From a virus, in the IMG/VR virus record IMGVR_UViG_3300025098_000178, positions 1 through 31,799 of that record: a DNA stretch of 31,799 bases. One strand, written 5' to 3'. Of this stretch, positions 1 to 31,799 are shown in pieces; within the stretch, counting starts at the first letter, position 1; every line of letters begins with the position of its first letter. Position numbers and translations under genes: made by a program. Under the pieces are notes generated by a model, which was given only the letters and a program-made list of their open reading frames with translations, searched no databases and was not told where the DNA came from.

Positions 1-233
1 GTCCTTTCTGGTTCAAGTAAAAGATGCGGACACCCTACAACCTCTCCATCTAACAATGAATAGTTAAGTCTGTTCTCTCCACTTGCTACTTCTTCTATTA
101 GTCCTTGTGCGTTTATTCTTGTAGCTACTGTGCCTCTTGTAAAGTCAAAATCCCCTACACCATTGCTTGGAAGTATAGAGTAAACCTTACCGCCTACTGT
201 GGCTGGTATTAATGCTAAATTTGGTTTTGCCAT
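1..233 (-). CDS. Tail fibre-like virion protein, N-terminal part (3' end cut by window edge)
   Basis: The reading frame opens at ATG 233 and is still open at base 1, giving 77 codons. The visible part has the pattern DFTRGTVATRIN, then GLIEEV, then LLLEPERT. This pattern is common near the N-terminus of large Bacteroidota phage tail or appendage proteins, many of which carry lectin-like (LamG) domains further on. It starts 4 bases after the stop of the carbohydrate-binding-like gene upstream, so the two are probably co-transcribed. A surface or receptor-contact role is inferred; the C-terminal domains that would decide it lie outside the window. Confidence 0.6.
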   Translation of the reverse strand, partial: MAKPNLALIPATVGGKVYSILPSNGVGDFDFTRGTVATRINAQGLIEEVASGENRLNYSLLDGEVVGCPHLLLEPER

Positions 234-237
234 TTTA

Positions 238-804
238 TTAATTGTTTAAGTCTTTTAATGCAGTTGTATGTATCCAATCTGCTAAACATTTCTTTGCTTC
301 TATTTGGTCTAAATCTGCTCTTACTAATTGTACTGATACGTTGTCTATTGATGCAAACATTCCATTTGGAAATTTTCTCTCAATATATAAAGTGTTACTA
401 ATTGCATCTGCTATTAATGTGTGAGTTCCAATTGATGTAGGTATTGAAGGTAAACCAAAAGAACTTGCAAGTTTTAAAACAAAATCACCACTTGAATTCG
501 TTATTGTGTAATTTATTTTATATTTTTCCCCAACAACTAAAATATTTGATTGTTGAATATAAGAGTTTCCGTCTATTGATATAATTTTAGCAACCCCATC
601 TTCTATCTTGGCTTTATTTAAACCGACACCGCCCAATATCCAATCACTATCAGTATCAAACGAGCCATTAGTAACCAAATTAGGCTGCTCACTTGTAAGT
701 AAATTTAACTGACTACCAAAAAAGTCTGGTCTTGCTTTTACTGTCCTTGCAGTATCTAAAGCTATACCCCACCAGCTTGTGTTATATATTTCTCCCCAAC
801 TCAT
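238..804 (-). CDS. Virion protein with carbohydrate-binding-like jelly roll
   Basis: 188 residues. The N-terminus (MSWGEIYNTSWWG) is of a kind seen in small phage tail proteins. Residues about 42-160 look like a jelly-roll carbohydrate-binding module: NLVTNGSFDTDSDW, then a YIQQ strand, then GEKYKINYTI, ending SIDNVSVQLV. The same architecture occurs near the N-terminus of the large hub protein at 10679-13846. A glycan-binding role on the virion surface is inferred. The final 25 residues (about 160-188) appear to be a separate helical tail. No catalytic motif was seen. Confidence 0.55.
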   Translation of the reverse strand: MSWGEIYNTSWWGIALDTARTVKARPDFFGSQLNLLTSEQPNLVTNGSFDTDSDWILGGVGLNKAKIEDGVAKIISIDGNSYIQQSNILVVGEKYKINYTITNSSGDFVLKLASSFGLPSIPTSIGTHTLIADAISNTLYIERKFPNGMFASIDNVSVQLVRADLDQIEAKKCLADWIHTTALKDLNN

Positions 805-807
805 TTC

Positions 808-927
808 TTATTTTTTGTATTGTTTTAATAAATTACTAATATTCACTTTGTCGCTATTCTTTAAATATTCTTTCAACTTTATAATATTAGCCTCTTTAGG
901 TTTGTATATGTTTACATCTTTCTTCAT
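808..927 (-). CDS. Small basic protein, unknown
   Basis: 39 codons from ATG 927, which overlaps the stop of the upstream connector gene by one base (TAATG), a typical coupled junction. The product is lysine-rich and probably helical (KKDVNIYKPKEANIIKLKEY). No family is recognised. The tight coupling and correct coding frame support a real gene in the head-completion to tail-fibre transition. Confidence 0.5.
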   Translation of the reverse strand: MKKDVNIYKPKEANIIKLKEYLKNSDKVNISNLLKQYKK

Positions 928-1445
928 TATATATACCAGCCCCCTGTGTAATTAACATCTCTGTCAGGATGCATATCCTCATTACTGCTACTAGTATATT
1001 CTGGATACAAGTTAGAATAACTGCACATATAATCTAAGAACCTCTTAGTATAAAATTCAGCAGTATCATTCATTCTTTGTGCTAAATAAGTCATATCATC
1101 ATGAGTAGCTGTTTCGCTATTCTCTGATATGTGCTTACCTACGCCTCCATTACTAATAGAGAACATCATATAAGGCAGTATCGTTGACTGTGTATACCAT
1201 ATAAGCATAGGCTTAATATAATCGTCTAATAACGTCTTATAGTTAGTGTTGTCTAGGTCTACAATATCACCACTAACAACTAACTGCTGCATCTTTTTGT
1301 ATAACTTACCACCTAGATAATTCTGTATATGCAAGTCCTGAGCAACCTCAATGTATTGCACAATCTTGCTTGAGTCAACATTGCCTTCAATCATTGACCT
1401 TTTCTTTAAATCAGCTACGCTTATAAATAGTGCTTTTCTTGCCAT
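927..1445 (-). CDS. Probable head-tail connector / head completion protein
   Basis: 172 residues, starting one base inside the portal stop codon. It is largely alpha-helical, with an early IQNYLGGKLYKKM segment (about residues 40-52). That pattern is typical of Bacteroidota phage adaptor proteins that sit beneath the portal. The C-terminus ends in an aromatic GGWYI. Position directly after the portal gene is the main evidence for a connector role; a structure prediction compared with HK97 gp6 or SPP1 gp15-type adaptors would decide it. Confidence 0.55.
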   Translation of the reverse strand: MARKALFISVADLKKRSMIEGNVDSSKIVQYIEVAQDLHIQNYLGGKLYKKMQQLVVSGDIVDLDNTNYKTLLDDYIKPMLIWYTQSTILPYMMFSISNGGVGKHISENSETATHDDMTYLAQRMNDTAEFYTKRFLDYMCSYSNLYPEYTSSSNEDMHPDRDVNYTGGWYI

Positions 1446-2665
1446 TATTCCTCTTCGTCTTTAGGTTCAACTTGAGATTCCTCTAGAGACTCTTCTTCCT
1501 CAACTTGTGAGCTAAGTTTCTCTCCAGTTTCCTCTTCTCTTTTTACTTTAGTAGAGATATTGTCTAATTCTGTAAACTCAATAGGCTGTAGCGTTATAAA
1601 GTATAAGTCTAAGTCAATTCCATTAAAATTTAATATTTCCTGTAGAGCTTCTATAATACCATCCTGTAAAGGTCTTATAATAACGTTATCCATAAGCACA
1701 GCAGCCGTTCTAAGCTCCTCTGCGTTGTTACCGAAGCCTGTGTTATCTTTTATCCCTAAAAGTATAGGAGAAACGATGCCATGACCTAACATAATCTTTT
1801 CTCTAGCCTCATCAGACATAAACTGATACTGTGCGTGTGCATCAGGCAAGTGTATTGGCTCAATGTCTGCCTTAGTATCCTGAGACTCGTTAAACGCAAT
1901 AATGAACTTACCAGCATTACTTGAACCACTAAACTTCTCGTATATCTTACGTTCTAAAGCAGCTTGAGTTTCTTCTGGAGGTGTACCGTTGTTAAAGTTG
2001 ATTAACAAGCTAGGTTGTAGTCCATTCTTAATGTTGTTTATGTGATAATTAGAAACCTCTTGCTCTAGGTTACAATACTGTAAACATCCATTGTAATCTA
2101 CAGGGGCATAATAATAAAAGCCGCTTCTGTATGGCTTTACAATATAAAGCTCATTCTGTTGCTTTTTAGTTCCATTACCAAAGGTAGGTATTCTTTTTGG
2201 CTTATCAGTAGTCTTATAATCCTCCCACTTAGGGTGATAGTAATATGCTTTTACAATACCACTAGCATCACACTTCTCAGCTCTTAGAGTCTCCATAGGA
2301 AAGTGAGATACCTTTAATATTCTGTTCTTTCTTTTATTGTAGGTTACCTGTATAGCAGCTTGACCTAGCATTTTGTAATCGTGAGCAATACGCTTAACAG
2401 TCTTTTTGCTTAGTAGATTTCTCATCTCTAAATACTGCTCAGGCTTTTCTTGTCTATTTGTAGCCTCTAGTCCTCTACCAGCAATCATATCAACAATACC
2501 ATTGATACAACGAGAGTTGGTAGGAGAACCCATATAATTATCTATAAGTAGCTTGAAATAGTTGTTATCTTCTCCATACTTAACCCAATCTTTATTGTAC
2601 TGCTCTTGTACAACAGGGGTCTGGTATCCAGATAATTCTATTACTCTAATGTTTTTACTTTCCAT
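1445..2665 (-). CDS. Portal protein
   Basis: 406 residues. Portal-family features are the early SPTNSRCINGIVDMIAGRGL segment (residues 47-66), a helical central region with aromatic repeats (FYYYAPVDY), and a late GHGIVSPILLG followed by GFGNNAEEL (roughly residues 295-320), resembling the stem and tunnel-loop region of phage portals. The C-terminal 40 residues are almost all acidic. It would form the dodecameric DNA entry ring and dock the terminase. It is unusual that the portal lies about 19 kb from the large terminase and after the capsid gene in the direction of transcription. The upstream leader carries a degenerate copy of the TTGTTATA motif. Confidence 0.85.
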   Translation of the reverse strand: MESKNIRVIELSGYQTPVVQEQYNKDWVKYGEDNNYFKLLIDNYMGSPTNSRCINGIVDMIAGRGLEATNRQEKPEQYLEMRNLLSKKTVKRIAHDYKMLGQAAIQVTYNKRKNRILKVSHFPMETLRAEKCDASGIVKAYYYHPKWEDYKTTDKPKRIPTFGNGTKKQQNELYIVKPYRSGFYYYAPVDYNGCLQYCNLEQEVSNYHINNIKNGLQPSLLINFNNGTPPEETQAALERKIYEKFSGSSNAGKFIIAFNESQDTKADIEPIHLPDAHAQYQFMSDEAREKIMLGHGIVSPILLGIKDNTGFGNNAEELRTAAVLMDNVIIRPLQDGIIEALQEILNFNGIDLDLYFITLQPIEFTELDNISTKVKREEETGEKLSSQVEEEESLEESQVEPKDEEE

Positions 2666-2699
2666 TTTCTTTTATTGTGTTATAAATATAACAATTTCT

Positions 2700-4307
2700 C
2701 TAAAGGTTTATCCACTCTCTGTCTGATATAAGACCAGTTGCTCTGTCTATTTCTAATAGCAACCAAGGCTGCTCATTGAACTCTAGGTTGTTTACAAAGT
2801 CTTTCCAAGGTGAAAATACCCCTACTCCATATCTATCTTCATCGCTAGCACCAATAAGAGAGCTATCTCCATCCGTACTTACTAATTGCTTGTGAAATAC
2901 ATTCTGTACATTTAAAGGACCTATGTGACTGTACACTCTACTTCCTACAGAACCTAATACACCACCCTCTAAGTCTAAAACCCTTCTATATCTATCCCTG
3001 TTGTATGAGTTCCCATCAATAGAGAACTTAACAGTAGTGTAATCTACACTCTGAGAGCCTCTATAGAAAACAGCGTCAGGGTCTGCTAGTTTAGCTTCTA
3101 TCCAAGGCTTAACCGAAGATATCTTACCTGTAGGTCTAGTCTCATAAGGATTGTTAGTTATAGATACAGAATACATCTCAGCTAACCTAACATAGTTAAC
3201 TGAATCTACAGCCTCAACGTGAGTTACTATTCCATCAGTACATCTAACCAAAACCCAAACTCCTGATGAGTTTTTAGATATAAAATGATATCTATCTATG
3301 TCGTTTGTTGTCGCATAAGTGTCTACATAGTTATCAGTAACAGAAGTGCCTGTAGCATCAGAGTAAATACTCATACCCACAGTCCAATCAGATATAGAGT
3401 CTTCTTTGTAAACCGTTGTTTCAAATGCAGAGTTATCTAAAGAGTTCTCTTCTCTCATCTCAAGAAGAGTTACTGTATCACTAAATGCTTCGTCTCTTCC
3501 GTTTCTAAAGTGAAAATATTTAAAATCACCTACAGTTGGAGCGTAGCTTTCTAATGTGTTTATCAAATCAGGGTTAACTGATAAGTCAAGTTGGCTTGGA
3601 TGATATCCAAATGTGTTTCCTGTATTACTGTTAAAATTGTATTGGTAAACAGTAACAGACTCTAGGCTAGAAGGGCTACTGTTAAACGTTCCATACTCAG
3701 CAGAACGAACCTTAAAGTCTCCTTGAGTCTCCTCAGAAGCCTGAAGAATCTCATAAGAAGAGCCACCTCTCATCTCGCCTCTACCATTGTTATTTGTGTC
3801 ATAAACAACAGAATAGTTTTCACTAGGTGTAATTACGTCATCAGGAAGGTCTATAACAGTCTTACCTTCTAAGTCTATAGGAACATAAGTTGTTACATTG
3901 CTAGAGCCTGTTTCAGAACCGCTAACGTCTCCTCCTCCGTAATCAACATGAGGGTCGTCTTCTTCAAATTGCTCAGACTCATAAATAAAGTAATCGTCTT
4001 CATTGTTGTACTGAGTATATTCGTTTGCAGTATTTAATTCACCTCTAAACCTAATAATGTCTCTGTATAAAGGCACAGTTTCATTGTATAGTATAACAGA
4101 TAGTGTGCTGTTTTTCTCAAGCCTATCTATAAAGACTTGGTCTTCTATAGTAAGCGTAAGAGACTCTCCTTGTGTGTAGGAGAAATTTGTTGTTTGAGTA
4201 ACATCTTTAGACTCTTGGTCTATTACAGTCACAGAAGTACCTGAGCCTTCACGTCCTGTCACGTTTAGGCTTATTACTGGCAAACTATTTATATCCGCTA
4301 TTGTCAT
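2700..4307 (-). CDS. Large virion-associated protein, unknown (between tail tube and portal)
   Basis: 535 residues when started at ATG 4307. A longer frame opens at 4337, but its first ten codons would read through the conserved TTGTTATAATATT element, so 4307 is preferred. The N-terminal 110 residues look like beta-rich Ig-like structure (ISLNVTGREGSG, SVTVIDQ, SLTLTIEDQVFI). The centre is acidic and Gly/Ser-rich, and the remainder is beta-rich and aromatic. Nothing catalytic is visible. Its place between the tail tube and portal genes argues for a virion component such as a head or tail appendage; that is inference. Confidence 0.55.
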   Translation of the reverse strand: MTIADINSLPVISLNVTGREGSGTSVTVIDQESKDVTQTTNFSYTQGESLTLTIEDQVFIDRLEKNSTLSVILYNETVPLYRDIIRFRGELNTANEYTQYNNEDDYFIYESEQFEEDDPHVDYGGGDVSGSETGSSNVTTYVPIDLEGKTVIDLPDDVITPSENYSVVYDTNNNGRGEMRGGSSYEILQASEETQGDFKVRSAEYGTFNSSPSSLESVTVYQYNFNSNTGNTFGYHPSQLDLSVNPDLINTLESYAPTVGDFKYFHFRNGRDEAFSDTVTLLEMREENSLDNSAFETTVYKEDSISDWTVGMSIYSDATGTSVTDNYVDTYATTNDIDRYHFISKNSSGVWVLVRCTDGIVTHVEAVDSVNYVRLAEMYSVSITNNPYETRPTGKISSVKPWIEAKLADPDAVFYRGSQSVDYTTVKFSIDGNSYNRDRYRRVLDLEGGVLGSVGSRVYSHIGPLNVQNVFHKQLVSTDGDSSLIGASDEDRYGVGVFSPWKDFVNNLEFNEQPWLLLEIDRATGLISDREWINL

Positions 4308-4320
4308 AATATTATAACAA
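4308..4320 (-). promoter_or_regulatory. TTGTTATAATATT element abutting a start codon
   Basis: On the minus strand this reads TTGTTATAATATT directly before ATG 4307. The identical 16-mer including the ATG occurs at 8207 and 22853, with a one-mismatch copy at 17116. It contains a TATAAT core unlike the host-type TAnnTTTG box. It may be a promoter core or a translation-initiation leader. Confidence 0.45.
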
Positions 4321-4347
4321 CAAATAGTGGTTTTCATTTTATTTAAT

Positions 4348-4378
4348 AAAAAAGGGGCTCTGTATTAAACAGAACCCC
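4348..4378 (-). terminator. Intrinsic terminator after the tail tube gene
   Basis: In the minus direction a 9-bp stem (GGGGTTCTG with CAGAGCCCC, one G-U pair) closes a loop TTTAATA and is followed by TTTTTTATT. It ends the capsid/tail-tube transcript. The loop matches the core of the intergenic repeat family described below. Confidence 0.85.
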
Positions 4379-4402
4379 TCCTTTGTTAAAGATAGTTAGT
4401 TA

Positions 4403-4951
4403 TTATGGATTAATAACTGTTGCGTTTACGTCAAAGTTAAGTCCAGTTCCTACTATTGCAGAGTCTACAAAGTAAGCTGGTTCTTTCTCTTTTCCTTCGA
4501 ATGTAATGTTGTAACCGTTTAAGTCTCCCATAGCACCACCAGTAGCAGTACCTACAGAAACCTCAACACCATTTTGAGCACCAGCTAAACGGAAATTACC
4601 GTTATAGTCCTCAATTAAGATATGTGGTCTTCCATAAGAAAGTAATTTAAGAGCTTTTTGAGTAGCAGCATCTTGTTTTTTAAGAGCTATTGTTCCAGTT
4701 TGAGTCCAGAAAGAAGTTCCATTATCTCTTGAGTTCTCGTTAGTTTCCTCAAAAGTATTGTTATCTCCTCTTAGTTCAAACTTGTAAACAACAAGGTCAG
4801 TTGTTAAAGCTGTAACTTGCTCGTCAGAATCTAAGTTTGCAAGCACTTCATCGTAAAGTCCAGAAACGAAGTTACCAATGTAGATGTTTCTTAATCCACC
4901 AACACTTTCTTTACACGCTTCCGTTCTTCCAGTTGATATATCACAAGGCAT
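4403..4951 (-). CDS. Major tail tube protein
   Basis: 182 residues. The N-terminal GGLRNIYIGNF, the central acidic beta strands and the C-terminal LAGAQNGVEVSVGTATGGAM followed by GDLNGYNITF and EKEPAYF match the tail tube protein of Bacteroidota siphophages. The product would polymerise as hexamers around the tape measure. It follows the capsid gene, with a terminator on each side, so it can be expressed as its own abundant message. No sheath gene is nearby, which supports a non-contractile tail. Confidence 0.8.
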   Translation of the reverse strand: MPCDISTGRTEACKESVGGLRNIYIGNFVSGLYDEVLANLDSDEQVTALTTDLVVYKFELRGDNNTFEETNENSRDNGTSFWTQTGTIALKKQDAATQKALKLLSYGRPHILIEDYNGNFRLAGAQNGVEVSVGTATGGAMGDLNGYNITFEGKEKEPAYFVDSAIVGTGLNFDVNATVINP

Positions 4952-4975
4952 AATTTTATATTTTTTTAGTTAAAC

Positions 4976-5006
4976 AAAAAAAGGGATGGGATAGACACCC
5001 ACCCCC
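4976..5006 (-). terminator. Intrinsic terminator after the major capsid gene
   Basis: On the minus strand GGGGTGGG pairs with CCCATCCC (8 bp, one G-U) around a 7-base loop, followed by seven T. It lies 22 bases past the capsid stop codon, as expected for a highly expressed gene. Confidence 0.85.
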
Positions 5007-5028
5007 TTTGTATTAAATGAACAGTTTA

Positions 5029-5958
5029 TTAAGCTGTGTAATAAACAATCTCTCCACCAAATCCGTACTGGATACCAGCAGTAAAACGAGCGATTACTCT
5101 TACGTTTTGAGAACCATCAAGGTCAGCCATATCTAAAACTTTTACTTGGTTCAAGTCAGATAATACACCTGTACCGAAGTATAAGTTAGAAGTCTGTGCA
5201 GCTACCATTTTGTTGTCTGCAAGACCGTTAGCCATAAAGATAGAGATTCCATCGAAAGATAAAGCTCCGTTGTCATACCATTGAGTACCTTTGTTGTCAG
5301 TACCAGCGTTTGATGTTGCAGCAACACTAAATCCGCCTAATGCACGAACGTATGCTTTCATTACGTTTTTAGAAACGTATAATTTAAGGTCTTCTTTACC
5401 GTAGATAGCAGAAGGAATAGCGTCTACTACTTTCCCCATCTCTTCGATTACGTTAGAAGCAGTAATAGCAGTTCCAGCTACATCGATAACATCGTCATCA
5501 GCAGCAAATAAAGTTGTGAAACCATCAAACTGTCCAGCAGTAGCGTTAGCTCCACCCCAGATAGTGCTTTCCATTTCTTCAGCTACTTTAGCAGCAACGT
5601 GAGCTACTAGGTAATCAGCAAAAGATGGAGGTAGGCTATCGAATGCAGAATACCCCATAGAGATAGCATCCCAGTCAGAACGAAAATCATCTTTACAAAG
5701 CTGTAAGTTAACTTGGAAAGTTTCTGGCTCAAGGATTCTTTCATCAAGAGTTACAGAAGAACTGTCAGTAAAGTCACAAGTGTCATCAGCAATCAAAGTA
5801 CCTGTAGCAAGTGATTTGATAACAGCTTTAAATTTAACATTTGGTTTAACGCTTACACCACCGTTTTCAATAGTGTTAGCAGATAATAATGCAGCAGAGA
5901 TAAAGCCTTGCAATTTCTCACCAGCATAAGTTGTAGTAATAGTTGTGTTTGTTGCCAT
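5029..5958 (-). CDS. Major capsid protein (HK97-fold type)
   Basis: 309 residues. The segment FQVNLQLCKDDFRSDW, then PPSFADYLVAHVAAKVAEEMES (about residues 81-130), resembles the spine helix and P-domain of Bacteroidota phage capsid proteins. The C-terminal VRVIARFTAGIQYGFGGEIVYY resembles the final capsid strand. It follows the protease and scaffold genes, the usual order for procapsid assembly. Codon use and low repeat content fit high expression. There is a short AT-only leader and a strong terminator behind it. Confidence 0.85.
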   Translation of the reverse strand: MATNTTITTTYAGEKLQGFISAALLSANTIENGGVSVKPNVKFKAVIKSLATGTLIADDTCDFTDSSSVTLDERILEPETFQVNLQLCKDDFRSDWDAISMGYSAFDSLPPSFADYLVAHVAAKVAEEMESTIWGGANATAGQFDGFTTLFAADDDVIDVAGTAITASNVIEEMGKVVDAIPSAIYGKEDLKLYVSKNVMKAYVRALGGFSVAATSNAGTDNKGTQWYDNGALSFDGISIFMANGLADNKMVAAQTSNLYFGTGVLSDLNQVKVLDMADLDGSQNVRVIARFTAGIQYGFGGEIVYYTA

Positions 5959-5972
5959 TTTTATTAAAATAA

Positions 5973-6467
5973 TTAATTATTAAACATTTTGTTGAATACT
6001 CTGTCTTTAGTAGTCATTGGTCTGTTACCGCCAATAACAAATCTAGCTTTACTTTCTACGCCAGACTCAGGAGAATGAGAGATTTCTTCAGCCTCTTCTG
6101 ATAAATCAACATCAGAACTCAATTCTGCTGGTACTTCTTTTTGGTATTCTTCTTCTTTTTTTACAAGACTCTCAATAACATCCATAAACTCTTGTTTCAT
6201 CTTGGATAAGTCTTCTTTAGTTGCGTATTCTGGAGCAGCAGCTTCTTCTTCTACCACTTCTTCCTCTACGACTTCTTCTTCAGCTAATTCAGTAGTTTCT
6301 TCTACTACTTCCTCGCTAACTTCTTCTTGAGCTTCTAACTCAACGTTCTCTACTACTTCTTCAGAAGACAATTCCTCTTTGACTTCTTCGATAGGAGTCT
6401 CAGAAACTTCCGCTTCAGTAGAAAGAAAAACATTTTGTAGCTTTTCTAAAATTTCTGTAGCTTTCAT
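5973..6467 (-). CDS. Acidic scaffold-like protein
   Basis: 164 residues. Residues 20-80 are dominated by Glu and Val in EEVVEE-type repeats. This is followed by a helical segment (about 80-110) and a basic C-terminus (GGNRPMTTKDRVFNKMFNN). An acidic, helical, low-complexity protein placed between the maturation protease and the major capsid gene is typical of capsid scaffolds, in which the basic tail contacts the coat. No catalytic residues. A degenerate TTGTTATA element lies in its leader near 6490. Confidence 0.65.
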   Translation of the reverse strand: MKATEILEKLQNVFLSTEAEVSETPIEEVKEELSSEEVVENVELEAQEEVSEEVVEETTELAEEEVVEEEVVEEEAAAPEYATKEDLSKMKQEFMDVIESLVKKEEEYQKEVPAELSSDVDLSEEAEEISHSPESGVESKARFVIGGNRPMTTKDRVFNKMFNN

Positions 6468-6525
6468 AAATTAAAGGTTTTTTATATTAGTATAACAATT
6501 AAATTAAAGTTTATTTCATTTTTAT

Positions 6526-6660
6526 CTAGTCATCGTCGTCATCAGAATCTGGTATACCAGTAATAACTCCTATGCCTTGTTTCCAGTAGTCAGCCGCATT
6601 GCAATCTTTGCAGCAGCTTATGCAGTATGTATTTTTACATTTACAGTATTTAGCTCTCAT
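6526..6660 (-). CDS. Small cysteine-rich protein with acidic tail
   Basis: 44 residues from ATG 6660, right behind the stop of the 6662-7285 gene. Six cysteines cluster in the first 20 residues (CKCKNTYCISCCKDC), suggesting a metal-binding knuckle, and the C-terminus is a run of Asp. No family is recognised with certainty. Placement between protease and scaffold suggests a capsid-assembly accessory, but this is inference. Confidence 0.5.
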   Translation of the reverse strand: MRAKYCKCKNTYCISCCKDCNAADYWKQGIGVITGIPDSDDDDD

Positions 6661-6661
6661 A

Positions 6662-7285
6662 TTATGCTGATTGAGTTTTTTGTATAAAATAGATTATATC
6701 CCACACCTTAGCTGTTCCGCCATGAGATTGTATTTTTATTTGAACTCCATTAGAAACAAAATCTGCATCTGTATAGTATTGCATAACTTGATGAACGCCT
6801 TGTTCAATATTGTTTCCTTTGTAGAATTGTTGAACCATATGCACTCTTCCTATTTCACCAGAACCAACAAGAACTATATCTAGGTGAGTCTGATTTGAAT
6901 TAGCTGCACTAGCCTTAAACACAACAGTTGTTATGAAAACGTCATTCTCATTTGTAGAAATTAACTTCTGAGTGTTTGCATCGTAATAATTAGCACCATC
7001 GCTATTTACTATATTACCAGCATTGTTAGGCAATACAACTTGTACTTGGTCTACTAGGTTGAGTTTATTATCAGAATCGTACTGAGTATCATCAATACGC
7101 ATCCACCCTAATCCTAAAGAACCAGCACTTTGTGGGTACACTCTTACATTCTCTCCAGAGTGCCCCATATAAAGACCACTATCAGTCCTAACTAAAGAAC
7201 CGTTCTCTATATTAGAATTAGATAACTGACCATCGGTCATATTATCTGTCTTTACCTTGTAAGAAGTGTTAAATACCTGACCCAT
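6662..7285 (-). CDS. Beta-rich putative virion decoration protein
   Basis: 207 residues, rich in Asn, Gly, Val and Ser and apparently all beta. Features are LVRTDSGLYMGHSGENVRVYP near residue 31 and alternating hydrophobic strands to the end (VWDIIYFIQK). No signal peptide, membrane segment or enzyme motif. It lies between the protease and scaffold genes, so a capsid decoration or head-fibre role is plausible. Function is not recognised. Confidence 0.45.
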   Translation of the reverse strand: MGQVFNTSYKVKTDNMTDGQLSNSNIENGSLVRTDSGLYMGHSGENVRVYPQSAGSLGLGWMRIDDTQYDSDNKLNLVDQVQVVLPNNAGNIVNSDGANYYDANTQKLISTNENDVFITTVVFKASAANSNQTHLDIVLVGSGEIGRVHMVQQFYKGNNIEQGVHQVMQYYTDADFVSNGVQIKIQSHGGTAKVWDIIYFIQKTQSA

Positions 7286-7286
7286 A

Positions 7287-8207
7287 TTACTTATCTATTT
7301 GTTTAAGCTTACTAATAGCCCAGTTGACTCCAGCAGAACCTCCCCAAGCATCCCACATAAGACCACCACATCCCTCAGAATAAGGTACATCTTTGTGTTG
7401 TTGGTGTCTCTTAAACGATGCCATTCTTGCAATCGTAGAGCGACTCAAACTAGCGCCTCTAGCTAGTTGCGAGGCTCTTGTCCAGCCCACACTTGTTCCG
7501 CAAGAACTACCATTCTCTTTTTTCCATTTTAAGGCTCTTTTAGCGTTGTTTCTAGCAGCCTTTGGATAATCGCTATAGGTTTCTAGTTCAACCTCGTTAG
7601 AAGCGCTTAAAATCTCTTGTATCTCATATATCTTAGCTAGGTCTTCTGCTGACAACTCTTCCTCTACACTTTCTTGTGGTCTATCAGATTTCTTGTCACT
7701 AAAGAACCCCTCAATACTAAAGCCTTTTACCTTTTCAGTCTTAATAAACTCTTCCCATATCTCATCGTTATTTACTTTAACAGATACCATCCAAGTTCCT
7801 ACAGGCATATTAAGATTGTATTTACGAGACTTGTCTTGTACTTCGTCTTCTATTATCCAAGACTCTACAACAGATAAGCCACCTAGCTCTACTTCGTGTT
7901 CTAAGGTTGAGTTGTTTTGCTTACCCCTTGATAGAAAAAGCTGTGAAGCTTTCCTTACAGTTTCTTCAGAGAAGTGAATGTAATATTCTTGCTCTCCGTT
8001 TCTTCTGTATATCTTCTTGTTAGGAATCAATGCAGCACCCATAAGAATACGTTTCTCTGCATTTACTTCGGCTAGCTTTACTTCTTGCGATTTAAGCGCT
8101 ATAAAGTCTTCCTCTATAGCTGGATTCTCAACAATGGAAATGGCTTCTATACCACCCCATTCATTTTCCTCGTCTATGAATAATTCAAATATGTCTAAGT
8201 TTTCCAT
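7287..8207 (-). CDS. XkdF-like prohead protease with C-terminal capsid-associated domain
   Basis: 306 residues. Residues 54-168 match the XkdF-type phage serine protease family: LMGAALIPN, then LEHEVELGG with His104, VVESWIIED, VGTWMVSVKV, and KGFSIEGFF with Ser164, the likely catalytic pair. Residues about 213-306 form a separate domain with the pattern YPKAARNNAKRALKWK, VGWTRASQLARG and a terminal WDAWGGSAGVNWA. This domain is known as a C-terminal extension or separate unit in head proteins of other phages. The product would cleave scaffold and capsid N-termini during maturation, in keeping with its position just before those genes. Confidence 0.8.
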   Translation of the reverse strand: MENLDIFELFIDEENEWGGIEAISIVENPAIEEDFIALKSQEVKLAEVNAEKRILMGAALIPNKKIYRRNGEQEYYIHFSEETVRKASQLFLSRGKQNNSTLEHEVELGGLSVVESWIIEDEVQDKSRKYNLNMPVGTWMVSVKVNNDEIWEEFIKTEKVKGFSIEGFFSDKKSDRPQESVEEELSAEDLAKIYEIQEILSASNEVELETYSDYPKAARNNAKRALKWKKENGSSCGTSVGWTRASQLARGASLSRSTIARMASFKRHQQHKDVPYSEGCGGLMWDAWGGSAGVNWAISKLKQIDK

Positions 8208-8220
8208 AATATTATAACAA
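8208..8220 (-). promoter_or_regulatory. TTGTTATAATATT element abutting the protease start codon
   Basis: Exact copy of the 16-mer TTGTTATAATATTATG, with the final ATG being the protease start. It marks the first gene of the head module, after the tape measure gene. Confidence 0.45.
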
Positions 8221-8238
8221 TTAACTTTGTTTTTATTT

Positions 8239-10536
8239 CTAATCTCCTATAGAAGCTTGTGTCTGTATAGTGTGGTCTAGTTGTTGCTGTGATGTCATTT
8301 GACTTGATACAACGTATGCCTGTATTGGTTGTTGGCTAAACTGAGCGCCTACACCTTGAGCTAATTGATTAACACCTGTAGAACCTACTAGGTTAAAGTC
8401 AAACTCTCTTGATGGAGCGCCTCCTCCAGCTTCACCACCGCCTCCAGCTCCACCGCCACCAGCGCCTCTGGATTGTAGTGTAGTAGCGGCAATCTTAGCT
8501 ATAGATATACCAGCGCCTATGTTGTTTTTAAGTATTCTCTTTTTACCTAGAACACCAGCAACTACAGATTTTTTAAGAGCTGTTGCTGAGGCAGCATAGT
8601 TTCCCATAGCGGTAAATCCTGCCGCTGCTGCCTGATAAGCACCTTGCTCAGTTAACATCGAAGTCCCTATTGCAGCGTTTGCAGCTTGAGTCTTGACAAT
8701 AATTCCAGATATAGCAGCTCCCTTTTCAAGAACTAATGCAGCAGTAGCTAAAGCCTCATTGTCTCCAGCTATACCTTTCATTATACTTCCTAGTCCAGAA
8801 AACCAAGAAATATATTCTTGATTTATATTTCTTTTGGCTTCAATCTTATTTCGCTCTAGCTCTATTTCCTGTTCAGCTTGGCTCATTTGAAATGCGTGTC
8901 TTTCTCCAGCAACCATTTGCTCAACCTCTAGTAAACTATGACCTTCATTAAGTAGATTCTGCTTTTTTCTTTCTAAGTCATCTTCAAAGTTAGCTTGCTC
9001 AGCCTCCATACGAGCTCTAGCCATTTCGTTTTGCCCTTCTATGTCTTCAGCTCCTACAGCGCTCATAGGTCTGTTTAAAGCGCCAGCCTTTGTTCCAGCT
9101 CTAAGAGATGCAAGTCTACTTTCGTCGGCTTTTATTCTAGCTAATCTTTGGTTAACTAATTCCTCTGCAAAGTTTCGCTCTAACTCAAGCATCTTAACGT
9201 GCTTTTCAGCAGTATGTTTTATTCCTAATGCAGACAAGGCTTCGTAATACTCTGAGTCGGCTTGTAGCTGACTGTCTTGCCATACTTTAGTGGCTTGAGC
9301 CCTTTGTTCGTCTGTTTTAGCCTTCTTCATAAAGTCATCGTACCTTTGCTTCTGCCTCTCCAAAAACATATCTCTTCTTCTGCCTATTTCTTCTCTCTCA
9401 TATTTTTGCTTAATTTTCATTTGCTCAAGCTCATTTTCCTCCAGCATGAGAGCTTGTTTTTTGTATGCGTCCAATATTAATTTAGAGAAGTCTAAAAGTT
9501 GCTGCTTTAACATCTTAGTTCTTTCGCCCTCCTCTCGCGGTTCTTTGCCAAATATAAGCTCTGCAAATATTCCCTTTATAGAGCCAGCATCAGTTTTCAT
9601 TAAGTCTAAAAGCCTCTGTCTTTGCTCTTCTATTTTATTTATATCTACACCCAGCCTCTTAGCCGCCATATTATCGCCACCAAATGGATTAAAAATAGAA
9701 AATAATTCTCCAGCCTTCTTTTGAAGTAAGTTCAAATCTCCATCTGCACCTTTTGCTATGGTTCTAACAAGTTCTTGAGTTATTTCTTGTGTCTCAGCTA
9801 AAACAGCCTTAGCAAAAGCCACTTCAGACATTTTGAGTATCATTTTATCAATAGTCTTGTTAAAGGCATCCATATTTATAGCCCCATCAGATATGAAACC
9901 ATTAAGTTCTTCAAATTCAGTTCCAGCCTTTCTTAGTAATGATATCTTATCCTCTAAAGCTACATTATTATCACTTAATGCGTCTTTAAGTATGTTTAGT
10001 TTAGTTACGTTTTCGGTTATAGCTTCAGCATTAAACTTAGCCATCTGATTTTCAGCTTTTTTAATGTTAGCTGAAAAGTAGTCTAATGCAGCAATAACAG
10101 CTTGGAATGCAACTAATATACCAAGAGGACCCATTAATGCAGAACCCATAGCCTTAAGGGCAGCGCCAGCTCCACCAGCTTGTTTAGCCATAAAAGCAAA
10201 GTTAGATGCTAACTGTTGTAAGTTATTCGCAACACCTCTAATACCATAAGGAGCATCAGATACAACACGACCAAGTTCTAGTACAGATGCTGTAGCCCCA
10301 CCAGAAGCGGCAGAAGCACCTGACATAGCTTTAGTTAGCTTGTTAAAGTCATTTGCGGCTACATTTATAGTTCCGCTTGACTTAATCTGGCTAATATCAA
10401 CTCCGAGCTGTTTAGCCGCCTGAGACGCTTGTTTTGCTGTTATTTTTATTTTATCAAAACCCTTTTCAAGCGACTTTAGCTCTACATTGCCTTGCTTATC
10501 AACCTTTATTTTAATGTCTATGTTTTGTTCTGCCAT
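8239..10536 (-). CDS. Tail tape measure protein
   Basis: 765 residues, mostly helical and Ala-rich. The N-terminal half carries the motif LGRVVSDAPYGIRGVANNLQQL (about residues 87-108), typical of Bacteroidota tape measure proteins. A hydrophobic segment follows (GPLGILVAFQAVIAALDYFS, about 135-155). Long coiled coils with Glu/Lys/Arg repeats fill residues 350-580, and a Gly-rich hinge (GAGGGGAGGGGEAGGG) lies near 700. It sets tail length; by the rough rule of 0.15 nm per residue it would give a tail near 115 nm. Its start overlaps the stop of the 46-residue gene before it by one nucleotide more than a TAATG junction. Confidence 0.85.
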   Translation of the reverse strand: MAEQNIDIKIKVDKQGNVELKSLEKGFDKIKITAKQASQAAKQLGVDISQIKSSGTINVAANDFNKLTKAMSGASAASGGATASVLELGRVVSDAPYGIRGVANNLQQLASNFAFMAKQAGGAGAALKAMGSALMGPLGILVAFQAVIAALDYFSANIKKAENQMAKFNAEAITENVTKLNILKDALSDNNVALEDKISLLRKAGTEFEELNGFISDGAINMDAFNKTIDKMILKMSEVAFAKAVLAETQEITQELVRTIAKGADGDLNLLQKKAGELFSIFNPFGGDNMAAKRLGVDINKIEEQRQRLLDLMKTDAGSIKGIFAELIFGKEPREEGERTKMLKQQLLDFSKLILDAYKKQALMLEENELEQMKIKQKYEREEIGRRRDMFLERQKQRYDDFMKKAKTDEQRAQATKVWQDSQLQADSEYYEALSALGIKHTAEKHVKMLELERNFAEELVNQRLARIKADESRLASLRAGTKAGALNRPMSAVGAEDIEGQNEMARARMEAEQANFEDDLERKKQNLLNEGHSLLEVEQMVAGERHAFQMSQAEQEIELERNKIEAKRNINQEYISWFSGLGSIMKGIAGDNEALATAALVLEKGAAISGIIVKTQAANAAIGTSMLTEQGAYQAAAAGFTAMGNYAASATALKKSVVAGVLGKKRILKNNIGAGISIAKIAATTLQSRGAGGGGAGGGGEAGGGAPSREFDFNLVGSTGVNQLAQGVGAQFSQQPIQAYVVSSQMTSQQQLDHTIQTQASIGD

Positions 10537-10676
10537 TACTTACGTTTTAGTATATTTCTAAATTCTTTCCAGCTCTCTGGTCTTTTATATTTTCCTTTTG
10601 CTATGTCTATATCCTCATCTCCAATAAGAAAATCATTGGAGTTAAGTAAGTCTATTAATTCTTTTAGTTTATCCAT
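10536..10676 (-). CDS. Small protein between hub and tape measure genes, unknown
   Basis: 46 residues (MDKLKELIDLLNSNDFLIG, then a basic C-terminus with RPESWKEFRNILKRK). It lies 2 bases behind the hub gene and ends on the first base of the tape measure start codon. The position recalls tail assembly chaperone accessories, but no family is recognised. Confidence 0.5.
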   Translation of the reverse strand: MDKLKELIDLLNSNDFLIGDEDIDIAKGKYKRPESWKEFRNILKRK

Positions 10677-10678
10677 AG

Positions 10679-13600
10679 TTAACTTAATGTAAATGTATAT
10701 GTTGCACTTGGTTGACTCTCTTGTTCATCTAAAACTGCTGTTATGTAGACATCGTGACTACCAGCGCCAAAGTCAGCAACACTAAGTGTCATTTGAGCTG
10801 CATAAGCGTATGATTGCCAAAACGTGCCATCTACATAAACATTCCAACTTAAATTACTCATAAATCCTTCATCAGTAGACCCCTTAAATATAAATAATGA
10901 GTTTCCGTTATCTACTATAGGAATTATGCTTGGTGCGTTTATTGTGAAGCTAGAGTAAGCTATATCATTCATTAACTCTAAATCTGCTTTACCAGTAGAT
11001 AAATTAAGGCTCAAAGAGTTCATTCTGTATCTTCTGTCATTAATCAGAATTACGTCATTCATTTTTAGTGTAGTAACTATAGGCATTGGCAAGTGAGCTG
11101 TTGCTTTAACTATCCTAGATTGCCTGTCGTATATCTGCAAAAGATATCTCTTATAGTATGTATTAAACAGGCTATTCTCATTAGAACCTTCTCCTTCCCA
11201 TACATACCATTCATCGTATTCGCTTCCGAAGTTTATGCTTTTGCCATTAACCCCTATAGAATTAGAAGGTCTTATGTAGTTAGGTGTTGTAGTGTAATTA
11301 GCTGTTATTAAATTACCATTCTTATCGTACAGGCCTCCATCAAATAAAACACTTACAGCATTACCATTGTAATCTGTGTATGTAGAGGTATCTACTCTTG
11401 CTCCATAAAAAAGTATCGGCTTACCAAGTATTGGATTCTCTTCTCTATTTGCTATCCAACCCCACTCAGTAGGTAGTATGTAGTTTTCCTGAGCTTGGTC
11501 ATTCATCCTCTCATACATCATCTTCTCAAATGGTAACTTAACAGTATATTTACCACCATCAAACGCTAGTGGATTGTATATGTTGTTGTTTAAGTTGTTT
11601 AGTAATTCATAACCAAATTCATCTCCTGTAAGCTCTAGAGCCTCAACAGCAGCTATTGTCTTGTGTGGTTCAAACTTAAACTCTATAGAACTGTAAAGGT
11701 TATTCCTGTTAACTTCAAACTTGTCTGTATCTACATATTTAGATATGTCCTGTCTCTGCCCATCAAAGTAGTAAGAGTCTAAGCTTCTAACTCTTATCTT
11801 GCCGCTATACTCACTAAGTCCGTTATCTGGAACATAATAAGCTGCTAGATTAAACATCTTAAATATTCCTGTTAGGAAGTCTAATACTTTAATCTTAGGC
11901 ATTTGAGATAGTGCAGAAACACCATCAACACCATCTGTAGAAAAAGAGTAAAAGTTCTCGTCATTGAACTTAAACCCAGAAGAAGGATATAGAATAAGGT
12001 CTGGGTAACTTGGAGAAAATATCCAAAGGTTACTTTGCCCACTAAGATACATACCACCTACTCTTTCTATTCTTAAATTCCTAATCTTAAACTCAGATAT
12101 ACCGCCTTGTGTTGTTATTTTTATTTTTGGATTATTAAAACCAAATTTAGTGATATCTGTAGTGTTATAACCTGAGTCGTCCGAATAGGTTTCTCCTGAT
12201 ATATCTGGCTGAGTAGCTGGTATTGTCCAAGAAAAGTTACTATAGTTTCCAGATGTGTTAACTATCTGTTTAAATGCGTCTGTGTTGTTGTTTGCATCGT
12301 AAATCTCTATTGAGTAGTCACCAGAACCTACAACATCTAAATCAAACTTTATTCTATGGGTCATGACAAAGTCCACAAGAGCTCCAAAGAAAACAGTTCC
12401 AGCACGATACTTTCTTCTTGACCACATTAATTCGTCTTGTGTTATGGGGTAGTCGACCTCATTAAGAACATCATTAAAAGGCAATGAATAACCGCCTCTA
12501 TGGTCATCCATAAAGTTTTGATAGTCTATTTGCAACTCGGACAAACTTATTATTCTTGATTCTTCTTCTAACTGATTTCCGATATTGCCTTTCTCTCTAT
12601 GAAGCAAAAGAGATAGTCTCTCATATTGCTCATTATTGTTGTTAAAGAAGTCGTCACTAAACTCAAACCCATATTTCTCCTGTATAGCTCTAATTATAAA
12701 CTTAGATTTTATAGCTGGTTTTAGGTCTTTGTAATAAACACCTCTTGGCGATGTTGTTGCTGATGGGAATATGTTTCTACTATCAACCCTGTCTTTTGGA
12801 TTAACACCATCACTACTGTCGTAAAAGTAGTACGAATCAGCACTAATCATAGGGAAAAAGAAATCTGGATTCCCATCTGAGTTCAATGTAGTCGTGTTTA
12901 ATGTTTGATTGTATTCTTGAAAATCAAATCCATTAGTAAAGCCATTTAAAGCTAGGGTATCACTATAAATAAAGTTAAAGTTATCTAGTAACGTACCTGA
13001 CAGGTCTTTTAGCTCATCGTCACCAATTAAATCTTTTAGCTCAACGGTTTTACCGTAGAATATTAAACTATAGCTGTAAGGCATCCCTTTCTTCATTGAA
13101 GAACCAGTTAGGGATACCCTTCCTTCTTTGTAGTCAGCTCCACCTATCTTAATAAAAGCTTTGTGCTTAATTCTTTGGTCAAAGCCACTTGATACGTCTG
13201 CATTATAAAAGTGAGAGAATAACTCATTATTCTTTTTAGATGCTGGGACTGTAAACTGTTGAGAGAACTCTGTGAATATTTTAGAGATATCTCTTACGTC
13301 TTTTATCTTGTCTGTTATGTTTATGTCTTCAAAGTCAAATAAGTCTAACTGTACGTTCTCGTACTCTATGTACGGCTCTGATATTTCTCTTATTTCTACG
13401 TTAGATACGCTAAAGCCGTAATTCCCAGATGCTGTTGCTCTGGAGACTCTTATTATATTTGAATTAGCGTTTGCTGTAAAGTTAAACGACAACCTGTTAA
13501 AGTCCTCTGACAGGGCTACGGTAGTTTCTGATGTAAGCAGCCCTCCTAAGTCGCTAGAGTTATCTTGAAGCATAATTTCATTACCCACATCAACTAATTC

Positions 13601-13846
13601 ACAGAAAACGTCAAGGGTAACTTTATACTCTTTTCCGCCAACAAAGGGTATGCTTTGCTGTATGTACTCTAATACACCAGAGGTAATATGCATATTAGCC
13701 TGACCAGTAACATAAGATACTCCAGATGTTTCACTCCAGCTAGTTGTTCCATTAGAAAAATTACCATCTACAACTAAATTGTCCTCTCCTATAGAAGAAT
13801 AAAACTGTTCAGACTTCTGTATGTATAATTGTACGTCTCTCCTCAT
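10679..13846 (-). CDS. Baseplate hub / tail-associated protein with inserted carbohydrate-binding-like domain
   Basis: 1055 residues. Residues 166-204 hold the hallmark NITDKIKDVRDISKIFTEF followed by QQFTVPAS, and later SYSLIFYGKTVELKDLIGDDE, of the Bacteroidota phage hub family. Residues about 20-158 form a jelly-roll carbohydrate-binding-like module (NLVVDGNF, YIQQSIPF, GGKEYKVTLDV). It sits between the usual first strand (RRDVQLYIQ) and the next family segment (YENVQLDLFDFE), so it looks like a domain insertion. A second beta sandwich is visible around 500-590. The last 85 residues look like an Ig/FnIII-type domain. The protein probably closes the tail tip and contacts host glycans. Confidence 0.7.
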   Translation of the reverse strand: MRRDVQLYIQKSEQFYSSIGEDNLVVDGNFSNGTTSWSETSGVSYVTGQANMHITSGVLEYIQQSIPFVGGKEYKVTLDVFCELVDVGNEIMLQDNSSDLGGLLTSETTVALSEDFNRLSFNFTANANSNIIRVSRATASGNYGFSVSNVEIREISEPYIEYENVQLDLFDFEDINITDKIKDVRDISKIFTEFSQQFTVPASKKNNELFSHFYNADVSSGFDQRIKHKAFIKIGGADYKEGRVSLTGSSMKKGMPYSYSLIFYGKTVELKDLIGDDELKDLSGTLLDNFNFIYSDTLALNGFTNGFDFQEYNQTLNTTTLNSDGNPDFFFPMISADSYYFYDSSDGVNPKDRVDSRNIFPSATTSPRGVYYKDLKPAIKSKFIIRAIQEKYGFEFSDDFFNNNNEQYERLSLLLHREKGNIGNQLEEESRIISLSELQIDYQNFMDDHRGGYSLPFNDVLNEVDYPITQDELMWSRRKYRAGTVFFGALVDFVMTHRIKFDLDVVGSGDYSIEIYDANNNTDAFKQIVNTSGNYSNFSWTIPATQPDISGETYSDDSGYNTTDITKFGFNNPKIKITTQGGISEFKIRNLRIERVGGMYLSGQSNLWIFSPSYPDLILYPSSGFKFNDENFYSFSTDGVDGVSALSQMPKIKVLDFLTGIFKMFNLAAYYVPDNGLSEYSGKIRVRSLDSYYFDGQRQDISKYVDTDKFEVNRNNLYSSIEFKFEPHKTIAAVEALELTGDEFGYELLNNLNNNIYNPLAFDGGKYTVKLPFEKMMYERMNDQAQENYILPTEWGWIANREENPILGKPILFYGARVDTSTYTDYNGNAVSVLFDGGLYDKNGNLITANYTTTPNYIRPSNSIGVNGKSINFGSEYDEWYVWEGEGSNENSLFNTYYKRYLLQIYDRQSRIVKATAHLPMPIVTTLKMNDVILINDRRYRMNSLSLNLSTGKADLELMNDIAYSSFTINAPSIIPIVDNGNSLFIFKGSTDEGFMSNLSWNVYVDGTFWQSYAYAAQMTLSVADFGAGSHDVYITAVLDEQESQPSATYTFTLS

Positions 13847-15360
13847 TAAGTTATGTTTTGTATCTTATCAAAAGCAAATTCGCAATCTAGCTTATATTCA
13901 ATTAGCTTTTCGTCTATTCTTGTTTTGAATTTAATGTCGCTGCTTTTTATGTTCACAGGGAAGTTGTTGTCATTGTAATAAATCCAGACATCTTCACTAA
14001 GCATAATCTGTCTAAACACCTCGTTGTATTCTTCTGGATAGAAGCCTGAGTTTATGGTTATAGATTCCTTGCCGTGCTTAAATAAATTCTTATACTGATG
14101 TCCTATTTGACTGTAGTCGCCATTAGTTATTGTGTTTCTTCTAAATGACTTAGCCTCTGTGCTCATAGATACCGAGTTATTCTTAAAGAACCAAACCTTT
14201 TGAATAGCTCCGAATTTATTTATAAACGTCAAAAGAATAGGCTCGTACTTACATTCTTCAATGTTTTCTATGTTTACTTGTATGAGTCCATCATCTGTAC
14301 TTATGTGAATTGAATCAAACTCAAATAAACTAAACTCTTTTTTAAATTGTTCCAAACAATTAGAATACTCAACAACTCCGCCTAAAGCTATAACCCTACT
14401 GTCAAAGTCATGGCCAAAATAACTTCCACTAGTCACATAATATACTTGAAGTGAGCCATATGGGATTTGATTTATGTCTCTAGAATATACTATTTCGCCA
14501 TTTAAAAGATATGTTACGTTATTAGTTATTGATGCGTCTACAGGTATAAGCATACTTGAGTCTTCTAGTTTTAATACCTTAGTATTACTCTGTAGTAATG
14601 CACTTTTATTTTGAGGATTAACACCATCTTCAAGGTATCCGTAACCATAAAAACCTGTAAAGAACTCTGGGTCTCTGCTTATTTGCACTCCATTTACAAT
14701 AATAGAAGGGAATACATCTATGAACCAATTGTTATTTTTGTACAGTTCTTCGTTTACTTGATTTACAAAGAAGTCCTTTGCATACTCAGATATATTGAAA
14801 TATATGGAAGTAGAGTCGTTTTTAGGAGCTGCTGATATTATTCTGTATGTTGGGCTAGTAGGTCTATTAGAGAATCTTATTCCATCGTAAACATAAATAT
14901 CTAATGAAGCAGATGAAACTATATCAGTTCCAAAAACGCTAGTAGCCTCAAACATATAAGGACTTCTTACGTTTACCTTCTTGTCAACGCTATAGACATC
15001 CTGTGTGTTTAAGGTAGATGTAGTTGTTGATGTTGACCCAGCAAAATCACCTGAAGTAGTTGCGGTTATGGATGTTACGCTTTCATCAAGAATACTTATA
15101 GAAACAGTATCAGTTCCATTGTATTCAACCTCAGTAGGACCAAATACATTAGAAGCGTTTAAGTCTCTTACGATTGCGTTGTATATGTTCTCCGCAGTAC
15201 CGTTAACAGTTGCGCTTCCCTTAAAAGTTCCTGTTGAAGCTCCTACTGCGTCTGATATTAAAGATATCGACCTGTCGTTACTTGTAGCTATGTAAAGTAT
15301 ATTAGCTGTAGCCTTTTGAGCTGCTTGACTAAATGTTATGGCTATTTTTTGAAATCCCAT
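13846..15360 (-). CDS. Distal tail-like protein
   Basis: 504 residues, beta-rich, encoded directly before the hub gene with a one-base TAATG overlap. The central to C-terminal segment ECKYEPILLTFINKFGAIQKV with WFFKNNS is characteristic of a Bacteroidota phage tail-tip protein that plays the part of Dit, the ring joining the tail tube to the baseplate. The N-terminal 110 residues are Thr/Ser-rich and may be a separate small sandwich. The assignment rests on this pattern and on gene order (neck, this gene, hub, tape measure). Confidence 0.6.
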   Translation of the reverse strand: MGFQKIAITFSQAAQKATANILYIATSNDRSISLISDAVGASTGTFKGSATVNGTAENIYNAIVRDLNASNVFGPTEVEYNGTDTVSISILDESVTSITATTSGDFAGSTSTTTSTLNTQDVYSVDKKVNVRSPYMFEATSVFGTDIVSSASLDIYVYDGIRFSNRPTSPTYRIISAAPKNDSTSIYFNISEYAKDFFVNQVNEELYKNNNWFIDVFPSIIVNGVQISRDPEFFTGFYGYGYLEDGVNPQNKSALLQSNTKVLKLEDSSMLIPVDASITNNVTYLLNGEIVYSRDINQIPYGSLQVYYVTSGSYFGHDFDSRVIALGGVVEYSNCLEQFKKEFSLFEFDSIHISTDDGLIQVNIENIEECKYEPILLTFINKFGAIQKVWFFKNNSVSMSTEAKSFRRNTITNGDYSQIGHQYKNLFKHGKESITINSGFYPEEYNEVFRQIMLSEDVWIYYNDNNFPVNIKSSDIKFKTRIDEKLIEYKLDCEFAFDKIQNIT

Positions 15361-15845
15361 TATTTTTTGTTTATTTCTTGATTCATTTCTTTTATTATCT
15401 CATCTATTGTTTGCTTAAACGCTTTTGTAATCTCTTCATCTATACTGTCTTCTATTGCGTAAAACGCCTTCTGTATAACTTTACTACCAGCCCATCCGCT
15501 TCTGTTAACTCTTCTAGCAATGGCAAATGCAGCCTTTTTATAACTTGTACTACTTAGACCTCCACTTTTAGGCTTTAGTCCTTTAAAACGCATCCATCTG
15601 GTAATACTCTGCACCATTTCAGGTGAAGGTCCTTTAGATGTATGCTTCTTTCCGTTAGATAAAGCTCCTAAGTATCTGTTAGCTGTGATTGAAACAGCGC
15701 TAGAAGATACTCCTGATTTCCTTATACTTTTTAACAAGTCTCTAGAAGCGACATTACCAGAAGCCTCTATACCGTTTTTTAACTCAACAATATAGTAATC
15801 GCCTATTTTTTCTAAGGCAGCTTTTATATTCGCTTCAAAACTCAT
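15360..15845 (-). CDS. HK97 gp10-like neck / tail completion protein
   Basis: 161 residues from ATG 15845; a TTG two codons earlier is less likely because the ATG overlaps the upstream stop as TAATG. The layout is that of the HK97 gp10 family: an N-terminal helix, then KSIRKSGVSSSAVSI, RYLGALSNGKKHTSKG, RWMRFKGLKPKSGG, and a basic helical C-terminus. Such proteins act at the head-tail interface. It is the second of two neck genes after the chaperone. Confidence 0.7.
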   Translation of the reverse strand: MSFEANIKAALEKIGDYYIVELKNGIEASGNVASRDLLKSIRKSGVSSSAVSITANRYLGALSNGKKHTSKGPSPEMVQSITRWMRFKGLKPKSGGLSSTSYKKAAFAIARRVNRSGWAGSKVIQKAFYAIEDSIDEEITKAFKQTIDEIIKEMNQEINKK

Positions 15846-16321
15846 TAACAATTACCTAGTCCACTAGACATACTTCCATCTTGGAACTTCTTAAGGGTTA
15901 TACTTGTCTCCCATCCAGCAATCTCATTCTCAAACCTGTCTCTAAAAGGTGTTGCTGTTGCAGCATCCTCAATTCTAGAATACTTGTTGTCAACTAAATC
16001 TAGTTTTCTAAGCGCATTAATAAGCTCAGTAACTACTCTTAGTTGTGTGTTTAAGATATCCTGAGTGTTGTCGTTACCGTAAAAGTCATCTACACCTAGA
16101 TTCTCATCAATAATGTCCACCACATCAGCAGCAATAACATTTAACCTATAGTCAATAGTCTTCTCTTCTATGACTGCCTCTTCTAACATTATGTGTAATA
16201 ATGGGAAGGTAGTGTCTTTGTTGAGGTCTATGTCAGATATATCACCAAAGGTAATCTTATTAGTAAAACTATTCTCCTCTATTAGTTGTTTAAGTAAGTC
16301 TATTAATTCGTAAAAGTTCAT
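15845..16321 (-). CDS. Putative tail terminator / neck protein
   Basis: 158 residues. The segment NKITFGDISDIDLNKDTTFPLLHIML (residues about 21-46) followed by long beta strands and DVVDIIDENLG matches a Bacteroidota phage family usually found between the tail chaperone and the gp10-like gene. This is where a tail terminator is expected. It starts 2 bases after the stop of the frameshifted chaperone. Function is inferred from position. Confidence 0.5.
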   Translation of the reverse strand: MNFYELIDLLKQLIEENSFTNKITFGDISDIDLNKDTTFPLLHIMLEEAVIEEKTIDYRLNVIAADVVDIIDENLGVDDFYGNDNTQDILNTQLRVVTELINALRKLDLVDNKYSRIEDAATATPFRDRFENEIAGWETSITLKKFQDGSMSSGLGNC

Positions 16322-16322
16322 A

Positions 16323-16589
16323 TTATCTTTTCATTGATTTCTTAATAAGAGCATTCTCTACTCTATTCTTGTCTTTCTCATATTCTAGCATCATAAGGCA
16401 CTTATGAAGACTGGTTTCTGTAACTTCATCAATTCTTCTGACATCTCCTTGAGCGAGCGTATGTATTGACTGATACCATCCCCACTTAGACGAGAAGTTG
16501 GCTTGCATACTCGTTGCGCTTCCTCCTTCAATGTTTCCTTCGCTAAATAGTCCAGAGTATAAGTCTGTAATTTTATCCCTAAACGATAA
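16323..16589 (-). CDS. Minus-one frame extension of the tail assembly chaperone (gpT-like part)
   Basis: An open frame of 88 codons in the -1 frame relative to 16391-17116, entered from the T9 slippery run at 16588-16596. It reads LSFRDKITDLYSGLFSEG, then SKWGWYQSIHTLAQGDV, then a basic helical end. The WGWYxSIxxLAxGD pattern is that of the downstream domain of Bacteroidota tail assembly chaperones. Frameshifting would give a 264-residue fusion. An internal ATG at 16508 could instead start a 61-residue protein and has AGGAGG about 13 bases upstream, but the 27 stop-free codons before it favour the fusion. It overlaps the zero-frame C-terminus for about 199 bases. Confidence 0.65.
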   Translation of the reverse strand, partial: LSFRDKITDLYSGLFSEGNIEGGSATSMQANFSSKWGWYQSIHTLAQGDVRRIDEVTETSLHKCLMMLEYEKDKNRVENALIKKSMKR

Positions 16590-17116
16590 AAAAAAACCGT
16601 AGCTGATAAAGCTACATCTACAGGCATATCCTTCATTGCTTCTGAATACTTAGAACTACCTCCGTAGTCCTCTATCAAATAGAAACCTCTACTCTCCTTA
16701 GCAACAGGTCTAAACAATACAGCCATAGCCTTGTGCATAGACTCCCACTTACCAATATAACTCTCTAAGTCAATATACTCACCAAATGATATGTCATCTA
16801 GCTTAGGTATAAATCCAAACTCTACAGTTCGCTCTCCACCTTCACCATCACTACCAACCATTTTAAACCTATTAATCAACTTATCTGTTGTTGTATCAAA
16901 TAAGTCGTTTATGTGTTGTATAGTGTCATCAAAATCAGATAGCTTAATCTTCTGCACATCACTAGCAGACATCTTACAAAATATCTGTAGTATCTTTAAC
17001 TTAAGATACGTCTCATCCTCCTTATCCCACTTCTCTAATATCTTTAAATAATCCTGATACTGTCCTAGTGTTATCTGCCCCAAACTAAATGGTATCGTCA
17101 AATCTATTCTACTCAT
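16391..17116 (-). CDS. Tail assembly chaperone, zero-frame product (gpG-like)
   Basis: 241 residues from ATG 17116. A longer frame begins at 17146 but its first codons read through the conserved TTGTTATAATACT element, so the internal ATG is preferred. The segments EFGFIPKLDDISFGEYIDLESYI and MHKAMAVLFRPV, with VDVALSATVFFYRLG, are typical of Bacteroidota chaperones that coat the tape measure during tail assembly. After the slippery site at residue 174-176 this frame continues for 65 more residues (LSGDGISQYIRSLKEM), so the two products differ in C-terminus. It is the first gene of the structural operon. Confidence 0.7.
   Translation of the reverse strand: MSRIDLTIPFSLGQITLGQYQDYLKILEKWDKEDETYLKLKILQIFCKMSASDVQKIKLSDFDDTIQHINDLFDTTTDKLINRFKMVGSDGEGGERTVEFGFIPKLDDISFGEYIDLESYIGKWESMHKAMAVLFRPVAKESRGFYLIEDYGGSSKYSEAMKDMPVDVALSATVFFYRLGIKLQTYTLDYLAKETLKEEAQRVCKPTSRLSGDGISQYIRSLKEMSEELMKLQKPVFISAL
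16588..16597 (-). other. Slippery site for programmed -1 frameshift
   Basis: On the minus strand the zero frame reads GTT TTT TTT TAT over a run of nine T. Slipping back one base gives TTT TTT TTA and enters the 88-codon -1 frame. The site lies at codons 174-177 of the chaperone gene. This is the same genetic arrangement as lambda G/GT. A sequencing error in the homopolymer cannot be excluded from sequence alone. Confidence 0.6.
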
Positions 17117-17129
17117 AGTATTATAACAA
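17117..17129 (-). promoter_or_regulatory. TTGTTATAATACT element before the structural operon
   Basis: One-mismatch copy (TACT for TATT) of the TTGTTATAATATT element, directly upstream of ATG 17116. It precedes the longest run of structural genes. Confidence 0.45.
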
Positions 17130-17175
17130 TATTTTATAAATATCATTTTATCATAAATATTATCTATAGCTAACT

Positions 17176-17189
17176 AAGTATCAATACTT
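17176..17189. promoter_or_regulatory. 14-bp perfect inverted repeat, possible operator
   Basis: AAGTAT, CA, ATACTT. It lies 60 bases upstream of the structural operon start, where a regulator of late transcription could bind. No regulator is tied to it by sequence. Confidence 0.3.
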
Positions 17190-17440
17190 TTTCTCTATAC
17201 ACCCAAAATGAAAATAGTTGTTTATTGTTATAAGTATGTAACAGTTGCAAATCTGTCCAAGTTGCTAAACTTCTATAGACAATATAGTTGGTTCAGGTAA
17301 ATTAAATCTCCTTAGAAATTGCACTACTTAATCCTTTGTTGTTTTCGCTGATGCCCAAGTAGTATTCAACCTAACGAGTATAACGCTAACCATTAGAATA
17401 GCAAACTAAATCTAAAATAACAAGATAAAAAATAGGGGGG

Positions 17441-17580
17441 CATCATATTAAACATAAACTTGTTTCCAAATATATTTCTGTAATCAATAAATCAACTTTG
17501 ACCAAAAAGAGTTTTGACTATATCAACCCCATAATGTTAAACATACCCCAGAATATTAAACACCCCTCCATATTAAACGT
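17441..17580 (+). repeat. Intergenic repeat cluster A (4 copies of CATAATATTAAACAT)
   Basis: Copies at 17441-17455, 17530-17544, 17549-17563 and 17566-17580 (the last is less perfect). The first follows a run of six G and the others are separated by runs of C. All have the same orientation. They lie beyond the 3' end and terminator of the 17865-19259 operon. Confidence 0.75.
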
Positions 17581-17657
17581 GATTGAAATCATTGGAATGG
17601 ATAACACAACCCACTACACCTCCGATTTACGTCAATAGCACTAAAATACAGCCGTAT

Positions 17658-17694
17658 ACAGCCAATATAAGGCTGTTTTAAGCGTGTTTACGCT
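17658..17694. repeat. Two adjacent stem-loops
   Basis: ACAGCC and GGCTGT pair around AATATAA at 17658-17676. AGCGT and ACGCT pair around GTTT at 17681-17694. A second TACAGCC lies just before the first stem as a direct repeat. There is no T run, so these are not terminators; origin or operator use is possible. Confidence 0.4.
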
Positions 17695-17812
17695 GAGATA
17701 GATAGTTGGGTATAGGTAGGAAGATATTAGGGGCTTAGAAGGGCTAAAAATCGGGCACAATTCACAAATATATCTAACATTAAAAATCAATACATTAATA
17801 AAATAATTGCAT

Positions 17813-17840
17813 AAAAAAAGAGGGTAAAAAATACCCTCTA
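17813..17840 (-). terminator. Intrinsic terminator after the small-gene operon
   Basis: On the minus strand AGAGGGTA pairs with TACCCTCT, followed by seven T. It lies 25 bases past the stop of the 17865-18011 gene. Confidence 0.85.
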
Positions 17841-17864
17841 ATTATTGTAAATATGTGTTTAAAT

Positions 17865-18011
17865 TTAAAAATTTTCTTTTATTACATTAGTTAGATTTTT
17901 ATTTGTGAGCCTGTCGTTTTTAACTAATTCTTTAAAGGCGTCTAATTCCCATACAAGCAAAGGACTGACTAAATTTTGCACGCATATTGTTTGAAATTCA
18001 AATTGTGTCAT
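17865..18011 (-). CDS. Small protein, unknown
   Basis: 48 residues (MTQFEFQTICVQNLVSPLLV, then WELDAFKELVKN and a basic end). Last gene of a tight operon of tiny genes; it starts 2 bases after the stop of the 78-residue gene before it and is followed by an intrinsic terminator. No family is recognised. Confidence 0.55.
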   Translation of the reverse strand: MTQFEFQTICVQNLVSPLLVWELDAFKELVKNDRLTNKNLTNVIKENF

Positions 18012-18013
18012 AA

Positions 18014-18250
18014 TTATTTTATATTTAAACCTTTTAAGATTTGTTTTAATGTATAGTTTTGTTCGCTATTCAAAATGTATTGTTCCTTAAATAAATCCAA
18101 TACCGCAAAGGTTTGGTACTGGTTTTTGTACCGCATGAAATTATCGTTAATAACATAATTAACTAAATTCTGTTCGTTGTCTAGTGTATAATTAATAAAG
18201 GTTTTTTTACTTTTTAATATATTTAATTTTTGTGATAATGTTGCTTTCAT
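18014..18250 (-). CDS. Small protein, paralogue of the 19992-20192 product
   Basis: 78 residues. Residues about 10-55 align with the product of 19992-20192: ILKSKKTFI against ILNSRKDFI, and YKNQYQTFAVLDLFKEQ against FRGHYETFRLVEVIKKE. The two genes sit in neighbouring operons, so this is a small duplicated accessory family of unknown function, perhaps a host-interaction protein. It is in the same operon as six other tiny genes. Confidence 0.6.
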   Translation of the reverse strand: MKATLSQKLNILKSKKTFINYTLDNEQNLVNYVINDNFMRYKNQYQTFAVLDLFKEQYILNSEQNYTLKQILKGLNIK

Positions 18251-18257
18251 AGTTTTA

Positions 18258-18548
18258 TTAGTTTACTGTTATTAAATCACCGTTCCACTCTTTGCCGTTT
18301 AAATACCAGTCCCAATTTTTTTGATATATTGAAACGTTTGGCAGTCCGTTAAGGCGTTCCTTTGTCGTATTACTGAACCAACCGCAGTTAGTGATTTGAA
18401 GCGTGTTGTCTTCATGTAATACTGCAATTATATTGCCGTGTAGCTTTAAGTAAAATTTGCCCTTCATTTCCCTTACTTTCATGTTTTGGCGTGTAAACGT
18501 TTTTCTATTTAAAAAGGCGTTAATACTATCTTTTGTTATTTGTCTCAT
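18258..18548 (-). CDS. Conserved-looking phage protein with Trp-rich core, unknown
   Basis: 96 residues. It is basic at the N-terminus (FLNRKTFTRQNMKVREM), followed by a beta-rich core (KFYLKLHGNIIAVL, then LQITNCGWFSNTTKERLNGLP) and a C-terminus with NWDWYLNGKEWNG. The layout resembles small accessory proteins common in Bacteroidota phages and plasmids, but no function is known to me. Spacing within the operon is 7-30 bases. Confidence 0.55.
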   Translation of the reverse strand: MRQITKDSINAFLNRKTFTRQNMKVREMKGKFYLKLHGNIIAVLHEDNTLQITNCGWFSNTTKERLNGLPNVSIYQKNWDWYLNGKEWNGDLITVN

Positions 18549-18575
18549 TTTTTTAGTGTTTTAAAGTATTTATTT

Positions 18576-18737
18576 TTATAAGTTCCATTCTATTTTTTGT
18601 TGCAATTCGTCTATGCTTATAAGTATCTCTTTAACATCATTATCTGAACTAATGTTATTAGGATAGAATTTTATTATTTCGTTATAGATGTCATCTAATT
18701 TGTGTATTAAATGTTGCTTGTTTATGTATTTTGTCAT
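18576..18737 (-). CDS. Small helical protein, unknown
   Basis: 53 residues (MTKYINKQHLIHKLDDIYNE, then a helical acidic/basic C-terminus). No motif or family is recognised. It is supported as a gene by its tight fit between neighbours on the same strand and a clean ATG-to-TAA frame. Confidence 0.5.
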   Translation of the reverse strand: MTKYINKQHLIHKLDDIYNEIIKFYPNNISSDNDVKEILISIDELQQKIEWNL

Positions 18738-18749
18738 TTGTTTTTTGTT

Positions 18750-18926
18750 TTATATTATTTCTATTATTTCGTTTTGTCTAATTACGAAGCCATGCCAACC
18801 GTTAAATCGTACAGTGGGCAAACCTCTGAAACTTCCTGTAATTATTCGCTTTGCTTTTATATTACCGCTTCTTGTGGGTGATTTGAAAATTATTGTTTGC
18901 CCTGTTTTAAAGTTTAATTCTTTCAT
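18750..18926 (-). CDS. Small basic beta-rich protein, unknown
   Basis: 58 residues, basic, with alternating hydrophobic strands (QTIIFKSPTRSGNIKAKRII) and RFNGWHGFVIR. The pattern suggests a small SH3-like or OB-like barrel, possibly nucleic-acid binding, but that is inference from composition. It sits in the operon of tiny genes. Confidence 0.5.
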   Translation of the reverse strand: MKELNFKTGQTIIFKSPTRSGNIKAKRIITGSFRGLPTVRFNGWHGFVIRQNEIIEII

Positions 18927-18938
18927 CTTGTTTTGTTT

Positions 18939-19076
18939 TTAAAAGTTGGATAAATTACCGCTCAAAATATTTGAGAGTATAAAAATAATCATAGGTAAAA
19001 TAAAAGTACCTACAAATGTAATACCGATTTTTACGGCGGTGTCCTGTTGTTTAAAATTGTTTACTACTTTTTTCAT
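18939..19076 (-). CDS. Small single-pass membrane protein
   Basis: 45 residues. A basic, polar N-terminus (MKKVVNNFKQQ) is followed by one membrane segment (about residues 17-38, ITFVGTFILPMIIFILSNIL) and a short polar tail. Possible roles include superinfection exclusion or a small antiholin-like membrane peptide. It is unrelated in sequence to the plus-strand membrane peptide at 21038. Confidence 0.5.
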   Translation of the reverse strand: MKKVVNNFKQQDTAVKIGITFVGTFILPMIIFILSNILSGNLSNF

Positions 19077-19106
19077 GTTGTTTTTGTTTTAAGTTATTGT
19101 TTTTTT

Positions 19107-19259
19107 TTAGTATCCCAGTTCTAATTTACATTGAATATCAAAAGCATAACGGCTATATTTGTACCCCCTGCTGACTATCTGTTTTGTTTCTTTGTTGTAA
19201 ACGTAAAAGAGTCCGTTTTCGTCTTCGTGGTCTTCTATAATTACTTCAAATTTTTCCAT
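19107..19259 (-). CDS. Small protein, unknown; first gene of an accessory operon
   Basis: 50 residues from ATG 19259: an acidic N-terminal half (EKFEVIIEDHEDENG) and a basic C-terminal half with SRGYKYSRYAFDI. It is the first gene behind a host-type promoter box (TATATTTG at 19284-19291). No family is recognised. Confidence 0.55.
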   Translation of the reverse strand: MEKFEVIIEDHEDENGLFYVYNKETKQIVSRGYKYSRYAFDIQCKLELGY

Positions 19260-19283
19260 GTTATTATTTGTTTTTGTTCTCTA

Positions 19284-19291
19284 CAAATATA
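19284..19291 (-). promoter_or_regulatory. Host-type -7 promoter box TATATTTG
   Basis: A perfect match to the Bacteroidota TAnnTTTG box, with the start codon of the accessory operon 24 bases downstream. The upstream TTTG is 22 bases away instead of the 20 seen at other promoters here. An imperfect copy of the whole region lies exactly 120 bases further upstream. Confidence 0.5.
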
Positions 19292-19335
19292 CACATTATT
19301 TTAAATATACTAACAAAATTATATTTTTTTTTGCG
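19291..19335. repeat. Promoter-region duplication, copy 1
   Basis: About 45 bases (TTAAATATAC, TAACAAAATT, then a T run and GCG) that recur at 19411-19455 with roughly three quarters identity and an offset of exactly 120. It covers the -33 region of the 19284 promoter. Confidence 0.55.
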
Positions 19336-19410
19336 TTTTATTGTTATTTATATTTATTCTAAACAACAAACATAAATATTAATATAATAAAGGAACGCGC
19401 GCACGAATAC

Positions 19411-19455
19411 ATAAATATTTTTAAATATCCTAACAAAACACAATTTTTTTTTGTG
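19411..19455. repeat. Promoter-region duplication, copy 2
   Basis: Copy of 19291-19335 (TTAAATATCC, TAACAAAACA, T run, GTG). At the corresponding -7 position the minus strand reads TGTATTCG, a decayed box, followed by an unusual GC-alternating patch (ACGCGCGCAC near 19394). Confidence 0.5.
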
Positions 19456-19524
19456 CCAATTTGTCACGTTTATTTTTTACATTTGAATAAACAATTTTAT
19501 AAAAGGATATTGTTTTTTGGGGGG

Positions 19525-19591
19525 CATAATATTAAACGCACCCCTTCATATTAAACATAGGTAAAAATATACACCCCATAATATTAAACAA
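19525..19591 (+). repeat. Intergenic repeat cluster B (3 clear copies)
   Basis: Copies at 19525-19539 (preceded by six G), 19544-19558 and 19577-19591, with a degenerate copy near 19618-19631. The orientation is the same as clusters A, C and D. The third copy runs into the T tract of the adjacent terminator. Confidence 0.75.
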
Positions 19592-19618
19592 AAAAAGAGG
19601 ATACATTTCTGTACCCCC
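19590..19618 (-). terminator. Intrinsic terminator after the 19641-20842 operon
   Basis: On the minus strand a 9-bp stem with two G-U pairs (GGGGGTACA with TGTATCCTC) closes a GAAA tetraloop and is followed by seven T. It ends the operon that begins at 20842. Confidence 0.85.
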
Positions 19619-19640
19619 TTAATATAAAACCGAAATCATT

Positions 19641-19796
19641 TTATTTTCTTTCGTGATTTATTTTTCTTCCTACAATTATAATTGCTTTGGCTTCGTCCAT
19701 TGATAAATCATAATACTCAGCAAATCTCTGTGTACTTATAAAGTTATTAAAATAATCTAAGTACATTTGTTCATACATTTGTTTTGTTCGTCCCAT
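19641..19796 (-). CDS. Small conserved-looking phage protein, unknown
   Basis: 51 residues (GRTKQMYEQMYLDYFNNFIS, then RFAEYYDLSMDEAKAIIIVGR and a basic end). The YLDYFNNF and FAEYY pattern recurs, to my recollection, in small proteins of flavobacterial phages, but no function is known. Last gene of its operon, followed by a terminator. Confidence 0.6.
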   Translation of the reverse strand: MGRTKQMYEQMYLDYFNNFISTQRFAEYYDLSMDEAKAIIIVGRKINHERK

Positions 19797-19810
19797 CTTA
19801 TTTGTTTTAA

Positions 19811-19990
19811 TTATCGTGTGTATAAATCTGGCATATCGCAGTATTCCATAGTCTCTTTACAATGTGGGCATTGAACTTCCTCAATAGTGTCATCTATTTC
19901 CAATAACACTACATACCCACAATTACCACAAGTTACAACATTATAACCATCTTGTTGCATTCTCTGTAAAATTTCAAATTGATTCTTCAT
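19811..19990 (-). CDS. Small zinc-ribbon protein
   Basis: 59 residues with two knuckles, CGNC (residues 21-24) and CPHC (41-44), separated by 16 residues of beta-like sequence. This is the layout of a zinc ribbon. It could bind nucleic acid or a host protein such as RNA polymerase; no partner can be assigned. It ends 15 bases before the next gene. Confidence 0.6.
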   Translation of the reverse strand: MKNQFEILQRMQQDGYNVVTCGNCGYVVLLEIDDTIEEVQCPHCKETMEYCDMPDLYTR

Positions 19991-19991
19991 A

Positions 19992-20192
19992 TTAAAATAT
20001 TTTTATTCCGTTATGTATTTCTTTTTTTATTACTTCCACTAATCTAAATGTCTCGTAATGTCCCCTAAACCTCGCTAAATCGTTTGTAAGGCGATAATCT
20101 GTAATTTTGTTATCATTACCTATGTTAAGTAAAATAAAGTCTTTACGACTATTTAAAATGCGTGTGGCGTCTATTACATTTATTGTATACAT
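19992..20192 (-). CDS. Small protein, paralogue of the 18014-18250 product
   Basis: 66 residues. The central segment (ILNSRKDFI, then FRGHYETFRLVEVIKKE) is similar to the protein at 18014-18250. Its start overlaps the upstream stop by one base. Unknown function. Confidence 0.6.
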   Translation of the reverse strand: MYTINVIDATRILNSRKDFILLNIGNDNKITDYRLTNDLARFRGHYETFRLVEVIKKEIHNGIKIF

Positions 20193-20437
20193 TATTCTAA
20201 ATCGTTTTTAATCTCATTAACAAAATCCTTTAGTTTCTCTTTTAGTGAGTCTTCACCCTGTTCAATAGCTTGTTTACATAAGGTGTAAAGTGAAGGTAAA
20301 TCCCTAACTAGGGCATTTGCGTCCCATTCAATGTAAATTGATTCATTAGGCGAATAACCTACCGCCTCAATGTGTACTACATCAGCGCTAGTCCATAGCT
20401 GAATTGTGTTTGTGATAAATACTTCTTTGTTTTCCAT
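20192..20437 (-). CDS. Small acidic protein, unknown
   Basis: 81 residues. The first half is beta-like (EVFITNTIQLWTSADVVHIE) and the second helical and charged (SLKEKLKDFVNEIKNDLE). No family is recognised. It lies between the acidic 130-residue gene and the paralogue gene, all apparently on one message. Confidence 0.55.
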   Translation of the reverse strand: MENKEVFITNTIQLWTSADVVHIEAVGYSPNESIYIEWDANALVRDLPSLYTLCKQAIEQGEDSLKEKLKDFVNEIKNDLE

Positions 20438-20449
20438 TTTATTTAGTTT

Positions 20450-20842
20450 TTATTGTTCGTATTCTTTTTGTACTTGTTTTTTATATTCTATAAATTCATT
20501 ATATAAATCCTCTAAATCATCTTTGGCGTCATAAAGCGCTTCCAATTCTTTACGTTGCATTAATAAAGTAGCCAATAATTCACTATTTAAATCCTCTACT
20601 TCATAACCCATTTCTGAGGCAATTTCTAAAGATTCATTTAAACTAGTATCGTGTTCAGTTAAATACTTCATGGCATTGCTATAATAAATACATTCTGTTT
20701 GATGAGTAGAATATTCTAATTCTTCAAAATAACTTTCAAAGTCTTTAGCATCTTCAAAATCATCATAATATTCATAAGGTATAGTTTCAATGTCTAAGCT
20801 GTACTTTCTTTCTAATTCTCTAAATTTTGTTGTCAATTCCAT
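20450..20842 (-). CDS. Acidic protein, unknown; first gene of an accessory operon
   Basis: 130 residues from ATG 20842. A longer frame opens at 20887, but those codons overlap the TATGTTTG promoter box, so the internal ATG is preferred. The protein is strongly acidic and helical, with a central THQTECIYYSNAMKYLTEHD and SLEIASEMGYEVEDLNSELL pattern. I recall similar patterns in small proteins of phages and mobile elements, where function is unknown. Strong acidity would suit a DNA-mimic or anti-defence role, but nothing proves this. Confidence 0.55.
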   Translation of the reverse strand: MELTTKFRELERKYSLDIETIPYEYYDDFEDAKDFESYFEELEYSTHQTECIYYSNAMKYLTEHDTSLNESLEIASEMGYEVEDLNSELLATLLMQRKELEALYDAKDDLEDLYNEFIEYKKQVQKEYEQ

Positions 20843-20871
20843 TTTATACTGTTTTATTGTTATTAATAGCA

Positions 20872-20879
20872 CAAACATA
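20872..20879 (-). promoter_or_regulatory. Host-type -7 promoter box TATGTTTG
   Basis: Perfect TAnnTTTG box about 29 bases before ATG 20842. The -33 position 20 bases upstream reads TTTT, a weak match to TTTG. It is one half of a divergent pair with the plus-strand box at 21026. Confidence 0.5.
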
Positions 20880-20907
20880 CAATCCATAATTCAATAAAAA
20901 AAACTAT

Positions 20908-20935
20908 TTCGATAAACTGCACAATTATTCGATAA
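20908..20935. repeat. Paired direct repeat TTCGATAA, 20 bp apart
   Basis: Identical octamers at 20908-20915 and 20928-20935, start to start 20 bp (about two helical turns), between two divergent promoter boxes. A tandem operator is a reasonable reading. Confidence 0.4.
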
Positions 20936-21025
20936 GACGTATCACCCCTTCTTATTACAAAAAACATTTTAAATAGCAAAGCCTTTTTTCCTGATTTTTA
21001 GCATTATTAAGGTATACAAAGGAAA

Positions 21026-21033
21026 TATCTTTG
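21026..21033 (+). promoter_or_regulatory. Host-type -7 promoter box TATCTTTG on the plus strand
   Basis: Perfect TAnnTTTG box ending 4 bases before ATG 21038, with TACT between. Transcription from it would start within a base or two of the ATG, giving a leaderless message. No good TTTG is seen at -33. Confidence 0.45.
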
Positions 21034-21037
21034 TACT

Positions 21038-21157
21038 ATGATTAGATTTATAAAAAAGCAAATAAAACTATTCCTTAACATATTGGGATTCTATGCGGTC
21101 ATATTTTTAACATTTATAATACTGCATTTTATTTTTATGGTTTCGATTAACCACTAA
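21038..21157 (+). CDS. Lone plus-strand small membrane peptide
   Basis: 39 residues. A basic N-terminus (MIRFIKKQIK) is followed by one long membrane segment (about residues 11-35, LFLNILGFYAVIFLTFIILHF) and a short end. It is the only convincing protein gene on the plus strand. It has its own promoter box, reads convergently toward the large terminase gene, and ends at repeat cluster C. A small hydrophobic, positively charged peptide on an opposed message could be a toxin-like peptide, superinfection-exclusion factor or lysis regulator; none of these is proven. Confidence 0.5.
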   Translation: MIRFIKKQIKLFLNILGFYAVIFLTFIILHFIFMVSINH

Positions 21158-21169
21158 CCACCAAGCCCC

Positions 21170-21248
21170 CATAATATTAAACATAGTGGGGGCATAATAT
21201 TAAACATAGGGGGGTATAATATTAAACATACCCCTTAATGTTAAACAC
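21170..21248 (+). repeat. Intergenic repeat cluster C (4 copies) between convergent genes
   Basis: Copies at 21170-21184, 21193-21207, 21215-21229 and 21234-21248, spaced 19-23 bases. G or C runs between them pair: GCCCCC at 21165 with GGGGGC at 21188, and GGGGTAT at 21211 with ATACCCC at 21228, the latter enclosing the core in a 10-base loop. The cluster fills the gap between the plus-strand peptide gene and the end of the terminase gene. Confidence 0.8.
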
Positions 21249-21249
21249 T

Positions 21250-22464
21250 CTATCTAATCACATACTTTCCTGAGTTCACACCTTGAAGTAAATACATAAG
21301 CGAGTACCTAATCGCATCAATGTAGTGGTTGAACTTATCTACAGGTCTCTGGTTTCTTTCGTGCCAAACATAGTTGTTTATCTCTCGTATAATACCGTTA
21401 GACTCCCTATCAACTATTATCTGGTAATCTTGCATAAGGGCAATCCCTGAGAGGATTGACCCTTTCTTCTTTATAGTAGGTCTTATGTTCAAGCCCATAT
21501 TCTTTAGCTCTGATATAAGACGAGGTTCTGCTGAGTCACAGATAATTAAATCTGTGCCACACTCTTTTTTATTCCTGTAAGCAATATCAGAAGTAGATAG
21601 GTTTGTCTTTCCGTATATCTGCTTCACATAAACACTTCTAGTATCTTTATCTACTGATACTTTTACTAAACTCGTAATGTCTGTAGAGAACCCAAAATCC
21701 TGTCCATAGCACATAAGCTCAGTCTGTACAAAGTGTCCTACCTTCCAATTAGTAATTATAGTACCCTCTGCTTTGTTTAACCAGCCACCAAGTATCTGGT
21801 GCTCGAACTTAACGATATCACGCCTTTTAAGGTCGTATAACTGCTCTAAATAACTTTTAGATAGGTTATCCTTATTATCCTCGAAAGTCGTGTGTATGTA
21901 CGTTACATCGCCTTTAGAGCCATTTGTACCAGCTTTTACGTTAGGATACATAAAAAACCTTTGGTATATCCAATGCTCCTTAGTTGTTGGATTAAGTATA
22001 AGTATAACTCTGTTGGATTTAGTATTAGAACGTATGGAGAAGTCAATCTTACTAAAGGTGTCTTCATCTACAAGCTCTTCTGCCTCATCCAATACAAAGG
22101 TAGTAACACCACTAAGAGACTTCAGGGCGGCTGTTTGGTTACCAGATGATGTCCTGATACCTTTAAACATAATTGAGCTCCCTGTGGTTAAGTTTATGAT
22201 TTCATCCTTTGTGATTCTGAAATCACTCTCAACACCCATCAGTTCAATCTTCTCAATGAACTCTGGAATAATAGATGCTGCTGCTGAGGTTAATGTGAAA
22301 CGAGTAAACAACACTTTATGTCCTGACTCGTATGTTAGGTTAAGTAAGAATACATTTACACCAAATGACTTACCAGAACCACGACCCCCTGTAACAACAA
22401 AATACCTCGATTTATCAGTAAAAAGAGGTACATACTTGTCGTTTAGTTGTATAGAGTTTTTCAT
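21250..22464 (-). CDS. terL: Terminase large subunit
   Basis: 404 residues. Residues 26-33 are the Walker A motif GGRGSGKS and 122-130 the Walker B TFVLDEAEE, followed by the coupling motif ILNPT (156-160). The C-terminal RNase H-like nuclease has acidic residues D256 (GQDFGF), D310 (ICDSAEP) and D383 (YIDAIRY). It packages DNA into the procapsid through the portal and cuts the concatemer. The layout suits the PBSX/Terminase_3 group. Its start overlaps the upstream gene by 4 bases (ATGA). Confidence 0.93.
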   Translation of the reverse strand: MKNSIQLNDKYVPLFTDKSRYFVVTGGRGSGKSFGVNVFLLNLTYESGHKVLFTRFTLTSAAASIIPEFIEKIELMGVESDFRITKDEIINLTTGSSIMFKGIRTSSGNQTAALKSLSGVTTFVLDEAEELVDEDTFSKIDFSIRSNTKSNRVILILNPTTKEHWIYQRFFMYPNVKAGTNGSKGDVTYIHTTFEDNKDNLSKSYLEQLYDLKRRDIVKFEHQILGGWLNKAEGTIITNWKVGHFVQTELMCYGQDFGFSTDITSLVKVSVDKDTRSVYVKQIYGKTNLSTSDIAYRNKKECGTDLIICDSAEPRLISELKNMGLNIRPTIKKKGSILSGIALMQDYQIIVDRESNGIIREINNYVWHERNQRPVDKFNHYIDAIRYSLMYLLQGVNSGKYVIR

Positions 22465-22853
22465 TCTTCTTGGTCTATGTCAATAGTATTGTCAATCTGA
22501 GGCTGTTGATTATTCATAACAAAGTTAATTGTAGGTGCTGACTTTGTTTTTCTTTTACTGTCCGCATTGATGCTATCAGATGGCTTACCGTATGCATATT
22601 CCATAAGCAACTTCATCTGGTTAAAGTTAGTCTTAGCGAGTTCTGCCATGTGTTTAAACGCATCCTTCTCGCTGCCGAATACTTCCTTCATAGCTGAAAC
22701 AGCATAAGAAGCAATACGCTCCTTTTTTGCCTTTGTGTTTCTAGCTGGTTTAACCATCTTATCTTTAGTGGATATTGGTTTAGGAGCTAACCTCTTATTA
22801 TACTTTCTGCCATCGTTCTTAGATGTCTCTTCTGATTTCTTATGTCTGCTCAT
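22461..22853 (-). CDS. Probable terminase small subunit
   Basis: 130 residues. A very basic N-terminus is followed by a helical core (KKERIASYAVSAMKEVFGSE, then MAELAKTNFNQMKLLMEYAYGKPSD) and a Gln/Asp-rich acidic C-terminus. The LLMEYAYGKP pattern and the ATGA overlap with the large terminase support a DNA-recognition subunit. It is preceded by an exact TTGTTATAATATTATG element. Confidence 0.65.
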   Translation of the reverse strand: MSRHKKSEETSKNDGRKYNKRLAPKPISTKDKMVKPARNTKAKKERIASYAVSAMKEVFGSEKDAFKHMAELAKTNFNQMKLLMEYAYGKPSDSINADSKRKTKSAPTINFVMNNQQPQIDNTIDIDQEE

Positions 22854-22867
22854 AATATTATAACAAT
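22854..22867 (-). promoter_or_regulatory. TTGTTATAATATT element before the terminase pair
   Basis: Exact copy of the motif, ending at ATG 22853. It marks the start of packaging gene expression within the replication operon. Confidence 0.45.
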
Positions 22868-23071
22868 TTATTTACTGTTTTGTTTATTGTAGAGCTTTAT
22901 GTAAACATCCTCAATTGCCTTGTGTATAGTCCTTTTGCTATGTGTCTCAGTAAGCAAGGCTTTTTGATGAGCCTTGCAAACTTCGACTTGGTAGGTTAGG
23001 TTATCTTTTGTAATGGGATATATTCTATAACCCTCCTTAAAACACCATTTAATTATATCCTGAGACAACAT
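22868..23071 (-). CDS. Small protein, unknown
   Basis: 67 residues from ATG 23071, which lies one base past the previous stop (TAG, T, ATG). A TTG start 63 bases upstream would overlap the neighbour deeply and is rejected. The product (MLSQDIIKWCFKEGYRIYPI, then HQKALLTETHSKRTIHKAIE) is basic and helical; a winged or helical DNA-binding role is possible but not shown. Confidence 0.5.
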   Translation of the reverse strand: MLSQDIIKWCFKEGYRIYPITKDNLTYQVEVCKAHQKALLTETHSKRTIHKAIEDVYIKLYNKQNSK

Positions 23072-23072
23072 A

Positions 23073-23219
23073 CTATTCTTCCTCGTCCTTGTTGTATCCT
23101 GTCTTATCTTGGATAACTTTAATCTCTCCCTCAATCTTTTTTGTGAGGATAAACAACTGAGAAACTACCTTCTCTAGTCTACCTATTCTTTGTGCTTGTG
23201 TTAATTTCTTTAGTCTCAT
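23073..23219 (-). CDS. Small coiled-coil protein, unknown
   Basis: 48 residues (RLKKLTQAQRIGRLEKVV, then a charged helix ending in GYNKDEEE). It has a heptad-like spacing of Leu, Val and Ile. It begins 2 bases after the DnaA-like gene and is coupled to the next gene. Confidence 0.5.
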   Translation of the reverse strand: MRLKKLTQAQRIGRLEKVVSQLFILTKKIEGEIKVIQDKTGYNKDEEE

Positions 23220-23220
23220 A

Positions 23221-23778
23221 TTATTGTAAAAATGGATTCTTAACTCTTCTCTCTATCTTTGCTCCTTCAACAGCTAGAGGTTTTTTTCTCATAACTCTTG
23301 ACTTAACAAGTCTTTCAAATGGAACTAGCCTAGTATTTATGAACTCAGACTTAGTCTCAAAGTCCCAATCATCAATTCTTTTAGAAATGAATTGTGATTC
23401 TGAAGAAGGCTCAGATTCTAATTCAGATATTTTCTTATTCAACTTCTTTATTTTAGATTTGTAGAACTCTTCTTTTTCCTCTAAAATAAGAATTATATCT
23501 TTAGTATTTTTTTTCTTTTTAATAGTACAATAAGTCTTTATCTTATTATATATCTTAACATCTAAACTTTCAACGGAATAAAATGTATTGTTGTGGTATA
23601 AAGCCGAGCAATGATTCACACCTATAGTATTACCTATATCTTGAAAAGTATACTCCATAAGCCTACCAAGTTTACAGAATACCTTTCTAGCATAAACAAC
23701 CTTTCGCTTTCTGGTTTGACCAGAAATCTCAAAGCCATACCTCCTCTCTACTTCTTGTTTTAATTGTTCTAATGTCAT
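23221..23778 (-). CDS. DnaA domain IV-like DNA-binding protein
   Basis: 185 residues. Residues about 22-72 resemble the C-terminal DNA-binding domain of DnaA: a basic helix (RKRKVVYARKVFCKL), then TFQDIGNTIGVNHCSALYHN, matching the IGxxFGxxDHSTVxHA signature. There is no AAA+ ATPase; instead the C-terminus is a coiled coil (KIKKLNKKISELESE) plus a basic tail. It may recognise a phage origin or DnaA-box-like sites, or compete with host DnaA. Its neighbours are the 5'-3' exonuclease and terminase genes. Confidence 0.65.
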   Translation of the reverse strand: MTLEQLKQEVERRYGFEISGQTRKRKVVYARKVFCKLGRLMEYTFQDIGNTIGVNHCSALYHNNTFYSVESLDVKIYNKIKTYCTIKKKKNTKDIILILEEKEEFYKSKIKKLNKKISELESEPSSESQFISKRIDDWDFETKSEFINTRLVPFERLVKSRVMRKKPLAVEGAKIERRVKNPFLQ

Positions 23779-23782
23779 ATTA

Positions 23783-23953
23783 TTATATTATAGCGTTATC
23801 TAATTGTTGTATAAGGTGTCGTATCTCACTACGTTCAAACTTACCGTTTATCTCTGCGTTGTAAGTCTTAAACGATAAATGATACATATCTTTTTCTGTG
23901 TCTCCTTTTTTCTCTGTCTTCCCTAAGTAATCAATCTTTAAATCTAGTTTCAT
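23783..23953 (-). CDS. Small protein, unknown
   Basis: 56 residues (MKLDLKIDYLGKTEKKGD, then YHLSFKTYNAEINGKFERSE and a helical end). It appears to be a small beta-alpha domain. No family is recognised. It starts 16 bases past the stop of the 72-residue gene. Confidence 0.5.
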   Translation of the reverse strand: MKLDLKIDYLGKTEKKGDTEKDMYHLSFKTYNAEINGKFERSEIRHLIQQLDNAII

Positions 23954-23969
23954 ATTTATGTATTTATTA

Positions 23970-24188
23970 TTATATTTCTTTATCTAATTCCGCTAAAACA
24001 CTTTGCATTGTGTTATTCTTTGCAAAGTTTATAGCTTGTCTTATTCCATCACATTGCTCATACAAATCATCATCCTCAAACTCAGATACAATATACTCAA
24101 GCTCATCTAATGTCTCTCCCTGAGATATACTGTATAATGCTAAAAGGTAATAAGAATAAACTATGTCCTGTTGCTCTTCACTATACAT
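23970..24188 (-). CDS. Small acidic protein, unknown
   Basis: 72 residues, helical and acidic (SEEQQDIVYSYYLLALYSIS, then DELEYIVSEFEDDDLYEQ). The ATG lies inside the end of the exonuclease gene (8-base overlap), so the two are translationally coupled. No function is recognised. Confidence 0.5.
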   Translation of the reverse strand: MYSEEQQDIVYSYYLLALYSISQGETLDELEYIVSEFEDDDLYEQCDGIRQAINFAKNNTMQSVLAELDKEI

Positions 24189-24864
24189 CTATTCTTAACT
24201 TAAGTAGGTTATAGGACTGAATATACTTCTCTCTAGCCTTAGACTTGTAGTGTTCCTTGTAAACACCGTAAACAGCCTTTGTCATTTGGTATTTAGTAGT
24301 CAGGTCAACCAATAACTTGTCGGCATAAACCTTTCCCTTTCCATTACATACACTTATATTGTCTGCTGAGTCCCCAACTATCATTTGTGTGTAAAAGTTC
24401 CTTAAAGCTTCTATTTTGGATACTTCAATCAATGTATTCTTGTTGTAGTTGTATATTTTAGCTGGAAACTGCAAATAATCCTTGTCTATAGCCACAATAA
24501 CAGGGTTTTCGTCGTGTTTAAGGCTATTATACCATATCTTAGCAACTAAATCATCAGTTTCGATACCATAACTGAACTGAGACTGCCAATCTTCCTTACA
24601 ATACTTGTGCAAGTCCTCTAATAAAGGTGGTCTATCTACTTTTTTACGATTTGCCTTGTAATTAGCATCAATAAACAACCTAAAATTGCCTTTTGAACCA
24701 CTACAGACAACTAAACTAGCAATATCATAGCCTAAATCCTGTAAATTGTTCAAAGAATCGTTTATTTTGGCATCTAGCTTAACTTTTGCCTCTTCTAAGT
24801 CATCAGAAGTAGAAGCACAAGCATAAATCATACTGTCGGCATCTAAAATAGCTTTAATTTCCAT
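24181..24864 (-). CDS. 5'-3' exonuclease, FEN/PIN type
   Basis: 227 residues with the acid residues of the flap-nuclease active site: D8 and D10 (ILDADSM), E102, D104 and D105 (GIETDDLVA), D127 and D129 (VAIDKDY), and D165 and D168 (VGDSADN). A helix-hairpin-type segment (CNGKGKVYADKLL) follows at about 173. It would remove RNA primers or resect DNA ends, feeding the Erf annealing protein. It has its own host-type promoter box 18 bases upstream. Confidence 0.85.
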   Translation of the reverse strand: MEIKAILDADSMIYACASTSDDLEEAKVKLDAKINDSLNNLQDLGYDIASLVVCSGSKGNFRLFIDANYKANRKKVDRPPLLEDLHKYCKEDWQSQFSYGIETDDLVAKIWYNSLKHDENPVIVAIDKDYLQFPAKIYNYNKNTLIEVSKIEALRNFYTQMIVGDSADNISVCNGKGKVYADKLLVDLTTKYQMTKAVYGVYKEHYKSKAREKYIQSYNLLKLRIDV

Positions 24865-24882
24865 AGTTACTTATTTATTATA

Positions 24883-24890
24883 CAAATATA
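24883..24890 (-). promoter_or_regulatory. Host-type -7 promoter box TATATTTG
   Basis: Perfect TAnnTTTG box 18 bases before ATG 24864. At 20 bases further upstream the minus strand reads TTAG, one mismatch from TTTG. It would allow separate expression of the exonuclease-to-terminase part. Confidence 0.45.
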
Positions 24891-24910
24891 AACAAAACAA
24901 TTAACAAAAC

Positions 24911-25279
24911 CTAATCTTTTTTGTTGTATTCACTCAATGGTGCTTGACCAGACTGTTCTAACTCCTTCTGTAGGTTCGCTAAGGCTCTCCAAGCCACTTT
25001 TGCGCTATGTCTGATGCCATCTGAGTCCATAGTACCAGCTTCTATTAAATGTCTCGTTAGAGCGTCTAATTCGTCTCCAGACTTGCTTCTATCCCAATGC
25101 AAAGGCTTATCAGGATGGTGTTGTTCGTTTCCAGCCCAAGAAGTCTTAGAGACTTCTCTAATGGCGTCTGGGAAGTATTGTAATACACCACTAAATACTG
25201 GCATATTCTTTCTGTCATCTATAATATAAGCCGATTCAGTTCCGCTTATTACATCGTGTGTTACTGTCATTGTCCACAT
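24911..25279 (-). CDS. DUF5664/MazZ-like nucleotide pyrophosphohydrolase
   Basis: 122 residues. Recognisable segments are FSGVLQYFPDAIREVS (29-44), GNEQHHPDKPLHWDRSKS (50-67), the metal-binding-like DELD (69-72) with RHL, and DGIRHSAKVAWRALANL (87-103). These match the family of all-alpha, MazG-related phage enzymes acting on dATP/dGTP. In phages with 2-aminoadenine DNA such an enzyme works with PurZ. No purZ is present here, so nucleotide-pool adjustment is the safer reading. Confidence 0.65.
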   Translation of the reverse strand: MWTMTVTHDVISGTESAYIIDDRKNMPVFSGVLQYFPDAIREVSKTSWAGNEQHHPDKPLHWDRSKSGDELDALTRHLIEAGTMDSDGIRHSAKVAWRALANLQKELEQSGQAPLSEYNKKD

Positions 25280-25281
25280 AT

Positions 25282-25626
25282 TTAAAATAATTCATTTATA
25301 GGCAATAGAATACCTTTTGAGGTATTGCTATCACCGCCTAACTTATCTCTGCTTGTACCTAAATACTTTCTACATCTATACTTCAATAATTCTGATGGTA
25401 TTATGTGAAAGGTGTCTAAGATACAAAAACAATAGTAGTCGGCTTCGCTAGTGCTTATGCCACTAGCTTTGCCTCTACTTTCATACTCAATAAATACATT
25501 ACCTGTCTCAGTAGCTCTAAGGTCGTACTTAACCTCAATAGTCTTACCAGAAAATATATTGGCAAGTTCTTGTTCCTTAACTTGCCCAACCTTCAGGTCG
25601 TATTTAAAGTCGTTGTTATAGTTCAC
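25282..25626 (-). CDS. PD-(D/E)XK nuclease-like protein
   Basis: 114 residues with a GTG start that overlaps the upstream TAG by one base. VGQVKEQELANIF (with Glu18/20), IEVKYD (E31 and K33) and GNVFIEYESRGKASGIS (42-58) form a compact restriction-endonuclease-like core, with D10 a possible further ligand. Small phage proteins of this type cut branched or damaged DNA. With the RusA resolvase upstream the phage appears to have two resolving nucleases. Confidence 0.7.
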   Translation of the reverse strand: MNYNNDFKYDLKVGQVKEQELANIFSGKTIEVKYDLRATETGNVFIEYESRGKASGISTSEADYYCFCILDTFHIIPSELLKYRCRKYLGTSRDKLGGDSNTSKGILLPINELF

Positions 25627-26339
25627 TACAACTCCATTAGTTCGTTAATAGCTGTATGACCTCCAATAACAACAGCACATCCGATAGCTGGCTTCTTACC
25701 AGCCTTAGCGTATGCAAATGCATATTTCTCGTGGTCTATACCACAACCTACTTGTGTTCCGAATACTTTGAACTTAGCACCTACAGACCACTCTGTGTAA
25801 CATTGTGTATGCAAGTGACCCTGAACCGTGCTCATCATATCTGCCTTAGACTTTGTTCTTGCAGTACCACCTTCTCCATGCATATACTGTACATCATCTA
25901 TAACTACTCTTTCTATAAAGTTCCAATTAGGTGTGTTAAGAACCTCAGAGTAATCTCTAACCCATCTCTTAGGTATTGATGAAGTCTGAGCTTTACGAGC
26001 TATAATCCTGTCGTGATTACCGATGGTAACATCAGCCTTTGGGAAGGCTTTGTACCATCTGGATATCCTGTTTATAGCCAAGTCCAACTCATCTCCACCA
26101 CCCATACCATCGGCATTAGTCTCGTGATAGCTTGAATAATGGTTGTCTATTACATCACCAATAAACACAACCCTATTGCAGTTGTATTTAGAATAAACAT
26201 CCTTACAATGTTTAAGGTACGAGTCTAAGCAAAAAGGCTCGTGCAAGTCTCCAATAACTAAAACTCTAGTCTCGTCTTTAGTTATGTTCTTAAACGCCTT
26301 TAGCTTATTTCCTTTTAATCTTGGTCTAAAGTCTCTCAT
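25626..26339 (-). CDS. Calcineurin-like metallophosphoesterase
   Basis: 237 residues carrying the complete metallophosphoesterase set: GDLHEPF (30-36), GDVIDNH (61-67), GNHD (107-110), the histidine in YMHGEGG (154) and GHLH (174-177). The dimetal site is intact. Substrates in phages are uncertain: DNA or RNA ends, cyclic nucleotides or nucleoside phosphates are all possible. It sits in the recombination and nucleotide-metabolism cluster. Confidence 0.85.
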   Translation of the reverse strand: MRDFRPRLKGNKLKAFKNITKDETRVLVIGDLHEPFCLDSYLKHCKDVYSKYNCNRVVFIGDVIDNHYSSYHETNADGMGGGDELDLAINRISRWYKAFPKADVTIGNHDRIIARKAQTSSIPKRWVRDYSEVLNTPNWNFIERVVIDDVQYMHGEGGTARTKSKADMMSTVQGHLHTQCYTEWSVGAKFKVFGTQVGCGIDHEKYAFAYAKAGKKPAIGCAVVIGGHTAINELMEL

Positions 26340-26340
26340 A

Positions 26341-26763
26341 TTATTTATAGTTTTCTATTAGCTTCTTTAAGTGGCTAATCATACTCCTAACACAACTAGG
26401 GCAGTTACTCATCTGCTTACGCTGATTAAACACCCTGTTATAAATGTTAAGCAAAGCCCTTTGCTCAATAACAGTAACATTATTCCTACCTCTAGACAAG
26501 AACTCTGTTATGTAGTTGTACTCATCTTCCTCAAGGCAATTAACGACCTTGTAACTCATTATCTGATTCAGCTTAGCCTTTCGCTCATCACAACCGCAAT
26601 CCTCTCCGAAAAGGGCTTTAACAGCCTTTTTAACGCCTGTTGCTTTAGTAATCTTCTCAACAGTATCTCCAAGTCCTTTTGACTTGTTCTGGTTCTCTAA
26701 TTCAAACCTAGCTTTCCATTCCTTGTAAGCTTTGGTTCTTTTGTCTCCTTTAAACTCTTCCAT
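26341..26763 (-). CDS. Conserved-looking protein with cysteine motifs, unknown
   Basis: 140 residues. The N-terminal half contains GLGDTVEKITKATGVKKAVK followed by EDCGCDERKAKLN. This pattern recurs in phage proteins of Bacteroidota as a small module, sometimes fused to other domains. A second cysteine pair lies near the end (CPSC). Together the cysteines suggest zinc binding. Function is unknown. It lies between the sigma-like factor and phosphoesterase genes. Confidence 0.55.
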   Translation of the reverse strand: MEEFKGDKRTKAYKEWKARFELENQNKSKGLGDTVEKITKATGVKKAVKALFGEDCGCDERKAKLNQIMSYKVVNCLEEDEYNYITEFLSRGRNNVTVIEQRALLNIYNRVFNQRKQMSNCPSCVRSMISHLKKLIENYK

Positions 26764-26769
26764 AATTAA

Positions 26770-27336
26770 TTAAATTTTATCGTAATCTCCGTTATAGTAA
26801 TCCTCAGCATCCTCTGAGAAGTTCTCTCTTATAATCTCTCTATATCTCTTTATTGAGTTATAAAGACTGCTTCTTCCTATGCCTGTCTCTCTAGACAACT
26901 TATCTAGAGATAAACCTGTAGTGAAGTAAGCTATAAATATGTTCTTAGAATAAAACTCCCAGCTATTTACTTCTGTGAATATTTTATTTATAAGTCTGTT
27001 AAAGCCCTTCTCTTCTTCAGCATCAACAAACTCTTGCTTTATGCTGTTTAGCGTGAAGTCTAGAGCCTCTTCCTGTATGTCTAGAACCTCATTAGACACA
27101 GACTTCTTCTTAGACTGATTAAGATATATGCTCCTTAGGGTCATATACATATAAAAGTCATTAACATCGTCTTCACCGTAAGATATATCAACACCTTTCT
27201 TAAGGTACTCATAGACCCTGATATAAGCATCCTGAATAACGTCTTCAATGTATGCTGGATTACACCCCATACTCCTTACTAAACCAACCCAAGTATCGTG
27301 CTTGGAAGCTAGTTTCTTTAATTGCTTATTAACCAT
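26770..27336 (-). CDS. Sigma-70-like transcription factor
   Basis: 188 residues. Residues about 10-78 resemble sigma region 2 (NPAYIEDVIQDAYIRVYEYL, then a helical FYMYMTLRSIYLNQSKKK). Residues 142-171 form a region 4 helix-turn-helix (LSLDKLSRETGIGRSSLYNS followed by IKRYREII). This is the layout of a short two-domain sigma factor. It would direct host RNA polymerase to phage promoters; the TTGTTATAATATTATG element is a candidate target. It overlaps the RusA gene by 8 bases. Confidence 0.65.
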   Translation of the reverse strand: MVNKQLKKLASKHDTWVGLVRSMGCNPAYIEDVIQDAYIRVYEYLKKGVDISYGEDDVNDFYMYMTLRSIYLNQSKKKSVSNEVLDIQEEALDFTLNSIKQEFVDAEEEKGFNRLINKIFTEVNSWEFYSKNIFIAYFTTGLSLDKLSRETGIGRSSLYNSIKRYREIIRENFSEDAEDYYNGDYDKI

Positions 27337-27742
27337 CTATAGTTTTAATTAAAATCTCAACCCTACCATTGTTCTTATCGTAAACAGTCGGCAGTATTGT
27401 TTCTTTCTTTACATAATCATCATTATCATCCTCCCAGCACCCTATCTCAGTTATAGCATCTAACAAATACTTAGAGGTAACAGCAATAACATTCATCTTA
27501 TCAAGCCTTCTTCTACTAGGCTTGAATACCTGATAAACAATCTCAACAGGTGTAAGTATTGTTATACCTGTTAATTGCTCTGCTATTACGTTTTTAAACT
27601 TTATCTTCACTTGGTTGTTTATAAAGTGATTTACATTTCCATACGAGTTCATATTTATATAAACTCTTCTGTCTTTTTTTGTCTTTCTCTCTAAGTCAAT
27701 ATACATAGGTGTTACTATGCGATATTCATTTTCTGTTGCCAT
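27329..27742 (-). CDS. RusA-like Holliday junction resolvase
   Basis: 137 residues. The RusA pattern is visible: KPSRRRLDKMN with D81, KYLLDAIT with D95, and an acidic cluster WEDDNDD (104-110) ending in GRVEILI. These acidic residues coordinate magnesium in RusA dimers. It would resolve recombination or replication intermediates before packaging. It overlaps the preceding ATPase gene by 28 bases. Confidence 0.75.
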   Translation of the reverse strand: MATENEYRIVTPMYIDLERKTKKDRRVYINMNSYGNVNHFINNQVKIKFKNVIAEQLTGITILTPVEIVYQVFKPSRRRLDKMNVIAVTSKYLLDAITEIGCWEDDNDDYVKKETILPTVYDKNNGRVEILIKTIDG

Positions 27743-28620
27743 TTATTAGGTTCTTTTATCTTAGGCTCAATACCAGCTAGGTCATCAGTTAAGCTGGTAA
27801 CAATATACGGATAACCGTATTCATTTACCTTAAAGCTAAAAGGCTCAAAAGAGAACCCTCTACTTTGCTTACACCTTACTGTTATCATTCCATCTTCCAT
27901 CTCATTTCTCTCTAGCACTATACCTGTCTCACACTTCTTCTGAGCGAAGCTACCTAAATGACCTGTTGGCTTCTCTGAACCATTGTTTGTGTGAATACAA
28001 AGCACAATGTGACAGTTGTATTTCTCACTCCAAGTCATTAGTCTCTGTATACATTCATTAGACTCCTCAATAGAATTGACATCACTAACAAGGTCAGCAA
28101 TACCATCAATAACAACTAAACCTATTTCATTGTCCTCAGAAACAGTCCTTAGCTTATAATCTATAAAATCAATCCTTGTCTTGTATCCTATTGAACGAAG
28201 TCCGTAGGTATGGTAGCAACCTACGTTCTCTCCGTTATTCATCTCTACAACCCTTCTAAATACTCTCTGAGCGTGAAACTTACCTTGCTCTGTGTCAAAG
28301 TGTATAACACACTTGCCCTTTCTATCAGCTCTCATTTTGTCACCATAAGGGTTTTTACCATTAGACGATAAGTAGACTGAGGTTAGTAGTGAGACAAAAA
28401 AGGTCTTCTTGGTTTTTGGAGGACCGCTTACAAAACTGAAGTTGCCATAAGTTCCAATAGGTATAGGGTATCTCTTGATTCCACTTGGTGTGTTTATAGA
28501 GTATCTACCAAATGATAATGCAACAGGAGGGTGTTGTATAGATTCAGAAATATCCACATAGCAATCGTTGTCGATTCGCTCCATGTGCATTCTCTGTATT
28601 TCTTTATCGTCTGTATTCAT
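27715..28620 (-). CDS. RecA-fold ATPase, RepA/helicase-like
   Basis: 301 residues. Walker A is SGPPKTKKT (65-73) and Walker B GLVVIDGIADLV (167-178, D172). Later motifs are HIVLCIHTNNGS and a terminal beta stretch. This fits the AAA_25/RepA-type ATPases used by phages and plasmids as replicative helicase or DNA-handling motor. It is the first gene after the terminator at 28649-28677, so it heads the replication operon; no clear host-type promoter was found in its leader. Confidence 0.7.
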   Translation of the reverse strand: MNTDDKEIQRMHMERIDNDCYVDISESIQHPPVALSFGRYSINTPSGIKRYPIPIGTYGNFSFVSGPPKTKKTFFVSLLTSVYLSSNGKNPYGDKMRADRKGKCVIHFDTEQGKFHAQRVFRRVVEMNNGENVGCYHTYGLRSIGYKTRIDFIDYKLRTVSEDNEIGLVVIDGIADLVSDVNSIEESNECIQRLMTWSEKYNCHIVLCIHTNNGSEKPTGHLGSFAQKKCETGIVLERNEMEDGMITVRCKQSRGFSFEPFSFKVNEYGYPYIVTSLTDDLAGIEPKIKEPNKWQQKMNIA

Positions 28621-28648
28621 AGTTTGTTTTTGTTTTTGTTTTGATGTA

Positions 28649-28677
28649 ATAAAAAAGGGGTAGGTTTCCCCACCCCT
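28649..28677 (-). terminator. Intrinsic terminator after the SSB-like gene
   Basis: On the minus strand GGGGTGGG, AAAC, CTACCCC form a stem with one mismatch, followed by six T. It separates the recombination operon from the replication operon. Confidence 0.8.
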
Positions 28678-28690
28678 AATTGTTGGCTAG

Positions 28691-28972
28691 TTAGAATGGC
28701 AAGTCTCCGCCAGATGCAACCTTGAAATTGTCTCTTTGAGGTGCTGGTGCTGAACCAGACTTAGACTTAGGGCTAAACGTATTTAACTCCATATAATACT
28801 TACCTGACTTACTTTGCTTAACGTCTAGGTTTACCCATCCGTTATTGGCATTGGAAGAGAGGAACTTCTGTGCCTCTTCAACCTTAATACTAATTCCACC
28901 TATTACAAATTCAGGTGCGTTCTCATTTCGCTTAAAAATAAATCCATCTGCGAATACTTTTGTGTTGTCCAT
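28691..28972 (-). CDS. Probable single-stranded DNA-binding protein
   Basis: 93 residues. A beta-rich N-terminal part (FIFKRNENAPEFVIGGISI, then WVNLDVKQSKSGKYYMELN) is followed by a Ser/Pro-rich linker and the C-terminal tip GGDLPF, which resembles the conserved acidic-Pro-Phe end of bacterial SSB. It lies 4 bases behind the Erf gene, a usual partner. The domain is shorter than host SSB. Confidence 0.6.
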   Translation of the reverse strand: MDNTKVFADGFIFKRNENAPEFVIGGISIKVEEAQKFLSSNANNGWVNLDVKQSKSGKYYMELNTFSPKSKSGSAPAPQRDNFKVASGGDLPF

Positions 28973-28976
28973 AATT

Positions 28977-29504
28977 TTAGTTATTTAATAATTGTTTTAC
29001 TTCTGCTGATACTTTGTACTTTGCTTCTATCTGTGATACTGAACCACCATTAGATACAAACTCTTGTGCTTTCTTAAACTCTGCTGTGTTCTTATTAAGC
29101 CATTTACGAGCGTCCTTATGGTCGTTTGTAGCGTCGGCATCCTTAGTATCATCAATAAGGAATAAACCGTTTAGAGCGTATTTACGAGCGTATGAGGAGC
29201 TACTACCAAATGATTGAGCTATATCCATACCTTTTCTATTAGGGTCAATACCAGCTTGTGCTGTAGCTTCAATTCTGCCTTCAGTATCAAACAATACCGC
29301 CCTAGCTTCCACATAGACTAAACCAGCTACTTCCTTAATTTCGTCAGTAATCATAAGTGTTAGTCCGTTTGTGTTTAATAAAGGCTTAACTGCCTCTAAG
29401 ATGTCCTCACAAGAACGGTAATTATATTTACCGAAATTGTTACGTTGGTTCTTTGGAGCTTTTAACTCCGATTGTACTTTAAGTACCTTGTCGTGAAAAT
29501 TCAT
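28977..29504 (-). CDS. erf: Erf-family single-strand annealing protein
   Basis: 175 residues with the Erf signature: NFGKYNYRSCEDILEAVKPL (23-42), then VYVEARAVLFDTEG, then GMDIAQSFGSSSSYARKYAL with NGLFLIDDTKD (92-121). The C-terminus is a separate helical segment. It anneals complementary single strands in phage recombination, with the 5'-3' exonuclease and SSB-like protein as partners. A host-type promoter lies 30 bases upstream. Confidence 0.85.
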   Translation of the reverse strand: MNFHDKVLKVQSELKAPKNQRNNFGKYNYRSCEDILEAVKPLLNTNGLTLMITDEIKEVAGLVYVEARAVLFDTEGRIEATAQAGIDPNRKGMDIAQSFGSSSSYARKYALNGLFLIDDTKDADATNDHKDARKWLNKNTAEFKKAQEFVSNGGSVSQIEAKYKVSAEVKQLLNN

Positions 29505-29533
29505 AATGTTAATTGTTTTTAATTAATATTTTG

Positions 29534-29565
29534 CTAATGTAATAATAAAAAGTGTTATATCCAAA
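29534..29565 (-). promoter_or_regulatory. Host-type promoter before erf
   Basis: TTTG, exactly 20 bases, TACATTAG (one mismatch to TAnnTTTG). The spacing equals that of the promoters at 30532, 31075 and 31137. Confidence 0.5.
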
Positions 29566-29748
29566 TTATTCTTCACCTTTATTTCCAAATACTTCTTGTC
29601 TGACTATGTTCTTGTATTTACTTGGGCAGTCATTATCGGTCAGTTCAAATATGAATGTCTCTAATTGAGAGATATATTCTTTCATTGAACACACTTCTGA
29701 TTGCAATGCTTTTATCTGCTGATTCTTAAAGTCGTTTAAATCTTTCAT
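29566..29748 (-). CDS. Small coiled-coil protein, unknown
   Basis: 60 residues, a helix with heptads (FKNQQIKALQSEVCSMKEYI, then QLETFIFEL) and a charged end. It overlaps the preceding gene by 4 bases (ATGA). Unknown role. Confidence 0.5.
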   Translation of the reverse strand: MKDLNDFKNQQIKALQSEVCSMKEYISQLETFIFELTDNDCPSKYKNIVRQEVFGNKGEE

Positions 29749-29963
29749 AGTAATTCCTTTAATGTTTGTTTTATTGTTTTTAATTCTAGTTCTAATTCTC
29801 TGTTCTCTTTGTTTAACTTGTTGTTATGAGTTCCTATAAGCTCAACAGCCTTTAGTAAATTGATTAAGTCTTTATTGTCTGGCTTGGCTTCATGCCAATC
29901 CATTAGCTTATTACCTAAGGCTTTATACCAAGCATTATAAATCTGATGTTCTGTAAGCTCCAT
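29745..29963 (-). CDS. Small coiled-coil protein, unknown
   Basis: 72 residues. The N-terminal part has aromatic residues (HQIYNAWYKALGNKLMDW) and the C-terminal half is a coiled coil (NKENRELELELKTIKQ). It overlaps both neighbours slightly, as in a coupled operon. No family is recognised. Confidence 0.5.
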   Translation of the reverse strand: MELTEHQIYNAWYKALGNKLMDWHEAKPDNKDLINLLKAVELIGTHNNKLNKENRELELELKTIKQTLKELL

Positions 29964-30181
29964 TATCTATAGTGTTCTTGTATTATAAGCTCCTCTATTT
30001 CATCAAGCCTACAGTCTATTAGGTCTGTAATGTCTATACCTTCAAGATAGACAAAGCTAATCTGAAACTCTTCTGGTTCTGGAGGATTAAGGTAGTCACC
30101 TAAGTCTCCTTCATAATAGTATCCGTAAACAGATAACTCTACTCCATCTAATTTTACTTCGTGATTAATTGTTGTTGCCAT
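29963..30181 (-). CDS. Conserved-looking phage protein, unknown
   Basis: 72 residues with a striking pattern YGYYYEGDLGDYLNPPEPEE, then GIDITDLIDCRLDEIEELII and EHYR at the end. I recall this pattern from many small phage proteins, but no function is known to me. It precedes the coiled-coil pair. Confidence 0.6.
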   Translation of the reverse strand: MATTINHEVKLDGVELSVYGYYYEGDLGDYLNPPEPEEFQISFVYLEGIDITDLIDCRLDEIEELIIQEHYR

Positions 30182-30195
30182 AGCTTTTTAGTGAT

Positions 30196-30312
30196 TTAAG
30201 TATTCTTCTTTCTTTTCTTAGTTTTCTTGAGTTTGTCAGTTACTAAAACTCTCCATCCTGTTATTGGGTTTATACTGTTATCCCAAAAGTTTTTCTCTCT
30301 ATACTTTCCCAT
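30196..30312 (-). CDS. Small basic protein, unknown
   Basis: 38 residues (MGKYREKNFWDNSINPITGW, then RVLVTDKLKKTKKRKKNT). The highly basic end suggests nucleic-acid contact. It lies one base past the stop of the 64-residue gene. Confidence 0.45.
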   Translation of the reverse strand: MGKYREKNFWDNSINPITGWRVLVTDKLKKTKKRKKNT

Positions 30313-30313
30313 A

Positions 30314-30508
30314 TTAAAATAAGTGATTAATTACACAATCATAAATTAAGTCAGGATAATTGTCGTTTAGTTCATCTAACTGCTCGTCAGTTAATTCAAC
30401 TCCATCCATCTCTGCATAAGAGATAAATGCATCTACGAAGTCTGGATAGTCTCTAGTATCAATACCATCTACTTCAATGTTTTCTAATTTGTTTACGTCT
30501 ATTTTCAT
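30314..30508 (-). CDS. Small acidic conserved-looking phage protein, unknown
   Basis: 64 residues from ATG 30508. A longer frame from 30547 reads through the promoter box and is rejected. The sequence is acidic, with VDGIDTRDYPDFVDAFISYA and LTDEQLDELND segments that recur in phage proteins of unknown function. First gene of an early operon, behind a perfect host-type promoter. Confidence 0.6.
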   Translation of the reverse strand: MKIDVNKLENIEVDGIDTRDYPDFVDAFISYAEMDGVELTDEQLDELNDNYPDLIYDCVINHLF

Positions 30509-30531
30509 AATATTAATTGTTAATGTTGGTA

Positions 30532-30563
30532 CAAACATAAATAACATTTTTCAATTACGCAAA
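30532..30563 (-). promoter_or_regulatory. Perfect host-type promoter for the early operon
   Basis: TTTG, exactly 20 bases, TATGTTTG, with ATG 30508 23 bases downstream. Both boxes match the Bacteroidota consensus. Confidence 0.7.
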
Positions 30564-30570
30564 TAAAAAT

Positions 30571-30600
30571 AAAAAAAAGAGCCACATTTCTGTGACTCCC
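30571..30600 (-). terminator. Intrinsic terminator after the M15-like gene
   Basis: On the minus strand GAGTCACA pairs with TGTGGCTC (one G-U) around a GAAA tetraloop, followed by eight T. It lies 36 bases past the stop codon of the gene at 30636. Confidence 0.85.
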
Positions 30601-30635
30601 TTCCAATCAAAACAAAAAAACAAATGAAAAAAATC

Positions 30636-31070
30636 TTAATAACCTTCCTTAATATGGAAAGACATTGGTTTTAAATCGTCAGTATCAAAGTAAACAAACT
30701 CGTTTGAAACACTAAATCTACTAACACCTCGCATAACTAAACCTCTTATTAATTTAAACCTCTTCTTATTATTTATAAGTCTAATCTTAACACCTAATCC
30801 AACTCTATGTGGATTCTTACTTGTCAATGCTAACTTATCAGCATTTCTTTTACAGGTGTAAGCTAATCTTATATCGAACCTCATTCTTTCTTCCTGAGCT
30901 ATCTCATCTAAGATAAATACTGGAAGTCTCTCCATAAAGTTCTTTCCTGTCTTTATACTGCAAAGCCCACACTTACACATAAATTGAGACCAAAGTAATT
31001 TGTTTAGTCCCTCTTTATCCTCCTCCTCAGTATATCCAATCTCGTAATGTGGGCGATGAAGTAATGACAT
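30636..31070 (-). CDS. Degenerate M15-type peptidase-like protein
   Basis: 144 residues from ATG 31070; a TTG six codons earlier overlaps the promoter box and is rejected. The layout follows the M15 D,D-peptidase family: FMCKCGLC (30-37), then LAYTCKRNADK, SKNPHRVGLGVKI (84-96), and RFKLIRGLVMRGVSRFSV with EFVYFDTDD (124-132). In active enzymes the motif is HxxGxAxD and a later IHxD. Here His88 is kept but the Asp is Lys95 and the second His is Tyr127. A zinc site looks impossible as it stands, so a cell-wall-binding or regulatory role is more likely than hydrolysis. Confidence 0.55.
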   Translation of the reverse strand: MSLLHRPHYEIGYTEEEDKEGLNKLLWSQFMCKCGLCSIKTGKNFMERLPVFILDEIAQEERMRFDIRLAYTCKRNADKLALTSKNPHRVGLGVKIRLINNKKRFKLIRGLVMRGVSRFSVSNEFVYFDTDDLKPMSFHIKEGY

Positions 31071-31074
31071 AGTA

Positions 31075-31106
31075 CGAATATACAACAATAAAGACTATTG
31101 TGCAAA
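31075..31106 (-). promoter_or_regulatory. Host-type promoter of the M15-like gene (leaderless)
   Basis: TTTG, exactly 20 bases, TATATTCG (one mismatch). The ATG lies 4 bases further on (TACT between), so transcription would begin almost at the start codon. Confidence 0.55.
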
Positions 31107-31110
31107 TACT

Positions 31111-31133
31111 AGTTATTAACATTGTAGATAACT
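31111..31133. promoter_or_regulatory. Inverted repeat between divergent promoters, likely operator
   Basis: AGTTAT and ATAACT separated by 11 bases, filling the 30-base space between the -33 boxes of the minus-strand and plus-strand promoters. A dimeric regulator here could control both. Confidence 0.45.
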
Positions 31134-31136
31134 TTA

Positions 31137-31168
31137 TTTGACTTTCCACGAAAAAAACGCTAACTTTG
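31137..31168 (+). promoter_or_regulatory. Perfect host-type promoter on the plus strand
   Basis: TTTG at 31137-31140, exactly 20 bases, TAACTTTG at 31161-31168. It faces the structured region 31172-31341 and not an open reading frame. Confidence 0.6.
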
Positions 31169-31171
31169 CTT

Positions 31172-31341
31172 CAACTTTATTGGGAAAGACACAAGGCTCT
31201 CAAAAGCCGAAGTGTCAAAACAGTATCCCACGCATAAATCAAGTATTTCCATGAAATACGATTTATACTAAACACAAAGTCAACTATACAGGATAGCTGT
31301 GTTTTATAGCCAAAACAAGGGCTTTATGTTAAACAAAGCCC
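31172..31341 (+). ncRNA. Candidate structured small RNA
   Basis: Downstream of a perfect promoter there is no reading frame but dense complementarity. TGGGA (31181) pairs with TCCCA (31226). GACAC (31188) pairs with GTGTC (31212). GGCT (31195) pairs with AGCC (31205). A 13-bp hairpin with a two-base bulge spans 31234-31266. CTATA and TATAG pair around a smaller stem near 31283-31308. A 7-bp hairpin (GGGCTTT with AAAGCCC) closes the region. Product size would be about 170 bases. Function is unknown; antisense or regulatory RNA is possible. Confidence 0.45.
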
Positions 31342-31355
31342 ATTATGTTAAACGA
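31319..31355. terminator. Hairpin with intergenic repeat cluster D (2 copies) between convergent units
   Basis: GGGCTTT (31319-31325) and AAAGCCC (31335-31341) enclose the repeat core ATGTTAAAC in the loop. A second copy follows at 31341-31355, ending one base before the holin stop codon. In the minus direction the hairpin is followed by TTGTTTT, so it can end the holin transcript. Confidence 0.6.
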
Positions 31356-31356
31356 A

Positions 31357-31799
31357 TTATTTCTTCCAGTTCCTAGTAATCTTTTCGGCACTTCTTGCGC
31401 CGAAATAACCACCATAAACAAGTAATAATAGTGAAGATAATAAATCAATCCAATTAGAATCGATTTTAAAGCCCTCTAACGAGCTATCTAAGACAATGTA
31501 GATAAATAAGGTCAAAGTTAAAAAAGCAAGGCTTAGAGGTCTTATATTCTTACTTAACCAACTATCAGAGTTCATGTCAGCAGTCCAACGCTTAGTAGAC
31601 TCTTGCATTTCTATCATATCATACTTTAGCTCCTCTAATAACAACTGCTTATCAGCTTCGCTGAGTTGTTTATCTTTGCCTATCTTATCTGCAAGGTCTT
31701 TTAATTGTTCTATACCAGTAACACTACCAACAACCGATAATAGCTCTGGTGCTACATCTTTACCTTGCTTCACGAGCCACCTTAAAGCATCGCCTACTC
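31357..31799 (-). CDS. 3TM-type holin (5' end cut by window edge)
   Basis: The frame is open to the right edge. A GTG at 31773 is a possible internal start, but the upstream codons (VGDALRWLVKQG) look coding, so the real start is probably outside. The helical N-terminal part (ELLSVVGSVTGIEQLKDLAD) and SWLSKNIRPLSLAFLTLTLF with two clear membrane segments (about the last 55 residues, ending YGGYFGARSAEKITRNWKK) match the 3TM_holin family of gene-transfer agents and phages. It would permeabilise the inner membrane at lysis. Confidence 0.75.
   Translation of the reverse strand, partial: VGDALRWLVKQGKDVAPELLSVVGSVTGIEQLKDLADKIGKDKQLSEADKQLLLEELKYDMIEMQESTKRWTADMNSDSWLSKNIRPLSLAFLTLTLFIYIVLDSSLEGFKIDSNWIDLLSSLLLLVYGGYFGARSAEKITRNWKK

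Follow-up and report, generated by a model that had tools for sequence, protein, structure and literature searches.

A candidate small RNA gene opposite the early operon of phages assigned to marine flavobacteria

A candidate RNA gene at a proposed divergent control locus

A short, structured RNA is very probably encoded on the plus strand of an intergenic region in a virus contig from IMG/VR, where it is predicted to be transcribed from a promoter of the type used by Bacteroidetes hosts. The contig, hereafter called the window, is the whole stretch of 31,799 bases that was analysed, and nearly all of its genes reside on the minus strand. The observations are best explained if the source is a marine flavobacterial phage and the intergenic region is its divergent early control locus. 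On balance, we lean towards a model in which the RNA is made early in infection and uses a conserved 3′ motif to act in trans, and in which its promoter and that of the early operon have an operator in common. This assessment combines our high confidence that the RNA gene exists with a more guarded view of its mode of action, since action in trans is what we would expect of the RNA, with some reservation, provided that the gene is real.

The locus had previously been annotated as a regulated small RNA gene, located between a holin gene and an M15-like gene and ending in a closing hairpin. The existence of such a gene is supported by the recurrence of its promoter, first hairpin and 3′ motif in approximately 50 contigs, but the closing hairpin must be reassigned. 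This structure is a genuine hairpin, but its terminator score is on the opposite strand, where it would end transcription of the holin operon. The coordinates of all features are collected in Table 1.

Table 1. Predicted features of the intergenic region and its flanking genes (coordinates refer to the window)
Feature	Position	Strand	Description
Degenerate M15-like gene	30636..31070	-	Heads the early operon
Early-operon promoter, divergent	31075..31106	-	TTTG 31106-31103, 20 nt, TATATTCG 31082-31075
Candidate shared operator	31111..31133	.	23-bp dyad AGTTATNAACANTGTTNATAACT; sole copy in the window
RNA-gene promoter, Bacteroidetes-type	31137..31168	+	TTTG 31137-31140, 20 nt, TAACTTTG 31161-31168; no mismatch
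Candidate small RNA	31173..31305	+	5′ domain and 3′ motif; recurs with promoter in ~50 contigs
Hairpin 1	31188..31216	+	GACAC-AA-GGCU-CUCAAA-AGCC-GAA-GUGUC
Second hairpin	31234..31266	+	AUAAAUC-AA-GUAUUU-CCAUG-AAAUAC-GAUUUAU; predicted
Conserved 3′ motif	31285..31303	+	UAUACAGGAUAGCUGUGUU; consensus UACAGGAUARSURUGUU
Terminator-like hairpin, holin operon	31319..31341	-	GGGCTTTGTTTAACATAAAGCCC then TTGTTTTGGC; scored on minus strand only
Dispersed repeat GTTTAAYAT, two copies	31326-31334, 31345-31353	-	Separate feature from the RNA
Holin gene	31357..31773	-	Last gene of the late/lysis operon; PHROG 3427 holin, E 7.9e-26

Genomic context

Read from right to left, the genes of the window encode the holin, the M15-like protein, an Erf annealing protein, a RecA/helicase-like protein and RusA, followed by a sigma-factor-like protein, an exonuclease, the terminase large subunit and the structural proteins. 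The gap under study is bounded by the holin stop codon at 31357 and by the codon at 31070 with which the M15-like gene begins, and is the junction at which the late operon ends and the early operon begins. The sigma-factor-like gene of the window (26770-27336; PHROG 1740, E 6.9e-10) is a candidate for a function in late transcription.

The initial annotation had placed this locus in a lysis region, an assignment that the M15-like gene does not sustain. A tblastn search aligns its product with a Rheinheimera peptidase M15 (26.7%, 2e-5). However, the zinc-binding and catalytic residues of M15 enzymes (H..G..A.D and H.D), which the true endolysin of the same phages keeps as HLLGKAAD and HYD, are not preserved at the matching positions. 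The first H and the G are retained, the D has given way to a different residue (I/V-K/R or T), and the second H is an F in all members (YFDTD/YFDVD). Judged by these residues, the gene does not specify a lysis enzyme, and it heads the early operon rather than a lysis operon. Searches for the protein in prokaryote genomes yielded no match, and an AlphaFold2 model was unusable (mean pLDDT 53). The M15-like protein, devoid of the catalytic residues, is conserved in approximately 60 phage contigs, and the gene adjoins one for an intact M15 endolysin in the two loci checked (L092 and L093). The protein might possibly serve as a regulator or inhibitor of the endolysin.

Divergent promoters and the dyad between them

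The main promoters of Bacteroidetes carry TTTG at -33 and TAnnTTTG at -7 (PMC6847099, PMC7366714). The same sigma-A boxes, approximately 20 nt apart, are present in both phage promoters, with a perfect match in the plus promoter and one mismatch, located in the -7 box, in the minus promoter. The earlier description of two opposed host-type promoters, each with 20 bp between its boxes, is therefore confirmed at these coordinates. The exact pattern is found twice in the window, whereas 0.23 occurrences are expected. The -33 box of the plus promoter also reads TTGAC, a feature that most of the remaining promoter-like sites in these phages lack. Relatives carry TTGAC/TTGAT and TAnCTTT/TAACTTC at the same place. 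Because promoters of F. johnsoniae follow a G-at--5 rule (PMC6847099), the plus transcript is predicted to start at approximately position 31173.

The minus promoter is weak when taken alone, because the TAnnTTTG pattern with one mismatch allowed matches 13 sites in the window versus 7.2 expected. In most relatives its -7 box is TATATTTG, and its -33 box is not conserved. When the spacing known for F. johnsoniae is applied, the transcript from this promoter is predicted to begin with the ATG codon itself, whose A is at 31070, and would probably be a leaderless mRNA; by our reading of the sequences the predicted +1 position also falls on the ATG in five other loci (L096, L097, L022, L256 and L266). 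Leaders shorter than 10 nt represent a minority in F. johnsoniae (PMC6847099). A promoter ‘switch’, in which activity of one promoter excludes that of the other, may be envisaged for this pair.

The inverted repeat AGTTAT/ATAACT that had been noticed between the promoters is present (31111-31116 and 31128-31133), and constitutes the outer part of a longer dyad of 23 bp, for which 0.00 copies are expected in the window. Its centre (31122) lies approximately 51-52 bp upstream of both predicted transcription starts. Matches at 19-20 of 20 positions occur in six loci from three subgroups (L086, L087, L090, L093, L094 and L255), compared with shuffled maxima of mostly 10-13, and the spacing or sequence of the dyad differs in other subgroups. 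The dyad is a plausible operator common to both promoters.

A second promoter-like pair on opposite strands is located among small early genes of the window (19131-19316), and a similar pair occurs in contig G015 (21170-21283).

Secondary structure of the candidate RNA

As had been noted earlier, no reading frame follows the plus promoter: the plus strand between 31169 and 31341 contains no ORF of at least 40 amino acids. The predicted folding of the plus strand is more stable than expected by chance (-39.2 kcal/mol, z -3.98). However, the minus strand folds equally well (z -4.29), and thus the choice of strand is not settled by folding. When individual loci are compared, single-sequence folding is strong in the subgroup of the window (z -4.4 for the window), in L265 (-3.5) and in L278 (-2.7), and is weak elsewhere, with values near 0 in L097, L255 and L248. 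The mean z scores of the two strands (-1.79 versus -1.25) differ little.

The outer stem of hairpin 1, GACAC/GUGUC in the window, is changed to GCCAC/GUGGC in L086-L092 and to GACAA/UUGUC in L093-L095. A related hairpin, composed of a stem surrounding a G/A-rich internal loop and capped by a CUCAA-like loop, is found in twelve sequences from other subgroups, where its covariation value is 0.402 compared with 0.152 for shuffled controls (0/500). This value drops to 0.13 or less once the pairing partners are slid by one to three columns. Compensatory changes, whose absence the initial annotation had named as grounds for refutation, are therefore observed both in relatives and in the window's own subgroup. 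In the counted stems there are five G-U pairs and no A-C pairs, which favours an RNA made from the plus strand, albeit with small numbers. The G/A-rich internal loop accompanies hairpin 1 in most subgroups.

The second hairpin has a stem that is nearly invariant in the window's subgroup, which precludes a covariation test, and it is missing from other subgroups. A covariance model built on other subgroups (R1) recovers the hairpins of subgroups D, H and I and misses that of the window, and we treat the hairpins of the different subgroups as related but diverged. Use of the hairpin pattern as a means to find new families returned only chance and known matches, although the second version of the pattern was too strict and misses subgroup H.

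A conserved 3′ motif

Downstream of the folded domain, the candidate RNA carries a sequence in which GG, U and U are invariant among 17-18 divergent representatives. The motif is present once per phage genome and at this locus only, with an additional occurrence in L288 representing a chance match in coding sequence. It is probably unpaired. In subgroup E, the motif runs into a terminator-like hairpin on the plus strand that is followed by a run of T residues.

Searches with the motif covered several sequence sets. Other parts of the phage genomes, examined for repeats of the motif and for sites complementary to it, gave chance matches and no common target. Comparisons with the 16S, 23S, RNase P and tmRNA sequences of one Flavobacterium gave results in or near the shuffled range, and the weak matches that recur at one 23S segment are not ones that we trust. 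Among 84,980 prokaryote genomes, 14 chance matches without a promoter were found, mostly in coding-like sequence.

Distribution among related phages

Relatives of the locus were collected by searching with the M15-like protein, which provided 15 loci and then 56 with an alignment, and a search with the holin added more. Related phages on about 50 contigs in IMG/VR have a plus promoter between the holin gene and the early operon (approximately 51 contigs and eleven sequence types when counted by hand), with a folded 5′ domain and the 3′ motif downstream of it. The nearest relatives, as judged by blastn of the gap against the first-fetched loci and by alignment, retain the plus promoter and hairpin 1. 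In distant relatives, a plus promoter and a 3′ motif are found at the corresponding position, although the DNA is otherwise hardly similar. Since position, promoter and 3′ motif coincide, we hold the subgroups to be homologous on these sequence grounds, even though model R1 misses the hairpin of the window.

Three loci (L344, L328 and L332) have neither the plus promoter nor the motif, and two others (L254 and L257) have the promoter without the motif. In the latter two, a strong G/C hairpin and a different gene occur within approximately 70 nt downstream of the plus promoter, and the transcript of these loci may be shorter or may be another RNA altogether.

The element was not found in named phages as far as these were searched, and it is missing from the Nonlabens phages P12024S and P12024L, which are the nearest named relatives by holin. 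A search of the 84,980 prokaryote genomes for the element gave nothing beyond chance. Neither the window nor 12 related loci match an Rfam 15 family at its gathering threshold. Below threshold, the highest bit score was obtained for RprA (21 versus 70 needed, E 5.8). By the standard of Rfam, the candidate small RNA is a new family. It has the general attributes of phage-encoded small RNAs, namely a promoter of its own, no common reading frame, and conservation of both sequence and structure.

Comparison with OOP RNA and alternative explanations

The closest parallel is OOP RNA of phage lambda (PMC5869508), which likewise is short, has its own promoter and is transcribed against the main direction of transcription. 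Both RNAs adjoin replication genes, are directed towards the terminal part of the gene next to them and have an operator nearby. This precedent provides the main rival to a trans-acting RNA, in which the plus RNA would base-pair with the late (holin) mRNA at its 3′ end and delay lysis, either by marking this mRNA for cleavage or through collision of transcription complexes. The geometry fits, as the RNA is oriented towards the end of the holin gene and would be complementary to any late mRNA that reads past the stop codon, and OOP itself arises from an opposing promoter, with 52 of its bases covering the 3′ end of the coding region of cII (PMC5869508). However, the conserved parts of the candidate RNA lie outside the holin gene and end before its stop codon. 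In addition, a minus-strand terminator separates the holin gene from the plus RNA, and in subgroup E the terminator-like hairpin with its T run is separated from the holin stop codon by approximately 40 nt that lie downstream of it on the plus strand. Antisense pairing alone would not conserve a 3′ motif or a hairpin. Unlike OOP, the candidate RNA has a covarying hairpin, a conserved 3′ motif and a dyad positioned midway between divergent promoters. We consider an OOP-like function to be unlikely.

Another explanation attributes the structure to the minus strand, such that the locus would be the 3′ untranslated region of the late operon with a cluster of terminators, and the plus promoter would be incidental. 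The folding of the window's minus strand and the terminator hairpin at 31319-31341 are consistent with this possibility. However, the plus promoter is conserved across subgroups that have little other sequence in common, the G-U versus A-C count is in favour of the plus strand, and the G/A-rich internal loop would become pyrimidine-rich on the minus strand. An origin in minus-strand structure is accordingly judged quite improbable. We give still less credence to a DNA element, such as a replication origin or a protein-bound site, for which a plus transcript, if made at all, would prime replication or melt the DNA. The location beside replication genes and the nearby dyad and direct repeats might be expected of such an element, but no change in skew is visible, with the caveat that the contig ends close by, and compensatory changes restricted to a stem whose loop is conserved are seen more typically in RNA.

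Finally, the proposal that the 3′ motif is the translation start (AGGA..AUG/GUG) of a short peptide, as might be suggested by the many copies that read AGGATAAGTATG or end in GTG, is scarcely tenable and was rejected on codon evidence: the codons downstream are not conserved and reach stops after 4-24 codons (after 4 in L093 and L094), the frame shifts past the motif between L240 and L242, the AUG is replaced by GUG, AUA or AUU (AUA/AUU in L096, L097, L265 and L273), and Bacteroidetes lack Shine-Dalgarno sequences (PMC6847099). By our reading, these differences in the codons past the motif leave no reading frame that is common to the relatives.

Proposed function

In the model that we favour, the minus promoter would initiate the early operon, beginning with the M15-like gene and continuing with the recombination and replication genes. 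The plus promoter, of the kind recognized by the main sigma factor of the host, would produce a short non-coding RNA of approximately 115-170 nt, in the opposite orientation to almost all of the phage genes. The RNA would have a folded 5′ domain and a probably exposed 3′ motif, which we regard as its working surface. It would most likely be expressed early and act in trans, either through base pairing to an RNA of the host or through an interaction with one of the host's RNA-binding proteins. Binding of a protein to the dyad, midway between the promoters, could adjust both of them at once. We infer the transcription, early timing, operator and mode of action of the RNA from the features described above.

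A more specific version, which is possible but which we regard as doubtful, holds that these phages, a widespread group infecting marine flavobacteria, use the RNA early and specifically to regulate the host against its interest, under an operator common to the early operon. The 3′ motif would then pair with, or act as a decoy for, a conserved component of the host.

Phage-encoded small RNAs are a known kind, and what stands out here is conservation across a lineage, the host group and the common dyad. If transcribed, the RNA would represent a small RNA common to a whole lineage of phages of marine Bacteroidetes. To our knowledge, the RNA biology of phages in this host group is almost unexplored, and we know of almost no description of phage small-RNA control in these hosts. 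An RNA made in opposition to a genome that is read in one direction, from a candidate control site that also serves the early operon, could provide a handle on host takeover, and the conserved 3′ motif offers a concrete bait sequence with which to seek its target.

The holin-operon terminator and dispersed GTTTAAYAT repeats

The terminator-like hairpin of the holin operon has a minus-strand tail of TTTTTT in L087, and in the window it includes the first of two GTTTAACAT copies. These belong to a dispersed repeat, GTTTAAYAT, of which the window contains 14 copies (1.56 expected), all on the minus strand and 13 of them intergenic. Across 79 loci, which represent nearly as many contigs, 454 intergenic copies are on the main coding strand versus 16 on the opposite strand, and the copies are mostly spaced by 17, 19, 23 or 25 nt. 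Arrays of GTTTAAYATNATGGGG (or CCCC) occupy gaps between operons on the minus strand of the window (17445-17578, 19529-19589, 21174-21246 and 31326-31353). Comparable arrays occur in approximately 80 other IMG/VR contigs, and a related terminase is present in 74 of the 79 loci.

The possibility that the repeats form the loops of hairpins was considered and rejected. Pairing between the flanks was scored at 81, compared with a shuffled mean of 71 and a largest shuffled value of 89. Because the flanking G/C runs pair no more than do shuffled sequences, the repeats are interpreted as asymmetric direct repeats and not as structured RNA. They most closely resemble, in sequence features, the stoperators of phage L5 (PMC9283540), which are likewise asymmetric, numerous in each genome, intergenic and oriented with transcription. 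Unlike L5 stoperators, the GTTTAAYAT copies are arranged in tandem arrays, mostly 17-25 nt apart, and these repeats could prove to be more novel than the RNA itself.
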